Shown one piece after another: positions 1 to 64,000 of a stretch of 64,000 bases of DNA. The stretch lies in NCBI GenBank assembly GCA_020073395.1, contig JAIQFF010000008.1:1-64000 (forward strand), read 5' to 3'. The notes below the pieces were generated by a model, which did no database searches, was not told the DNA's origin, and saw only the letters and a list, made by a program, of their open reading frames with translations. Numbering within the stretch: the stretch's first letter is position 1; every line of letters begins with the position of its first letter. The DNA comes from Terriglobia bacterium. Lineage in GTDB: Bacteria > Acidobacteriota > Terriglobia > Terriglobales > Acidobacteriaceae. Both the position numbers and the translations under genes were made by a program.

Positions 1-771
1 GTTGCCGAAGCTGGCGCCCGCGCCGGGACAGAAATTCACCACGCCTTCGGGCAGACCGCATTCCTCGAGCAGTTCCACGAACTTTGCCGCGATGGTGGGC
101 GAGTCGCTTGAGGGCTTCAGGATGACCGTGTTGCCGCTCACGATCGAGGCCAGCGTCATACCGGCCATGATGGCGCAGGGGAAATTCCACGGCGGAATCA
201 CCGCGCCCACGCCCAGCGGAATGTACAGGAGGGTGTCGCGCTCGCCCGGCATCTGTACCGGCAGTTCGGTCCGCGAGAGGCGCAGCGCTTCGCGCGCGTA
301 GTACTCGCAGAAGTCGATGGTCTCGGCGATATCGGCATCGGCCTCCGCCCAGTTCTTGCTGACTTCAAAAACCAGCCAGGCGCAGAATTCAAACTTGCGT
401 TCCCGCAGCACGTCCCCTACGTGGAAGAGCAGGCTGGCGCGCTCCTCAAAAGATGTCCGGCTCCAGCTGGCGAAGGCTTCGAGCGCCGCCTGCATGGCCG
501 GCTCCACGTGCTCCTTGCCGGCTTTCTGGTGCAGGCCGACCAACTGCGAGGGCCGGGCTGGATTGATGGACTTGATCTTGTCGCTGGTCCTGACCCGCTT
601 GCCTCCAATGACCAGGTCGTACTCGCGGCCCAGTTGGCCACGCACTTTCTCGAGCGCGGCGCGCATCCGGCGGGCAGTTTCTTCTTTGGTGAAGTCGGTG
701 AGTGGTTCGTTTACGAACGGCCCTTCATGCAGGCGAGTCTGTGGGCGGATCGGAGCTTCAACGGTTGCCAT
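1..771 (-). CDS. Aldehyde dehydrogenase, 1-pyrroline-5-carboxylate dehydrogenase-like, 3' end beyond window edge
   Basis: Reverse-strand reading from ATG at 771: MATVEAPIRPQTRLHEGPFVNEPLTDFTKEETARRMRAALEKV...GVGAVIPPWNFPCAIMAGMT...GNTVILKPSSDSP; ALDH PWNFP and GN-TVILKPS motifs; open to position 1, hence absent from the ORF track. Confidence 0.88.
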   Translation of the reverse strand, partial: MATVEAPIRPQTRLHEGPFVNEPLTDFTKEETARRMRAALEKVRGQLGREYDLVIGGKRVRTSDKIKSINPARPSQLVGLHQKAGKEHVEPAMQAALEAFASWSRTSFEERASLLFHVGDVLRERKFEFCAWLVFEVSKNWAEADADIAETIDFCEYYAREALRLSRTELPVQMPGERDTLLYIPLGVGAVIPPWNFPCAIMAGMTLASIVSGNTVILKPSSDSPTIAAKFVELLEECGLPEGVVNFCPGAGASFGN

Positions 772-853
772 GAGCGCACCTCGGAGATATTCGATGCCGG
801 TGGGTCGATGTAAGACTCGATCATTGTAGCACCGGAAAATGTAGCCGAATCGG

Positions 854-904
854 CCGCCGAGCTGCGCTCGGCCGGGCAGGTGAGGACACCTGCCCCTACG
901 TGGG
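854..904 (-). repeat. Family G two-hairpin repeat
   Basis: rc CCACGTAGGGGCAGGTGTCCTCACCTGCCCGGCCGAGCGCAGCTCGGCGG. Confidence 0.82.
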
Positions 905-925
905 TTCCGCGCCGGCTACGACCTG

Positions 926-3900
926 CTATGGGACTTTTACCGATTCGTGATCTTCCGCTGACGGCTGGTAGCTCATGGCGGCAGTGCGCTCGAGTTTGTC
1001 CCAGGCGAAGCGCCGGCCTTCCGCTGCGCGCTTCAGCGTCTTCAGTAAGACGAGAGAGAACAACTGCCGGTAGGCGATACGTTGCAGCCAGACCTGGCTG
1101 AGCAGCCACGGGTCTTCAGGCGCGTCCGGCTGACGGCGTTCCAACGCGAAGGCAATGGCCGAAGCCAGGAAGTCCATCACCAGGAACGCGACAAAGAAAA
1201 CGATGAGGCGTTGAAAGCTGCCGGGATCGGTGGACTCGGGATGAAACGATTTCTGGACGAAGTACCAGATCATACCGACAAAGAACATGATGTCGATCAA
1301 AGGCGAGACCAGGGGCAGCAGGACCTGGAAGATGGCAATATTGGGCAATGCAATCCAGCCCAGCACACCCTCCCGGGCAAATGCGCCGCGATGCTTCCAC
1401 ACCGACTGCAGGATGCCGAACGACCAGCGAAAGCGCTGGCGCATCAGGCCGCGAGCGTTGACCGGGGCTTCCGTATAAGCCAGGGCCATGTCTTCGTATT
1501 CGACGCGATATCCCAATTGCAGCAGGGCCATGGTGAGATCGGCGTCTTCGGCAACGGTGTCGGTGTGGAATCCGCCGGCTTCGCGCACCGCCGAGATGCG
1601 CCAGGCGCCGATCGCGCCCGGCACCACGCTCACCGCTCCCATGGTGTTCAAGGCGCGGCGTTCGAAGTTCTGGCTGGTGATGTACTCCAGGGCTTGCCAG
1701 CGGGTCCAGAGATTGATGCGGTTTCCAACTTTGGCATTGCCCGCGACCGCACCTACCTTGGGGTTCAGGAAGTGAGGTATGAGGCGGGAGATGGCATCGC
1801 GAGCAATAACCGTATCGGCGTCGATGCCGACAAAAATTTCCTCGCCGCCAAGGTGCTCCAGTCCAAAATTAAGAGCGTCCGCCTTGCCGGAGTTCGGCTT
1901 GGTCAGGATGAGGACCCTGCCGCTGGCCGCTTCGAGGGCAAATGCAGCGCGCGCGACTTCGAGCGTCCGGTCACTGGAGCCGTCATCAATCACGATGACA
2001 TGCAGATTGGGATAGTCCGAGGTGAGCGCTGAGCGGATGGTGCGCACGATAACCTTTTCTTCGTTGTACGCAGGAATCAACACCGCAACCGGGGGAAGAA
2101 AGTGGGCCGCGTCGCCGGGAGTTCCATAACGCCGGGGCCAGAGCCGGTCGAAGACGGCGAAGGCGCCGATGAAGAGCAGGCGGCCGGTCATCAGCACGTC
2201 ACCCACAAAGAAAATCCAAGTCATGGCATTAAACGCCAGGGGGAAGAGAGCGAATCCAAACAGGTTCAGGCGCGCGATCCAGCGTTGATTGGAAGGAATG
2301 GGAGGCATCACTTCCGCACGAGTCCGGCCCAGCAATTCGAAGAGCGGCACGATCTGCAATCCCTTTTCCCGGGCGCCGGCGATAATTCCGGGAAGTGCCA
2401 GCACGGTTTGTTCGCGATCGCCTCCGCCATCGTGCAGCAGGATGATGTTGCCGCAGCGAATATCGCCGGGCGCGCAGGGCGGCAGGTGGGACAGGACATC
2501 GGCCACGATTTGGTCGGCGCTGTGGCGCGGATTGTCTCGCCAGTCGTTGGGATCGATCTTGTCGCCGATGGTGATGTAGCCCATGTCCTGCGTGGTCTCG
2601 AGTGGGCGGACCTGATCTTCGGTGTCAGGCTCGGCGTCAATCGAATAGGGCGGGCGAAACAGAATCGTGTGGATGCCCAGCCGGCTGGCAAAAAGCTGCT
2701 CGGTAAGATTGAGTTCCACCGCCCGCATGAAACCGCGCGAAATGTTGCTGATGTCGGGATGGGTAAAAGTATGGTTCCCGATTTCATGGCCCTCGCGGTA
2801 GATGCGGTCGGTAGTGTCGGAAAACTTGTCGGCTTGAATCCCGATCAGAAAGAACGCGGCCGGTGCCCGGGCACTCTTGAGTACGTCGAGAATCTTGGGC
2901 GTCCACTCCGGGTCGGGGCCATCGTCGAAGGTGATGGCGATCTTGTCCGGGCTTGATCCGTAGCGCGCTACCCGATAGGGCTCAGGAAACGAATCGAAGG
3001 TCTGATCGGTAATGATCCCGGTTGACTGATCGAGGGTGATGCTGCGTTGTCCATCGGCAGGCCGGGCCTCGATGCGCAGGATCTCGCCATTACCCTCCAT
3101 GTCCACATCCTGGCCGGGCGGGACGTCTTTCAATTTATTTTCCGCCCCGGCCTCGCCCGGAATGTCCCAGACCCGCCACAGCGAGCGATCTTCCGATCCC
3201 AGCCGCCACAGCGCGAAGGTCTTGATGCCGAGGGACTGAGCCGCCCGCATCTGGTTGAGCGCGGTCACAGCGTCAAGAAACCAGATGTCATGCTGCAGAT
3301 CGTGTTCGTCCAGGTAGCTGATGTGGGGGTTGAGACTGTCGCCGTCAAAGTCCACGTCCGCTTCCGAGTCGCGGGCGGCCAGCCAGGCATCCTGCACGGT
3401 CACGTTGATGTCCTTCACCCCCGGGGGAAGCGCGCCGTGCTTCGGCTTGTGTACCCAGTCGTAACCGTAATTGCCGATGGCCGAGATCAGCTTGTCTTTG
3501 GGGACCACCTTGATTGCCGCTTTGAGGTTGTCGGTGAACCAGTCCTGCGACGCCACCGGGCCGGGCGTGCCCGGCGACGGATAATGTTCGTCGTAGTTCA
3601 TCAGTACGACACCATCAACGCGCGCCGCGACCGCAGCGTAATCGTATTCCTCGTTCCGTGCCTGCACGCTGACGTACAACTTCATGCCCTGCGCATGCAA
3701 GTCATCCGAGAGTTCCTTCAGCAGCGCCAGATAACCTGGCTGCGCATTCCTGGCCAGGGTTTCAAAGTCAATCATCAGGCCGCGATATCGATCGGTGGCT
3801 AGAAAGGACGCTATCTGCCGACGAAAGTTCGCACGGGCTTCCGGACTGTTGAGGAAGGCGCTGACGTCCACCCAATCCGTCCCGTCGAAATTGTTGACCA

Positions 3901-4438
3901 TGGGAAAGACTTCGATGCCGGTCTCTTCCGATTTCAGGAAGGGCATGACCTTGTCATCCACGGACCGGACAGTCGAGTCTTGCATCACGTCGAAGAACTT
4001 GTTGGTCTGTTCATCGATGCTCTGCAACCGGCCATCCGGGGTGAGGGTGTGCAGCCAATCGGGAAATAGCAGATCGATCTGCCGGGCGTATTCGCGCAAG
4101 GATGAAAAGCTGGCGGCATCGTAGGGCACGTAAAATGCCGCCCGAATACCTTCTTCCGCATTCAGCTTCACCTGGGAAGGCGCTCCTCGGGATTTTCGAT
4201 GGCCCCGCAGGTATACCAATTTTCGCCGCTCTTTCGCCTTTTCTCTTTCTTTTTCTTTTAAGGCACGGTAAGGACGTTTCTGGGGCGGCAGCAGGAGGTC
4301 GGGCAAAGGCTCATCGCGCAAAGCCGTGTAGGCAAAGAAAATGACCAGCAGGGTGATGCTTACGCCGATGACGTCGAAGGCCAGTCGTATGCGCTTCCAG
4401 CGGGCCTTGCGGGGATCGAAGAAAACAGGTTGCGCCAT
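926..4438 (-). CDS. Fused GH18-like glycosidase / NodB-type polysaccharide deacetylase / family 2 glycosyltransferase with membrane segments
   Basis: N-terminal GH18-like barrel (GLMIDFETL, VDGVVLMNYDEHY), central CE4 motifs (ITFDDGPDPEWTPKIL, EIGNHTFTHPDIS), C-terminal GT2 (VAVLIPAYNEEKVIVRTI, VIVIDDGSSDRTLEV, QRFRWSFGILQ) plus TM helices. Confidence 0.9.
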   Translation of the reverse strand: MAQPVFFDPRKARWKRIRLAFDVIGVSITLLVIFFAYTALRDEPLPDLLLPPQKRPYRALKEKEREKAKERRKLVYLRGHRKSRGAPSQVKLNAEEGIRAAFYVPYDAASFSSLREYARQIDLLFPDWLHTLTPDGRLQSIDEQTNKFFDVMQDSTVRSVDDKVMPFLKSEETGIEVFPMVNNFDGTDWVDVSAFLNSPEARANFRRQIASFLATDRYRGLMIDFETLARNAQPGYLALLKELSDDLHAQGMKLYVSVQARNEEYDYAAVAARVDGVVLMNYDEHYPSPGTPGPVASQDWFTDNLKAAIKVVPKDKLISAIGNYGYDWVHKPKHGALPPGVKDINVTVQDAWLAARDSEADVDFDGDSLNPHISYLDEHDLQHDIWFLDAVTALNQMRAAQSLGIKTFALWRLGSEDRSLWRVWDIPGEAGAENKLKDVPPGQDVDMEGNGEILRIEARPADGQRSITLDQSTGIITDQTFDSFPEPYRVARYGSSPDKIAITFDDGPDPEWTPKILDVLKSARAPAAFFLIGIQADKFSDTTDRIYREGHEIGNHTFTHPDISNISRGFMRAVELNLTEQLFASRLGIHTILFRPPYSIDAEPDTEDQVRPLETTQDMGYITIGDKIDPNDWRDNPRHSADQIVADVLSHLPPCAPGDIRCGNIILLHDGGGDREQTVLALPGIIAGAREKGLQIVPLFELLGRTRAEVMPPIPSNQRWIARLNLFGFALFPLAFNAMTWIFFVGDVLMTGRLLFIGAFAVFDRLWPRRYGTPGDAAHFLPPVAVLIPAYNEEKVIVRTIRSALTSDYPNLHVIVIDDGSSDRTLEVARAAFALEAASGRVLILTKPNSGKADALNFGLEHLGGEEIFVGIDADTVIARDAISRLIPHFLNPKVGAVAGNAKVGNRINLWTRWQALEYITSQNFERRALNTMGAVSVVPGAIGAWRISAVREAGGFHTDTVAEDADLTMALLQLGYRVEYEDMALAYTEAPVNARGLMRQRFRWSFGILQSVWKHRGAFAREGVLGWIALPNIAIFQVLLPLVSPLIDIMFFVGMIWYFVQKSFHPESTDPGSFQRLIVFFVAFLVMDFLASAIAFALERRQPDAPEDPWLLSQVWLQRIAYRQLFSLVLLKTLKRAAEGRRFAWDKLERTAAMSYQPSAEDHESVKVP

Positions 4439-4511
4439 GGAAATTGCTGTCTATTCATCCTAAGCTGACGTATTCGGGCGGTCAATTGGCGTAGAGTAGC
4501 GCCGGCGCTGC

Positions 4512-5966
4512 TTGTCCGCGGCACTGAGAGCCACGAATTGGTCCGATCAGAGGTATATTCTTAGCGTGCGCCAGTTCGTGCGCCAACACTTTCGATTCTT
4601 TCTGCTGGCTACGTTAGCTGCGGTTGGGCTGCGGCTGCTTTTCCTGTTTCGTTTCCCGGCCATCACCAACGACTCTTTCGTTTATGGCGACATCGCCAAG
4701 AACTGGCTGCAGCATGGCATTTACGGGCTGAGTGGTCCGGAAGAGATTTCTCCTACCTGCATCCGCCTGCCGGGATACCCCGCATTCCTGGCCGCCGTGT
4801 TTGCCATCTTTGGGATGGAACACTACCGGGCGATGTTGGCGCTTCAGTTGTTGGTGGATGTCGGCACCTGTTTCATGATCGCAGACATGGCGCGCCGCCT
4901 GGTTTCTCCCCGGGCCGCCAAGGCGGCATTTCTTTTGGCGGCACTCTGTCCGTTTCTGGCCAGCTACGCTGCGGCTGCTCTCACCGAGACGCTGGAGGTT
5001 TTTTTCACCGTGCTGGCTTTTGATTGCGTCGTCGCGGGCCTGGAGCCGCTGGACCAGAAGCGGTTGCGACCATGGATGGGATGCGGGCTCGCCATCGCCG
5101 CCGCGATTCTGTTGCGTCCGGATGGGGGCTTGATCCTGATTGCGATTGAGTTGTATCTAGGGGCGCTGCTCATCCTGGCCTGGGGACAGGAAAAGAAGGA
5201 CAAGACGGGGGCGAGTCGCCCGCGGCCACACGGGCTCCCGGTGCCACATCTGTTTTGGGCTGGGTTGATTCTTGGGGTGGTCTCTTTGGCGCCGCTGGCG
5301 CCCTGGGCCTGGCGCAATCTGCACACCCTGCACCGCTTCCAGCCCCTGGCGCCGCGCTATGCGAATGAAGAAGACGAGTTTGTCCCCGCCGGATTCAATC
5401 GCTGGGTGAAGACCTGGATGGCCGACTATGCCTCCGTGGAGGAGATCTACTGGCCGGTGCCAGGAGACACCGTGGATGCGGGCAAGCTTCCGGCTCGTGC
5501 CTTTGATTCTGAAGCGCAGCGCCAGCAGACCGAGCAATTGTTGGCAGATTACAACCAGACTCTTCATGTCACGCCGGAACTGGACACCCGGTTTGCGGCT
5601 TTGGCCAAACAGCGCATTCACCAAGCACCTTTGCGGTTCTACCTGTGGTTGCCGGTGGTGCGCATTGCCGACATGTGGCTGCGTCCACGCACGGAAACTC
5701 TGCCCTCCGACACCCGGTGGTGGGAATTTAATGACGATCCGACCTGGTCTGCGCTGGCGGTCACCCTGGGGGTCGTAAATCTCTTATATCTGGGGGCTGG
5801 GGTTGTCGGAGTTCTAAGGGTGCGTTGGACCGTCCCCCTGGGCCTGGTGCTGACATTTGTGCTATTGCGATCTGCCTTTCTGGGAAGCCTGGAGAATCCG
5901 GAGCCCCGCTACACTCTGGAAGCCTACTTCTTCGTCCTTGTTATGGGCAGTGTGTTGTTCAAATAA
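4512..5966 (+). CDS. ArnT/PMT-like family 39 membrane glycosyltransferase
   Basis: Multi-TM protein with RLPGYPAFLAAVFAIFG and ENPEPRYTLEAYFFVLV motifs typical of GT39-like proteins; start could be further downstream. Confidence 0.7.
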   Translation: MSAALRATNWSDQRYILSVRQFVRQHFRFFLLATLAAVGLRLLFLFRFPAITNDSFVYGDIAKNWLQHGIYGLSGPEEISPTCIRLPGYPAFLAAVFAIFGMEHYRAMLALQLLVDVGTCFMIADMARRLVSPRAAKAAFLLAALCPFLASYAAAALTETLEVFFTVLAFDCVVAGLEPLDQKRLRPWMGCGLAIAAAILLRPDGGLILIAIELYLGALLILAWGQEKKDKTGASRPRPHGLPVPHLFWAGLILGVVSLAPLAPWAWRNLHTLHRFQPLAPRYANEEDEFVPAGFNRWVKTWMADYASVEEIYWPVPGDTVDAGKLPARAFDSEAQRQQTEQLLADYNQTLHVTPELDTRFAALAKQRIHQAPLRFYLWLPVVRIADMWLRPRTETLPSDTRWWEFNDDPTWSALAVTLGVVNLLYLGAGVVGVLRVRWTVPLGLVLTFVLLRSAFLGSLENPEPRYTLEAYFFVLVMGSVLFK

Positions 5967-6189
5967 CAGAGTCAACACACGCTGATGGAAACCCGTATTC
6001 TTCCTCTGAAAATAAGGATATTAATCCGAGACATAACGCAGAACTGAAGCAGATTCTTCTTGCAATTGTTGGCCCGATAATTGCACAATGTCGGCCCAAC
6101 AGTGCTGTTCCTATATTTCCCTGGTTTTTTCTTTACAAGTAAATCGCCAGTCGATTGGGCAAGCCATGCGAGCTTTAAAAGGAGCTGCT

Positions 6190-9100
6190 ATGGGTTCTGT
6201 TCGGGGAGTGGCTTTAGCGATTGCCGTCCTGCTGTTTGCGGCCCCGCTGTGGGGTCAAACCGGAACTTCCGCCATTCGCGGAACGGTCACTGACCAACAG
6301 GGGCGGTTGGTTCCCAATGCGACGGTGACCCTCACCAACATGGCCACCAGCGCAGCGCGCACCACGAAGTCAACCGCCAGCGGAGACTTCGTATTCGACT
6401 TGATCCCTCCCGGGGACTACCGCCTGGAGGTCCAGGCCACAGGGTTCCGCAGCAACGTGGTGAACAACCTGCACGCCCTGATCGGGAAGCAGACGGAGAG
6501 CAACGTCCAGTTGGAGGTAGGCGCCGCCACGGAAATCGTGGAGGTCAGGGCTTCTTCGCAGGACGCTCTCATCAACACCCAGGACGCCAGCCTGGGCAAT
6601 AATTTCATTGCTGAGCAGATCACCCAGCTTCCTCTGGAAGCGCGCAACCTGGTCGATTTACTGAGTCTGCAGCCAGGCTCAACCCGCGAAGGCTACACGA
6701 CGGGCGCCCGGGCCGACCAATCGAACGTGACCCTGGATGGCGTGGATATCAACAACGCGCAAAGCGGCAATGCCAACGTCCCGCTCACCACTAACAATCT
6801 GGGAATTGGAACGCTGGGCGGCGACCGTGGCGACATTACTTCCGGGCCGGTGCTCCGTCTTAATGCGGAGGCCGTTGAGGAATTTCGCGTTACCACCGCC
6901 AACGGAAATGCCAACCAGGGCCGCTCGTCCGGTTCCCAGGTGAACCTGGTTACCAAGTCGGGCACCAACAGCTGGCATGGTGCAGCCTTCGAGTTCTATC
7001 GCTCCCGGGGGTTCACAGCCAACGACTGGTTCAACACCCATTCTCAGCCTCAAGTGGATCGCCAGCCGCTGATCCGGAATACGTATGGTGGAGCGCTGGG
7101 CGGTCCGATCGTCAAGAACCGGGCATTTTTCTTTTATAGCTACGAAGCCCGTCACGACGCCAGCGGAACCGGTCAAACCGAAACCGTTCCCTTGCCCTCG
7201 CTCGGCCAGGGCATCATCAACTACCGCTACTGCGCGGATGCCGCCTGCAGCAGCGTGCAACAGGCGTCTCTCGATCTGACCCAGAATGAGGCTGCGTTTC
7301 ACCTCGTGCACGATGGAGATCCGGCCAACCCTGCTATCAACCCGGCCGCATTGAGTGCTCTGGCCGCAGCCGCCGCCAAGTACCCGGCCAACGATTCATC
7401 GCTGGGCGACGGCCTGAATACGTCTGGCTTCCGTTTCAACGCGCCCACGCCGGTGAGACTGAACTCGCACGTGGCCAAGCTGGACTTCAACCTTTCCAAT
7501 AGCCAGGTTGCGTTCGTCCGGGCGAATGTTATTTATGATCATCAGACGCAGGCGAGTTGGTTCCCAGACACCCAGGCACCCCTGGTCTGGAACCACCCCT
7601 GGGGTTTGGCCGCAGGTCATACCTGGACCCTGGGCAACCACTGGGTCAACAATTTCCGCTACGGATTCACCCGGCAGGCCTTCGACCAGGCCGGCGACAG
7701 CAACGGGAACGACCTCAGCTTCCGTTTCGTGTTTCAGCCCACTGGCCAGCAACACACCCTCAGCCGGGTCACGCCGGTGCACAACTTCACCGATGATGTT
7801 TCCTGGATCCGGGGGAACCACAATATCCAGTTTGGGGCCAATATTCGGGTTGTCAGTAACAGCCGGATCAGCTTCGCTAACGCCTACGACAACGCCGTCA
7901 CCAACCCGTCGTTTTACTTAGGCGCGGGCGAGAATGTCTCGGATACGTTCCAGCAATATCTGATCGCGCAAGGCCTGCCCGGCGGGCGAGCCAACGAAAG
8001 TCTGGATTCCACATCAGAAGTGCAAAATGCGGCCACGGCCATCATCGGACGGCTCTCGCAGTACACCGCCGACTTCACTTTCGGGCAGGATGGCACGTTG
8101 CTGGCGCCCGGCCAGCCCGCAGTCCGCGATTTCAAAACCCAGGCTTACGACAGCTACGTTCAGGACACGTGGAAGGTCCGCCCCAATCTGACCCTGACTC
8201 TGGGTCTGCGTTACAGCCTCGAGCGTCCGGTCTATGAGGCAAACGGGTTTGAAGTCCAGCCCAACATACCCCTGGGAACGTATTTCGCGGAACGCCTGGC
8301 GGCTGCGAACCAGGGCAAGAACTTTATCGACCCGATCGTGATCAACAAGTCGGGACCGGCCAACGGCGGCCCCCCCATGTACAACTGGGACAAGAACAAC
8401 TTCCAGCCCCGAATTGCTGTCGCCTGGTCGCCGGACGGTGGCGACGGCTTCTTTGGCCGTTTGCTGGGCCATGGCGGGACTTCGGTGTTTCGCGGCGGTT
8501 TTGCCCTGACCAACGACTATTTTGGCCAGGCTCTGGCCGTGGACTTTGATCTGAATAACACTCTTGGTTTTACGTCCAACTACACCACTCCAGCCAATAC
8601 CTACGATACTCAGGTGAGCGGGCAGGCCGGGCTGGCGCCATTATTCACCGGCTTCAACCAGGACATTCGCACCCTCCCCAACGTCAGCGTCCCAGTGGAT
8701 CTGCAGTTTCCGCTTCACGCGGACTCCGACGAAGGAGAGCGGATCGAGCAGTCTGTCGATTCGAGATTGCACGCGCCCACTGAATACGTGTGGAACTTTA
8801 CCTTCGAGCGTCAATTGCCCGCTGGCATGGTCTTCTCCGCCTCCTACATTGGACGCATGGGACGCAGTCTGCTGGCCCGCCGGGACGCCGTAGCTTTCAA
8901 CAACGTTCGCGATCCACAGAGTGGCGTGACCTGGTACCAGGCCGGTACCGCGCTTGAAAAGCAGCGTCAGAAAGGAATCGACACCAGCCAGATCGCAACC
9001 ATCCCCTTTTTCGAGAATCTCTTTCCCGCTGGCCTGGGGACGATGCTGAACAATGATTTTGGGCTCGATCCATCGTGTAGCGATACCGCTGCCGTTCCAG

Positions 9101-10116
9101 GTTTCGATCCCACCTGGTCCAACACCCAGGTGTTCTACGCCATGCAAAGCCGCACCCCGAGCAACCCCTGCGCTTTCTTTGCGGGAAATGACTGGACGGA
9201 CACGGAAGCGCTGGTGGACCAGGTGATGTTCTTTGATATCGGTCCGGAAGCCACCCGCTTCATGCAGCCGCAGTATGGAGCGCTTTCCGCCTGGAGTACG
9301 GTCGGGAACTCGAACTATCACGCGCTCACCCTGTCACTGCGGGAACGACTGAACAGTCTGTCGTTTGACTTGAACTACAGTTACGCGCATTCGCTGGACG
9401 ACGCTTCCGGCCTGCAAGGGGATACAGCTTTCGCGGTGGCACCGTTTATCGTCAATCCCATCCGCCAGCGTGACAACTATGCCAGTTCTGACTTTGACGT
9501 CAAACATAACGTCAACGCCTCGGCCGTTTGGCAGATGCCTTTCGGCAAGGGCAAAGCCTTTCTGAGTGACGCCAAGGGAATTGCGCAGGCAGCCCTGGGG
9601 GGCTGGCAACTCTCCGGCATCTTCCGCTGGAATACCGGTTTGCCCACATTCTCGCCCTACGACGACGCACGCTGGGCGACCAACTGGAATGTGCAAGCCT
9701 ACGTGACGCCCATCAAGGCAGTCCACACCTGCCCCACCAAGACCGAGACGGCGGACCCGAAGCTGTTCGGCGGATGCGGCGACATCAACCAGGTGTACCA
9801 GAGTTTCCGCAATGCGTACCCGGGCGAGACCGGACCGCGCAATATCTTTCGCGTACCGGATTACATCGACATTGATCTGGGGATCGGAAAGAGCTTCAAC
9901 ATCGGCGAGCGTTATGGCATCCAACTGCGCTGGGATGTTTTTAACGTCACCAACACGCAGCACTTTTCCCAGATCAGCGGCAGCCGCACCGGCTTTGGCG
10001 TGACCCGCGATCCGGCGCTGCGCAATGCGAGCGCTCCCAGCGATTGGTCGAATTTCCTGCCTATCGTGAATGGCCAGGCGCGCATCATGCAGATCGGAGC
10101 GCGCTTCTCGTTCTAG
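6190..10116 (+). CDS. TonB-dependent receptor, Oar-like, with N-terminal carboxypeptidase-regulatory-like domain
   Basis: Signal peptide, then GTSAIRGTVTDQQGRLVPNATVTLTN; plug/barrel motifs (VTKSGTNSWHGAAFEFYR, GGALGGPIVKNRAFFFYSYE); ends in RFSF. AGGAG ribosome site just before ATG 6190. Confidence 0.92.
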   Translation: MGSVRGVALAIAVLLFAAPLWGQTGTSAIRGTVTDQQGRLVPNATVTLTNMATSAARTTKSTASGDFVFDLIPPGDYRLEVQATGFRSNVVNNLHALIGKQTESNVQLEVGAATEIVEVRASSQDALINTQDASLGNNFIAEQITQLPLEARNLVDLLSLQPGSTREGYTTGARADQSNVTLDGVDINNAQSGNANVPLTTNNLGIGTLGGDRGDITSGPVLRLNAEAVEEFRVTTANGNANQGRSSGSQVNLVTKSGTNSWHGAAFEFYRSRGFTANDWFNTHSQPQVDRQPLIRNTYGGALGGPIVKNRAFFFYSYEARHDASGTGQTETVPLPSLGQGIINYRYCADAACSSVQQASLDLTQNEAAFHLVHDGDPANPAINPAALSALAAAAAKYPANDSSLGDGLNTSGFRFNAPTPVRLNSHVAKLDFNLSNSQVAFVRANVIYDHQTQASWFPDTQAPLVWNHPWGLAAGHTWTLGNHWVNNFRYGFTRQAFDQAGDSNGNDLSFRFVFQPTGQQHTLSRVTPVHNFTDDVSWIRGNHNIQFGANIRVVSNSRISFANAYDNAVTNPSFYLGAGENVSDTFQQYLIAQGLPGGRANESLDSTSEVQNAATAIIGRLSQYTADFTFGQDGTLLAPGQPAVRDFKTQAYDSYVQDTWKVRPNLTLTLGLRYSLERPVYEANGFEVQPNIPLGTYFAERLAAANQGKNFIDPIVINKSGPANGGPPMYNWDKNNFQPRIAVAWSPDGGDGFFGRLLGHGGTSVFRGGFALTNDYFGQALAVDFDLNNTLGFTSNYTTPANTYDTQVSGQAGLAPLFTGFNQDIRTLPNVSVPVDLQFPLHADSDEGERIEQSVDSRLHAPTEYVWNFTFERQLPAGMVFSASYIGRMGRSLLARRDAVAFNNVRDPQSGVTWYQAGTALEKQRQKGIDTSQIATIPFFENLFPAGLGTMLNNDFGLDPSCSDTAAVPGFDPTWSNTQVFYAMQSRTPSNPCAFFAGNDWTDTEALVDQVMFFDIGPEATRFMQPQYGALSAWSTVGNSNYHALTLSLRERLNSLSFDLNYSYAHSLDDASGLQGDTAFAVAPFIVNPIRQRDNYASSDFDVKHNVNASAVWQMPFGKGKAFLSDAKGIAQAALGGWQLSGIFRWNTGLPTFSPYDDARWATNWNVQAYVTPIKAVHTCPTKTETADPKLFGGCGDINQVYQSFRNAYPGETGPRNIFRVPDYIDIDLGIGKSFNIGERYGIQLRWDVFNVTNTQHFSQISGSRTGFGVTRDPALRNASAPSDWSNFLPIVNGQARIMQIGARFSF

Positions 10117-10137
10117 GCGGCTACACGGATCGCCTTT

Positions 10138-10171
10138 ACGGCTGAGTCAGCAATGGCTCAGCCGTTTTTTT
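10138..10171 (+). terminator. Rho-independent terminator downstream of TonB-dependent receptor
   Basis: ACGGCTGAG-TCAGCAATGG-CTCAGCCGT followed by T tract. Confidence 0.85.
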
Positions 10172-10178
10172 CGCAGCC

Positions 10179-10521
10179 AGCGTGGGGACAGCCGCCCCCG
10201 GCTGGGAAGGGCACGACTTCAGTCGTGCCACTAAGCCGCGAAAATCTGGCCGCGCTTTAGCGCCTGCGGTTTGCTGCTCGCGCAAGACTTGCGGAACGCG
10301 CGCTGGGGATTCGCTTGCACCATCGGGGAAAAGCAAACCCCAGCGGCTGAAGCCGCACGAACTTCTGCCCGATGTGGCACGACTGAAGTCGTGCCCTTCC
10401 ACGCCTCGCCCCGTCAAACTGGGCTCGACAGACCTCAGGCGCTAAAGCGCGAAATGGGCTGCGGCGGCCTGTGGCGCGACTGAGTCGTGCCCTTCGACAG
10501 CCGGGGGCGGCTGTCCCACGT
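10179..10521. repeat. Composite palindromic repeat block bounded by inverted copies of GTGGGGACAGCCGCCCCCGGCTG..GGGCACGACTTCAGTCGTGCC
   Basis: Left arm GTGGGGACAGCCGCCCCCGGCTGGGAAGGGCACGACTTCAGTCGTGCC; right arm GCGCGACTGAGTCGTGCCCTTCGACAGCCGGGGGCGGCTGTCCCAC; internal copy TGGCACGACTGAAGTCGTGCCCTTCC near 10375. Confidence 0.85.
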
Positions 10522-10523
10522 GG

Positions 10524-12518
10524 TCACCGGCGGGCTGCAGTGCGCTCCCGTTCCGCATCGGCTGTGCGACCGAGCTGCTGGTAGGCATCGGCCAGGAAGG
10601 AATGGGCTTCGCTGGAATCGGGCTGGACTCGGGTCGCTTTTTCCAGGTTGTCGAGCGCGCCCAGCGGATTGCCCTGCAATGAGAGGATTCGCCCACGCAG
10701 CAGGTTGGCGCGGTAGTGACCAGGAGTAAGGCCGAGAGTGGTGTCCAGTTCGGTCATCGCTTCCGGGACGCGATCAATGCGGGCATAGACAGCGGCCAGT
10801 GAGAAATGCGCGTCCGCCCACCGTGGCGCACGCGCCGCTGCGGCCTCGAATTCTGGCGCTGCTCCCTTCCAATCGCCGGTTTCAAATAACGCCAGCCCCA
10901 GTTCGTAATGACCCATGCCATTGTCAGGCTGCGCGGTCACGGCTTTCCGCAACGGCGCGATCGCCAGGTCGAAATGCTTGAGCCGGGCCTGTGCAATCCC
11001 GTACTGCAGATTGGCCACCGGCATTTCGGGCTGCACGGCGAGCGCGCGCGCCAACAGCGGGATGGCCTGCTCGTAGCGCGCATCTTCAACGTCGAACATG
11101 GCATCGTGCAACAGGTTCGCAATTTCGATTCGGGTCTTGGGGTCGGCCCCGGCGAGCTTCTTTTCGTCCTGAGCGGGAGCAGTATCGGACCCGACGTATC
11201 CGAGCGCTTGCAGCTTTTGAAGTTTCTCGGGATCAGGCTTGCTCAGGTCCACCAACGTCTGGCTGGTCTTGTTACGGAAATCCGCGAGCTGGGACGCCAG
11301 CGTGTCAATAACTGCCGTCGAGCTTCCCGCCAGGTTGTGAATCTCTGCCGGATCAGTCGCCTGATTGTAGAGTTCGCGCTCGGGGGCCTGAATGAACAGA
11401 TATTTGCCACTGCGCAGCGCCCGCAATGAGCTCCAGCCAAAAGCCCGATGCGGGTAGTCGGTCTCGGCGTAGGCGGGACGGTCTGGCGACGCTGCGCTAT
11501 TCGCATCCGCCGCCTGGACAAATTCCAGAAGAGACTGCCCCTGCATTTCCGAGGGAGGTGTGAGGCCGGCAGCCGTAAGCAGAGTGGGGGCAACGTCCAC
11601 CAGCCCGGCGCGAGTCTCGCTGCGGCGTCCTGCCCAGCGATTCAAGGGCAGTTTGATCAGCAAGGGCACATGCAGAGTCTCATCGTATAGAAACACTCCG
11701 TGAGTGCTCTCACCATGCGCGCCGAGCGATTCACCATGGTCGGCCATCACCGCAATCATGGTTTCGTCATAAAGGCCGTGCTGGCGCAGCGCGTCCAGCA
11801 ATTTGCCGACGCAGGCGTCGGCGTAGGCGATTTCTCCGTCGTAGAGTTGGGCAGCGAAGCGTTGCTTGTAGGGCGGCGGCGGGTCGTAGGGATCGTGCGC
11901 GTCGTAAAGATGGATCCAGAGGAAGAATGGTCGATTGGGAACCTGGCTGAGCCATCCCAAGGCGTGCTCGACCACGACTTCGGCGCGCCGCTCCACCGTT
12001 TTGTAGCGGTCAGCGCCGTGGCGGCGCAGGTGAAAGCCCGCGTCATAGACGTCGAAGCCCCGGTCAAATCCGGGAGCCGTGCCATCCAGCGGATCGAGAA
12101 CCAGCGAAGCCACAAACGCGCCGGTGTGGTATCCACGCTGATGCAACAGGTCAGGCAGATACGGCAGCTTGGGGGAAAGCGGCACGCCAAAATCATTGAC
12201 GTGATTGAACTGCGGGTAAGTGCCGGTAAGAATTGTGGTATGTGAAGCCGTGGTGATGGGTACGTGGGCGTAGGTGCGAGTAAAAACGACTCCCTGTCGC
12301 GCCATGGCATCCAGATGTGGCGTAAGCCCTCGCTTCGATCCCAGAAACCCCATGCGGTCGGCGCGCGTGGTGTCGAGCGTGATCAGGATGATGTTGGGAT
12401 ACTGAGAAGGAGTACGGCGCGGCCCACTCTTGGGATGCTGGGCAGGACGCTGAGCGGCGACACTGGAGATCGCAACCAGAACCAGCAGGAAGGAAGAACC
12501 GAGGCGCCGGACTGCCAT
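10524..12518 (-). CDS. Sulfatase with C-terminal TPR repeats
   Basis: NIILITLDTTRADRMGFLG, VFTRTYAHVPITTASHTTILTGTYP, VMADHGESLGAHGES; C-terminal tandem TPR-like helices; signal peptide. Confidence 0.9.
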   Translation of the reverse strand: MAVRRLGSSFLLVLVAISSVAAQRPAQHPKSGPRRTPSQYPNIILITLDTTRADRMGFLGSKRGLTPHLDAMARQGVVFTRTYAHVPITTASHTTILTGTYPQFNHVNDFGVPLSPKLPYLPDLLHQRGYHTGAFVASLVLDPLDGTAPGFDRGFDVYDAGFHLRRHGADRYKTVERRAEVVVEHALGWLSQVPNRPFFLWIHLYDAHDPYDPPPPYKQRFAAQLYDGEIAYADACVGKLLDALRQHGLYDETMIAVMADHGESLGAHGESTHGVFLYDETLHVPLLIKLPLNRWAGRRSETRAGLVDVAPTLLTAAGLTPPSEMQGQSLLEFVQAADANSAASPDRPAYAETDYPHRAFGWSSLRALRSGKYLFIQAPERELYNQATDPAEIHNLAGSSTAVIDTLASQLADFRNKTSQTLVDLSKPDPEKLQKLQALGYVGSDTAPAQDEKKLAGADPKTRIEIANLLHDAMFDVEDARYEQAIPLLARALAVQPEMPVANLQYGIAQARLKHFDLAIAPLRKAVTAQPDNGMGHYELGLALFETGDWKGAAPEFEAAAARAPRWADAHFSLAAVYARIDRVPEAMTELDTTLGLTPGHYRANLLRGRILSLQGNPLGALDNLEKATRVQPDSSEAHSFLADAYQQLGRTADAERERTAARR

Positions 12519-12585
12519 AGGAATGAAAAAGGGAGTCTAGCACAGGCAGACTCCCTCGATTTCGCGCTGGGTGCGGGAGCGAATT

Positions 12586-15500
12586 TTAGAAGGTGAACTT
12601 CAAGGAGAAATTCATGTTTCTAGGTCCGCCCTGGGCTATCACCGGATTGCCGGACGCGACGTCCGACGTTTTTGTCACGGTGCCGAAGCTGGCTCCGAAC
12701 GTGTTGTCCGGGAAGTAGTAGAAATTTCCGCGATTCAGAATGTTGTAAACCTCCCAGCGTAATTCCAGATTCAAGCGTTCCGTGATCTTGGTGTTCTTCA
12801 TTAACGTCATGTCCCACTGGGCGAGGCCGGGGCCGATCAACTGGTTCCGGCGGGAATTGCCAACGGTGCCGGGGCAGGGGACGAAAAAGGGCGAAAGTGG
12901 CTGGCCTCCGAGAAAGTGACCAGGATTATCAGGGTCATCCGCGCCAACCCGACCGCAGGGATCCAGTTGGTCCTCGACAGTGAGATTTTCAACTATGTAC
13001 TGAGCCGGATTCCGGGTGTTGTACTTGACCGGCGTACCGTCCCACGACGCCCGGATGGAACTGCCTGATAGGCCTTGGCCGGAAGGATCAGCGCCTCCGC
13101 CCAGCAGAACGCTGAAGGGGCGTCCGCTGATGGCGGTGAAGATGGTGCTGAGTTGCCATCCCTTACCCAGACGCTCATTCATGTGAGGAAGGGTCGGCAA
13201 AGAATACACGCCGCTAACGTTGAAGTTGAGTCGCACATCGTGGTCGCAGAGGCCGCGATTGTCTGCAATGCTTAGAGGATTCTGCAACTGGGGATAGTCG
13301 CCGGTGCCGCCGCGGTTGAAGGAGTTCTCGTCGAAGCATTTGCTCCAGGTGAAGTTGTATTCGGTGTCGAGTCCGTGCCAGTCGCGTTGGTTGTAGGACG
13401 CCTGCAAGCTGTCGTACTGAGAGTCGCCCAGATTAGTGGTCTGGACGATGTGTCTGAGGTTGGGGAACTGATTGAAGAACGGACGGTCGGAAAGATCCCC
13501 CCCGCTGCCCAGTGGACTGGCATTCAGGTCGCGGTTAATAGCGAGATCCTGTCCGCGCTGGCCTGAGTAACCTACGGTCAGCACATTGTTGCGGGCAATT
13601 TCCTGCTGAATGCTCAGGCTGTAGTTGTGTGCCCGCGGAGTCTTGAAGTTCTGCACCACCGAGTAGGCGTCAAAAGGAGGCTCTCCGGTGGGGCTGGGGC
13701 CAAAGACTGGTCCCTGAGAGAAACAGATGTAGTCGCCGGCCCCGGTGACGGGATCGAAACAGCCACTGCCGGGGATGTTGTCGGCCTGGTCCGGGGGTAG
13801 CCCTGAACCGCCTCCCAGGCCTACGTCGCCTGAAATCGAAACCGAGAAGAGGCCCAGGTTGGGCTGGGTAAAGGCGCCCGCGCTGGCTCCTGCCAGGGAA
13901 TACGGAGAGGCCAGAGTGGCAAAATTCGGAACGTCGTAGGTCAGGGAGTAGCCGCCGCGCAAAGCCGTCTTTCCATTCCCAAAGATGTCCCAGGCGAAAC
14001 CGACACGGGGGCCAAAGTCCTTGTAGTCGACATGGTAGAGGCGGTTAATCCCCTGACCAACCTGGACGAGGCCTACTGCCGGAAAGAAGTTGGCAGCGAC
14101 GTTTTCGCGGTCGCGCAGGTTGCCAAAAATGTCGTAGCGCAATCCAAAGCTCAGAGTCAGGCGTGGTTTGATCTTCCAATCGTCCTGAAGGTAAAAGCCA
14201 ACCGAATTCTGGACCAGATGCCGATGAGTGTCGCCGAAGGCGCGATTGGCATTGTCAGCCTTGCCCAGCAGCAATTCTTCGATGGAGTCCTGTATCGGGT
14301 CCCCGGAAATCGAGGTGTAGTAACTGAAATATCCCAGCAGCATTCCGGTGCGGGCATTGTTGCGCAGACTATTGGTATATGCCCTCTGGAAGTTGCCGCC
14401 AAATTTGACGGTGTGGTCTCCCTTCACCCAGGAAAAGTGCTCCGACCAATCCCAAGTCTGGTCGGGGCGCGTGGTGATGGGATAGGCCTGCACCCCGCCG
14501 ATGTAACCGCCATACCCGAGTGGCAGGAGATAGACGTAGGGTACGCCAAAATCGGCTGGGCTGAGCGGGCCGGTGTCCATGCCCAGACTCTTAGGATCGA
14601 TTTTGTTCTGGATACCCAATAACTGGGCGAAGCGGGTAAAGCCCACCCGGCTTTCCAGAATCTTGTTGGTGCCGAAGTTCGAGGACAAGCTCACGCCCGC
14701 CATCTGGGCGCGTGACGGCGCCACCGAGTTGAATAAATCCGCAGGCTGTCCCGGGCCCGGCGGCAGGCCGGCGAACGGCGGTGCGCTCTGCAGGCTGTCA
14801 CCGAGAATGTAGCGCACAGCAAGGGAATTCTTGTCGTTCAGCCGGTAATCGAATTTGACGCCGAAGGTGTTGGCGCTGGCTGTAGTCGGGCTCTGAGCGA
14901 TGATCACGCCGCTGGGATCGGTGGGAAAGAAATTGAGCAGGGCCTGGCCGACCGGATCGACGGTCAGCCCCTTCCCGGTAATGTCGTCAATCGCGCCCTG
15001 TATTTCGTCGGGGGTGGGAACAAATCTGCTGCTCACGGCCAGCGATTTGTAACGCTGTCCCTCGTAGAAGAGGAACATGAAGGCTTTGTCCTTGATGATG
15101 GGGCCACCGATGGTGGCATTGAACTGATTGTTGTGGATGGGGGTCTTCTGCCCCTGAGAAAAATAGTTGGAAGCGTCGCCAAATCCACTGTGATTGACCC
15201 AGGTTCCAGAACCATGCCAGACGTTCGTTCCGCTCTTCATGTTCAGCAGAATGGGAGCGCCGCCCTTGACTCCGAACTCAGCGGACGGCGTTTCCTGAAT
15301 GCTCAGCTCCTCGATGGCTTCGGGGGGAAACAACACGGCGGGAATGCCTACGATGCCGGTCTCGCCGATGGCCGAATCGCCGTAGTAGCGGTCGTTGTTA
15401 TATAGACCGTCGATGAAGTAGTTGTTGGACTCGACTTTGCTGCCGTTGATGCTGATCGCCTGAAATCCGCCCCCGGGAGTGCGCTGGACGCCGGGAGTGA

Positions 15501-15981
15501 TGGCCAGCAGCGAGTTGAAATCACGTCCATTCAGGGGAACGTTTTCGATCTTTTCATTGTCCACGTAGTTGTTGTTGTTGGGCGAAAGTTCCACCAGCGG
15601 GGCGGTGCCTTCCACCTCGATGGTCTCTGTGCGCTGACCAACCGTCAGCTTGAAGCTGGCTTGAATGACGGCGCCGGCCTGCACTTCCGCCGTCTGGACC
15701 GCGGACTTGAAACCTTCGGCCGAAGCCGTGACCCGGTAAGTGCCAATGGGAAGCTCTGGAATACGAAAAGCGCCGGTCGCGCTGGTCACGCCCGAGCGCG
15801 ACAGATTCGTGCCTGTGTTTACCGCCGTCACCGTGACATTCGGCACTACTGCACCCGTGCTGTCGGTCACATCGCCGGCAATGTCGCCGGTGATTCTCTG
15901 GCCCAGAACAGGAAGGCTGACACCCAGGCAAACAACGAGAACAAAAAACAATGTTCGCTGGAAAACCAGCTCTCGCCGCAT
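12586..15981 (-). CDS. TonB-dependent receptor, Oar-like, with N-terminal carboxypeptidase-regulatory-like domain
   Basis: RITGDIAGDVTDSTGAVVPNVTVTAVNTGTN; IEALSIQE-like plug, NMKSGTNVWHGSGT; ends NFSLKFTF. Start MRRELVFQRTLFFVLVV at 15981 chosen over the longer ORF. Confidence 0.92.
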   Translation of the reverse strand: MRRELVFQRTLFFVLVVCLGVSLPVLGQRITGDIAGDVTDSTGAVVPNVTVTAVNTGTNLSRSGVTSATGAFRIPELPIGTYRVTASAEGFKSAVQTAEVQAGAVIQASFKLTVGQRTETIEVEGTAPLVELSPNNNNYVDNEKIENVPLNGRDFNSLLAITPGVQRTPGGGFQAISINGSKVESNNYFIDGLYNNDRYYGDSAIGETGIVGIPAVLFPPEAIEELSIQETPSAEFGVKGGAPILLNMKSGTNVWHGSGTWVNHSGFGDASNYFSQGQKTPIHNNQFNATIGGPIIKDKAFMFLFYEGQRYKSLAVSSRFVPTPDEIQGAIDDITGKGLTVDPVGQALLNFFPTDPSGVIIAQSPTTASANTFGVKFDYRLNDKNSLAVRYILGDSLQSAPPFAGLPPGPGQPADLFNSVAPSRAQMAGVSLSSNFGTNKILESRVGFTRFAQLLGIQNKIDPKSLGMDTGPLSPADFGVPYVYLLPLGYGGYIGGVQAYPITTRPDQTWDWSEHFSWVKGDHTVKFGGNFQRAYTNSLRNNARTGMLLGYFSYYTSISGDPIQDSIEELLLGKADNANRAFGDTHRHLVQNSVGFYLQDDWKIKPRLTLSFGLRYDIFGNLRDRENVAANFFPAVGLVQVGQGINRLYHVDYKDFGPRVGFAWDIFGNGKTALRGGYSLTYDVPNFATLASPYSLAGASAGAFTQPNLGLFSVSISGDVGLGGGSGLPPDQADNIPGSGCFDPVTGAGDYICFSQGPVFGPSPTGEPPFDAYSVVQNFKTPRAHNYSLSIQQEIARNNVLTVGYSGQRGQDLAINRDLNASPLGSGGDLSDRPFFNQFPNLRHIVQTTNLGDSQYDSLQASYNQRDWHGLDTEYNFTWSKCFDENSFNRGGTGDYPQLQNPLSIADNRGLCDHDVRLNFNVSGVYSLPTLPHMNERLGKGWQLSTIFTAISGRPFSVLLGGGADPSGQGLSGSSIRASWDGTPVKYNTRNPAQYIVENLTVEDQLDPCGRVGADDPDNPGHFLGGQPLSPFFVPCPGTVGNSRRNQLIGPGLAQWDMTLMKNTKITERLNLELRWEVYNILNRGNFYYFPDNTFGASFGTVTKTSDVASGNPVIAQGGPRNMNFSLKFTF

Positions 15982-16127
15982 AGCTTCCCCCTCGGAACGG
16001 GTCTGGAAAGAAAACGTTATCAGGTCGGAGTTTAGTGGGCGCGAGAGGAGAGTATCAAGAAGAAATCGCTGCACAAAACGGAATCGCATTGTTGCCCGTG
16101 GCTGACTGACGGTCACAGACGACGAGT

Positions 16128-16204
16128 TGGCTTTCAGCCGTCAGCTTTCAGCTTGTCAGTTAAATCTCCCAAGCTGAGCGACTGACAGCTTAGAACTGAC
16201 AGCT
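16128..16204. repeat. Intergenic word palindrome (CTGACAGCT/TCAGCTTTCAGC words)
   Basis: CTTTCAGCCGTCAGCTTTCAGCTTGTCAGTT ... AAGCTGAGCGACTGACAGCTTAGAACTGACAGCT. Confidence 0.7.
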
Positions 16205-16327
16205 AATTTGAAACGGCGGCTTTGCATGGAGCTGTTGCTGATTCGGATTTTTCATCCGGGCCAGTAAAATTTTTCTTGTGCTACTCGGCGTCGTGACTGC
16301 GACCGGTCTGAACCAATCGAAGTGAAT

Positions 16328-16588
16328 CTAGCTCAACGGGGAATCGCTCATGCGGAAGCGGGTGCGGACATGTTCGGACAGCAGTTCGATGGCTCCGCGG
16401 TTGGCGATGGGATCGGCTTGCGCCAGGTATTTCATGGCTTCCACCAGCAGGCGCTGGCCGTCTACGTAGCGCGGATCCGCCGTGCGCTCACGGCGTTTGC
16501 GCCCAATATTGGGAGGAACCGGGATCGTAAAAACCTTGGCCATGCAGTTCGGGTATTCGGAGTCGATTTCTGAAAGTTCCTCAACCAA
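16328..16588 (-). CDS. Small hypothetical protein
   Basis: 86 aa ORF in a gap between larger genes with protein-like composition; TTG start; no family recognised. Confidence 0.45.
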   Translation of the reverse strand: MVEELSEIDSEYPNCMAKVFTIPVPPNIGRKRRERTADPRYVDGQRLLVEAMKYLAQADPIANRGAIELLSEHVRTRFRMSDSPLS

Positions 16589-16670
16589 CTAAGATGGCGC
16601 AATCTCAGTATACCGCCCCGCTGGCGGTTTTCAGCCCCAATTTTGTGAAGATTTCGGGTTCAGTTCTTCT

Positions 16671-17393
16671 CTAGCTCTGGGTTGATATGAATTTGGTCTT
16701 TCCCGTGGTTTTCAGCTTGAAGACAGAGTCGGGGATTTTTTCGTTCATTTTGATGTCGGAATATTTTGCCAGGCGATAGTCGCCTGACTTGCCAAAGAAA
16801 AACTGCTGTTGCAGCGAAATTCCCCGTGATGGATCAATCCAGAGGATGATGCGATCAACGTTATTGCGCACGTTTGCCGTCTTGGGTACCAGTTCCAGCT
16901 TTTCCGCTACCATGCCGCCCACCGCTTCGTGGCCTAAATATTTAACATCAAAAGACTTAAGCAGGTCGTGTCCGCCACCGCCAAAGCCCAGCACCAGAAA
17001 ACTTTCGAAGGCTTCCCGGTTCTTTCCGGTGTTATAAGCCGTGACCTGGTCGATTTTAGGCTGGTACACCTGAATCTTGGAGCCGTTGAACAGAACATAT
17101 TTCTGGTCCGGGTCGGTGATATCGGCAGCCATCTGGACTTCATTATTTCCGGTGTGGCGGAAGTACACTTTCCCCTTTTGTTCCTCGTGTTCGTCCACCA
17201 CTTTTTGATATTGGTCCCAGACCACGCTGGCTTCGGTGGTGCGGAATTTATCGGCCGCGCTGTCCATCTGCCCCAATACTCGATCCAGGGCGGGATCCGG
17301 TGCGGAATCAGCGGGAGCCGCGACTGCGACCATGGCGCCCAGGCAAACCATCGCCAGAGCCCACCGGCAAAGTGACTGCGCGCCGCATTTCAT
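16671..17393 (-). CDS. LolA-like outer-membrane lipoprotein sorting/carrier family protein
   Basis: Signal peptide; KVYFRHTGNNEVQMAADITDPDQKYVLFNGSKIQVYQPKIDQVTAYN and LWIDPSRGISLQQQFF resemble LolA-like folds. Confidence 0.7.
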   Translation of the reverse strand: MKCGAQSLCRWALAMVCLGAMVAVAAPADSAPDPALDRVLGQMDSAADKFRTTEASVVWDQYQKVVDEHEEQKGKVYFRHTGNNEVQMAADITDPDQKYVLFNGSKIQVYQPKIDQVTAYNTGKNREAFESFLVLGFGGGGHDLLKSFDVKYLGHEAVGGMVAEKLELVPKTANVRNNVDRIILWIDPSRGISLQQQFFFGKSGDYRLAKYSDIKMNEKIPDSVFKLKTTGKTKFISTQS

Positions 17394-17427
17394 GGTTGCC
17401 TCGCTGGGCACAGTGGGAGCTGTATCG

Positions 17428-18009
17428 CTACTCCTTTTGCACCCACACCTTGTAAGTCAGCACGCGGCCCTGACGATCGCGTAGAACTTCGTACCGGGTG
17501 ACGCTCACTTCGCCGGCTATGGGTTCTACAATCCGCAGCAGCTCTTGCCGTACCTTCGCGTCATCTGTTGTCGCGGAGACGGCCGAACCTTCGATCTGAT
17601 AAATGAATCCGCCGCCCGGCTCCGGAGTTACAACTACCCCGATTGGATGCGGATTGCGTTCCACCGGTTTATCGTGGAAGTCGATCCAGTAGGGCGAGAG
17701 AAAAACGAACAACAGAATGAGGGTGACCATCACGTCATACTGCAGGGTGCCGCGCTCGTAAGACCAGAGAATGAAGTCGCGAATTGTGCGCCAGATCCTC
17801 GACATGGGCACGGGGGGCGCCTCGGTAATGGTCGTCGTTGTCACTCTGGCTTCGGTCAAGTTTCTCCCGTCCAAGTCGTTTCCGGTCAAGTCGTTTCTGG
17901 TTAAGTCTAGGCTTTGGCTGATCGGCTTGGCAAACGCGCTCTGCCAGATCAGGTGAGCGCGGGCGGGTTGCCCGGCGGCCACATTAAACCAGAGCGTAGC
18001 GATGCACAA
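17428..18009 (-). CDS. Hypothetical protein with one TM segment (likely start 17805)
   Basis: MSRIWRTIRDFILWSYERGTLQYDVMVTLILLFVFLSPYWIDF downstream of a repeat-rich N-terminal stretch. Confidence 0.6.
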   Translation of the reverse strand: MCIATLWFNVAAGQPARAHLIWQSAFAKPISQSLDLTRNDLTGNDLDGRNLTEARVTTTTITEAPPVPMSRIWRTIRDFILWSYERGTLQYDVMVTLILLFVFLSPYWIDFHDKPVERNPHPIGVVVTPEPGGGFIYQIEGSAVSATTDDAKVRQELLRIVEPIAGEVSVTRYEVLRDRQGRVLTYKVWVQKE

Positions 18010-19302
18010 CTAGAATTTCTTTGGCCGGATGCGATCCGTGCCCATGGCCGCTTGCAGCGCTTCTGGAATCAGGACGCTGCCGTCGGCCTGCTGGAAATTC
18101 TCCACGATCGCGACCCAGGTGCGTCCCACCGCCAGCCCACTTCCATTCAGAGTGTGGACAAACTCAGTTTTGTTCTTGCCTTCGGGGCGATAGCGAATAT
18201 TCGCCCGGCGGGCCTGGAAGGATTCGAAATTCGAGCACGATGAAATCTCGCGGAACAACTGCTGCCCCGGCAGCCACACCTCGATGTCATAGGTCTTGGC
18301 CGACGAGAAGCCCATGTCGCCGGTGGAAAGCGCAACCACGCGGTAGTGCAATCCGAGCTTTTGCAGGACTTCCTCGGCGTCGTGAGTCAGCTTCTCCAAT
18401 TGCTCGTAAGACGTGTCGGGCCGGGCGAATTTGACCAGTTCGACTTTCTGGAACTGATGTTGCCGGATGATGCCGCGCACGTCCTTGCCGTAAGAACCAG
18501 CCTCGCTGCGGAAGCAGGGAGTGTACGCGGTGAGTGAAACCGGCAGGCGCGAAGCTTCCAATACTTCGTCGCGGTAAAGATTGGTGACCGGCACTTCAGC
18601 GGTGGGAATCAACCACATATCTTTTTCGCCGTGAGGAACGCGAAAGAGATCGGAGGCGAATTTTGGCAAATTTCCGGTGCCATACATGGACTCGGAATTC
18701 ACCAGGTAAGGCGGCAGCACTTCGGTGTAGCCGTGCTCGCGGGTGTGCAGGTCGAGCATGAAATTGGCCAGCGCCCGCTCCAGCCTCGCTCCCAGGTCCC
18801 AGTACACCGCAAAGCGCGCGCCGGAGATTTTGGTGGCGCGTTCGAGATCGAGAACGCCCAGCTCTTCGCCCAGTTCCCAGTGCGGCTTGGGCGTGAACTT
18901 GAATTGGGGTGGCGTACCCCAGCGCCGGACTTCAACGTTGTCCTCCGGTGTTTTCCCCACCGGCACGCTTTCGTGCGGCAAATTAGGGATGCCGGTGAGA
19001 ATATCTTGCAGGCTGGCCTCGAACTGTTCTGCTGCTTTCTCGCGTTGCTGGATCTGTTCTCGCAATTCCTTGGTTTCGGAAATCTGCGCGCTGGCATCCT
19101 GGCCGCTCTTTTTCAGCCTGGCAATGTCCTCGGAGGCGCGGTTGCGCCGGGCCTTCATGGTCTCAGCCTCGGTGATGGCGTGCCGGCGCTGAGCGTCTAC
19201 GTTATGGAAATCCTTCAATACCTGGGCCGGATCCATGCCGCGCTGGCGCAGTTTTTCTTCCACCAGGGGCAGGTTGTCGCGAACGAAGTTGAGATCAAGC
19301 AT
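18010..19302 (-). CDS. serS: Seryl-tRNA synthetase
   Basis: [22 protein letters not shown]; class II aaRS motifs [74 protein letters not shown]. Confidence 0.97.
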
Positions 19303-19424
19303 GGGAGCTAACTACTGTACCGAAAAAGAGGCCGGAAATGCACGTTTGGCGCGGACCTGCCCTGAGCGAAGTCGAAGGGGCCCTCGCCCACGGCCTTTGA
19401 CCTTGGATTTGCCGCAAGCCTAAC

Positions 19425-19458
19425 ATCAAAAGCGGCGGACAAGAGTGTCCGCCCCACA
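19425..19458 (-). repeat. Family A repeat (rc TGTGGGGCGGACACTCTTGTCCGCCGCTTTTGAT)
   Basis: ATCAAAAGCGGCGGACAAGAGTGTCCGCCCCACA; matches copies at 55183-55216, 61378-61411 and 63621-63655. Confidence 0.85.
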
Positions 19459-19512
19459 CGGTCTGCTCCCACATTTGGTCTGGAGTGTCTCCCGCTGTAA
19501 ACTACCCCGCAA

Positions 19513-21396
19513 ATGCGATCATCTCTTCGCTCCTCGCTGCTGGGAATTCTGCTGTGTCTCGGCCTCACCGGTACGGGCGCCGGTTCCGCCTACAACGCTC
19601 GTCCCAAGCTGGTGGTCATCATCGTGATCGACCAGTTTCGCGGCGACTATCTCGAGCGCTATCGCGACCAGTGGGGCGAAGGCGGTTTCCGTCTTCTGCT
19701 CGACCACGGCGCCAACTTCACTGACTGCAACTACAACTACGCCAACACCCGCACGGCGCCCGGGCATGCAACCCTGTTGACCGGGGCATATACGAATGGC
19801 CACGGCATCATGGCCAATGATTGGTGGGACCCCCAGAAAAAAGCCATAGTCGCGGCGGCGGACGACGACCAGACCAAGCTGGTTGGTGTGGCGGGCGGCG
19901 CGCCTGGAGCGTCACCTCACCACCTTCTCGCCGACACGCTGGGGGACGAACTCAAACTGGCGACGCAGGGCAAGTCCCGGGTTTTCGGCATCGCGCTCAA
20001 GGACCGCGCCTCGGTTCTCCCTGCCGGCTTCGCAGCCAATGGCGCCTATTGGATTGACCGGACCACCGGCGCCTGGATCACGTCCACGTACTACCGCAGC
20101 GAACTTCCCAGGTGGGCGCAGGATTTCAACGACAACAAGCGGGCGGAGAAGTATCTGAACCAGGACTGGAAAGACAGCAACGGGAACATTCTGCGCAGCA
20201 CCAGGCCCGCTGCCGGGAAGCCAGGCAACTTCTACGATCTGGTGGGTTCCACGCCTCTGGCCAACGACTATGAATTTGAATTTGCACGGGAACTGATCAC
20301 CTATGAAAAGCTGGGCAATGGCCCGGCCACCGATCTGCTGATCGTCAGCTTGTCGGCCAACGATATTCTCGGTCACAAGGTAGGTCCGGATTCAGCGGAG
20401 ATGCAAGCCATGGCGTTGGCTATGGATCGCCAACTGGCCGGCTTTTTCGAGTTTTTGGGACACCAGATTGGGCTGGCCAACGTTTGGATTGCGCTCTCCG
20501 CCGATCATGGGATTGCTCCCTTGCCCCAGATCGCGGCCGGGATGCACCTTCCCGGCGCGAACGTTTCCGGCGACAAGATACGCGCGCAAATAAATAGCGC
20601 GCTGTCTGCCCGGTTTTCTCACAAGGCTGAATACGTGAAGGACTTAGACTACCCGGTGACCTGGTTAGACTCGGACGCCTTCGCGGCGGTAAAGGTGAAC
20701 GAGCAGGACGCAGAACGCGCCGTGGGGGAGGCGCTGAAACCAGCTGGCCTGCGCACGTACTACACGCGCTCACAGCTGGAGCGGGGTGATGCGCCCAACA
20801 CCGAGCTGGGATCGAAGTATTTGCACAGCTATTCCCCGCTCGGCGGATGGTACGTCCTCGGTGTTCCACCGCCGTTCACCATCGGTTTCATCGGTGGAAC
20901 CGATCACGCAACCCCGTACACCTACGATACGCATGTGCCCCTGGCTTTCTATGGCCTGCCCTTCCAGCCGGGAACTTACCGTACTCACGCCGAACCCGTG
21001 GATTTGGCTCCGACGCTGGCTTCGCTGCTCGGCATCAACGCTCCGACTCATTCTGTCGGGCGCGTGCTGACCGAGGCCTTGCCTCCGTCACGCCGCGTCG
21101 CGGGCTCCGTTCATGGAGGTGATCGGGAGGAGCGGAGCATGCCTGACGTTGAGGGGCTTGGGTTCAGGCAAGGCACAATGGCACCGCCGTCCCAGGCGGC
21201 TACATCAGCGGCTGAAGCCGCCAATCACAGGACGACTGCTATTGCAGCGCTGAAGAGTTGCTCCACCCAGAGGCAGGGGAGTTGGTCTATCCAGCGCCTG
21301 GAAAGCTGGTCCTCCGCGAGTCAGGACTTCCGTGTGTCCGTTCTGGCGGCTGCCGTGAAGAACGATGGCCGGACGGCAGCGGAGGGCGTACGATGA
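19513..21396 (+). CDS. Alkaline phosphatase / type I phosphodiesterase family protein with an apparently repeat-derived C-terminal tail
   Basis: KLVVIIVIDQFRGDYLERY, NTRTAPGHATLLTGAYTNGHGIMANDWWD, ALSADHGIAPLP, FIGGTDHATPYTYDTHVPLAFYG; canonical end near GRVLTEAL; overlaps pyrD start by ATGA. Confidence 0.88.
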   Translation: MRSSLRSSLLGILLCLGLTGTGAGSAYNARPKLVVIIVIDQFRGDYLERYRDQWGEGGFRLLLDHGANFTDCNYNYANTRTAPGHATLLTGAYTNGHGIMANDWWDPQKKAIVAAADDDQTKLVGVAGGAPGASPHHLLADTLGDELKLATQGKSRVFGIALKDRASVLPAGFAANGAYWIDRTTGAWITSTYYRSELPRWAQDFNDNKRAEKYLNQDWKDSNGNILRSTRPAAGKPGNFYDLVGSTPLANDYEFEFARELITYEKLGNGPATDLLIVSLSANDILGHKVGPDSAEMQAMALAMDRQLAGFFEFLGHQIGLANVWIALSADHGIAPLPQIAAGMHLPGANVSGDKIRAQINSALSARFSHKAEYVKDLDYPVTWLDSDAFAAVKVNEQDAERAVGEALKPAGLRTYYTRSQLERGDAPNTELGSKYLHSYSPLGGWYVLGVPPPFTIGFIGGTDHATPYTYDTHVPLAFYGLPFQPGTYRTHAEPVDLAPTLASLLGINAPTHSVGRVLTEALPPSRRVAGSVHGGDREERSMPDVEGLGFRQGTMAPPSQAATSAAEAANHRTTAIAALKSCSTQRQGSWSIQRLESWSSASQDFRVSVLAAAVKNDGRTAAEGVR

Positions 21397-22334
21397 CTTC
21401 TCCCGCCGCGCCTGCCGCCCCTGATCTTTCCGTCAGTGTTGCCGGTATTCAGTTGAAGAACCCAGTCATCGCGGCCAGCGGCACCTTTGGCTACGGCATT
21501 GAGTTCGAGGATGTGGTCCACCTCAACAAGCTGGGCGGTTTCGTAGTGAAGGGACTCTCTGCCCAGCCCATGGCCGGGAACCCTCCTCCCCGTCTTTATG
21601 AAACCCCGGCCGGAATGCTCAACGCGATCGGACTGCAAAATATCGGGGCGCGCGCGTTTGTCGATGAGAAGCTGCCCAAGCTGAGACAGATAAAAAATAT
21701 CGTGGTCTTCGCCAACGTGTTTGGCTACAGCCGCGAAGACTACGAGCGAACCATTGAGATTCTGAATGAAGGGGAGGACATCGCCGCCTATGAACTGAAC
21801 GTATCGTGTCCAAATACGGTGGCCGGCGGCATCCAGTTTGGCAGCGACCCGCGAGCTCTGGATGAAGTGGTGAACACGGCTAAACGAGTATCCCGCCGCC
21901 CGCTGATTGTGAAGCTTTCGCCCAACGTTACCAGCATCGCGCTAATGGCACGCGTGGCCCAGGAAGCCGGGGCCGACGCCATCTCACTGGTGAATACTTT
22001 CCTGGCCATGGCCATCGACCCTGAAACCCGCAAGCCCCGCATCGCCAACGTGACTGCCGGACTGTCCGGTCCCGCTATCAAGCCGATTGCACTGCGCATG
22101 GTTTACGACGCCTCGAGAGCAGTGAATATTCCGGTCATCGGTATGGGAGGAATTTCGACTGCGGCCGATATTGTGGAGTTCATGCTGGCGGGGGCGAGCG
22201 CGGTGCAGATCGGGACCGCCAGCTATTGGGACCCGGTAGCGACCGAAAAAATCGCCGGCGAACTGGAAACCTGGTGTGCGGAACGGCGTATACCGCGGGT
22301 GGCGGAATTAACCGGCGGCATGGTGACGGAGTAG
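21393..22334 (+). CDS. pyrD: Dihydroorotate dehydrogenase, class 1B catalytic subunit type
   Basis: LSVSVAGIQLKNPVIAASGTFGYGIEF, YELNVSCPNTVAGGIQFG, IPVIGMGGISTAADIVEFMLAGASAVQIGTA. Confidence 0.93.
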   Translation: MTSPAAPAAPDLSVSVAGIQLKNPVIAASGTFGYGIEFEDVVHLNKLGGFVVKGLSAQPMAGNPPPRLYETPAGMLNAIGLQNIGARAFVDEKLPKLRQIKNIVVFANVFGYSREDYERTIEILNEGEDIAAYELNVSCPNTVAGGIQFGSDPRALDEVVNTAKRVSRRPLIVKLSPNVTSIALMARVAQEAGADAISLVNTFLAMAIDPETRKPRIANVTAGLSGPAIKPIALRMVYDASRAVNIPVIGMGGISTAADIVEFMLAGASAVQIGTASYWDPVATEKIAGELETWCAERRIPRVAELTGGMVTE

Positions 22335-22404
22335 CAGTCGTCGGTCGTCAAGGAAATCCAGACGCCGCTTTGGCTGAAGACCGACGACTGACGACCGACG
22401 ACTG
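22335..22404. repeat. Intergenic word palindrome, perfect 15-bp inverted repeat
   Basis: CAGTCGTCGGTCGTC (22335-22349) and GACGACCGACGACTG (22390-22404). Confidence 0.9.
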
Positions 22405-22406
22405 AT

Positions 22407-22835
22407 TCACCACGGCCAGACCGCCAGAATCGCTCCCATCACCAGGTAGCACACCAACTGATAGCCGGTATTGATCAAATACAGCTTGGTGGATTGGTTT
22501 CCGAACAGCTTTGCGGTGAGCTGCACCGTGGTCACAAAGCCCAGCCAGATGGCAAAGCCGATTTTCATCCCGTAAAGCAGACTATTCACGGTGGTGATCT
22601 CGATAATCTTGCCCAGAACGAATGCCGACACCAGGGCGGCGATGAAGGAAATAGCATAGCTTTTGCCTGCGCTCTTCTGCATCGCTTCCATTCTTGCCTT
22701 GTCGTTTGGATCGTAGCCCATGGCGACCATCCAGGGACGGGCAAAGAGCAGTGGCGAATACCAGAGAAATCCCACCACCATGGTGGCGATGGCTGCGACC
22801 AGCACTGACCACAAGTTCACACCCATGAAGATCAT
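22407..22835 (-). CDS. DUF1761-like small membrane protein
   Basis: GFLWYSPLLFARPWMVAMGYDPNDKARME pattern with four hydrophobic segments. Confidence 0.75.
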   Translation of the reverse strand: MIFMGVNLWSVLVAAIATMVVGFLWYSPLLFARPWMVAMGYDPNDKARMEAMQKSAGKSYAISFIAALVSAFVLGKIIEITTVNSLLYGMKIGFAIWLGFVTTVQLTAKLFGNQSTKLYLINTGYQLVCYLVMGAILAVWPW

Positions 22836-23002
22836 GTCTTTTCTCCGCGAAGGCGAAATTTGAAGCCAGCCATAGTATGCCGACCTGGGCCGGTTGCAAA
22901 CTGAAAACCGTCAGCCTCTGGGGATGTCTGTGCTACTCTCCGGGCGCCAATCTATCTAATGGAATGTCGCTATAATCAATCCTTACAAAAGAGGAGTTTT
23001 TC

Positions 23003-23476
23003 ATGGCCAAAGCCACCTTTGCCGCAGGCTGTTTCTGGGGAGTCGAAGCCACTTTCCGCCAATTGCCGGGAGTTACGGGAACCCGGGTGGGCTACACCGG
23101 CGGGCACTTCGCCAATCCGACCTATAAAGACGTTTGCAGCGATCGCACCGGCCACGCCGAGGCGGTCGAAGTGGATTACGATCCCGCCAAACTCTCCTAC
23201 GAGAAGCTGCTGGAAGTGTTCTGGGAGAACCACGACCCCACGCAGCTCAATCGCCAGGGTCCCGACTACGGGTCGCAGTACCGCTCCGCGATCTTTTTTC
23301 ACACCCCGGAGCAGGAGAGCGAAGCCCGACGCTCCAAAGAGCGCCTGGAGAAATCGGGCCGCTTCAAGAAGCCGATTGTGACCCAGATCGTGCCGGCGGT
23401 GACGTTCAATGCCGCTGAAGACTACCACCAGCAGTATCTGGAAAAGCGTGGACTGGCAACCTGCCACATCAAGTAA
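23003..23476 (+). CDS. msrA: Peptide-methionine (S)-S-oxide reductase
   Basis: [51 protein letters not shown]. Confidence 0.96.
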
Positions 23477-23488
23477 GCCGGACTGCCC

Positions 23489-23532
23489 CCCTGTCTCTCC
23501 AAAAAATGGAGAGACGGGGACGAGGCACCCCA
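23489..23532. repeat. Family F hairpin (CCCTGTCTCTC-loop-GGAGAGACG..GGCACCC)
   Basis: CCCTGTCTCTCCAAAAAATGGAGAGACGGGGACGAGGCACCCCAG; similar copies at 32574 and 39819. Confidence 0.8.
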
Positions 23533-23598
23533 GCTTCACATGAGAAGCCCAGGTTCTCTTGCGGGCATCCACACATTCCCATATGCTGCGGAGCACTC

Positions 23599-24762
23599 AT
23601 GCCGCACGGTCCCGACCAGCTTTTGCTGCAGCTTCTCGCCATCTTTGTTTCTGCGAAGGTGGTGGGAGAGTTGTTCGAACGGGTAAAGCTGCCATCTGTC
23701 GTGGGCGAGATCCTGGCCGGAGCGGCGCTCGGCCCATTTGCCCTGGGCTGGATCAATCCCAGTGACACCATCCATTCGGTCGCGGAAATCGGCGCGATCT
23801 TTGTGCTGTTCAACGCCGGCCTCGAAACCAGCCCGCAGGACCTGATCCGGGTGGGCCGCCAGGCGCTGCTGGTGGCCGTCGCCGGCATCGTTGCGCCTTT
23901 CGTTCTGGGATTCGCTTACATGAAATGGCGCGGCGACGCTTCCAGCGAGGCCATTTTCGTGGGTGCGGCCATGGTTGCCACCAGCGTGGGAATCACGGCG
24001 CGCGTGCTGGGCGACTTGCACGTGATGGCGACGCGCACCGCCAAGATCATCCTGGGCGCGGCCGTCTTCGATGACATTCTGGGAATGGTCTTGCTGGCGA
24101 TTGTGGCCGGCCTCGCTTCGGGCGGCGGACTGGAGTGGCTGCACCTGGGCGTTCTGATGGTCGAAGCCACCGCCTTTGCGTTGTTCATGATTTTTATAGC
24201 GCCAAGAATTGTACGCAGAATCCAGCCCCGGATGGACCGCCTCTCCACCCAGCACGCTCCCCTGGTGGTGGCGCTGGCGCTATGCCTGTTCCTTTCGTGG
24301 CTTTCGGCGAAAATCGGCATGGCGGCCATCATCGGAGCTTTTTTTGCCGGGCTGATGTTTGCCGACTATGCTCCCCGCTGGAATCTGCTGCCGCGGGTGG
24401 GAGGCATTACCGAGTTTCTGGCGCCTTTCTTCTTTTTCGCTATCGGTTCGCGACTTGATGTGCGCCTGTTTACTGGAAACGTTTTATTGGCTGCAATCGC
24501 GATTTCTTTGCTGGCCATCGTTTCCAAAGTGGTGGGGTGTGGATTGCCGCTTTGGCGTGACGGCTGGCTGAGCGCGCTGCAGGTTGGCGTGGGCATGATG
24601 CCGCGCGGCGAAGTAGCCTTGATCGTTGCGCTGGTTGGACTGCAATCGCAGATCGTGCTGCCTTCTACTTACGCCATCGTCGTGTTCATGACCGCGGTGA
24701 CCACGATCCTGGCCCCACCTCTGATGCGCTATCTGTTTCGCGGCGAGATGAAACCGATGTAG
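23599..24762 (+). CDS. Kef/CPA2-type cation:proton antiporter
   Basis: VVGEILAGAALGPFALGWI, GAIFVLFNAGLETSPQDLI, GMMPRGEVALIVA; about 12 TM; stop codon TAG lies in a family C repeat. Confidence 0.88.
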   Translation: MPHGPDQLLLQLLAIFVSAKVVGELFERVKLPSVVGEILAGAALGPFALGWINPSDTIHSVAEIGAIFVLFNAGLETSPQDLIRVGRQALLVAVAGIVAPFVLGFAYMKWRGDASSEAIFVGAAMVATSVGITARVLGDLHVMATRTAKIILGAAVFDDILGMVLLAIVAGLASGGGLEWLHLGVLMVEATAFALFMIFIAPRIVRRIQPRMDRLSTQHAPLVVALALCLFLSWLSAKIGMAAIIGAFFAGLMFADYAPRWNLLPRVGGITEFLAPFFFFAIGSRLDVRLFTGNVLLAAIAISLLAIVSKVVGCGLPLWRDGWLSALQVGVGMMPRGEVALIVALVGLQSQIVLPSTYAIVVFMTAVTTILAPPLMRYLFRGEMKPM

Positions 24763-24856
24763 GTGCGAGCGTCACGCTTGTGCGTCGCTGTTCACAGGAT
24801 TCAGTTCTTGACGCCTTGATCCGCGACCCTGCACGAGCGTGGACGCTCGCGCCTAC
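24759..24856. repeat. Family C inverted REP pair
   Basis: GTAGGTGCGAGCGTCACGCTTGTGC ... TGCACGAGCGTGGACGCTCGCGCCTAC. Confidence 0.88.
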
Positions 24857-24901
24857 ATTGAACCCGGTTATAATTCCCCGTTCTGTTGGTGAGGAGAATT
24901 C

Positions 24902-25645
24902 ATGACTCTTGCAGGCCGGGTTGCGCTGGTGACGGGCGCGTCGCAAGGCATCGGCCGGGCCTGTGCGCTGAAGCTCGCCCAGTCCGGGGCCACGGTGGCG
25001 CTGGCCGCGCGCAGCCAGGAAAAGCTGCAGCACCTAGTGGCTGAAATCGCGGCAGCGGGAGGCACCGCGGCTGCCTTTCCGCTGGACGTCAGCGACGAAG
25101 AACAGATCAAGGCCACCTTCAAGGCCGCAATCACCCAACTGGGCAAGATTGACATCCTGGTGAACAACGCCGGCATTACCCGCGACCAGCTGGTCATGCG
25201 CATGAAGCGCGCCGACTGGGACGCCGTCCTCAACACCAACCTGACCTCGGCGTATCTCTGCACCCAGCAGGCGATCGGGTCGATGCTTAAGCAACGCTGG
25301 GGCAGGATCATCAACATCACTTCGATCTTTGGGCAAACGGGACAAGCCGGCCAGGCCAACTATGCGGCTTCAAAAGCCGGGCTGATCGGGCTGACCATGG
25401 CCATTGCTCGCGAGGTCAGCTCGCGCAATATCACCTGCAACGCCGTTGCTCCGGGTTTCATCGAGACCGCGATGACGTCCGGACTGGGCGATGAGTTCAA
25501 GCAGAACGCGGTGAAGATGATCCCGCTGAGGCGTGTCGGCACGCCGGAAGACGTAGCGAGCGCGGTGGCGTTTCTGGCGTCAGAGGACGCTTCGTATATT
25601 ACCGGGCATGTGCTGAACGTGAACGGCGGAATGTTGATGGGTTAG
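24902..25645 (+). CDS. fabG: 3-oxoacyl-ACP reductase (SDR family)
   Basis: VALVTGASQGIGRACALKLA, LVNNAGITRDQLVMRMK, NYAASKAGLIGLT, YITGHVLNVNGGMLM. Confidence 0.93.
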   Translation: MTLAGRVALVTGASQGIGRACALKLAQSGATVALAARSQEKLQHLVAEIAAAGGTAAAFPLDVSDEEQIKATFKAAITQLGKIDILVNNAGITRDQLVMRMKRADWDAVLNTNLTSAYLCTQQAIGSMLKQRWGRIINITSIFGQTGQAGQANYAASKAGLIGLTMAIAREVSSRNITCNAVAPGFIETAMTSGLGDEFKQNAVKMIPLRRVGTPEDVASAVAFLASEDASYITGHVLNVNGGMLMG

Positions 25646-25647
25646 AT

Positions 25648-26157
25648 GTGTGGAATGACGGCGCAAGGAAAGACAGCGTGGGGAACCCCAGACTTACCCT
25701 GAGGCAGGCGGAATCGCGTGCCCAGATTGCCCAGGTGCGTGAACTTTTTCTCGAGTATGCTGAATCGCTCGGATTCAGCCTCTGCTTTCAGGGCTTCGAG
25801 CAGGAACTTGCGGGGCTTCCTGGAGATTACGCCCCGCCCGATGGCCGCCTGCTGGTGGCTGAATACCGAAGTCAGCTGGCCGGTTGCGTAGCGCTGCATA
25901 AACTGGAATCCGGAATTTGCGAGATGAAGCGGCTTTATCTTCGCCCGCAACTTCGTGGCCGGGGCGTGGGACGTGCACTGGCGGAAACCGTGATCGCGGA
26001 AGCCCGGACGATCGGATACCGGAAGATGCGGCTCGATACCGTAGAGTCCGTGATGCCCAATGCGGTGGCGATGTACCGGCGGCTGGGATTCAAGGAGATC
26101 GGACCTTATCGCCCCAATCCGATTGAAGGGGCGTTGTACATGGAATTGGAGTTGTAA
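25648..26157 (+). CDS. GNAT family N-acetyltransferase
   Basis: CEMKRLYLRPQLRGRGVGRALAETVIAEARTIGYRKMRLDTVESVMPNAVAMYRRLGFKEIGPY. Confidence 0.88.
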   Translation: MWNDGARKDSVGNPRLTLRQAESRAQIAQVRELFLEYAESLGFSLCFQGFEQELAGLPGDYAPPDGRLLVAEYRSQLAGCVALHKLESGICEMKRLYLRPQLRGRGVGRALAETVIAEARTIGYRKMRLDTVESVMPNAVAMYRRLGFKEIGPYRPNPIEGALYMELEL

Positions 26158-26161
26158 AGAC

Positions 26162-26206
26162 GAGGGCGGGACGCCCTCGAGCCAGCCGGCGGGCCGCCGG
26201 CGCCAC
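26162..26206 (-). repeat. Family B repeat (GTGG variant) plus GGGCGGGACGCCC hairpin
   Basis: CAGCCGGCGGGCCGCCGGCGCCAC (rc GTGGCGCCGGCGGCCCGCCGGCTG) with adjacent GAGGGCGGGACGCCCTC. Confidence 0.8.
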
Positions 26207-26232
26207 GGAGAACTGCGTTACGAGGAACCACG

Positions 26233-26973
26233 ATGAAACTGGTCTGCTTATTTCTCTCTTTGGTTTTCTCGATTCCGAGCCTCGCTGCGACCAGCAAGAA
26301 CGTCTCCTACAAGAGCGGCGATGACACCGTGCAGGGCATTCTGTACACGCCTGAGGGTAAAGGTCCGTTCCCGGCGCTGGTAGTCATTCACGAATGGTGG
26401 GGGCTGAATGACTGGGTCAAGGAGCAGGCCGCCAAGCTGGCCGACGAGGGTTATGTGGCTCTGGCGATCGATCTTTACCGGGGCAAAGTGGCGACCACGC
26501 CGGACGAAGCCCATGAAATCATGCGCGGCGTTCCGGAAGACCGGGCGGCGCGCGACCTGCATGCGGCGGTGGAGTTTCTGAAATCGCAACCGAATGTGAA
26601 GCCAGACCGGGTCGGCTCCATCGGCTGGGGCATGGGTGGCGGATACTCGCTCGACGTGGCGTTGCAGGAGCCCACGTTGGCTGCCGCCGTCATCAACTAT
26701 GGACACCTCGCCGCGGACGCGGCCTCCCTCAACAAGATTAACGCTTCAGTACTGGGCATCTTCGGCGGACAGGACCGCGGCATCCCGGTGGACGACGTAA
26801 AGAAGTTCGAGCAGGCGCTGAAACAGCAGGGGAAGAAAGTGGAAATTGTGATCTATCCCGATGCCGGGCATGCTTTTGAGAATCCCAACAACAAGACCGG
26901 CTACCGCGCAGCCGACGCAGCCGACGCCTGGAAGCACACCACCAGTTTCCTGGCCGGCACGCTGAAAAAGTGA
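26233..26973 (+). CDS. Dienelactone hydrolase family protein, secreted
   Basis: PALVVIHEWWGLNDWVKEQAAKLADEGYVALAIDLYRG, GSIGWGMGGGYSLDVA, YPDAGHAFENP. Confidence 0.92.
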   Translation: MKLVCLFLSLVFSIPSLAATSKNVSYKSGDDTVQGILYTPEGKGPFPALVVIHEWWGLNDWVKEQAAKLADEGYVALAIDLYRGKVATTPDEAHEIMRGVPEDRAARDLHAAVEFLKSQPNVKPDRVGSIGWGMGGGYSLDVALQEPTLAAAVINYGHLAADAASLNKINASVLGIFGGQDRGIPVDDVKKFEQALKQQGKKVEIVIYPDAGHAFENPNNKTGYRAADAADAWKHTTSFLAGTLKK

Positions 26974-27163
26974 TCGGGCCCACTCAGAAAATGGTGGACT
27001 CCCGTAATCGATTACTAAACTGCAGCAACGGCGGTTGTCGGCGGGCGGAATTCGCTCGGTACTCCATCACCGGTTGTGGTGCAACGAAATTCTTCTTGCC
27101 AGAAGGTACTACTCTGGTTACTATGCACCTCATCCTTGGGGGTCTGCTTTGGTTGCTTTCTCT

Positions 27164-27505
27164 ATGAACATCGGCGAGACCATCCGAAACTACCGGCTGC
27201 AAAAAGGCATGTCCCAGGGCGACATCGAGAAGCGCACCGGCCTACTGCGCTGCTACCTGTCACGGGTGGAGAACGGTCATACCATTCCATCGCTCGATAC
27301 GCTGGCCAAGATTGCGGGCGCCATGGAAATCGCGCTGTCGCAGTTCTTCTCCGAGTCCGGGCACAGCAACGGCTCCAAGAACCTTCCCCAACTGTCCGAT
27401 GACGAAGTCCGCTTTCTGAGCCAGATTCGCCGCTACGCCGTCAGCCTCAACGACAGCGACCGCAAGCTGGTGCTGGCCATGGTCAAGAAGATGGCGGCGA
27501 AGTAA
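27164..27505 (+). CDS. XRE-family helix-turn-helix regulator
   Basis: MNIGETIRNYRLQKGMSQGDIEKRTGLLRCYLSRVENGHTIPSLDTLAKIAGAMEI. Confidence 0.88.
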   Translation: MNIGETIRNYRLQKGMSQGDIEKRTGLLRCYLSRVENGHTIPSLDTLAKIAGAMEIALSQFFSESGHSNGSKNLPQLSDDEVRFLSQIRRYAVSLNDSDRKLVLAMVKKMAAK

Positions 27506-27507
27506 AG

Positions 27508-27684
27508 CAGTTGCTGGCTGCTAGCTCCTAGCTCCTAACTCCAAATTTCAGCGATGTGCTACGTCCGCCTGCAACTCTTTTGTCGTGTGCTTCTTCAGTC
27601 GAAAGCTGGGACCCTTAGGTTTGCGCAAATAATTAGACGCTAGCAGCCGGAAGCTAGCAGCCAGAGGCTAGAAGCCAGCAGCTG
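27508..27684. repeat. Intergenic word palindrome (GCTAGCAGCC words)
   Basis: CAGTTGCTGGCTGCTAGCTCCTAGCTCCTAACT ... CTAGCAGCCGGAAGCTAGCAGCCAGAGGCTAGAAGCCAGCAGCTG. Confidence 0.75.
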
Positions 27685-27777
27685 ACTTTTGGGTACTTTC
27701 GTTCTATCCCTCTTGTGGCCAACGGGAATCTCGTTCGGGGGCTGGCCAACCCCTAGACTGTCTGTGGAGAATCCTGG

Positions 27778-28407
27778 GTGACCATCGACGAAGAACTGAC
27801 CGTGCTCGATACGCAGCTGCGGCGGCTCAAGATTGAGTACGAGATTTATTTCAGCAATCCGGCCAAACGCCCCCCTACGGACGTGGAGTGGAAGGTGCTC
27901 TCCCTGCTGCGCAAATTCAGCGACGGCGGGCGCATGAGCTTTTCACAACGCTTCCGCTACAACGAACTGGCGCAACGTTACGCTATCTACAGTGACCTGT
28001 GGCGCAAGAAGAACCGCATTCGTGAAGAAGGCTACCGCCGTCCCCAGGACGCGCTGCTCTCCGTGCAGGGCGTGCGGGTGGAGGAGCATGAGCCGGAGCA
28101 CAAGGTGTACGGAGTTGGCCACGCGGCAGCAGCGGCAGCGGCCACACCAGTGGTGGAAGAGAGGCCCTTCAGCATGCAATGCGCCGATGCTCGCGCCGAA
28201 CGCGATAAGGTGCAAAAGCTCTACCAGGCACTCACAGATGCCAAAAAGAGATCCGGCGAAGCCGTCTCCGGCAATCTCGACAGTTTTGCCTCGTTCGTGC
28301 AGAAGAAGACCGAACAGATCCGCAAACAATACGGCTGCGAACTGGTCGAATATACCGTCGAAATGCAGAGCGGCCAGGTAAAGCTCAAGGCCAAAGCGAA
28401 GACTTAG
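27778..28407 (+). CDS. Conserved-looking hypothetical cytoplasmic protein
   Basis: GTG start; 209 aa helical charged protein (EELTVLDTQLRRLKIEYEIYFSNPAKRPPTDVEWKVLSLLRKFSD); family not securely named from reading alone. Confidence 0.75.
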   Translation: MTIDEELTVLDTQLRRLKIEYEIYFSNPAKRPPTDVEWKVLSLLRKFSDGGRMSFSQRFRYNELAQRYAIYSDLWRKKNRIREEGYRRPQDALLSVQGVRVEEHEPEHKVYGVGHAAAAAAATPVVEERPFSMQCADARAERDKVQKLYQALTDAKKRSGEAVSGNLDSFASFVQKKTEQIRKQYGCELVEYTVEMQSGQVKLKAKAKT

Positions 28408-28409
28408 AC

Positions 28410-28518
28410 GTCAGTCTTCAGTGGTCAGCACTCCCCACTTCATTAGCTTTCATCATGCCCGGCAAGCCGCCGTCGCGGTTTTGTAGCGTTACAAACGCGC
28501 TGACGACTGAAGACTGAC
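28410..28518. repeat. Intergenic word palindrome, perfect 13-bp inverted repeat
   Basis: GTCAGTCTTCAGT (28410-28422) and ACTGAAGACTGAC (28506-28518). Confidence 0.85.
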
Positions 28519-28592
28519 GACCGACGACCGCTTGCTGATAGAATTTCTCCCTGCCTTTCCCGGGCACATTCCCATTTCATTCGAGGTCTGCC

Positions 28593-30161
28593 ATGTCCGC
28601 AACCCAGACGAAGATCCAGCGTGCCATCCTGAGCGTGACCGACAAAACGGGGCTGGTGGAGTTTGCCCGCAAACTTGCCGGCATGGGTGTGGAACTGATT
28701 TCGACTGGGGGCACGGCGAAGCTGCTGCGCGACTCTGGGATCAGCGTGAAGGACATTTCCGAACTGACGGGTTTTCCCGAGATGCTTGACGGGCGAGTCA
28801 AGACGCTGCATCCCAAGGTGCACGGAGGCATCCTGCACCGGCGCGAGATGGCTTCGCACCGCAGCGCCGTCGCCGAGCACGGCATTCAGCCGATCGACAT
28901 GGTGGTGGTCAATCTTTACGCCTTCGAGAAAACGGCAGCCCAGCCGGGCGTGCCCTTTGAAGACCTCATCGAAAACATCGATATTGGCGGACCGTCGATG
29001 ATTCGGTCCGCCGCTAAGAATTTTCAGGACGTGGCGGTCGTCACCTCGCCGGGCGACTACACGATGCTCGCCGAAGAGATGGCCGCATCGGGCGGGGCCC
29101 TCTCCGCAGCCACCAAGTGGCGGCTGGCGCAGAAGGCTTTCGCCACCACGGCCGCTTATGATTCGGCCATCGCGTCCACCCTGGAGCGGGTCAGCGCCAA
29201 CGGCCATTTCGAGTTTCATCCGGAAGGAGATTTCCCGCAGAACCTTCGCCTCTCTTTCAGCAAGATCATGGACCTGCGTTACGGCGAGAATCCTCACCAG
29301 AAGGCCGCGATGTACAGCGACAGCTCGGGCAGGGGCGTGGCCAACGGCCGGCAGATTCAGGGCAAGGAACTCTCCTACAACAACATCGTGGATTTGCAGG
29401 CGGCCTGGGACCTGGCCCAGGAGTTTGACCAGACTGTCTGCGCCATCATCAAGCACACCAATCCTTGCGGCACCGCCACCGGCAAGACCCTGGCCGAGGC
29501 CTATCGGAAAGCGCTGGAATGCGATCCGGTGTCGGCTTTCGGAGGTGTGATCGGGGTAAATCGAGTGGTGGATGGCGAGGCTGCGGAAGAAATGGCCAAG
29601 CTCTTTCTCGAGGTCATCGCCGCCCCGGGTTTCGACGATTCCGCCAAGGCCAAGTTTGCCGCCAAGAAAAACCTGCGCCTGGTCGAAATCAGCCACGCTC
29701 CACAGAAGTGGGTGCTGAAGAACGTCTCCGGCGGCATTCTGGTGCAGGACGCCGACACCCATGCACTCCAGGAATCCGATCTCAAGGTGGTCACCAAACG
29801 GCAACCCACGCCGGAGGAGAAGCGCGCCCTGCTATTCGCCTGGAAGGTTTCCAAGCATGTGAAGTCGAATGCAATTCTTTACGCTCGCGACGGGCAAACG
29901 GTCGGGGTCGGCGCGGGCCAGATGAGCCGGGTGGATTCCTGCAAGATCGGCGCCATGAAGGCGGTCCTGCCACTCCAGGGAACGGTGGCCGCGTCAGATG
30001 CGTTCTTCCCCTTTCCCGATGGAGTGGAGGAAATCGCCAAGGTGGGCGCCACCGCCATCATTCAGCCCGGCGGGTCAGTTCGCGATCAGGAGGTCATTGA
30101 GGCTGCGGACCGGCTGGGGTTGGCCATGATCTTCACTGGCATCAGGCACTTCCGGCACTAA
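28593..30161 (+). CDS. purH: Bifunctional AICAR transformylase / IMP cyclohydrolase
   Basis: RAILSVTDKTGLVEFARKLAGMGVELISTGGTAKLLRDSG, KTLHPKVHGGILHRR, DLRYGENPHQKAAMY, IKHTNPCG, ..ITQPGGS-like. Confidence 0.97.
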   Translation: MSATQTKIQRAILSVTDKTGLVEFARKLAGMGVELISTGGTAKLLRDSGISVKDISELTGFPEMLDGRVKTLHPKVHGGILHRREMASHRSAVAEHGIQPIDMVVVNLYAFEKTAAQPGVPFEDLIENIDIGGPSMIRSAAKNFQDVAVVTSPGDYTMLAEEMAASGGALSAATKWRLAQKAFATTAAYDSAIASTLERVSANGHFEFHPEGDFPQNLRLSFSKIMDLRYGENPHQKAAMYSDSSGRGVANGRQIQGKELSYNNIVDLQAAWDLAQEFDQTVCAIIKHTNPCGTATGKTLAEAYRKALECDPVSAFGGVIGVNRVVDGEAAEEMAKLFLEVIAAPGFDDSAKAKFAAKKNLRLVEISHAPQKWVLKNVSGGILVQDADTHALQESDLKVVTKRQPTPEEKRALLFAWKVSKHVKSNAILYARDGQTVGVGAGQMSRVDSCKIGAMKAVLPLQGTVAASDAFFPFPDGVEEIAKVGATAIIQPGGSVRDQEVIEAADRLGLAMIFTGIRHFRH

Positions 30162-30164
30162 AGA

Positions 30165-30238
30165 GCACTTGGCATTTGGTAATTGGCACTTGGTCGAAGC
30201 AGGTTTGTGCTAATTGCCAATCGCCAAGAGCCAAGTGC
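30165..30238. repeat. Intergenic word palindrome (GCACTTGGCA/AATTGGCA words)
   Basis: GCACTTGGCATTTGGTAATTGGCACTTGG ... CTAATTGCCAATCGCCAAGAGCCAAGTGC. Confidence 0.85.
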
Positions 30239-30304
30239 TGTTTCCACAATCGTCAATCCTGTTAGTCCCTGTACTTCTGATCATTACCTGCCCGGTTCCG
30301 CGGT

Positions 30305-30344
30305 GCGCTTTTTCGCTCCCGTGCGCCAGCACGGTTTACAATGT
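30305..30344 (+). promoter_or_regulatory. Upstream element GCGCTTTTTCGCTCCCG-N14-TTACAATGT shared with the ompA-like gene
   Basis: 17-nt identity plus TTACAATGT with the region at 35784-35826. Confidence 0.5.
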
Positions 30345-30410
30345 AAAGAGCACCCGCCAGCAGCGGTTCGGCATCCAATCGCTATGGTTCAGGGAGGCCG
30401 AAGGTTCTCG

Positions 30411-32471
30411 ATGAAAAGTATTTACTGCATTCTTATTCTGCTGCTGGTCGTCCCTGCTGTTTCCGCGGAGCAAACTCCGGCTGCGGATTCCAAATCAGCC
30501 TCCGCGACCGCGCCCCGCAAGCTCGACAAGGCGGCGGCGTATTACCACTACACGCTGGCCCATATGTACGAGGAGCAGGTGGCGGTGTACGGCCGCAGCG
30601 AGCTGGCCAACAAAGCCATCGAGGAATACCGGCTGGCGATTGACGCCGATCCTACTTCCGAGTATCTGACGTCTGCGCTGGCCGAGCTCTATGCCAAGAC
30701 CGGGCGGATTCGGGATGCCGTCCTCGAAGCCCAGGACATTCTCAAGCGCGACCCCAACAACCTGGAAGCCCACAAACTGCTGGGCCGGATTTATCTGCGT
30801 TCGCTGGGCGACGTCCAGGCGGGACAGGGTTCGCCGAATGTTCTCAAGCTGGCCATCGACCAGTACGAACAGATCATCAAGATCGAGCCCGACAATGTTG
30901 ACGATCATCTTCTGCTGGGGCGCCTCTACCGGCTGAATAATGATCTGCAGAAGGCTGAGGGCGAGTTCAAGACCGCGGTCAAGCTGGAGCCCGATTCGGA
31001 AGAAGCGGTGACCACCCTGGCCTATTTGTACAACGAAGAGGGCGATACGGCTCGCGCCGGTGAAGTGCTGAGTTCCATCCCGGACGCGTCCCGCTCGGCA
31101 AAACTGTACTCGGCTCTTGGCTATACCTACGAACAGCAGAAGCAGTACAAGAACTCGATCGCCGCCTACCGAAAGGCGATTGAGCTCGACCGCGACAATC
31201 TGGACGCCATCCGCGGCCTGGCCCAGAACCTGATGAATGACGGCCAGACCGACGCCGCTCTGGAGCAGTACAAAATCATTGCCGACGCGAATCCCGAGGA
31301 TGCGCAGACCTACCTCCGGATGGCTGAGATCTACCGCAAGAGCGGCAAATTCGACCTGGCGATGGACAGCTTGAAGAAGGCCGGATCGATGGTGCAGGAC
31401 TCGATCGAGGTCCCTTACAACATGGCCGCGGTGTACCAGGCCCAGGGCCGCTACGACGAGGCCATCCAGGTATTGCAGGACCTGCTCAAGAAGACCGAGA
31501 AGACGGACAACAGCTACACCCAGGCGGAGAAGAATAACCGGTCTGTGTTTCTGGAACGTCTGGGCACGATCTATCGCGACAACAAGAATGATTCCCAGGC
31601 AGTTGAGACCTTCAGGAAGATGCTGGTGCTGGGAGACGAGAATGCCGAACGCGGCTACCAGCAGATCATCGATACCTACCGCGAGGCCAAGCAGTGGCAA
31701 CAGGCCACGGACACCGCCAAGGAAGCGGTGCAGAAGCTGCCCAACAATCGCAGCCTGAAGATGGTGTACGCTGCCCAGCTTTCCGACATGGGGCAGCCCG
31801 ATGCCGGATTGCAGCAGGTCAAATCGCTGCTCAAGGGCACGCCGGAAGACCGCGACGTTTACATCACGCTGTCCCAGATGTACAGCCGTCTGAGGCGCTG
31901 GCCCGAGGCTGAGGCGGCCTTGGACAAAGCGGAACAGCTCTCGAGCAAGGACGACGACAAGCAGTATGTTTACTTCCTCCGCGGCTCGACCTACGAGCGC
32001 CAGAAAAAATATGATCCAGCGGAAGAGATGTTCCGCAAAGTCCTGGCTGGCGATCCCCAGAACGCGACCGCGCTCAATTATCTCGGTTACATGCTGGCCG
32101 ACCGCGGGGTCAAGCTGGACGAGGCTCTCGGCCTGATCAAGAAAGCGGTAGATCTTGATCCCGCCAACGGCGCATATCTCGATTCGCTGGGCTGGGCCTA
32201 CTTCAAACTGGGCAAATACGAGTCGGCCGAAGATACCCTGATCAAAGCTTCGCAGCGGATCGGGACCGATCCCACGGTGCAGGACCACCTCGGCGACCTC
32301 TATCAGAAAACCGGCCGCCTCAAACTGGCCGCTGCGCACTGGGAGCGCGCGATCGCGGAGTGGAACAAGACGGTGGCCGCCGAAGTTGATCAGAACGACT
32401 TGGCCCGGGTCCAGAAGAAGCTCGAATCAGCCAAGATGAAGCTGGCCAAAGAAGACTCAGAGAACAAGTAG
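30411..32471 (+). CDS. Secreted/periplasmic multi-TPR protein
   Basis: Signal peptide MKSIYCILILLLVVPAVSA; many 34-residue TPR units (e.g. AKLYSALGYTYEQQKQYKNSIAAYRKAIELDRDN). Confidence 0.88.
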   Translation: MKSIYCILILLLVVPAVSAEQTPAADSKSASATAPRKLDKAAAYYHYTLAHMYEEQVAVYGRSELANKAIEEYRLAIDADPTSEYLTSALAELYAKTGRIRDAVLEAQDILKRDPNNLEAHKLLGRIYLRSLGDVQAGQGSPNVLKLAIDQYEQIIKIEPDNVDDHLLLGRLYRLNNDLQKAEGEFKTAVKLEPDSEEAVTTLAYLYNEEGDTARAGEVLSSIPDASRSAKLYSALGYTYEQQKQYKNSIAAYRKAIELDRDNLDAIRGLAQNLMNDGQTDAALEQYKIIADANPEDAQTYLRMAEIYRKSGKFDLAMDSLKKAGSMVQDSIEVPYNMAAVYQAQGRYDEAIQVLQDLLKKTEKTDNSYTQAEKNNRSVFLERLGTIYRDNKNDSQAVETFRKMLVLGDENAERGYQQIIDTYREAKQWQQATDTAKEAVQKLPNNRSLKMVYAAQLSDMGQPDAGLQQVKSLLKGTPEDRDVYITLSQMYSRLRRWPEAEAALDKAEQLSSKDDDKQYVYFLRGSTYERQKKYDPAEEMFRKVLAGDPQNATALNYLGYMLADRGVKLDEALGLIKKAVDLDPANGAYLDSLGWAYFKLGKYESAEDTLIKASQRIGTDPTVQDHLGDLYQKTGRLKLAAAHWERAIAEWNKTVAAEVDQNDLARVQKKLESAKMKLAKEDSENK

Positions 32472-32513
32472 CCCAACCCAGATCGTGTGGGGACGGGTCT
32501 CCGACCCGTCCTG

Positions 32514-32540
32514 GCCGAGCGCAAGCTCGGCTTTCTTTTT
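32514..32540 (+). terminator. Rho-independent terminator next to a palindromic repeat
   Basis: GCCGAGC-GCAA-GCTCGGC followed by TTTCTTTTT; preceded by GGGGACGGGTCTCCGACCCGTCC. Confidence 0.8.
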
Positions 32541-32573
32541 GTATCCTGATGAGTCTCTCTACCGCGAGACCCA

Positions 32574-32612
32574 CCCTGTCTCTCCATAAAAACGGAAAGA
32601 CGAGGGTGGGGC
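32574..32612. repeat. Family F hairpin copy
   Basis: CCCTGTCTCTCCATAAAAACGGAAAGACGAGGGTGGGGC. Confidence 0.75.
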
Positions 32613-32636
32613 ACCCAGAAATCTGGAGAAAAACCA

Positions 32637-33113
32637 ATGAGTGATGACGTGCTCATTCGGCAGGCCACCCCTGATGACATTTCCGCATTGCTGCGCCATC
32701 GCCAGGGGATGTACGAAGACATGGGCTACAACGACCCTGCGGCCCTATCTGCGATGGTTTCCACCTGCAGGCCCTATCTGGCCGCGGCACTGGAGAATGG
32801 AACGCTCCGGGGCTGGCTGGCATGCGCCGGAGAACAAATCGTGGCTGGCGGCGTGGTCCTGATCAGCCCGTGGCCAAGCCATCCCTACGATGGCCAGTGC
32901 CGCCGCGCCACGATTCTGAACATGTACACCGATCCGCCATTTCGCCGCCAGGGTATTGCCCGCCGGCTCATGCAGACCATGATCGACTGGTGCCGGAAGG
33001 AGGGTTTCGTGCATGTCACCTTGCACGCCAGTGATAAAGGTCGCCCGCTCTACGAGAGTCTGGGGTTTGAACCCACCAACGAGATGCGTTTGGAGCTGGG
33101 GGACACAATGTAG
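32637..33113 (+). CDS. GNAT family N-acetyltransferase
   Basis: ILNMYTDPPFRRQGIARRLMQTMIDWCRKEGFVHVTLHASDKGRPLYESLGFEPTNEMRL; TAG stop lies inside a family C repeat. Confidence 0.9.
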   Translation: MSDDVLIRQATPDDISALLRHRQGMYEDMGYNDPAALSAMVSTCRPYLAAALENGTLRGWLACAGEQIVAGGVVLISPWPSHPYDGQCRRATILNMYTDPPFRRQGIARRLMQTMIDWCRKEGFVHVTLHASDKGRPLYESLGFEPTNEMRLELGDTM

Positions 33114-33258
33114 GCGCGAGTGTCCCGCTCGTGCAGGCGTCATCAATCATGGCTTTGGTTTTCAACAAACGGGATCCCGGAAGACATGAACACCAAGAAT
33201 GCGTCAGGAGGTTGAGAGGGCAGTATTGCGGACGCACGAGCGGGACGCTCGCGCCTAC
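33110..33258. repeat. Family C inverted REP pair
   Basis: GTAGGCGCGAGTGTCCCGCTCGTGC ... GCACGAGCGGGACGCTCGCGCCTAC. Confidence 0.9.
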
Positions 33259-33287
33259 ATTGGGCTCCCCAGTGCTAAACTTGCCCC

Positions 33288-34406
33288 ATGCTGGCCGATT
33301 ACGCCGTGCGGGTGGAGCAATCCCGCGGACGCCGCATTCCCGAGCCCCAGCACCCCTATCGCAATGATTTCCAGCGGGACCGCGACCGGGTCATTCACTC
33401 CCGCGCGTTCCGCCGGCTGGAGGCCAAGACCCAGGTTTTTACCCGGCGTTTCTCCGATCATTTCCGCAACCGCCTGACCCACACGCTGGAGGTGGCGCAA
33501 ATCGCCCGCACCATCGCCGGCCAACTCGGCCTGAATGTGGATCTGGTCGAGGCCCTGGCCCTGGTCCACGATGTCGGCCACCCACCCTTCGGACACGCCG
33601 GCGAAAAGGCGTTGGACGCCGTCATGCGCGAGCACGGCCTTTTCTTTGACCATAACCTGCACGCGTTGCGCATCGTCGAAGACTTCGAGCTGCGCTATGC
33701 CGCCTTCCGCGGGCTCAATCTTACTTTCGAAGTGCGCGAAGGCATCATCAAGCACTCTCACGATTATTCGGTCGAGCAGTTTCCCGAGCTGGCCGAATAC
33801 TTGCTCGATCAGCGTCCGCCGCTGGAAGCCCAGCTCATCGATCTGGCCGACGAGATCGCGTACGACACGGCCGATCTCGACGACGGCTATGAGGCTCGCC
33901 TGCTCACCCTTCTGCAGATCCGCGGCGGCGTCCCGGGGTTCGATGGTTTCTATGGCGATGCCGAGCGCGCCTATCCCAGCGCCATCGAGAAGCTGAAGTT
34001 CAACGAAGCGCTGAAACGGATTCTCGATCGTATGGTGGGGGATCTAATTCACAACCTCACGGACCGGATCAAGGCCGCTGGCATCCGCTGCCTGGGAGAC
34101 GTGCGGGCGTACCCTCAGCGTCTCGCCACTTTCAGCCCCGCGGTCGAAGAAGAAAGGCGAGGCACCAAGCAGTTTCTCTATCAGAACCTCTACTTCAGCG
34201 CCGCGCTGAATCCCGAAAAAATCGACGCGGAGCGCGTGATTCGCCAGCTTTTCGACTTCTGGATGGTGAAGCCAGAGAGCCTGCCGCAGAGCTATCAGGA
34301 GAAGGCTGAGCAGGAATCACTTCCGCGAGTGATTTGCGACTACATCGCGGGAATGACCGACAACTTTATTTACGAACAGCACGAGAAGTATTGCGGGAAC
34401 ACGTAG
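33288..34406 (+). CDS. dgt: dGTP triphosphohydrolase-like HD-domain protein
   Basis: RDRVIHSRAFRRLEAKTQVFTRRFSDHFRNRLTHTLEVAQIARTIAGQLGLNVDLVEALALVHDVGHPPFGHAGEKALD. Confidence 0.93.
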   Translation: MLADYAVRVEQSRGRRIPEPQHPYRNDFQRDRDRVIHSRAFRRLEAKTQVFTRRFSDHFRNRLTHTLEVAQIARTIAGQLGLNVDLVEALALVHDVGHPPFGHAGEKALDAVMREHGLFFDHNLHALRIVEDFELRYAAFRGLNLTFEVREGIIKHSHDYSVEQFPELAEYLLDQRPPLEAQLIDLADEIAYDTADLDDGYEARLLTLLQIRGGVPGFDGFYGDAERAYPSAIEKLKFNEALKRILDRMVGDLIHNLTDRIKAAGIRCLGDVRAYPQRLATFSPAVEEERRGTKQFLYQNLYFSAALNPEKIDAERVIRQLFDFWMVKPESLPQSYQEKAEQESLPRVICDYIAGMTDNFIYEQHEKYCGNT

Positions 34407-34522
34407 GCCCGGACCCATGACCGGGCGGGCGAGTGAAACTCGCCGAGGTTTCTGCGCGGTCTGAGAAAAAACCAGCCGGGCTTGGCCCGGCCGGGCGAGT
34501 GAGGGCAACCGCCCCTACGTGG
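34400..34522. repeat. Family G inverted pair between convergent genes; each half carries a stop codon
   Basis: ACACGTAGGCCCGGACCCATGACCGGGCGGGCGAGTGAAACTCGCCGAG and, inverted, AGCCGGGCTTGGCCCGGCCGGGCGAGTGAGGGCAACCGCCCCTACGTGG. Confidence 0.88.
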
Positions 34523-35741
34523 TTCCCGAGCTCCACGTCACGCGATACACCAGGCCTGCGGAATCATCGCTGACGTACAACACTCCATCCGGCCCGACGA
34601 CCAGCCCAACCGGCCGTCCCATCCACTTTCCCTTCCTGGTCTCACCCGGCCGGATCCATCCGCTAATGAAGTCTTCCGGCGGACCCTGCGGTTCGCCCTT
34701 ATCGTTGAACTTTATGCGGACCACTTTGTAGCCGGTGGGCACACTGCGGTTCCATGATCCGTGAAGAGTCACGAACAAACTTCCGCGATATTCCGCCGGA
34801 AACATTTCGCCGTCGTAGAACAGCAAACCGAGCGGAGCCGAATGCGCCTGCATCTCGACCGCGGGAGCAATCGTCTTCGAGCAGTCATAGTCTTTGCGTT
34901 GGGAGCGGTCCGGAACGCGGTTGCCGTAGCAGTAGGGCCAGCCGGCATCGCCACCGCGCGGACCGAGATCATTGACCTCTTCGGGCGGCAGGTTGTCACC
35001 CAGCCAGTCGCGGCCATTGTCGGTGGCCCAGATGGTGCCGGTTTTCGGATTGAGTGTCAGCCCGACAGCATTCCTCAGGCCGGAGGCAAAATTGCGTTCG
35101 CCGCTTCCGTCTTCGTTGTACTCGGTCACGGCGGCGCGGCGCTTGTCGTCTTCCACGCAGACATTGCAACTGGATCCGGTGGCGACGTACATCTTGCCAT
35201 TGGTGAAAAGAATGGTTCGGGTCGAGTGCCCGCCGCCGCTGCCTGGAAGGTCGGCGATCTTCTGGCCGTTGCCGGCGTGCAATTGCGCTTCGTCCCAGTC
35301 GTAACGCCACACCGCGTTGATCTCAGCGATGTAGAGCTTTCCCTTGTGAAACGCGATGCCATGCGGCGCGTTTAAGCCCGACAGCACGGAGACCGTCCGT
35401 TCCGCGTGCCCGGTGTGTTTCGTATCGGGGAGAGCCAGCACCCTGCCATCGCTCGTGTCGGTCACCAGCAGCACTCCACCCGGACTGAAGGCCATCTGCC
35501 GCGCATGCGGCGCGGTGGCGAAAAGGGAAATATGGAAACCCGGCGGCAATTTCAACCGGGTCAAGTCAAGTTGTTCCGCGTGGTTGCAGGACAGCAGGAG
35601 CAAAGGAAGCAGGGCACAAACCCAGACGCGCGTGAGAACCCTCAATGCTCGAACTGCGCGCGGGAAAACTCCGGGAAGGATGTATCTGGCCGGCAGCGAC
35701 GGTGTTACTCGATTACTGCAACTTTTTGCAGCCATGGGCAC
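34515..35741 (-). CDS. Lipoprotein glucose/sorbosone dehydrogenase-like beta-propeller
   Basis: LKLPPGFHISLFA, GLNAPHGIAFHKGKLYIAE, GSGGGHSTRTILF, VVGPDGVLYVSDDSAGLVYRVTW; LLLLSC lipobox; alternative TTG start at 35645. Confidence 0.85.
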   Translation of the reverse strand: MPMAAKSCSNRVTPSLPARYILPGVFPRAVRALRVLTRVWVCALLPLLLLSCNHAEQLDLTRLKLPPGFHISLFATAPHARQMAFSPGGVLLVTDTSDGRVLALPDTKHTGHAERTVSVLSGLNAPHGIAFHKGKLYIAEINAVWRYDWDEAQLHAGNGQKIADLPGSGGGHSTRTILFTNGKMYVATGSSCNVCVEDDKRRAAVTEYNEDGSGERNFASGLRNAVGLTLNPKTGTIWATDNGRDWLGDNLPPEEVNDLGPRGGDAGWPYCYGNRVPDRSQRKDYDCSKTIAPAVEMQAHSAPLGLLFYDGEMFPAEYRGSLFVTLHGSWNRSVPTGYKVVRIKFNDKGEPQGPPEDFISGWIRPGETRKGKWMGRPVGLVVGPDGVLYVSDDSAGLVYRVTWSSGTT

Positions 35742-35783
35742 ACGCAGTTTTTATATCAGATTTCGCCAAAATTACCCGGCATT

Positions 35784-35826
35784 GCGCTTTTTCGCTCCCG
35801 CCCTCCCCCTTGCGGCGTTACAATGT
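35784..35826 (+). promoter_or_regulatory. Upstream element GCGCTTTTTCGCTCCCG-N17-TTACAATGT
   Basis: Shared with 30305-30344 upstream of the TPR gene. Confidence 0.5.
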
Positions 35827-35971
35827 GTTGTTAGCTAACGACTTAGATTTGCCGTGGTTTGGCATTCGACCTGTTATATACAGAGCAGGCGTCAAGCGGG
35901 ATCAGGACGCCGATCTTTTTGCATTTTTGCTGGAGTGGAGCTCGATGCTCCCCCACCTGGAGGACGTAGAA

Positions 35972-36838
35972 ATGAAGAATCGTATGTTTGTAGCGCTGCT
36001 TCTGGCCGGTGTGCTAGCGCTTCCCGCTCTGGCGCAGCAGGCCGCCCCTGCCACGCAGGACCAACCCGCTGCCGCCGCTTCCGGCGCAAGCGGCAAGCCC
36101 GCTTTGCAGCCCGACACCCATGAGGGTTTCTGGGGCAAGCTCAATCCCTTCGCTCGCAAGAAATATGTGCAGCGTCAGACCGCTCCCATCCGGGATCGCG
36201 TGAACGAGTTGGATGAACTCACCTCCGCGAACTCCAAGATGATCAAGGACACCGATGCGCGCGCCCAGGAAGGTATCCGCCTGGCCTCGACCAAGGCCAA
36301 CGAAGCCGATCAGCACGCGATTGATGCCGGCAACAAGGCCCAGATGGCGCAACAGACCGCGACCCAGGCCAACGCCCGTCTGACCACGGTGGAACAGGTG
36401 GTAGGCAACATCGATCAGTACAAGGCCGCCACGCAGACCGAGATTCGCTTCCGTCCCGGCCAGAGCGTGCTCAGCAAGAACGCCAAGACTGCACTTGATG
36501 ATATGGCGACGCCGTTGAAAGCCCAGCGCGGCTACATCATCGAGGTCCAGGGCTTCTCCTCCGGTCACGGCCAGGCTGCGATTGCCACCTCACAAAAGAT
36601 GGCCGATGCGGTCGTGCGTTACCTGGTGCTCAGCCACGAAATTCCGGTGTATCGGATTTATGTGGTCGGCATGGGCAATGCTCCCGTGCCCACAGCGGCC
36701 GGCGAAGATGCCAAGACCAAGCGAACCAGTGGTGGACGCGTCGAAATCAGCCTCCTCAAGAACGATCTGGAAACGCTGGCCTCGACCAGTGCTGCCCCGG
36801 CTCCCACGAGCCAGGAACAACCGGCGCCCCCGAAATAG
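35972..36838 (+). CDS. OmpA-family C-terminal domain protein
   Basis: Signal peptide MKNRMFVALLLAGVLALPALAQQ; coiled middle; EIRFRPGQSVLSKNAKTALDDMATPLKAQRGYIIEVQGFSSGHG..RYLVLSHEIPVYRIYVVGMGN..RTSGGRVEISLL. Confidence 0.85.
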   Translation: MKNRMFVALLLAGVLALPALAQQAAPATQDQPAAAASGASGKPALQPDTHEGFWGKLNPFARKKYVQRQTAPIRDRVNELDELTSANSKMIKDTDARAQEGIRLASTKANEADQHAIDAGNKAQMAQQTATQANARLTTVEQVVGNIDQYKAATQTEIRFRPGQSVLSKNAKTALDDMATPLKAQRGYIIEVQGFSSGHGQAAIATSQKMADAVVRYLVLSHEIPVYRIYVVGMGNAPVPTAAGEDAKTKRTSGGRVEISLLKNDLETLASTSAAPAPTSQEQPAPPK

Positions 36839-36882
36839 TTGAGTTAGGACGACGGACCGAAAGGCCCGAAGCCCTCCCCCGA

Positions 36883-36912
36883 AAGCCTCCCGCGCAAGCA
36901 GGAGGCTTTTTT
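36883..36912 (+). terminator. Rho-independent terminator
   Basis: AAGCCTCC-CGCGCAAGCA-GGAGGCTTTTTT. Confidence 0.88.
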
Positions 36913-36913
36913 A

Positions 36914-37067
36914 ATTTCAGATTGCTGATTTCAGATTTCAGAATGCCCGCTCTTAGTAGCGCCGGCGTCTCGCCGGCTGTCCGGAGGGCATCCTGCCCTC
37001 CGCGCATCTGGCTTTCCATATCCGGACGGAATTTCAATCCGAAATCCCCAATCTGAAATCTGCAATC
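36914..37067. repeat. Word palindrome (TCAGATT words) enclosing a family B REP at 36956-36979
   Basis: ATTTCAGATTGCTGATTTCAGATTTCAGA ... GAAATCCCCAATCTGAAATCTGCAATC; internal GTAGCGCCGGCGTCTCGCCGGCTG. Confidence 0.85.
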
Positions 37068-37090
37068 GTTTCTCCGTATAATCCAACCCC

Positions 37091-38398
37091 GTGTCCACCA
37101 CCGCGAAATCCGCCCTGCGCAAAGCCGGCCTGTTTTACTTCGTCTGGGTAATGTTCTCGTACTGCACCGGCGGCCCCTTCGGTCTCGAGGACATGGTCAC
37201 AACTTCCGGCCCCGGCATCACCCTGATCTTCCTGCTGGTGATTCCGTTCTTCTGGTGTATTCCGGTCTCGCTGGTGTCAGCTGAGCTCACTACCGCCATG
37301 CCAGTCGAGGGTGGCTTCTATCGCTGGGTGCGCGCCGGCTTCGGAGACTTCTGGGGATTTCTTGCCGGCTGGTGGAACTGGTCCGCATCGTTCCTGCTAG
37401 GCAGCGTCTATGCGGTGCAGTTCGCCGACTACATGGGCTTTTACTTTCCCGAGCTCACGGGATGGAGGCATTACGTCGTTTCCATCGCCATCGTCGCCGT
37501 GATCACTTACATCAATGTGCGTGGCATTCAAATGGTGGGGAAATTTGCCACCGTGCTTGAGCTTTTCATTCTGCTTCCGGTGCTGGTGCTGGTGGTGATC
37601 GGTCTGGCCAAGTGGCATCACAATCCCTTTGTTCCGGCCGTGCCTCCTCATCAGCCCACGTTCCACGTTTTCGGGGTGGGGCTGGCCCTGGGGCTGTGGC
37701 TGTATTCCGGATACGAGCAGTGTTCGACGGTGGCCGAAGAGGTGGACAACCCGCGCCGCAGCTACCCGCTGGCCCTGGCGCTGGTGGTTCCCATGTCCAT
37801 CGCAGCATACTTTCTGCCTACCCTGGTCTCGCTGGCGGCGCTGGGCAACTGGGAGAGCTGGCATACCGGATATTTCCCGACGGCGGCGCAACTCATCGGA
37901 GGCCGCTGGCTCGGGGCCTGGATGTTCGCGGCGGCTATGGTCACCCAGGTAGCACTCCTCAACAGCACGATCCTGACTTCGACGCGCATGCCTTTTGCCA
38001 TGGCGGAAGATGGCTACCTGCCGCATGCGCTGACCGGCCAACATCGGCGGTATGGGACGCCCTGGATTGCGATCATTGTGTCGGCGGTGGTGTATGGCCT
38101 GCTCGCGCTGCATTCACTAGTGCAGCTCATCAGCATTTACAACTGGCTACGGGTCGCGACCACGGTCATGACTGTACTTGCAGCCTGGCAACTGCGGCGC
38201 AAGCAGCCGGACATGCCGCGGCCGTTTGTGATCCCGGGCGGACGCGCGGGACTGATCTACTCCGTGGTAGCCGTCGTGGTCATGAGCGCAGTAGCGCTGC
38301 TGGGCAGCGACCGCTACGGTTTGCTCTGGGGGCCGGCGGCGCTGGCCGTGGGGCCGGTGGTGTACTTTGCCTTGGGAGCGGCTACACGGCGCGCCTGA
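37091..38398 (+). CDS. APC-superfamily amino acid permease
   Basis: GGPFGLEDMVTTSGPGITLIFLLVIPFFWCIPVSLVSAELTTAMPVEGGFYRWVRAGFGDFWGFLAGWWNW; 12 TM; GTG start. Confidence 0.9.
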   Translation: MSTTAKSALRKAGLFYFVWVMFSYCTGGPFGLEDMVTTSGPGITLIFLLVIPFFWCIPVSLVSAELTTAMPVEGGFYRWVRAGFGDFWGFLAGWWNWSASFLLGSVYAVQFADYMGFYFPELTGWRHYVVSIAIVAVITYINVRGIQMVGKFATVLELFILLPVLVLVVIGLAKWHHNPFVPAVPPHQPTFHVFGVGLALGLWLYSGYEQCSTVAEEVDNPRRSYPLALALVVPMSIAAYFLPTLVSLAALGNWESWHTGYFPTAAQLIGGRWLGAWMFAAAMVTQVALLNSTILTSTRMPFAMAEDGYLPHALTGQHRRYGTPWIAIIVSAVVYGLLALHSLVQLISIYNWLRVATTVMTVLAAWQLRRKQPDMPRPFVIPGGRAGLIYSVVAVVVMSAVALLGSDRYGLLWGPAALAVGPVVYFALGAATRRA

Positions 38399-38415
38399 CC
38401 ACGAACCACGTGGTC

Positions 38416-39714
38416 TCAACTTACCCAATCCAGGAATTTATACCAGGCGCCGGCGAATGGCAGGAACCACGGCTTGCCGTTGTACAGCCCAAGCGGCGCG
38501 CCGGGAAAGGGAATCCCCACGAATGGATTCTCGGGCTTCTGGCCGGCGATCATGTGCGCCATCTGCTGGCCCTGCCAGGTGGCCATGGCTACGCCGTGTC
38601 CGGCGTAGCCGACGGCATAGTAGATTCCGTCCATCAGCCCGGCGTGAGGCATGATGTCGAAAGCGAAGTCCAGCGTGCCCCCCCAGACGTGTTCGACTTT
38701 CACATCGCGCAACTGGGGATAGACGTCGATCATGCCGCGCCGCAGAATCTCCGCACTCTTGCGGATCGAATCCCGGGTTTCGGGAAAGAATGCCGCCCGG
38801 CCGCCGAAGAGCATGCGCTGGTCGGGCGTAAGGCGGTAGTAGTAGAGATAATTCTTGGAGTCGTAAATCATTCGATTGCGCGGGCTCAACTCGCGCGCCA
38901 GGGCATCGGGCAGAACTTCCGTGGTGATGATGTAGGAGCCGATGGGTATGAGCTTCTTGCGCAGGGCGGGAGTCGCCGATCCGGTATAGCCGCTGGTGCC
39001 GACGAACACTTCGCGTGCCCACAGAGCGCCGCGAGAAGTGGTGACTCGCCAGCGCTGCGTTCCATGCTGGTCCTCACGTTCAATTTTCTCCACTCGCGTA
39101 TTTTCGAAGACAGTCGCGCCCGCCGTTATCGCTGCCTGCGCCAGTCCGGCCACGTATCGCGCCGGATTCAATCCGGCGCTGGCCGTATCCACCATTCCGC
39201 CGTAGTAGATGGATGATCCGATCTCGGACTGCAGTTCAGCTCGTGGCACGACACGGAGCTGGTGATTGAATTCGCGCGCGATCACTTCCGCCTGGCGAGC
39301 GTAGTCGTCAAAATGCTTCTGCTTGCACGCAACTTCGAGATGTCCGCTGCGGGCAAAGTCGCAATCGATTTTTGCCTCGCTCACCAGGCGTTCCACGCAA
39401 TCAATCGTGGCCAGCGACGCGGCGTACATACGCTGTGCGCGCTCGCGGCCATACATCGAAATCAGCTGGTTGACGCCCAGCTTGAGCCCGGTAAGAACCA
39501 TGCCGCCATTGCGCGAACTGGCGCCCCAGCCGATGGTCTCGGCCTCGAGAACGGCAACCTTGGCCCCGAGTTTCGCCAGCGTCCTCGCCGCCGAGAGTCC
39601 GGTGAAACCGGCTCCAATGATGGCAACGTTAACGCCGCCGGGTAGTGGAAGCGCCGGGTCGGTCTGCGGCATGGTAGCCGTGGTGAGCCAGAAGTTTTGT
39701 TCCCGGATGGGCAT
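38416..39714 (-). CDS. FAD-dependent amine/amino-acid oxidoreductase (PuuB/DadA-like)
   Basis: VNVAIIGAGFTGLSAARTLAKLGAKVAVLEAETIGWGASSRNGGM; YAVGYAGHGVAMATWQGQQMA. Confidence 0.9.
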   Translation of the reverse strand: MPIREQNFWLTTATMPQTDPALPLPGGVNVAIIGAGFTGLSAARTLAKLGAKVAVLEAETIGWGASSRNGGMVLTGLKLGVNQLISMYGRERAQRMYAASLATIDCVERLVSEAKIDCDFARSGHLEVACKQKHFDDYARQAEVIAREFNHQLRVVPRAELQSEIGSSIYYGGMVDTASAGLNPARYVAGLAQAAITAGATVFENTRVEKIEREDQHGTQRWRVTTSRGALWAREVFVGTSGYTGSATPALRKKLIPIGSYIITTEVLPDALARELSPRNRMIYDSKNYLYYYRLTPDQRMLFGGRAAFFPETRDSIRKSAEILRRGMIDVYPQLRDVKVEHVWGGTLDFAFDIMPHAGLMDGIYYAVGYAGHGVAMATWQGQQMAHMIAGQKPENPFVGIPFPGAPLGLYNGKPWFLPFAGAWYKFLDWVS

Positions 39715-39818
39715 GCTCTCTTTCTGTTCGCGAGTGACGAAGCATTGTAACCGCCATCCGCCATGTGGGGACAGCCGCCCTCGGCGGCAAACTCGACGAT
39801 GTGAGGGAACAGGCCCCG

Positions 39819-39862
39819 CCCTGTCTCTCAAAAACGGAGAGACGAGGACGGGACACCCAAAA
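39819..39862. repeat. Family F hairpin copy
   Basis: CCCTGTCTCTCAAAAACGGAGAGACGAGGACGGGACACCCAAAAG. Confidence 0.8.
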
Positions 39863-39924
39863 GCGTTCAGCACCCATTACCCATGTGCCTTGAACGCCAC
39901 ACTCAATCCTCCTAAACTTGTGAT

Positions 39925-40860
39925 ATGCACGTGCACGCCAGCTCCGGTGGAAGCGAAAAGACGTCACGCATATTGCGCTTTTCGCTGGTCGTTACCGCTG
40001 CCTACATTGTGTTGCTGGTGGCTGCCGGCATTCGTGCCCACTCGCTGGCGCTGCTCTCCGAGGCGGGACACAATCTCTCTGACTTTTTTGCCCTGCTGCT
40101 TTCCCTGACCGCGGTCTACCTGCAGTCCCGCCCGCCCAGTTCCACCAAGACTTACGGCTACCACCGAGCCGGGGTGCTGGCCGCTTTGGTCAACGCGGTA
40201 TCTCTGGTTGCAGTCTCGGGCTTCATTTTCTACGAAGCGTTCCGCCGCCTGCAGAATCCGGAACATGTGCGCGCGGGAGTCATGATCAGCGTGGCCGCCG
40301 CAGGGGTGGTGATGAACGGCGTGATCGCACTGCTGCTGTATCGTGCCGGACGCGATGTCAATATCCGCAGCGCCTTCCTGCACGAGATTGGCGACACGCT
40401 CTCCACGGCCGCGGTCATCGCCGGCGGCTGGGCCATCATGGTCACCGGACAGTACTGGATCGACTCCGTGCTTTCGGTTGGGATCGGAGTCCTCATTCTG
40501 TGGTCGGGCTTCGGCATCGTACGGGAGACCCTCAACATTCTTCTCGAAGGGACGCCACGCGGAGTCAAGCTGGAACAGGTCGAAGCGGCGATGCGGGAGA
40601 TTGATGGTGTAAACGATGTCCACGATCTGCACGTCTGGAGCATCGGTTCGGAGACGCGGGCGCTTTCCTGCCACATTTCGATCGCTGACATTCCACCATC
40701 GGTCAGCGAGCGCATTCTGCGCGATGTAAAAGACCGCCTGCGCGAAGAGTTTCACATCGCCCACACCACCATCCAGTTTGAAAATGTGGTTTGCGAAGTG
40801 GCGCATGGTTGCGTGATTCCGGTGACGGGGTCGACGAGCGCAAAGGAACACAGGCACTAG
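39925..40860 (+). CDS. Cation diffusion facilitator (CzcD-type)
   Basis: LLSEAGHNLSDFFALLLS, KTYGYHRAGVLAALVNA, NDVHDLHVWSIGSETRALSCHI. Confidence 0.93.
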   Translation: MHVHASSGGSEKTSRILRFSLVVTAAYIVLLVAAGIRAHSLALLSEAGHNLSDFFALLLSLTAVYLQSRPPSSTKTYGYHRAGVLAALVNAVSLVAVSGFIFYEAFRRLQNPEHVRAGVMISVAAAGVVMNGVIALLLYRAGRDVNIRSAFLHEIGDTLSTAAVIAGGWAIMVTGQYWIDSVLSVGIGVLILWSGFGIVRETLNILLEGTPRGVKLEQVEAAMREIDGVNDVHDLHVWSIGSETRALSCHISIADIPPSVSERILRDVKDRLREEFHIAHTTIQFENVVCEVAHGCVIPVTGSTSAKEHRH

Positions 40861-40891
40861 CGGGATCGGTGCTTCTTCGCACGTACTTTTC

Positions 40892-40920
40892 TTCACAAGT
40901 TACAGACATCTTTTTACAAT
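40892..40920 (+). promoter_or_regulatory. Sigma70-like promoter
   Basis: TTCACA-N17-TACAAT, about 237 nt upstream of the 41158 ATG. Confidence 0.55.
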
Positions 40921-41157
40921 AAAGAGACAAGATCCGCGCACCTGCATTGCCTCCGCTGAATCAAACCTTTCAAACACACTGAAGATTCTTCAAGAACAGA
41001 CCGCGGTCGAAGTAAGCACCAGGCAGCGGCAGGCACCTTGGAGCGAGCCTGATTCACGGCAGATTTCCATGGCTGTGGTTGAAACCGTGGAACGGGGGCG
41101 CTCCAAGATCGACATTGAAACAGCAACTAACAAGGGTCACAGACAAAAGGAGAAATC

Positions 41158-41571
41158 ATGAAGAAGTATTTGTTCAGCGCGCTGGTTACGTTCGCCGGTC
41201 TGTTCGCACTGGCTGCAAGCGCTCAGGCGCAGACCGGTGACGTCTTAGTGCAGATCAAGCAGGATTTCACGGCAGGGGGCAAGGCGTTTCCCGCCGGAAC
41301 ATACAAGGTCTTACAATCCTTCCCGGGAACGGCCCAGACGCTGGTTCTTCGCAACCAGGAATCGGGCGGATCGGCATTCCTCATTCCAACCGCGCACGAC
41401 GCGCTCTCGTCGAAGCAGCCTGAAGTAAAGCTGACCCGAGTGGGCGATGTGTACTACCTGACTGAAGTGGCGACTGAGCTTGGGGTGTACACTCTGGCCC
41501 CGGCCCGGGTCGAGACTCGCACCGCCAAGGCAACGGACCGCGGCGTAATGTCTCCATCGGGAAGCAACTAG
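41158..41571 (+). CDS. Small secreted protein of unknown function
   Basis: Strong signal peptide MKKYLFSALVTFAGLFALAASAQAQ; AAAAGGAG ribosome site; mature domain TGDVLVQIKQDFTAGGKAFPAGTYKV. Confidence 0.85.
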   Translation: MKKYLFSALVTFAGLFALAASAQAQTGDVLVQIKQDFTAGGKAFPAGTYKVLQSFPGTAQTLVLRNQESGGSAFLIPTAHDALSSKQPEVKLTRVGDVYYLTEVATELGVYTLAPARVETRTAKATDRGVMSPSGSN

Positions 41572-41599
41572 GTGGGTTGGAACACCCGGAGTAGCGGTA

Positions 41600-41636
41600 A
41601 CGGCAAGCGCCAGGGCGCTCTGGCACTTGCCGTTTA
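41600..41636 (+). terminator. Likely intrinsic terminator hairpin (weak T tract)
   Basis: ACGGCAAGCGCCAGGGCGCTCTGGCACTTGCCGTTTAT. Confidence 0.5.
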
Positions 41637-41728
41637 TGCAATCGAAGTCTGGGGGCAGTGCAAGAGTCCAGCGGGTCGGCGATGTTTCGTAACGGTGGGG
41701 TGAGCGCCATTGGAAGCGAGCAATCCCG

Positions 41729-43573
41729 TCAGTTCTTTTGCTTCTGGTAGATTTCCGCGGCGCGTGCAATCGTGTCTGCCTCTTCCGGCGGCTTGTCCGG
41801 CCGCAAGCGCACGATCCGCGGGAAGCGCAGTGCATACCCGCTCTCATGGCGGTCGGACTGCATCATGTTGTTGAACGCCACTTCCAAAACGATCTTCGGT
41901 TCGACGACCAGCCGAAAACCCTGATCCTCGATAGTGTGCTCCAGGAACCACCTGGTCATCTCGGCGATCTCGGCGTCAGTCAGCCCGGAATAGGCTTTGC
42001 CGATGTCTACCAGCTTTTCTCCGTCGCGAACGGCAAAAGTGTAATCGCTTAACACTCCGATGCGCTTGCCGTGGCCGTACTCGACCGCGGTGACCACGAC
42101 GTCGAGCGTGGCCAATTCGCGTTTGAGCTTCAGCCACGATTTCCCGCGCCGCCCGGGAGTGTAGGCCGATTCGGGGTCTTTGATCATCAGGCCCTCGTTG
42201 CCCCGGGCTTGCGCCGCTTCAAAGAGCTGATCGAGTTCCTGTGGGGTTGACGCCCCAAATACCGGCGCACGAATCACACGCGCATGCGAGTCGCTTGTAT
42301 CGTCGCCGAATTCAAGACGCGCCTGCGATCCCGAGGCAACTCGCCGACCTGCTTGAGAGTTTCTGGGCGCTGCGAGCAGAGCATCTAGAATTTTCTCCCG
42401 CTCGATCAGAGAACGCTCCAGCAGTAACTGGCCGCTGGCGTAGAGCACATCAAAGACCAGATACGCCACCGGCACCTCCCGCATCAGCTTTTCGCTGACT
42501 TGTTTTCGGCCCAGGCGCTGCTGCAACGCGCTGAATGGGAGCGCCCGGCCAATTTCGTGGGCTGGGCCTTCGGCATCGCTTTCAGCGCGGCGGGCGGGAC
42601 GCCCGCCAGACAGCCGGCGTGACGCCGGCGCTACGTTGTCTGGCGTGTCGTAGCTCCAGGCTACGATCTCGCCGTCGAGGATTGCGTCTTCCGGCAGACC
42701 AGCCAGCGCGTCCGGCAGTTCGGGGAAAGATTCCGTGATCTCGTCACGGGTGCGCGAGAAGATTCTTACCTCGCCGCCGGAACAGTGTGCCTGGGCGCGG
42801 ATGCCGTCGTACTTGTCTTCGACCAGCGCATTCTCAAAATAGCTGAGGGCTTCTTCTGCCGACGCGGCGGGGCTGGCCAGCATGAAACCCAGAGGATGAA
42901 ACAAACGCATTTTCGCAGCGCTCAGCTTGCCTGCCGCCGCCAGCTTCAGGGTCTCGCCAATGTCGCCCAGCAACATGTTCGCCCGCTGGACCTCGCGCAA
43001 CGGTCCGCCATAGGCCTTGGCAATGGCTTCTTCCACCAGGCTCTCTTTCAGGCCGATGCGCAGGTCGCCAGTCATGATCTTTACGATGTATTTGGCTTCC
43101 AAGGGGGTGGCCTTCGACAGAAGCCCTCGTGCCTGGACGGCTTTCGCTACCGGGCCACGGGCTGTCGCAATTTCACGGAATTTGGTAGCGACTTCTGGCA
43201 GACTCAGCGCTGAACTGCCGGGCTTTGCCCGGCCTAGATGGGCGGGGGCTCCCGTCCCCACGTGGACCGTGGTGATGAATGGTGGGAGAACCGCTTCCGC
43301 GACGGCACCGAGGTCTCCGAGTTTACGGTAGGCGGCGGTGAGCTCAGCTTCGCTTTTTCCGGACAACTCAGCGACTATCCGCCACAACACTCTGCCGCCG
43401 ATCTGCAGCGTGGTTTCCTCCCAGACAGGAAATGGCCTTCCGGAAAGAAATACCGCGGCGACGGATGCTTCCTCGGGCGGGCGCGCCTTCAGGTAGTCGG
43501 CAACGATCGCGATCTTCTCGAGTTTCTTGGTGGTGCCCGCGATTCGTTCGCAGGCTTCAGCCAGCTTGATCAT
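41729..43573 (-). CDS. lig: ATP-dependent DNA ligase, archaeal/eukaryal type, with two apparent repeat-derived in-frame insertions
   Basis: LVEDKYDGIRAQAH (KxDG lysine motif), EDAILDGEIVAW, YLVFDVLYASGQLLLERSLIERE, NEGLMIKDPESAYTPGRRGKSWLKLKRE. Confidence 0.92.
   Translation of the reverse strand: MIKLAEACERIAGTTKKLEKIAIVADYLKARPPEEASVAAVFLSGRPFPVWEETTLQIGGRVLWRIVAELSGKSEAELTAAYRKLGDLGAVAEAVLPPFITTVHVGTGAPAHLGRAKPGSSALSLPEVATKFREIATARGPVAKAVQARGLLSKATPLEAKYIVKIMTGDLRIGLKESLVEEAIAKAYGGPLREVQRANMLLGDIGETLKLAAAGKLSAAKMRLFHPLGFMLASPAASAEEALSYFENALVEDKYDGIRAQAHCSGGEVRIFSRTRDEITESFPELPDALAGLPEDAILDGEIVAWSYDTPDNVAPASRRLSGGRPARRAESDAEGPAHEIGRALPFSALQQRLGRKQVSEKLMREVPVAYLVFDVLYASGQLLLERSLIEREKILDALLAAPRNSQAGRRVASGSQARLEFGDDTSDSHARVIRAPVFGASTPQELDQLFEAAQARGNEGLMIKDPESAYTPGRRGKSWLKLKRELATLDVVVTAVEYGHGKRIGVLSDYTFAVRDGEKLVDIGKAYSGLTDAEIAEMTRWFLEHTIEDQGFRLVVEPKIVLEVAFNNMMQSDRHESGYALRFPRIVRLRPDKPPEEADTIARAAEIYQKQKN
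42590..42635 (-). repeat. Family B repeat inside the DNA ligase gene
   Basis: rc GTAGCGCCGGCGTCACGCCGGCTGTCTGGCGGGCGTCCCGCCCGCC; first 24 nt match 36956-36979 at 23 of 24 positions. Confidence 0.9.
43217..43266 (-). repeat. Family G two-hairpin repeat inside the DNA ligase gene
   Basis: rc CCACGTGGGGACGGGAGCCCCCGCCCATCTAGGCCGGGCAAAGCCCGGC, same layout as 48606-48655 (CCACGTAGGGGCGGGTGCCCTCACCCGCCCATCCGAGCAAAGCTCGGCCG). Confidence 0.85.
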
Positions 43574-43580
43574 GAAGTTT

Positions 43581-43692
43581 GGAGCGCGAGCGTCCCGCTC
43601 GTGCGTCCGTGGTTCCTACCCTCTCAGTTTTCCTGATGCCATGATCGAACGCCGTTTATGGCGCCTGCACACGCGAGCACGCTCGCGCCTAC
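43581..43692. repeat. Family C inverted REP pair (GGAG and GTAG variants)
   Basis: GGAGCGCGAGCGTCCCGCTCGTGC ... GCACACGCGAGCACGCTCGCGCCTAC. Confidence 0.85.
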
Positions 43693-43815
43693 ATTCAATC
43701 CTCTAACCCTCGTCTCCTTAGTCACTTAACCCAACTCTTGCCCCATCCTAAATGAAAGCGCCTGTGGTACCCTTATGGTTTGAGCCCATACAATTGGAAG
43801 GATCATCTAAGAGTC

Positions 43816-44820
43816 ATGCATTTCTTGCGAACCTGGTGGCGATTTTTGGTGGCCGTGCAGCTTTTGCCCGCCCTTGAAGGAGGCGAGGAAACACTGGTCG
43901 GCGGCCAAGCCGTGCTCGAGGGCGTTATGATGCGCTCTCCGCACGCGTGGGCCATCGCCTGCCGCAAGCCTTCCGGTGAAGTGTCAACCCACAGTGAGCC
44001 GCTGGAACGGCTGTCGGAAAAACGCAAGTGGATGGCTTGGCCGGTCATTCGTGGCGTAGTCACGCTGGGTCATGCCATGACTCTGGGCTTCCGGGCGTTG
44101 AAGTTTTCCGCCAACGTGGCGCTCGACGAACTGCAGCCTCAGCCCGCGGCGGACAAGAAGAAGCTCGAAATCACAGGCTGGATGGCCGCGGTCAACATCA
44201 TCATTTCGGTCGGTTTTTTTATTTTCATGTACAAGTTTCTGCCGCTGCTGGCGGCAACCGAACTGAAACGGGTGAACCCGGTGTTTGGCGAGCAGATCAT
44301 CTTCAACCTGGTGGACGGCGTGATTCGCATCGCCCTGTTCCTGCTCTTCATTTGGGGAGTTTCGCTGTGGAGCGATATCCGCCGGGTTTACGAATATCAC
44401 GGCGCAGAGCACAAGACGGTTTATGCTTTCGAAAACGGTGATCCGCTGGATACCGCGTCGGTACAGAAGTATTCGACTTTCCATCCGCGCTGCGGCACCA
44501 GCTTTCTGATGACGGTAATGCTGATCTCGATCATGGTGTACATCCTGGTCTCCGCCGTGTTCCCGGTGACCACGTTCTGGGCCAAGTTTGGCATGCGCAT
44601 CGCGCTGCTGCCGGTGATTGCCGGCGTCTCGTACGAGATCATCCGCTTCGCCGCTAAGCATCGCGGATCCTTGTTCGCGCTGATGACCGCGCCGGGCCTC
44701 TGGCTGCAGCGCATCACCACCCAGCCCCCGACCGACGATCAGGCCGAATGCGCCATCATCGCGCTGGATCATGCCATGGCGCTGGAAAAAGAGCACGGCG
44801 GCGAGTTGGTTATAGCCTAG
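43816..44820 (+). CDS. DUF1385 (YqhQ-like) membrane protein
   Basis: VGGQAVLEGVMMRSPHAWAIACRKPSGEV, YHGAEHKTVYAFENGDPLDTASVQKYSTFHPRCGTSFLM. Confidence 0.9.
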   Translation: MHFLRTWWRFLVAVQLLPALEGGEETLVGGQAVLEGVMMRSPHAWAIACRKPSGEVSTHSEPLERLSEKRKWMAWPVIRGVVTLGHAMTLGFRALKFSANVALDELQPQPAADKKKLEITGWMAAVNIIISVGFFIFMYKFLPLLAATELKRVNPVFGEQIIFNLVDGVIRIALFLLFIWGVSLWSDIRRVYEYHGAEHKTVYAFENGDPLDTASVQKYSTFHPRCGTSFLMTVMLISIMVYILVSAVFPVTTFWAKFGMRIALLPVIAGVSYEIIRFAAKHRGSLFALMTAPGLWLQRITTQPPTDDQAECAIIALDHAMALEKEHGGELVIA

Positions 44821-44931
44821 CGGTTCCCCCGCAAACATTCTCTCCAAACTCTTTCAGTACTAGAATTGGATAGCGAAAGTCCGCGCTGCGCGGGCCGGCG
44901 ACTGATGACCGACGACTGACGACTGAATCAT

Positions 44932-46011
44932 ATGTTTGAACGACTAGACCAAATCGAAGCTCGCTACGAAGAGCTGACGCGGGCGCTCTCCTCGCCCGAG
45001 ACTATGAACGACTCGGCCAAGTACCAGAAGACGGCCAAGGCGCACAGTGAAGTCTCGTCCATCGTCGAAAAATATCGGGAATATAAAGACCTGAAGCGCG
45101 GCATTGCCGAGAGCAAGGCTGTCCTGGCCGATGAAAAAGATGCCGAAATGCGGGCCTACGCCCAGGAAGAGCTTGACAAGCTGGAAGCGCGCGTCGGCGG
45201 AGTTGAAGAAGAGCTCAAGGTTCTGTTGCTGCCCAAGGACCCCAACGACGAAAAAGACGTCATCCTTGAAATCCGTGCCGGCACCGGAGGCGACGAGGCC
45301 ACACTTTTCGCGGCTGAAATGTTCCGAATGTATACCCGCTATGCTGAAACTCAAGGTTGGAAGGTCGAAGTACTTTCCACTTCTGATTCGTCGGTCGGAG
45401 GCCTGAAGGAAGTGATCGCCATCATCGAAGGCCAGCGGGTTTATTCGCGGTTGAAGTATGAGAGTGGCGTGCACCGCGTGCAGCGCGTACCTGCCACCGA
45501 GCAACAGGGGCGGGTCCACACTTCGGCAGTCACGGTCGCTGTCCTGCCCGAGGCGGAAGATGTCGATATCAAGATTGAAGCCAAAGACCTGCGCATCGAT
45601 ACGTTTTGCTCCTCCGGCCCTGGCGGACAATCAGTAAATACGACGTATTCCGCCGTTCGCATTACCCACATTCCGACCAATACTGTAGTGAGCTGCCAGG
45701 ACGAGAAGTCGCAGATCAAAAATCGTGAAAAGGGCATGCGGGTGCTGCGTTCCCGCCTTTACGAGATGGAAATGCAGAAGCAGCAGGATGCCCTGGCCAA
45801 GGAACGCAAGGCCATGGTGGGCTCAGGGGACCGCAGCGAAAAGATCCGAACTTACAACTTTCCGCAGAACCGAGTCACCGACCACCGCATCGGCCTGACT
45901 ATCCACCAGCTGGAGCAGGTCATGGATGGCAAACTGCAGCCACTGATCGACGCGCTGGTCAGCCACTATCAATCGGAAAAGTTAAAGACCGAGGCCACCA
46001 CAGCGGTGTGA
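44932..46011 (+). CDS. prfA: Peptide chain release factor 1
   Basis: [81 protein letters not shown]. Confidence 0.97.
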
Positions 46012-46150
46012 TGTTCATGCGTCTGTGTCGCGGGCGCCCTCGCCCGGGTGACCGCCGGAAGAGCCACCTCGTTGTGGATCATAAGATCAAGCAGACGCCG
46101 AATTCGCGTTTCGCGGACCAGAGTGTCCGCACCACGCTCCCCCAAGAATC

Positions 46151-47023
46151 TTGTGTTCAAATAAACCGGTGACGCTCCGCGCAGCTCTAGCCTCCGCCAC
46201 CTCGCGCCTTACGGCTGCGAGCGCTCCCTCGCCTCGCATGAATGCCGAACTCCTGCTCATGTTCACCCTGGAATGCGACCGCGCCTATCTCTATGCCCAT
46301 CCCGAGCGCAAGCTCTCCGCAGACGAACGGCGTCGCTACGATCAGACCCTGACCGAGCGCGAGCGCGGCATTCCCGCCCAATACATCACCGGACATCAGG
46401 AATTCTGGGGCATGGATCTGATCGTTTCTCCGGCCGTGCTCATTCCGCGTCCGGAAACCGAGCACGTGATTGAGGCGGTGCTCGCACATGTGGGGCGGGC
46501 ACCCTCGCCGACCGCTGCCTTGCTTCGCATCGTGGATGTCGGTACGGGGTCCGGATGCATCGCACTGGCCCTGGCCAAGGAATTGCCCCAGGCAAAAATC
46601 GACGCCACGGATATTTCACCCGCAGCCCTTGAAATCGCCCGCGCCAATGCAGCTCGCCACCAACTCGACGAACGAATCCAATTCCATCAAACCGACTTGC
46701 TGCGAGGGTTCGAGCGCGGTGCGTTCGATTTCGTGGTTTCAAATCCACCCTACGTGGGCGAATCGGAAGCAGACCAGGTACAACTTGAAGTCCGCAAGCA
46801 TGAGCCGCGCAACGCGGTCTTTGCTGGAGAAACAGGACTGGAAGTGATCGAGCGCCTGATTCCCCAGGCGGGTGAATCGCTCAAGCCCGGAGGCTGGCTG
46901 GTGATGGAGATTAGCGGCACCATCGCAGATCGTGTGCGGGGCCTGCTGGCTGGGTGGCACGATGTGCAGGTAACAAGGGATTTGCAAGGCATTCCGCGCG
47001 TGGTGTCGGCGCGAACCACGTAG
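46151..47023 (+). CDS. prmC: Release factor glutamine methyltransferase
   Basis: QYITGHQEFWGMDLIVSPAVLIPRPETEHVIEAVL, IVDVGTGSGCIALALA, FDFVVSNPPYVGE; non-ATG start (TTG/GTG). Confidence 0.95.
   Translation: MCSNKPVTLRAALASATSRLTAASAPSPRMNAELLLMFTLECDRAYLYAHPERKLSADERRRYDQTLTERERGIPAQYITGHQEFWGMDLIVSPAVLIPRPETEHVIEAVLAHVGRAPSPTAALLRIVDVGTGSGCIALALAKELPQAKIDATDISPAALEIARANAARHQLDERIQFHQTDLLRGFERGAFDFVVSNPPYVGESEADQVQLEVRKHEPRNAVFAGETGLEVIERLIPQAGESLKPGGWLVMEISGTIADRVRGLLAGWHDVQVTRDLQGIPRVVSARTT
46488..46512 (+). repeat. Palindrome-family fragment inside prmC encoding HVGRAPSP
   Basis: CATGTGGGGCGGGCACCCTCGCC, matching the purL insertion TGTGGGGCGGGCGCCCTCGCC. Confidence 0.75.
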
Positions 47024-47065
47024 GACCGGACGCCTTCGTCCGGTCGGGCGAGCAAAGCTCGCCGG
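47016..47065 (+). repeat. Family G repeat overlapping the prmC stop codon
   Basis: CCACGTAGGACCGGACGCCTTCGTCCGGTCGGGCGAGCAAAGCTCGCCGG; TAG at 47021-47023. Confidence 0.88.
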
Positions 47066-47145
47066 CGAAAGCAGGTCCCTCTACTCCGTTCGCTGCGCTT
47101 CGCTCCAGTCGGGATGACAGAGCTTCTTCTTTGAATAGCCGAAGG

Positions 47146-48570
47146 CTAAGGTTCGCTGATGGTGGCGGGCAGAATTTCGTCCACGTCCACCCACTTTGTG
47201 GGATAAGAACCGGTGTAGCACGCAGTGCAGTAGGTAGTTTTCTCGCCGTCGGCACAGGCTTTCTTCATTCCTTCGAGCGAGAGATACGCCAGCGAATCGG
47301 CACCGATGAATTCACGAATCTCTTCCACTGACTTGTTGGCCGCGATCAGCTCCTTCTTCGAAGGCGTGTCCACACCGTAGAAGCACGGTGAAATCGTTGG
47401 CGGACACGATACCCGCATGTGCACTTCCTTCGCACCCGCGTTGCGGATCATGCGCACGATCTTGCGGCTGGTAGTGCCGCGAACGATGGAGTCGTCGATC
47501 AGCACCACGCGCTTGCCTTCGAGCAGAGTGCGCACGGGATTCAGCTTCAGCTTCACTCCGAAGTCGCGCACGCTTTGCCGAGGTTCGATGAAAGTACGTC
47601 CAACGTAATGATTGCGGATGAGTCCGAAGCGGAAGGGAATACCGCTCTCGGCGGCGTAGCCCACGGCCGCAGTCACGCCGGAGTCGGGCACAGGCACGAC
47701 GAGATCGGCATCAGCGGGAGCTTCCCGCGCCAGTTGTCTTCCCAGACCCTCGCGGCTGGCTTGCACCGCGCGACCGAACACCATGCTGTCGGGCCGCGAG
47801 AAGTACACGTGCTCGAAAATACAACTCGACTGCGCCGCCACCGGAGAGTAGAAGCGCGAAGTGATGCCTTCGGGTCCTACGATCACCAACTCGCCCGGCT
47901 TGACTTCGCGTTCGTAGGTGGCGCCGATCAGATCAAATGCGCAAGTCTCGGAGGCAAACACGATGGTGTCCTGCCGCTGTCCTTCCAGGCGGGGAATTCT
48001 TCCCATGGCCAGGGGACGGAACCCGCGGGGATCGCGGGCGGCAAAGACCCGGTCCGAACTGAGCATGACCAGTGAAAACGCGCCTTCGACACGTCGCAGC
48101 GCATCGGCCATTGCATCCGGCAGAGTCTGTTCTTTGGAGAGCGCGATCAGGTGGACGATGACTTCAGTGTCGCTGTTGGTCTGGAAGATCGAGCCCTGGG
48201 CCTCCAGGCGATGCCGTATTTCCTGCGCGTTCACCAGGTTGCCGTTGTGGGCCAGCGCAATCATGCCTTTGTTCGATTGCACCATGATGGGCTGAGCGTT
48301 GAAGAGCGCCGAATCGCCTGCGGTGGAGTAACGCGTGTGCCCGATGGCGAGCGAGCCGTGGAGAGGGGACAAAACGTCCTCGGTAAAGATGTCGGCCACC
48401 AATCCCATGGCACGATGGGCGCGCAAGGTCAGGCCGTTGGAAGTGACGATGCCCGCAGATTCCTGCCCGCGGTGTTGCAGCGCATGCAGCCCAAGGTAAG
48501 CCAGTTTCTCCGCCTCAGGGTGGGCGTAGATGGCCGCCACTCCGCATTCGTCATGGAATTTGTCCAACAT
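47146..48570 (-). CDS. purF: Amidophosphoribosyltransferase
   Basis: FHDECGVAAIYAHPEAEKLAYLGLHALQHRGQESAGI; VVLIDDSIVRGTTSRKIVRMIRNAGAKEVHMRVSCPP. Confidence 0.97.
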   Translation of the reverse strand: MLDKFHDECGVAAIYAHPEAEKLAYLGLHALQHRGQESAGIVTSNGLTLRAHRAMGLVADIFTEDVLSPLHGSLAIGHTRYSTAGDSALFNAQPIMVQSNKGMIALAHNGNLVNAQEIRHRLEAQGSIFQTNSDTEVIVHLIALSKEQTLPDAMADALRRVEGAFSLVMLSSDRVFAARDPRGFRPLAMGRIPRLEGQRQDTIVFASETCAFDLIGATYEREVKPGELVIVGPEGITSRFYSPVAAQSSCIFEHVYFSRPDSMVFGRAVQASREGLGRQLAREAPADADLVVPVPDSGVTAAVGYAAESGIPFRFGLIRNHYVGRTFIEPRQSVRDFGVKLKLNPVRTLLEGKRVVLIDDSIVRGTTSRKIVRMIRNAGAKEVHMRVSCPPTISPCFYGVDTPSKKELIAANKSVEEIREFIGADSLAYLSLEGMKKACADGEKTTYCTACYTGSYPTKWVDVDEILPATISEP

Positions 48571-48605
48571 TTATCAGCCCTCAGCTGTCAGCCACCCGCT
48601 ACCGC

Positions 48606-48655
48606 CCACGTAGGGGCGGGTGCCCTCACCCGCCCATCCGAGCAAAGCTCGGCCG
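48606..48655 (+). repeat. Family G repeat between purL and purF
   Basis: CCACGTAGGGGCGGGTGCCCTCACCCGCCCATCCGAGCAAAGCTCGGCCG. Confidence 0.88.
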
Positions 48656-48659
48656 TTCT

Positions 48660-51026
48660 TCAATCCGCCGCAACCGCCGCTGGTTCCGTACGTAGCGCCT
48701 TTTCCAGAGCGCCTTCATACACATCACGCAATTCCGCAACCGCCGCTGACACCACCACCCGGCCGTCGAGCCTAACTTCAACTCGCTCCGCCGCCGTCTC
48801 TCCAATCAATTCTGCCGCGATACCGTATTTTAACGCCACTTGTTGGATTCTGCCGAAGTTCTCGCGGTCGCAAGAGATGACAACCCGGCTCGCGTCCTCA
48901 CCGAAGAGAACAAACTCCGGCGGCAACCCCACAGACGTCAGATCGACATTCATTCCAATGCCTTTAGCCAGACCCGACTCGACGAGCGCCACGGCGATTC
49001 CGCCGTCAGAGCAGTCATGGGCTGAATCCACAATTTCGATTTGAGCTATTTCCACCAGCGCCTTCTGCAACGCTGCCTCTTTCTCCAGCTCCAACTCGGG
49101 AGGATAGCCCCATACCGCGCCTAGAACTTCCTTGGCATACTCCGACGATCCAAATGCTGATTCGGCGTCGGTCGCGTCGCCCGGTTCCGTGCCTCGCAGC
49201 AGAACGATAGCACGCCCCAGGTCGCGAAAATCCGGACGCACCGCCTGATGCACATCCTCGAAAACGCCGACGACGCCCAATACCGGCGTGGGATAAATCC
49301 CTTCGCCCAAAGTTTCGTTGTAAAAGCTGACATTGCCCCCGGTGATGGGAATTTCCAGTTCCTCGCAGGCCTTGGTGATGCCGTCAACCACCTGCGAAAA
49401 CTGCCACATGATGTGTGGTTTTTCGGGATTGCCAAAGTTCAGGCAGTTGGTGCCGCCGATTGGAGTTGCGCCAGCGCAAGCCACGTTGCGCGCGGCCTCT
49501 GCCACAGCGTGCATCGCGCCCAGCCGCGGGTCGAGGTAGCACCAGCGCCCGTTGCCATCGAGCGCCATGGCCAGCCCGCGCCGTGAGCCCTTAATACGGA
49601 TCACTCCGGCGTCGCCGGCACCCGGACCCTCGACGGTGTTGGTCTGCACCATATGATCGTACTGCTGCCAGATCCAGCGCTTGCTGCAGATGTTGGGGCT
49701 GGCCAACAGACGCTTGAGATTGGCAGTCAGATCGGAATTTTCTGCAAGCTTGACGTGCTCGGGCATTTCGCGCGGGACCGGCGGCTCCCAACGCTGCACG
49801 GGACGCTTGTACACCGGTGCATCGTCGGTGAGCGCCTGGTTGGGAATGTCGGCAACAACTTCCCCGTGTTGCAGGACACGCATCCTGCCGTCTGTAGTGA
49901 CGCGGCCCACCTCGACTGCGTCCAGTCCCCATTTTTCGAAGACACTAAACACTTCCTGCTCGCGGCCTTTTTGTGCTACCAGCAGCATGCGTTCCTGTGA
50001 TTCGCTCAGCATGATCTCGTATGCGGTCATGCCGGTTTCGCGCTGGGGCACGAGATCGAGCTCGATTTCGGTTCCCACATGGCCGCGCGCGCCCATCTCG
50101 CAGGTGGAGCAGGTCAGTCCTGCCGCGCCCATGTCCTGTATGCCGACGATGGCGCCGGTCTGCATGGCCTCCAGGCATGCCTCGAGCAAGAGCTTTTCGA
50201 GAAAAGGATCGCCTACCTGCACGTTGGGCCGCTTGGCCTCGGAGGCTGCGCTGAATTCCTCGCTGGCCATGGTGGCGCCATGAATGCCGTCGCGCCCGGT
50301 TTTTGATCCGACGTAAATCACAGGATTGCCTTCGCCCGAGGCTTTGGCATAGAAGATCTGGTCACGCCGTACCAATCCCAAAGCGAAAGCATTGACTAGC
50401 GGATTGCCGGAGTAGCAAGGCTCAAACTTGGTTTCTCCCCCCAGATTGGCTACGCCGAAACAATTTCCATAGGAGGCGATTCCGCTGACCACGCCCTCAA
50501 GCACAGATTGATTTTTATGAATTTCCTGCCTCGATGTGGGCGCGAGCGTCCCACTCGTGCTGGCGCCAACGCTGGCGGGCGAGGGCGCCCGCCCCACACC
50601 ACCAGCTTGAATCGGACCGAAGCGCAGCGAGTCCATTACCGCCACGGGCCGCGCGCCCATGGTGAAAATGTCGCGCAGGATGCCGCCCACGCCGGTAGCC
50701 GCGCCCTGAAAGGGCTCGATAAACGACGGATGATTGTGAGACTCGATCTTGAAGGCGCAGGCCCAGCCATCGCCGATGTCGATGATGCCCGCGTTCTCTC
50801 CTGGACCCTGCACTACCAGCCGACTGCGCGTGGGCAGCCGCTTCAAGTGCACGCGCGAAGATTTGTAGGAGCAATGCTCGCTCCACATCACGCTAAAAAT
50901 GCCCAACTCGGTGATGGTCGGCTCGCGTCCACCCAGTAGTTGTTTGATCTTTTCGAATTCGCCGGGAGTGAGGCCGTGCTCCCGGATGATCTCGGGGGTG
51001 ATAACCAGCGCTGAAGAAGGGCTCAT
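48660..51026 (-). CDS. purL: Phosphoribosylformylglycinamidine synthase subunit PurL with in-frame repeat insertion
   Basis: [75 protein letters not shown]-like [39 protein letters not shown]-like LSESQERML. Start [14 protein letters not shown] at 51026; upstream part of ORF looks non-coding. Confidence 0.96.
50534..50598 (-). repeat. Two palindromic repeats (family C plus TGTGGGGCGGGCGCCCTCGCCCGCC) inside purL
   Basis: rc TGTGGGGCGGGCGCCCTCGCCCGCCAGCGTTGGCGCCAGCACGAGTGGGACGCTCGCGCCCACAT. Confidence 0.9.
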
Positions 51027-51127
51027 ATGGGGAAATTGTATTGTCGCATCTAGAGCGAGATGAGGAAAGGGTGTTTCCAGATCTACTCCCGAATCGAAAA
51101 GGCTTGCATCGCATCGGTTGATGCAAG

Positions 51128-51200
51128 GGAGCGCCGGCGTCCGGCCGGCTGTCGGGTGGGCGTCCCGCCCACCCATCGGGTCGCTGGAGGCCGGCGCTAC
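51128..51200. repeat. Family B REP block upstream of selB
   Basis: GGAGCGCCGGCGTCCGGCCGGCTGTCGGGTGGGCGTCCCGCCCACCCATCGGGTCGCTGGAGGCCGGCGCTAC. Confidence 0.88.
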
Positions 51201-51215
51201 TCTATACTGTCCCGA

Positions 51216-53123
51216 ATGAAGTCCGTCATCGTCGGCACCGCAGGACACATCGACCACGGCAAGACCGCGCTGGTAAAGGCCCTTACTGGCATTGACGCCG
51301 ATCGCCTGGAGGAAGAAAAGCGCCGCGGCATCACTATTGATATCGGATTTGCCCACCTGGAATTGCCCCTGCCCGGCGGTGAGATATTGCGCCTGGGTTT
51401 TGTGGATGTTCCCGGGCACGAACGCTTCGTTCGCAACATGCTGGCTGGGGTGGGTGGAATCGATCTGGTCCTGCTGGTGATCGCCGCCGATGAATCGATC
51501 AAGCCGCAGACGCGCGAGCATTTTGACATCTGCCGTCTACTTTCGGTACGCCGGGGGATTGCCGTGCTGACCAAGTCTGATTTGGTGGACCGCGAGACTT
51601 TGGATGTGGTGAAGCTCGAGGTCGAGGAATTTTTGCGCGATTCGTTTCTCGATCCGGGGCATTCCTCCGTCATCGCCGTCAGTTCGCTGACCGGAGCGGG
51701 TATCGATGAGCTGCGGCAGGCACTGGTAAAGTCCGTCGCCGAGATTCCCGCGCGAGATTCTTCCGCGCTGGCCCGCCTGCCCATTGACCGCGTATTCACC
51801 ATGAAAGGCTTCGGCGCGGTGGTGACGGGCACTCTGGTCTCGGGCACAATTCGCAAAGAGGATGAGCTGGAAGTTTTTCCCTCAGGCCGGCGGGTGCGAA
51901 TCCGCGGAGTACAGGTGCATGGACAAAGCGCGGACTTGGCGGTGGCCGGTCAGCGCACGGCCTTGAATTTGACCGGGGTCAGCACGCAAGAGATGACGCG
52001 CGGTATGGTGCTGGCGCCGCCCTCGACGTTTCACTCCAGCTCTCGTGCGGATGTGTCGCTGGCGTTGCTTCCTTCGGCAAAGCCATTGAAGGACAGGGCA
52101 CGGGTCCACCTGCATGCGTTCACTTTTGAAACCATCGCCACCGTCGTGCTCGTTGGCCAGAGATCTGGCCAAAAGCAAGTTTCGCCGGGAGAAAATGCAT
52201 TCGCCCAGTTACGCCTGGCCGAACCCACGCTGCTGTTGCCGGGAGACCGCTTCATCATGCGACAGTTCTCGCCAGTCGTGACCATCGGCGGAGGCGTGGT
52301 GCTCGACGCGACGCCGATTTCTCGAATGCCTGGGATCGAGGCGTTCCTGCAAACCCTGGCAGAGGGCGATGCGCTATCGATTTTGCGCGCCCGCCTCGCG
52401 CGACGAAGTCGGATCGGAATCACGATTACAGAACTGATTGCGGAAACCGGATGGTCCAGGCAGGCGATTGAAGCGTATTTGTCCACTTTTGCGCGGCCCG
52501 CCGAGGTTTCTCGATTCGGCGACCTGCTTGTGCATCAGCCGGCGCTGGAGGAATTGAAATCGTTGATCATCAACGCGGTCGCCGGCTTTCACAAGAAAAA
52601 TCCGCTGGTCGCGGGAATCAGCAAGGAAGAACTGCGCGACCAGGCTGAGGCGTCCGGCCAGGTGTTCACCGTCGCCCTGGACACGCTGGTCCGCGAGAGG
52701 AAGCTGGAGGTTGCCGGAGAGGTCGTCCATCTCCCGGGACAGGGTGTGGTCATGCAGGACGAAGAAGCGGAATCCCACAAAATCATTGAGCACGCATTCG
52801 CTTCTGCCGGCCTGAAAGTCCCGGCGCTGAAAGATGTGCTGACCGGACTCAAAGTGGACAAAGCCCGCGCCCAAAAAATCGTCACCTTGCTGCTGCGCGA
52901 CAAAGTCCTGGTGAAGGTCTCTGAAGACCTGGTCTTTCATCGCGACGCGCTGCTGAATTTGCGCATGCGCATGTCGTCAGAAAAGACAAAGTCGCCGAAG
53001 ATCGACGTAGCCCGTTTCAAAGATATGACCGGAGTAACCCGGAAATATGCCATTCCGCTGCTGGAGTACCTGGACCGTGAGCACGTGACGCGCAGAGTGG
53101 GAGATGAAAGAGTGATCTTGTAG
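51216..53123 (+). CDS. selB: Selenocysteine-specific translation elongation factor
   Basis: [85 protein letters not shown]-terminal winged-helix repeats. Confidence 0.95.
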
Positions 53124-53268
53124 AGGCCAGAGAACGGGCTGCGGATTTTCATGGATCTGCACTGATAAGGCCTTAAAATCTGAAAGATCTATCCGTGAGA
53201 CCCTGAGAATCGACGTCCGCATAATAGAGCACAGCCCCGGGACGTTGCGTGCCAGAAGGAACTTGCCG

Positions 53269-53745
53269 ATGCTTTCAATTCGCCCTGCCCATGCCAGCGA
53301 TGTGCCCACGCTCAAAACGCTTATTCATGAGTTTGCCGAATTCGAGCGTCTCCCGGTGGCGGCGAGCGAAGCCGGACTGTTGCGCGACGGCTTTGGTGAG
53401 TTTCCCAAATTCCGCGTGGTGATGGCGGAGTGGGAAGGCCAAGCCGCCGGCTATGCGCTTTTCTTCGACTACTACTCCAGCTTTGAGGGCCGAGCAGGAC
53501 TCTTTCTTGAGGACATCTACGTTCGCGACCAGTATCGGGGAAAGGGAATTGGCAAGGCCCTGCTGGCCCGCGTGGCGTCGGTGGCGAGAGAGCAGAATTG
53601 CTTTGGCGTGCGGTGGCAGGTACTGGACTGGAATACTCCGGCAATCCAGTTCTATAAGGACCTGGGCGCCACTTTTCTGGACGACTGGAAAACTGTGAGC
53701 CTGGACGGAGACGCGCTGGAGCATGTGGCCGGCGGAGCGCGATGA
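53269..53745 (+). CDS. GNAT family N-acetyltransferase
   Basis: LSIRPAHASDVPTLKTLIHEFAEFE, GLFLEDIYVRDQYRGKGIGKALLARVASVAREQNCFGVRWQVLDWNTPAIQFYKDLGA. Confidence 0.92.
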   Translation: MLSIRPAHASDVPTLKTLIHEFAEFERLPVAASEAGLLRDGFGEFPKFRVVMAEWEGQAAGYALFFDYYSSFEGRAGLFLEDIYVRDQYRGKGIGKALLARVASVAREQNCFGVRWQVLDWNTPAIQFYKDLGATFLDDWKTVSLDGDALEHVAGGAR

Positions 53746-55112
53746 CGACAGCCGTGAAAGTCATAGGCGCCGGCTTGGCGGGATCGGAAGCGGCGTGGCA
53801 GTGCGCGCGGCGCGGGGTCGCGGTGGAACTCTGGGAGATGCGCCCTGTGCGCTCGACCCCTGCACATCAGACGGCAGACTTCGCGGAATTGGTCTGCTCA
53901 AACTCCCTGAAATCTGAAAGCGAGAACACGGCGCCCTGGTTGCTGAAAGAAGAAATGCGGCGGGCGGGATCGCGGCTGCTCGAGATCGCACGTGAGTGCG
54001 CCGTGCCTGCCGGCCATGCGCTGGCGGTTGACCGCGCGACCTTCGCCGCTCGAGTCACGGATGCACTCTCGCGAGAGCCGCTGATTACGGTCCGGCGCGA
54101 AGAAGTTACGCAGATTAATGTTGATAAGAGCAATGAAGATCAGATCACGATTATCGCCACAGGCCCTCTGACCTCCGACGCTCTGTCACTGGAAATCGCC
54201 CGGCTGAGCGGTTCGACTCACCTGTATTTCTACGATTCGATCAGTCCGATTATCGAAGCCGATTCCATCGACATGTCCAAGGTGTACCTGGCGGCGCGTT
54301 ACGACAAAGGCACGGCCGACTACATCAACTGTCCCATGTCCAAAGAGGAGTATGACCGCTTCTGCGATGCGTTGATTTCTGGTCAATCGGTCGAAGAGCG
54401 CGACTGGGAGAAACTGAACTACTTTGAGGGCTGCCTGCCCATCGAAGAAATTGCCCGCCGCGGCCGCGACACCCTGCGCTTCGGTCCCATGAAGCCGGTG
54501 GGATTGAAGGACCCCCGTACCGGTCGGATTCCCTACGCTGCGGTGCAGCTCCGCCAGGAAAACCTGCGGGCTGATTCTTACAATCTGGTGGGCTTCCAGA
54601 ATCACCTTAAATTCGGGGACCAGGCGCGCGTGTTGCGCTTGATACCGGGCCTGGAAAATGCACGCTTCCTGCGTTACGGGCAGATTCATCGCAACACCTA
54701 CATCAACGCGCCGACTCTATTGTCCGAGTCGCTGCAGATGAAGAAGCATCCGGCGGTGTTCTTCGCCGGCCAGATTTGTGGGGTGGAGGGATATGTTGAA
54801 TCCATCGCGACCGGTTTGATGGCGGGTATTCACGCCGCGGCTTTGGCCAGGGGAGCGGATCCAGTGTGCCCGCCGCGGCCGACGGCCTTCGGCTCGCTGA
54901 CCCATTATGTGACCCACGCCGATCCGAGAAACTTCCAGCCGGCGAACATCACTTTCGACCTGTTGCCACCGCTGGAATCCAGGATTCGCGACCGGCAGCT
55001 CCGACACCGGCAGCAGTGTGAGCTGGCGTTAGAACATTTTGATACGTGGCTGGAGCAGTGTGGGACGGACACTCCCGACTTCGCTCAAAGCAAGCTTGTC
55101 CGTCCCCTTTGA
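53742..55112 (+). CDS. trmFO: Methylenetetrahydrofolate-tRNA-(uracil-5-)-methyltransferase
   Basis: VKVIGAGLAGSEAAWQCARRGVAVELWEMRP, TAPWLLKEEMRRAGS, AGQICGVEGYVESIATGLMAGIHAAAL; ATGA overlap with upstream GNAT; repeat-derived C-terminus. Confidence 0.96.
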   Translation: MTTAVKVIGAGLAGSEAAWQCARRGVAVELWEMRPVRSTPAHQTADFAELVCSNSLKSESENTAPWLLKEEMRRAGSRLLEIARECAVPAGHALAVDRATFAARVTDALSREPLITVRREEVTQINVDKSNEDQITIIATGPLTSDALSLEIARLSGSTHLYFYDSISPIIEADSIDMSKVYLAARYDKGTADYINCPMSKEEYDRFCDALISGQSVEERDWEKLNYFEGCLPIEEIARRGRDTLRFGPMKPVGLKDPRTGRIPYAAVQLRQENLRADSYNLVGFQNHLKFGDQARVLRLIPGLENARFLRYGQIHRNTYINAPTLLSESLQMKKHPAVFFAGQICGVEGYVESIATGLMAGIHAAALARGADPVCPPRPTAFGSLTHYVTHADPRNFQPANITFDLLPPLESRIRDRQLRHRQQCELALEHFDTWLEQCGTDTPDFAQSKLVRPL

Positions 55113-55216
55113 CTTAGGTTCTTCCACAAGTTCAAGGCCTCCGTGATCTGGCAGCTGCCGATATCCTCCAAAGAAAATCAACTTCAAAAGCGACGGAGAA
55201 GAGTGTCCGTCCCACA
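55059..55216. repeat. Family A inverted pair overlapping the trmFO 3' end
   Basis: TGTGGGACGGACACTC[..]TTGTCCGTCCCCTTTGACTT ... TTCAAAAGCGACGGAGAAGAGTGTCCGTCCCACA. Confidence 0.88.
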
Positions 55217-55332
55217 CTCTTTCTCCCTGGACAGTCCGTTGAAACAAAATCAGGTTCAGATTCGTATAAAAGAGTGAGGGGTTTCTGCCCCTGTCCGGCT
55301 CACGTTCGGGCGGCCCCTGCGTCCATACAACA

Positions 55333-56592
55333 ATGGTGCTCCGCGATCTCATCGGCGATGTGTTGCGCACACTTTGGTCCCACAAGCTGCGCACGTTTCT
55401 GACCATGTTCGGAATTGCATGGGGAATCGTGTCCATCGTCCTGATGGTGGCGGCCGGCGAAGGATTGCGCAAAGGACAGGCAGAGCAGGCCCGTAACCTG
55501 GGCAAGGATATTCTGATCGTTTTTCACGGACGCACCAGCATGCAGGCCGGCGGGACTCGTGCCGGGCGTGCTCTGCACTGGGAGGACTCGGACGTGGTGG
55601 CGGTGCAGGCCGAAGCGCCGGATTGCGAATACGCCATTCCTGAGCTGGAGCAAGGGGACGTCCGTGCCCACAGCAATTACAACAATGCCGCGTTTACCGT
55701 CACCGGATCTCACCCCCCGTTTGGATACATTCGCAGCCTGGATGTGGGCTTAGGCCGTTTCTACAACTGGGACGATCAGAAGGAGGCTCGTCGCGTGGCC
55801 TTCCTCGGCAGTGATGCAGCCAAACAGCTTTTCCCCGGCCGCAATCCCGTGGGTGAGGATGTTTATCTGAATGCATTTCCCTACAAAGTCATCGGCGTGA
55901 TGGCGGTCAAGAAGCAGGATTCCAGTTACGACGGTTGGGACGTTAACAAGATATTTATTCCATTCGCGGCCATGCGGCGCGATTTTCCCGACAAGCCTCC
56001 CGGTACATCGACAACTTTTGATCAGTTGTTGGTCACGCCGCGATCGGTGGGACAGCATGAGGCTTGTAAACGCGAAGTCCAGACCGTGCTGGGGCGGATG
56101 CACAACTTCGATCCGCACGACAAGGAAGCCTGTCCCATCTGGGACACGGTGCAGGAAGCCAAGGCTTTCCAGCAGATGACCAACGGCATGAAATATTTTC
56201 TGGGCGCGGTCGGCATCGTGACATTATTTCTCGGCGGCCTGGGAGTGATGAACGTGATGATGGTGGCGGTGCGGGAGAGGACGCGCGAAATCGGCGTGCG
56301 CAAGGCGTTGGGTGCCCCGGCCCGCACCATCCTCAAACAGTTTTTTATCGAAGCGCTGCTGATAGCGTTTGTCAGCGGGGCCCTCGGAATGGGAATCGCG
56401 TACGGCATTTGCTTCCTGGTGAACCTGCTTCCCATGCCGGACTTCTTCGCCGGGCTGGTGGCAACGTGGCAATCCGGCGTGACGGCATGTGCGCTGCTGG
56501 GCATCATCGCGATCTTCTCGGCGTTGTATCCGGCGCGCAGGGCCGCGTCGATTGATCCCATAGAAGCGTTGCGGTATGAGGCGGGAGGATAG
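55333..56592 (+). CDS. MacB/FtsX-like ABC transporter permease
   Basis: LWSHKLRTFLTMFGIAWGIVSIVLMVAAGEG; LGGLGVMNVMMVAVRERTREIGVRKALGAPARTIL; IDPIEALRYE end. Confidence 0.92.
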   Translation: MVLRDLIGDVLRTLWSHKLRTFLTMFGIAWGIVSIVLMVAAGEGLRKGQAEQARNLGKDILIVFHGRTSMQAGGTRAGRALHWEDSDVVAVQAEAPDCEYAIPELEQGDVRAHSNYNNAAFTVTGSHPPFGYIRSLDVGLGRFYNWDDQKEARRVAFLGSDAAKQLFPGRNPVGEDVYLNAFPYKVIGVMAVKKQDSSYDGWDVNKIFIPFAAMRRDFPDKPPGTSTTFDQLLVTPRSVGQHEACKREVQTVLGRMHNFDPHDKEACPIWDTVQEAKAFQQMTNGMKYFLGAVGIVTLFLGGLGVMNVMMVAVRERTREIGVRKALGAPARTILKQFFIEALLIAFVSGALGMGIAYGICFLVNLLPMPDFFAGLVATWQSGVTACALLGIIAIFSALYPARRAASIDPIEALRYEAGG

Positions 56593-56596
56593 GGGT

Positions 56597-56709
56597 TGTG
56601 TGGGTCCGGCTCTTTGAGCCGGACAGGCCGCGCTTGCGCGGCAGAGGCAGCTTAAGACCGCTGCCGAGCTGCGCTGGCTTGGACGAGTCGGAGACCCGTC
56701 CCCACACGG
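56597..56709. repeat. Palindrome cluster between two permease genes
   Basis: GTGTGGGTCCGGCTCTTTGAGCCGGAC, GCCGCGCTTGCGCGGC, and GGACGAGTCGGAGACCCGTCCCCACAC. Confidence 0.75.
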
Positions 56710-56712
56710 GCA

Positions 56713-57984
56713 ATGGTGGTTCCAACAATGCTGACTGAAATCATTCTCGAAGCCTGGGTGGCCCTCCGGCGCAACTACACCCGAAGCCTGCTGACCATGC
56801 TTGGCATTGTCTGGGGGATTGCCACCGTTACTCTGCTGATCGCTTACGGCAGCAGTTTCCGCCACATCCTGGTGAATGGGTTTGACGCTTTCGGCAAAAG
56901 CGTCGTCATCTGCTGGCCGCAACAAACCAGCGAGCAACCCGGCGGACAGCGTGCCGGCAAGAAAGTGCTGCTGGAACAGGCTGACCTCGACATTGTCAAG
57001 GAAACGGCTCCTCTGGTGAAACACGCTTGCCTGGAAACCGTGAATCGCCCTGGCATCAGCTATGGTGAGCGGATGGTAGGCACGGCCGCGATACGCGGCG
57101 TTTGCCCCGAATATGGGGAGATGCGCAACGAAGTTCCGTCTGAAGGGCGCTGGATTTCTGCCGGAGACGAATTGGAACGGCGGCGCGTAGTGTTTCTGGG
57201 GGGGAGAGTTCGCGAGCAGTTGTTTAGCGGCCGGCCGGCGGTAGGCGAGACGGTGCAGATCGGTGGCGTGCATTTCACCGTAATCGGCGTAATGGCCCGC
57301 AAGATTCAGTTGAGCAACTATTTCTCCAGCGACGACGATTCCGCCTGGATCCCCTACAGCGCCGCCGGTGACATTTGGAATACGAAGTACGCCGCCGTGA
57401 TGGTCTTCGAGCCGGTGGCGCCCCAGTTTGAGAGGAAAGCCGAGGCCCAGGTGCTGGCCGCGATTGCGGCGCGCCAACAGTTTTCTCCCACCGACAAGAA
57501 GGCCTTTCAGATGTTCGGGCGCGACGAATTCCGTCCGATCATCGACGGCCTCACCATCGGGCTACAGGTGCTGCTCACATTCGTGGGCACGCTGACCCTG
57601 GGTATTGGCGGTGTCGGGGTGATGAATATCATGCTGGTTTCGGTGGATGAACGTATCCGCGAAATCGGACTGCGGCGGGCGCTGGGCGCGAAGAAGTGGC
57701 AGATTAAACTGCAGTTCCTGGCGGAAACCCTGCTCATCATGTTGCTGGGCGGGGCCGCAGGTGTTTTGCTCTCCTACGCGATTGCCGCCGCCGTAGGCAC
57801 GTTGCCTCTGATGGGGCCGTTGTTTGAAGACGATTCCGGCACGGCCGACATCCATCTGCAGATCTCCCTGGCCACGGTCATGCTGTCCACGCTCGTTCTG
57901 CTGGCCGTGGGAGTCGTCAGCGGACTGGTGCCGGCGCTACGCGCCTCGAAGCTCGATCCCGTGGAAGCGCTGAGGTATGAGTGA
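56713..57984 (+). CDS. MacB/FtsX-like ABC transporter permease
   Basis: RRNYTRSLLTMLGIVWGIATVTLLIAYG; LGIGGVGVMNIMLVSVDERIREIGLRRALGAKKWQIK; LDPVEALRYE end. Confidence 0.92.
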   Translation: MVVPTMLTEIILEAWVALRRNYTRSLLTMLGIVWGIATVTLLIAYGSSFRHILVNGFDAFGKSVVICWPQQTSEQPGGQRAGKKVLLEQADLDIVKETAPLVKHACLETVNRPGISYGERMVGTAAIRGVCPEYGEMRNEVPSEGRWISAGDELERRRVVFLGGRVREQLFSGRPAVGETVQIGGVHFTVIGVMARKIQLSNYFSSDDDSAWIPYSAAGDIWNTKYAAVMVFEPVAPQFERKAEAQVLAAIAARQQFSPTDKKAFQMFGRDEFRPIIDGLTIGLQVLLTFVGTLTLGIGGVGVMNIMLVSVDERIREIGLRRALGAKKWQIKLQFLAETLLIMLLGGAAGVLLSYAIAAAVGTLPLMGPLFEDDSGTADIHLQISLATVMLSTLVLLAVGVVSGLVPALRASKLDPVEALRYE

Positions 57985-57992
57985 AGGCAGGA

Positions 57993-58101
57993 GATTGCAG
58001 ATTCTAGATTGTAGATTTCAGATTGAAAACCGCTCGTTTACTCTGGCGTTTGAGGTGCGGGATTGTTAGTCTGAAATCTACAATTTGAAATCTGCAATTT
58101 C
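57993..58101. repeat. Intergenic word palindrome (CAGATT/TAGATT words)
   Basis: GATTGCAGATTCTAGATTGTAGATTTCAGATTG ... CTGAAATCTACAATTTGAAATCTGCAATTTC. Confidence 0.85.
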
Positions 58102-58180
58102 CTGAGTACCAAGAAATCCCATTGACCCAACTCCCACTTCGCAGTAACTTTGCGCGAACCGCGATCTTCTGAGGTGCGCC

Positions 58181-59269
58181 TTGCCGATTTCCGCCGTGGA
58201 TGCAATTACTCCGGCCTTTGAGCATGCCCGGCAGCAATTGGTGCGGCCGTTCCGGGCCAGCCAGTGGGCCAAACTGGCGCTGGTGGGTCTGCTGGCAGGC
58301 GAAATGAGTTCGGGCGGGGGAGGTTGTAATCCTGGCAGGTTCCAGATTCCGCACCCCAACAGTTCACAGCGTTTTCTGGAGTCCGGTCTGGCCGGGATTA
58401 ATCCCGCGCTCACGGCTTCGCTGATTGCGGTGCTCATCGTCGCCGGGTTCGTGCTGTTCATTCTGTTCCTCTACGTGAACAGCGTGATGCGCTTCGTGCT
58501 CTTCGACAGCGTTGTGACCAGGGAGTGCTGGATCTGGCCCAGTTGGGCACGGCGACAAGGCCCGGGATGGCGTCTTTTTGTCTGGCAGATTCTGCTGGCC
58601 CTGGTTTCGATCGTATGTTTCACCATTCTCGTCGGGATCCCTGCGGGTTTCGCTTTTCTGGTGGGCTGGCTCAGAGACCCTAAGGAGCACATGATCCCGC
58701 TGATTCTGGGCGGCATGATACTGTTTTTTGTTTTCTTGCTTTTCATTGTGACGCAGTTGGTGGTCCACGTGATGACCAAGGATTTTGTTGTCCCACAAAT
58801 GGCGCTGGAGGAAATTAGCGCGATTGAGGGCTGGCGGCGGTTGTGGCCACAGATCAAAAACGAGATCGGCGGCTATGCCGCCTACATTGGAATGAAGATC
58901 GTGATGGCGATCGGCGCCGCGATCGTTCTTGGCGTCGTGTCAGCCATTGTCGTCCTGCTGCTTCTTATTCCGATCGGAGGATTGGGCGCCGTGGCCGTAA
59001 TCGGGGGCATGGCGGTAGGATTGACGTGGAACCTTTACACCATCACGCTTGCGGTGGTGGCGGGAACGATTCTGATTTTCGCTCTGCTCTACGTGATGTC
59101 ACTGGTCTCGGTGCCGGCCGTGGTGTTTTTCCCAGCTTATTCTTTGTATTTCTTCGCTTCGCGCTATCCCGCGCTGGACGCACTGTTGCATCCTGCGCCG
59201 CCACCTGTGCTGCCGACGTCTCCACCCGATCTGCCGCCCGTGCTTCCGCCGCCTGAGCCCATCGGGTAG
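58181..59269 (+). CDS. Multi-TM hypothetical membrane protein with Pro-rich C-terminus
   Basis: N-terminal AFEHARQQLVRPFRASQWAKLALVGLLAGE, six or more hydrophobic segments, tail PPPVLPTSPPDLPPVLPPPEPIG; TTG start. Confidence 0.75.
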   Translation: MPISAVDAITPAFEHARQQLVRPFRASQWAKLALVGLLAGEMSSGGGGCNPGRFQIPHPNSSQRFLESGLAGINPALTASLIAVLIVAGFVLFILFLYVNSVMRFVLFDSVVTRECWIWPSWARRQGPGWRLFVWQILLALVSIVCFTILVGIPAGFAFLVGWLRDPKEHMIPLILGGMILFFVFLLFIVTQLVVHVMTKDFVVPQMALEEISAIEGWRRLWPQIKNEIGGYAAYIGMKIVMAIGAAIVLGVVSAIVVLLLLIPIGGLGAVAVIGGMAVGLTWNLYTITLAVVAGTILIFALLYVMSLVSVPAVVFFPAYSLYFFASRYPALDALLHPAPPPVLPTSPPDLPPVLPPPEPIG

Positions 59270-59369
59270 CGCCAGATCCGAAACTGAAACGCTCGCTGGG
59301 GAACTCCGAACCCATACGGAGTGTCTAATCTTCTCAGAGCACGCGCGTGCCTGAGAGGAGCATATCCGT

Positions 59370-59798
59370 ATGGGATTCTCAACGGCAGGCGGTGGTCCGT
59401 CCCGGCCCGAGATGAATGTCACTCCGCTGATCGACATTCTTCTGGTACTGATCATTGTCTTCATGGTGATCGTGGCCACGACGAAGGAGTACAAAGTCGA
59501 CGCCCTTCTTCCTCAACCGGCGACCGCAGATCAACCTCACCGGAACGAGCGCACCGTTGTGATTCAAGTCATCTGGGACGCGCAGAATCGGGTCCCCCTG
59601 CTCAAAATTAATCAGGAAACCGTACCTTGGGAGCGGTTGGAGTCGGACCTGGAACGCATCTTCCTGGGACGCGCGGAGAAAGTCGTGTACGTAAAAGGGG
59701 ATGAAAGCCTTGACTTCGAGTACGTGGCGCAAGTCGTGGCCGAAGCCCACAACGCTGGAATCAACCGGGTGGCATTGCTGACCAAAGATCTCGAATAG
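59370..59798 (+). CDS. ExbD/TolR-family biopolymer transport protein
   Basis: RPEMNVTPLIDILLVLIIVFMVIV; KVVYVKGDESLDFEYVAQVVAEAHNAGINRVALLT. Confidence 0.93.
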   Translation: MGFSTAGGGPSRPEMNVTPLIDILLVLIIVFMVIVATTKEYKVDALLPQPATADQPHRNERTVVIQVIWDAQNRVPLLKINQETVPWERLESDLERIFLGRAEKVVYVKGDESLDFEYVAQVVAEAHNAGINRVALLTKDLE

Positions 59799-59826
59799 TT
59801 GGCGTGAACCGCAGATTGACGGCGAT

Positions 59827-61275
59827 CTAGTCCCGTGCCCGGTTCTTGATCCAGATCGGCGTACCTACGAATCCGAACGCATTGCGAATCTGGTTTTCCA
59901 GAAAGCGCTGGTAGGCAAAGTGCAACTTCACTTTGCGGTCGGTGAAAATGACGAAAGTCGGCGGGCCGACCGCGGCCTGGGTCATGTAGTAAATCCGCAC
60001 CTGCTGTCGCGCTGGGACCGAGGCGCGTTCGAAATCGACATGTTTGAGAAAGCGATTCATCTCGCCGGTTCCGATGCGCTTGCGGCGCTCGCTGGCCACT
60101 GTTTCCAGAGTCGGGAATATTTTCTCGGTGCCTTTGCCGCTTGAGGCCGAGACGAACAGTATGGGAGCGTAGCTGAGAAATTTCAGCGCGTGGCGCAGTC
60201 TTTCTTCGTAGGCCGCGCGATCTGCCGGCCGCTTGTTCTCCTGCATGCGCGACGCCTTCGTCTGTCGGCCGGTTCGTTCCTTGCCGCTGAGGACGAGGTC
60301 CCATTTGTTCACGATGATGATCATGGACCGGCCGCTCTCGTGGGCGTATCCGGCGATGGCAGCGTCGAGCTGGCTCACGCCTTCGGTGGCGTCAATCACC
60401 AGTAGAGCAATGTCGGCGGCTTCCAAGTGCTTGCGCGCCATCACGACGGAGAGCTTTTCCGCCATTAGGTGGGTTTTGCCCTTGCGGCGGATGCCGGCGG
60501 TATCGATGAAGCGGAAGCGTTTGCCGTTGTGCTCGACGATCTCATCGACGGCGTCACGCGTGGTTCCGGGAATGGGCGAGACAATCGAACGTTCGGCTCC
60601 GGTCAGGCGGTTCAGCAAGGTGGACTTGCCCACGTTGGGATGCCCGATGATCGCAACTTTGGTTTCATGAGTCTGGGCTTGATCTTCCGGGGTTTCCTCT
60701 GCGTCCTCGGTGTCCTCAGTGGTTAATTGATTGTGCGGCGGCAGAATCTCCAGGATGGCATCCAGCAGGTCATCCAACCCGCGAGCGTTTTCGGCGGAAA
60801 TAGGGAACAGCTTGCGGATTCCGAGACGATGGAACTCGTCCGTGAGACTCTGCTGCTTTTCGGTATCAACTTTGTTGACCGCGAGGAAGAGCGGCTTGCC
60901 GGAGCGGATCAACTGGCGGGCCAGCTCAATATCGGGCGCCGCCATTTCCGTGCGGCCGTCCACCACCATGATTACTGCGTCGGCCTCCTCGAGGGCAACC
61001 TTGGCCTGGCGGAAAATTTCGGCCGGAATGAAATCTTTATCTTCAGGAAGAATGCCGCCCGTATCCACGATGCGCAGGTGGCGTCCGCGCCACTCCGCCT
61101 CGCCATACAGACGGTCGCGTGTGATGCCGGGCTCATCGCCAACAATGGCGCGCCGCGAGCCCACCAGCCGGTTGAACAGCGTGGACTTGCCGACGTTGGG
61201 GCGCCCCACGATGGCGACGGTAGGCATGCCGGCAGCGGCCGCAGCCGATGGTGAGGTCAAAGTTGGATGGGTCAT
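59827..61275 (-). CDS. der: Ribosome biogenesis GTPase Der, dispersed-looking sequence in the inter-domain linker
   Basis: Two G domains: VAIVGRPNVGKSTLFNRLVGSRRAIVGDEPGITRDRLYG and VAIIGHPNVGKSTLLNRLTGAERSIVSPIPGTTRDAVD. Confidence 0.97.
   Translation of the reverse strand: MTHPTLTSPSAAAAAGMPTVAIVGRPNVGKSTLFNRLVGSRRAIVGDEPGITRDRLYGEAEWRGRHLRIVDTGGILPEDKDFIPAEIFRQAKVALEEADAVIMVVDGRTEMAAPDIELARQLIRSGKPLFLAVNKVDTEKQQSLTDEFHRLGIRKLFPISAENARGLDDLLDAILEILPPHNQLTTEDTEDAEETPEDQAQTHETKVAIIGHPNVGKSTLLNRLTGAERSIVSPIPGTTRDAVDEIVEHNGKRFRFIDTAGIRRKGKTHLMAEKLSVVMARKHLEAADIALLVIDATEGVSQLDAAIAGYAHESGRSMIIIVNKWDLVLSGKERTGRQTKASRMQENKRPADRAAYEERLRHALKFLSYAPILFVSASSGKGTEKIFPTLETVASERRKRIGTGEMNRFLKHVDFERASVPARQQVRIYYMTQAAVGPPTFVIFTDRKVKLHFAYQRFLENQIRNAFGFVGTPIWIKNRARD
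60691..60726 (-). repeat. 'CTGAGGACACCGAGGACGCAGAGGAAA' sequence inside der
   Basis: rc TTAACCACTGAGGACACCGAGGACGCAGAGGAAACC, encoding LTTEDTEDAEET. Confidence 0.6.
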
Positions 61276-61286
61276 AAGAATCGAGT

Positions 61287-61411
61287 GTGGGCGGACTCTC
61301 CTGTCCGCCGCTTTGACGTGGACTTAGCGACTTTGTGACAGCAACCTCAATCTTAAACCGCATGACAAAAGATCAAAGTCAAAAGCGGCGGACAGGAGTC
61401 TCCGCCCCACA
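61287..61411. repeat. Family A inverted pair in the der/dinG divergent region
   Basis: TGTGGGCGGACTCTCCTGTCCGCCGCTTTGAC (61287-61318) and GTCAAAAGCGGCGGACAGGAGTCTCCGCCCCACA (61378-61411). Confidence 0.92.
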
Positions 61412-61449
61412 TGGGCTATTGCCACGCAAACGCTTATTATAGTGACTCT

Positions 61450-63477
61450 GTGCCTCCCAGCTCCCAGCCCGTTCCCGACACCAGGAAACGCGACGTTTCG
61501 CTCTACCAGTTCTTTGCTCCGGGCGGAGTGCTTTCGCGCACGCATCCCGCCTACGAATTCCGCCGGGGACAATTGCAGATGGCGCAATCGGTCGAACAGG
61601 CGCTGGAAGAGAAGCGTCACTTGATCGTCGAAGCCGGCACCGGCACAGGCAAGACCCTGGCCTACCTGGTGCCCGTCATTTGTTCCGGCAAGCGCGTCAT
61701 CATTTCTACCGGCACCAAGAATCTGCAGGAACAGCTCTTCCAGAAAGATATTCCTTTTCTCGAACTTGCGCTTTTTCCCGGTGGCGAAGGCAAGCTGAAC
61801 GCCTGTTACATGAAGGGGCGCAACAACTATCTGTGCCGCAAGAAGCTTTACGACTTGACCGACCAGCCCGTGCTCAGTGGTCTGGAGGAGATCGAACACT
61901 ACCGCGCCATCGCCGCCTGGGAGAAAGTCACGCAGACCGGGGACCGGGCCGAGCTGGCTTCGCTTCCGGAGGCCAGCGCGCTCTGGCACAAGATCGACGC
62001 TCGTGCCGATACCTGCCTGGGACAGAAATGCAGCGCCTGGGACCGCTGCTTCATCACCGAAATGCATCGCAAGGCGATGGAGAGCGATATCATCATCGTG
62101 AACCATCACCTGTTTTTTGCCGACTTGTCGATCAAGCAGCAGGCAGAGTATGCGCCCGATGCCGGAATCCTGCCGGAGGCGGGCGCCGTAATCTTCGACG
62201 AAGCCCATGAACTGGAAGACATAGCTGGAAGTTATTTCGGAGTTTCGGTAAGCAACGGGCGTTTCGAAGAACTGTGCCGGGATGTCGAAGTCTCGCTGCA
62301 ACGCAACCACATGCTGTCGGCGTCGCTTTCAGGGGCGCTGAAGAGCGTGCGCGAGCGGGCCATGTTCTTCTTCGCGCTGTTACCCCAGGGCGACGGCCGC
62401 TTCGCCTTCGAAAACCGGCGCGAGTTCATGGAAGAAAATGGCGACGAGTTCCTCGGGCTGCAGCAATCGCTCACCCGCCTCGGTTCGGAGCTGGAGAACC
62501 TGCCGTCCAAGCCGGAGGAGGTCTTCAACTTCGCCCGGCGCGCGCAGGAGTTGCAGGTGCAGCTCGGCTTCCTGATGGAGTCCGAGGACCGCAACACGGT
62601 TTTCTGGATCGAGCGCCGGCGTGGCGGACGGGACAAGCAGTATGTTTTCTTACAAGCTACTCCCATCGATGTGGCTCCGATCCTGAAGAGTTGCCTCTTC
62701 GACAAGCTGGAATGCGCGGTGCTGACTTCGGCGACCCTGGCCGTAGGTGGCAGCTTCGAGTACATGCGCCAGCGGCTTGGGCTGGAACACGCCCGCGAAA
62801 GTGTGCTGCCGTCGCATTTCGATTATGAAAATCAGGCGCTGTTCTACGCTCCGGCCGACCTTCCCGATCCTCGCACCCCGCAATTTGCGGCCAAAGCGGC
62901 CGACCGCATCCGGCGCCTGCTGGAAATTACGCGAGGACGCGCCTTCGTCCTGTTCACCAGCTATGCCCAGATGAACGATGTGTACCAGCGCCTGCTGGGA
63001 GAACTGGATTTCCCCATGCTGTTGCAGGGGGACGCCCCCAAAACCGCGCTGCTCGAGGAATTCCGGCTGACGCCGAATGCCGTATTGTTCGCCACCTCGT
63101 CGTTCTGGCAGGGCGTGGACGTGCAGGGAGAGCAGCTGAGTTGCGTGATCATCGACCGCCTGCCGTTCGCCGTCCCCAGCGATCCAGTGGTGGCGGCGCG
63201 GGTCAAGGCGATCGACGCCGAGGGTGGAAACGCATTCTTCCAGTACCAGGTGCCGGCAGCCGTGATCACGCTGAAACAGGGCTTTGGGCGCCTGATCCGT
63301 TCACTGCATGATCGCGGTTTGCTGGTGCTGCTGGACAACCGTATTTTGAAGAAGCAGTACGGCAAGGTGTTCGTGGAAAGCTTGCCGCCTTATCGGCGGA
63401 CCACCGACCTGAAGCAGGTGGAAGAGTTCTTCGGTGCCGGCCCGTGTGGGGCGGACACTCTTGTCCGCCGCCTTTGA
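61450..63477 (+). CDS. DinG/XPD-like ATP-dependent helicase
   Basis: FRRGQLQMAQSVEQALEEKRHLIVEAGTGTGKTLAYLVPVI, VIFDEAHELEDIA, LFATSSFWQGVDVQGEQLSCVIIDRLPF, QGFGRLIRSLHDRG; GTG 61450 preferred over ATG 61411, which overlaps a repeat. Confidence 0.93.
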   Translation: MPPSSQPVPDTRKRDVSLYQFFAPGGVLSRTHPAYEFRRGQLQMAQSVEQALEEKRHLIVEAGTGTGKTLAYLVPVICSGKRVIISTGTKNLQEQLFQKDIPFLELALFPGGEGKLNACYMKGRNNYLCRKKLYDLTDQPVLSGLEEIEHYRAIAAWEKVTQTGDRAELASLPEASALWHKIDARADTCLGQKCSAWDRCFITEMHRKAMESDIIIVNHHLFFADLSIKQQAEYAPDAGILPEAGAVIFDEAHELEDIAGSYFGVSVSNGRFEELCRDVEVSLQRNHMLSASLSGALKSVRERAMFFFALLPQGDGRFAFENRREFMEENGDEFLGLQQSLTRLGSELENLPSKPEEVFNFARRAQELQVQLGFLMESEDRNTVFWIERRRGGRDKQYVFLQATPIDVAPILKSCLFDKLECAVLTSATLAVGGSFEYMRQRLGLEHARESVLPSHFDYENQALFYAPADLPDPRTPQFAAKAADRIRRLLEITRGRAFVLFTSYAQMNDVYQRLLGELDFPMLLQGDAPKTALLEEFRLTPNAVLFATSSFWQGVDVQGEQLSCVIIDRLPFAVPSDPVVAARVKAIDAEGGNAFFQYQVPAAVITLKQGFGRLIRSLHDRGLLVLLDNRILKKQYGKVFVESLPPYRRTTDLKQVEEFFGAGPCGADTLVRRL

Positions 63478-63655
63478 CTTTGATATTCGGTTCAGGACCT
63501 GGTGGATTGCGGTTGGCGATCAAGAGCGCTTAGGCCAGGGTCGGAGGTCAAGTCAAGGTCAAGGGCCGAGACCAGAGACCAAAGTCAAAGACCAAAGTCA
63601 AAGGCCGAAATCAAAGGCCAAGTCAAAGGCGGCTGACAAGAGTGTCCGCCCCACA
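63445..63655. repeat. Family A inverted pair enclosing AAAGTCAAAG-type words; left copy overlaps the dinG-like stop
   Basis: TGTGGGGCGGACACTCTTGTCCGCCGCCTTTGACTTTGA (63445-63483) ... AGTCAAAGGCGGCTGACAAGAGTGTCCGCCCCACA (63621-63655). Confidence 0.92.
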
Positions 63656-63692
63656 CCTGCATGGGGGTAAAATACAAGTTCAGAGAGGGTTC

Positions 63693-64000
63693 ATGTTCGA
63701 GGTCACAGTCGAAGATTCATTTGCCGCGGGGCACTACCTCCGTAATTACAAGGGTAAGTGCGAGAACCCGCATGGGCACAACTACAAGGTGCGGGTGACT
63801 CTGGCCGGCAAGGAACTGGACAAGGCCGGGCTGTTGCTCGATTTCAGGGAATTGAAGGAAGCGATGAAACCTATCATCGACCGGCTGGACCACCAGATGA
63901 TCAACGATCTCGAACCTTTCAAGGTGTTGAATCCTTCGGCTGAGAATCTGGCCAAATATTTTTTCGACGAAACCAACGTGAATTTGGATCGCGTGACCCA
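63693..64000 (+). CDS. queD: 6-carboxytetrahydropterin synthase family protein, truncated by window end
   Basis: MFEVTVEDSFAAGHYLRNYKGKCENPHGHNYKVRVTL...LLLDFRELKEAMKPIIDRLDHQMIND. Confidence 0.92.
   Translation, partial: MFEVTVEDSFAAGHYLRNYKGKCENPHGHNYKVRVTLAGKELDKAGLLLDFRELKEAMKPIIDRLDHQMINDLEPFKVLNPSAENLAKYFFDETNVNLDRVT

Follow-up and report, generated by a model that had tools for sequence, protein, structure and literature searches.

Within the window, i.e. the whole 64,000-nt stretch of DNA that was analysed, purL is encoded on the minus strand, and it is present as a single copy in the 5.5-Mb genome. The identity of its product was supported by the NCBIfam model NF002290, which was matched with 1002 bits against a cut-off of 648. 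The features of this gene and the related features elsewhere in the window are as follows:

48660..51026, minus strand: purL, the host gene, phosphoribosylformylglycinamidine synthase subunit PurL, 788 aa (NCBIfam NF002290/TIGR01736 and Pfam AIRS domains)
50528..50614, minus strand: the entire variable PurL loop (QAGG...RQE), predicted to be disordered (structure model; pLDDT < 50 for residues 144-159)
50574..50599, minus strand: repA, GTGTGGGGCGGGCGCCCTCGCCCGCC, a GTGG-tagged palindrome that reads VGRAPSPA in frame (genome copies and hairpin)
50561..50573, minus strand: 13-nt spacer AGCGTTGGCGCCA that separates repA and repC (pairwise alignment with the sister species G009)
50535..50560, plus strand: repC, TGTGGGCGCGAGCGTCCCACTCGTGC, a GTAG/GTGG-tagged palindrome with the minus-strand reading STSGTLAPT (genome copies)
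46489..46509, plus strand: degenerate repA in prmC (gene 46151-47023), reading HVGRAPSPTAA (blastn, 20/21 to repA)
24758..24858, no strand assigned: intergenic, outward-facing, REPIN-like pair of repC (genome copy search)
33109..33259, no strand assigned: intergenic, outward-facing, REPIN-like pair of repC (genome copy search)
43579..43694, no strand assigned: intergenic, outward-facing, REPIN-like pair of repC (genome copy search)

The initial annotation had described two palindromic repeats inserted in frame in purL, and both the sequence and the translation were found as described, with 50535-50599 as the exact span. The insert consists of repA and repC, each 26 nt in length and with the tags pointing outward, and the insert region is read in one unbroken open frame on the minus strand. 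Its layout is like that of a REPIN dimer, yet its two halves are two different families. The repA hairpin in purL has an 8-bp stem (-12.4 kcal/mol, z -2.4). The two palindromes had also been recognised as types that occur in spacers, which holds for the genome at large: at a maximum of three mismatches, 43 copies of repA (GTGTGGGGCGGGCGCCCTCGCCCGCC) and 45 copies of repC (TGTRGGCGCGAGCGTCCCRCTCGTGC) were counted, the dispersed copies being mostly intergenic, and the identical patterns read backwards, which served as copy-number control, gave 0 in both cases. With a 141-nt query over the insert 43 genome matches were obtained at E<=1e-3, and a whole-genome search with the adjoining 1,838 nt of purL returned no match except the sequence itself. 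On account of the 43 and 45 genome copies, the empty reversed controls and the adjoining 1,838 nt of purL matching only themselves, the insert is regarded as real and not as a product of chance. The repA copies carry the tag GTGG in 29 of 36 cases and only rarely GTAG (e.g. on contig C181); repC is tagged with GTAG in 14 and with GTGG in 8 of 25 copies, the copy in purL having GTGG.

Going beyond the initial annotation, prmC and further genes were found to carry the same repeats. The number of intragenic copies comes from inspecting the ORFs of the retrieved copies and is therefore a lower bound; a classifier based on codon usage overlooked those in the genes for MutM, HpnI and the RAYT, and translation of ORFs and family searches of selected ORFs were added. 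The genes with in-frame repeats in this genome are purL, prmC, mutM, an ABC exporter gene, hpnI and a RAYT gene. The identity of PrmC was supported by TIGR03534 (283 bits), and the segment concerned is 33-55 aa long in relatives, where it holds other repeats (e.g. G027, G028). MutM (Fpg) has two in-frame repeats in one 53-aa loop, repA among them (L004 / G000:C120:46391-46416; L269-L298). This loop is bounded by GKHIVFDLE and QWIVHLGMTG; in 29 relatives it measures 20-55 aa and holds differing palindromes, and a stem score of at least 7 was reached in 9 of the 29, a raw count without matched-window expectation. In the ATPase domain of the ABC exporter repA forms the in-frame insert KAAGEGARATRAGNGRVGTGHRPVEAEQG (L252, G000:C19:49779-49804), and in the HpnI glycosyltransferase it is read as KAAGGGVRPT (L230, G000:C271:33206-33231). 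As the MutM and PrmC loops behave alike, the PurL loop is not the only permissive one but one among several. A reading register common to all copies (AGEGARxT or VGRAPSP) was also considered; it fits this genome and was dropped on account of another register in relatives (PrmC of G028).

The REP-associated tyrosine transposase (RAYT) model NF047646 gave 10 matches in the genome, 4 of which were above the curated cut-off. A Y1 gene resembling REP_Tyr_transpos (C296:7829-8122) has repC on both sides, and the RAYT gene at C128:1088-1378 contains one repA in frame and is adjoined by two more repA copies (G000:C128:1021-1722). Each of the two repeat families thus has a physical link to RAYT genes. 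Five of the repA copies are perfect; purL and mutM hold one each, a third lies within the RAYT gene of C128 and a fourth next to it. The two transposase genes linked to repA and repC scored 75 and 69-70 bits, just under the NCBIfam cut-off of 80 bits, and they may be inactive, with four others passing the cut-off. By analogy with the REP literature, RAYTs are probably the agents that move repA and repC. The RAYT region G000:C128:1021-1722 was also seen to lie between two copies of an apparent 5S rRNA 3' end with terminator.

The PurL loop, counted from after SLRFG to EGV, comprises 40 aa in the window and 19-25 aa in those loops of the family that have no insert, while most of the 52 sequences from other phyla have 12 aa. 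The lineage-specific insertion that had been predicted, of about 20-24 aa and with DNA matching intergenic copies, was thus borne out, with a clear size difference relative to orthologs; the net gain relative to insert-free relatives is about 19 aa and not the full 24. The peptide itself is not conserved in distant relatives. The segment had further been called a short variable linker; variable it is, but in this lineage it exceeds the linker of other phyla by about 9 aa with the repeats left out of the count. The expectation of a loop agrees with the AlphaFold model of PurL (mean pLDDT 88.5), in which residues 144-159, between the strand 126-136 and the helix 166-190, are the only internal segment with pLDDT below 50. 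The model matched the fold of 3VIU with a TM-score of 0.86 by query length and 0.97 by target length, and the solved PurL structures of T. maritima and T. thermophilus have almost no counterpart to query residues ~138-173. Since the segment is missing from solved PurLs and is of low pLDDT, the insert is considered to occupy a turn that is dispensable to the fold.

Among 99 genomes of the family the PurL loop ranges from 19 to 54 aa and is a recurrent site, which likewise goes beyond the initial annotation. With a strong hairpin defined by a stem score of at least 7 and the expectation taken from windows of the same length in the same genes, strong hairpins were found in 22 of the 99 loops against 3.1 expected; in 200,000 simulations the maximum was 14 and none reached 22. 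By this matched-window hairpin test, an origin of the palindromes by chance in GC-rich coding DNA was rejected. Nearly all loops with a strong hairpin (20 of 22) fall among the 44 expanded loops, and the palindromes differ from species to species. Repeat matching within 10-20 kb around each purL proved too weak and was replaced by whole-genome searches, in which, among 40 scored candidates per genome, the loop palindrome recurred at least once elsewhere in the respective genome for 11 out of 12 tested species. For G004 and G047, many further own-genome copies of the PurL-loop repeat were listed.

In a PurL tree computed with the loop removed, carriers and non-carriers of the palindrome were paired as sisters in G104/G049 (support 0.999), G006/G082 (1.0), G092/G028 (0.988), G114/G063 (1.0) and G047/G103 (0.991), and Fitch parsimony required a minimum of 15 changes for the palindrome state and of 24 for expansion. 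In the loop alignments of the sister pairs the loop is replaced or remodelled and not cleanly split, and neither a clean empty site nor a target-site duplication was established from them. The sister species G009 of the same genus has both elements in common with the window and is 4 aa shorter overall; pairwise alignment placed a 12-nt shortening of its insert at the spacer between the repeats. With repA and repC common to both, the insertion in the window must be older than the split of these species.

Several further observations concern the PurL loops of other genomes. About 15 other copies of the G047 (L115) repeat, GGGTGCCCCAGGTCC..., are among those listed for its own genome and none is among the listed matches of the other 11 searched genomes, i.e. 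the repeat is lineage-specific at the same site. The loops AIRDERSAISES (L080, G080), AVSNQQSAVSQS (L083, G001) and SQQSALSSNALSSNA (L145, G093) resemble a translated non-palindromic spacer repeat, possibly of the class GACGACTGACGAC, which is present in the window at 22373, 28499 and 44894. Expanded PurL loops also occur beyond the close relatives, with 50 aa in Ca. Acidiferrum (L155) and 32 aa in Ca. Solibacter (L157), the latter with a hairpin, and from these expanded loops the phenomenon may reach across the class.

Elements shared between sister genomes show few differences. In the purL of the window genome and G009 (G000/G009), 1 of 26 positions of repA differs, compared to 36% at four-fold sites; for the shared purL elements of G068/G117 and G051/G106 the values are 2 of 32 against 34% and 1 of 25 against 45%, respectively. 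Set against the overall nucleotide divergence of 12.6%, 1 of 26 in repA is unremarkable (P about 0.14). The low divergence of shared elements is unexpected for an insert that simply decays neutrally and is not fully explained by the mechanism proposed below; its possible sources are renewed seeding or conversion by other copies, constraint on the amino acids and selection acting on the hairpin.

Taken together, the insert is very likely a pair of REP-type palindromes that was moved into purL from dispersed repeats, as an instance of recurrent insertion in permissive loops. Four other explanations were weighed against the same data. It is extremely improbable that the PurL loop is merely an intrinsically variable, GC-rich linker of low complexity in which palindromes arose by chance or replication slippage and no mobile element took part. 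Such a linker would account for the extra length of about 9 aa relative to other phyla in the absence of repeats and for expanded loops that have no strong hairpin (e.g. G107, G054), but the excess of hairpin loops over matched windows speaks against it, and for the window it is contradicted by more than 40 near-identical dispersed copies each of repA and repC with reversed controls of 0 and by the remaining tested purL DNA matching nothing else in the genome. That a single ancestral insertion in the PurL of the family diverged into the loops of today, without repeated insertion, is highly improbable as well: the junctions of several loops resemble one another, with CYACA-CAR ahead of the conserved AE[IL]HKN, but the palindromes of the various species belong to distinct dispersed families, each found in the respective genome, and on the tree sisters with an insert are interspersed with sisters that have none.

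The two remaining explanations assign a function to the insert. The hairpin could be kept for a role at the RNA or DNA level, such as an effect on transcript stability, a pause of the ribosome between PurL segments or protein binding, with the peptide as a by-product. The low divergence of the three sister-shared elements relative to four-fold sites lends this some weight, as do hairpins that fold better than their shuffles (z about -2.1 to -2.5); it is nevertheless unlikely, as the close relatives G049, G082 and G028 have no hairpin at the site, the element sequence differs between species, and the same repeats occur in unrelated genes at unrelated positions. Recruitment of the inserted peptide for a role at the protein level, e.g. 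in PurL-PurQ-PurS contact or allostery, is very unlikely. The repeat-derived peptides do stay in frame and consist mostly of small polar residues, and all clear repA cases in this genome follow one register per orientation, but no peptide is conserved between species, the peptide is absent from sister species and is predicted to be disordered, and other registers are used in relatives such as in the PrmC of G028.

For the insertion of mobile REP-type repeats into permissive loops, which is the preferred explanation, the following course of events is envisaged. REP hairpins would be spread by RAYTs acting on single-stranded hairpins and would insert at sites that are random or nearly so. Insertions in structured protein would be purged by selection, while those in a few disordered turns would survive where small local deletions leave a net length divisible by three. 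In PurL the insert would be read through as a disordered peptide rich in Gly, Ala, Pro, Ser and Thr between a core strand and a helix and would be retained as a presumably neutral segment of the mature enzyme. As the extra length would be harmless in this loop, insertions would be tolerated there and removed elsewhere, and with abundant donor repeats a permissive loop would be repeatedly hit, remodelled or emptied across the family.

GTAG REPs and REPINs are 20-40-nt palindromes tagged at one end that occur in high copy number, mostly between genes, form outward dimers and have linked RAYTs. Both repA and repC are imperfect palindromes in this size range with many dispersed copies, and the RAYT genes at C296 and C128 are linked to them, both below the cut-off of NF047646. 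The tag of repC conforms to GTAG, and that of repA deviates by one base, so that repA was filed as a GTGG-tagged REP-like element. The insert in purL differs from GTAG REPs and REPINs in being a dimer of two different families, and the trace of REP mobility consists solely of presence or absence between sister species. Intragenic in-frame GTAG and CGTC repeats, many of them in repair genes, have been described by Di Nocera et al. (2013; PMC3733652), together with different REPs at about the same recB site in two Xanthomonas species (PMC3733652). The present case exceeds the latter in that one homologous loop in many species and several genes are concerned. CGTC repeats have no known link to RAYTs, whereas repA and repC do.

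A parallel to Rickettsia palindromic elements had been drawn at the outset, and it stands as an analogy, the closer relatives being REPs of the GTAG type with RAYTs. The Rickettsia elements have entered unrelated housekeeping genes in frame and add tens of residues predicted to be compatible with the fold (reviewed in PMC10969869), and in-frame insertion in unrelated genes was also observed here. However, they have been described from Rickettsia and are ~150 bp long or CGTC-tagged (RPE-4/6), while the tags found here are GTGG and GTAG and not CGTC. On the best reading of this comparison, the insert would work like a Rickettsia palindromic element but would not be a member of that group. Being short and non-autonomous, MITEs with in-frame ORFs (ERIC, BOX, Correia and others) can likewise lengthen the protein of the gene that they enter; the structure here differs in being REP hairpins, without shown target-site duplication or terminal inverted repeats of the DDE type. 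The TIRYT repeats of Koribacter, Terriglobus and Granulicella (PMC3733652) come from the same phylum and combine tyrosine transposase genes with palindromic repeats, but their terminal inverted repeats are long and bear no relation to GTAG repeats, whereas repA and repC consist of one short hairpin each. Nothing specific on in-frame REPs in PurL or in Acidobacteria was found in a literature search that had most subscription journals outside its scope. In-frame REPs as such are already known; what is new, as far as found, is above all that homologous loops are used again and again across many species, in several genes, besides the acidobacterial setting and the dimer of two families.

In-frame palindromic insertions have until now been mainly a Rickettsia curiosity accompanied by scattered REP examples. 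The loops of PurL, MutM and PrmC provide a natural replicated experiment on how mobile non-coding repeats become protein sequence and where this is tolerated, and they bear on whether REPs and RAYTs still move. For annotation and phylogenetics they are a warning, as alignments of acidobacterial PurL, MutM and PrmC hold repeat-derived, non-homologous segments. We tentatively suggest, as a possibility that is for now rather doubtful, that the loops of PurL, MutM, PrmC and other proteins are standing docking sites for REPs throughout the family, continually re-seeded or homogenised with the dispersed repeats as source, so that their elements would be fresher than synonymous sites. If this were true, mobile hairpins would constitute an ongoing supply of new protein sequence in these bacteria.
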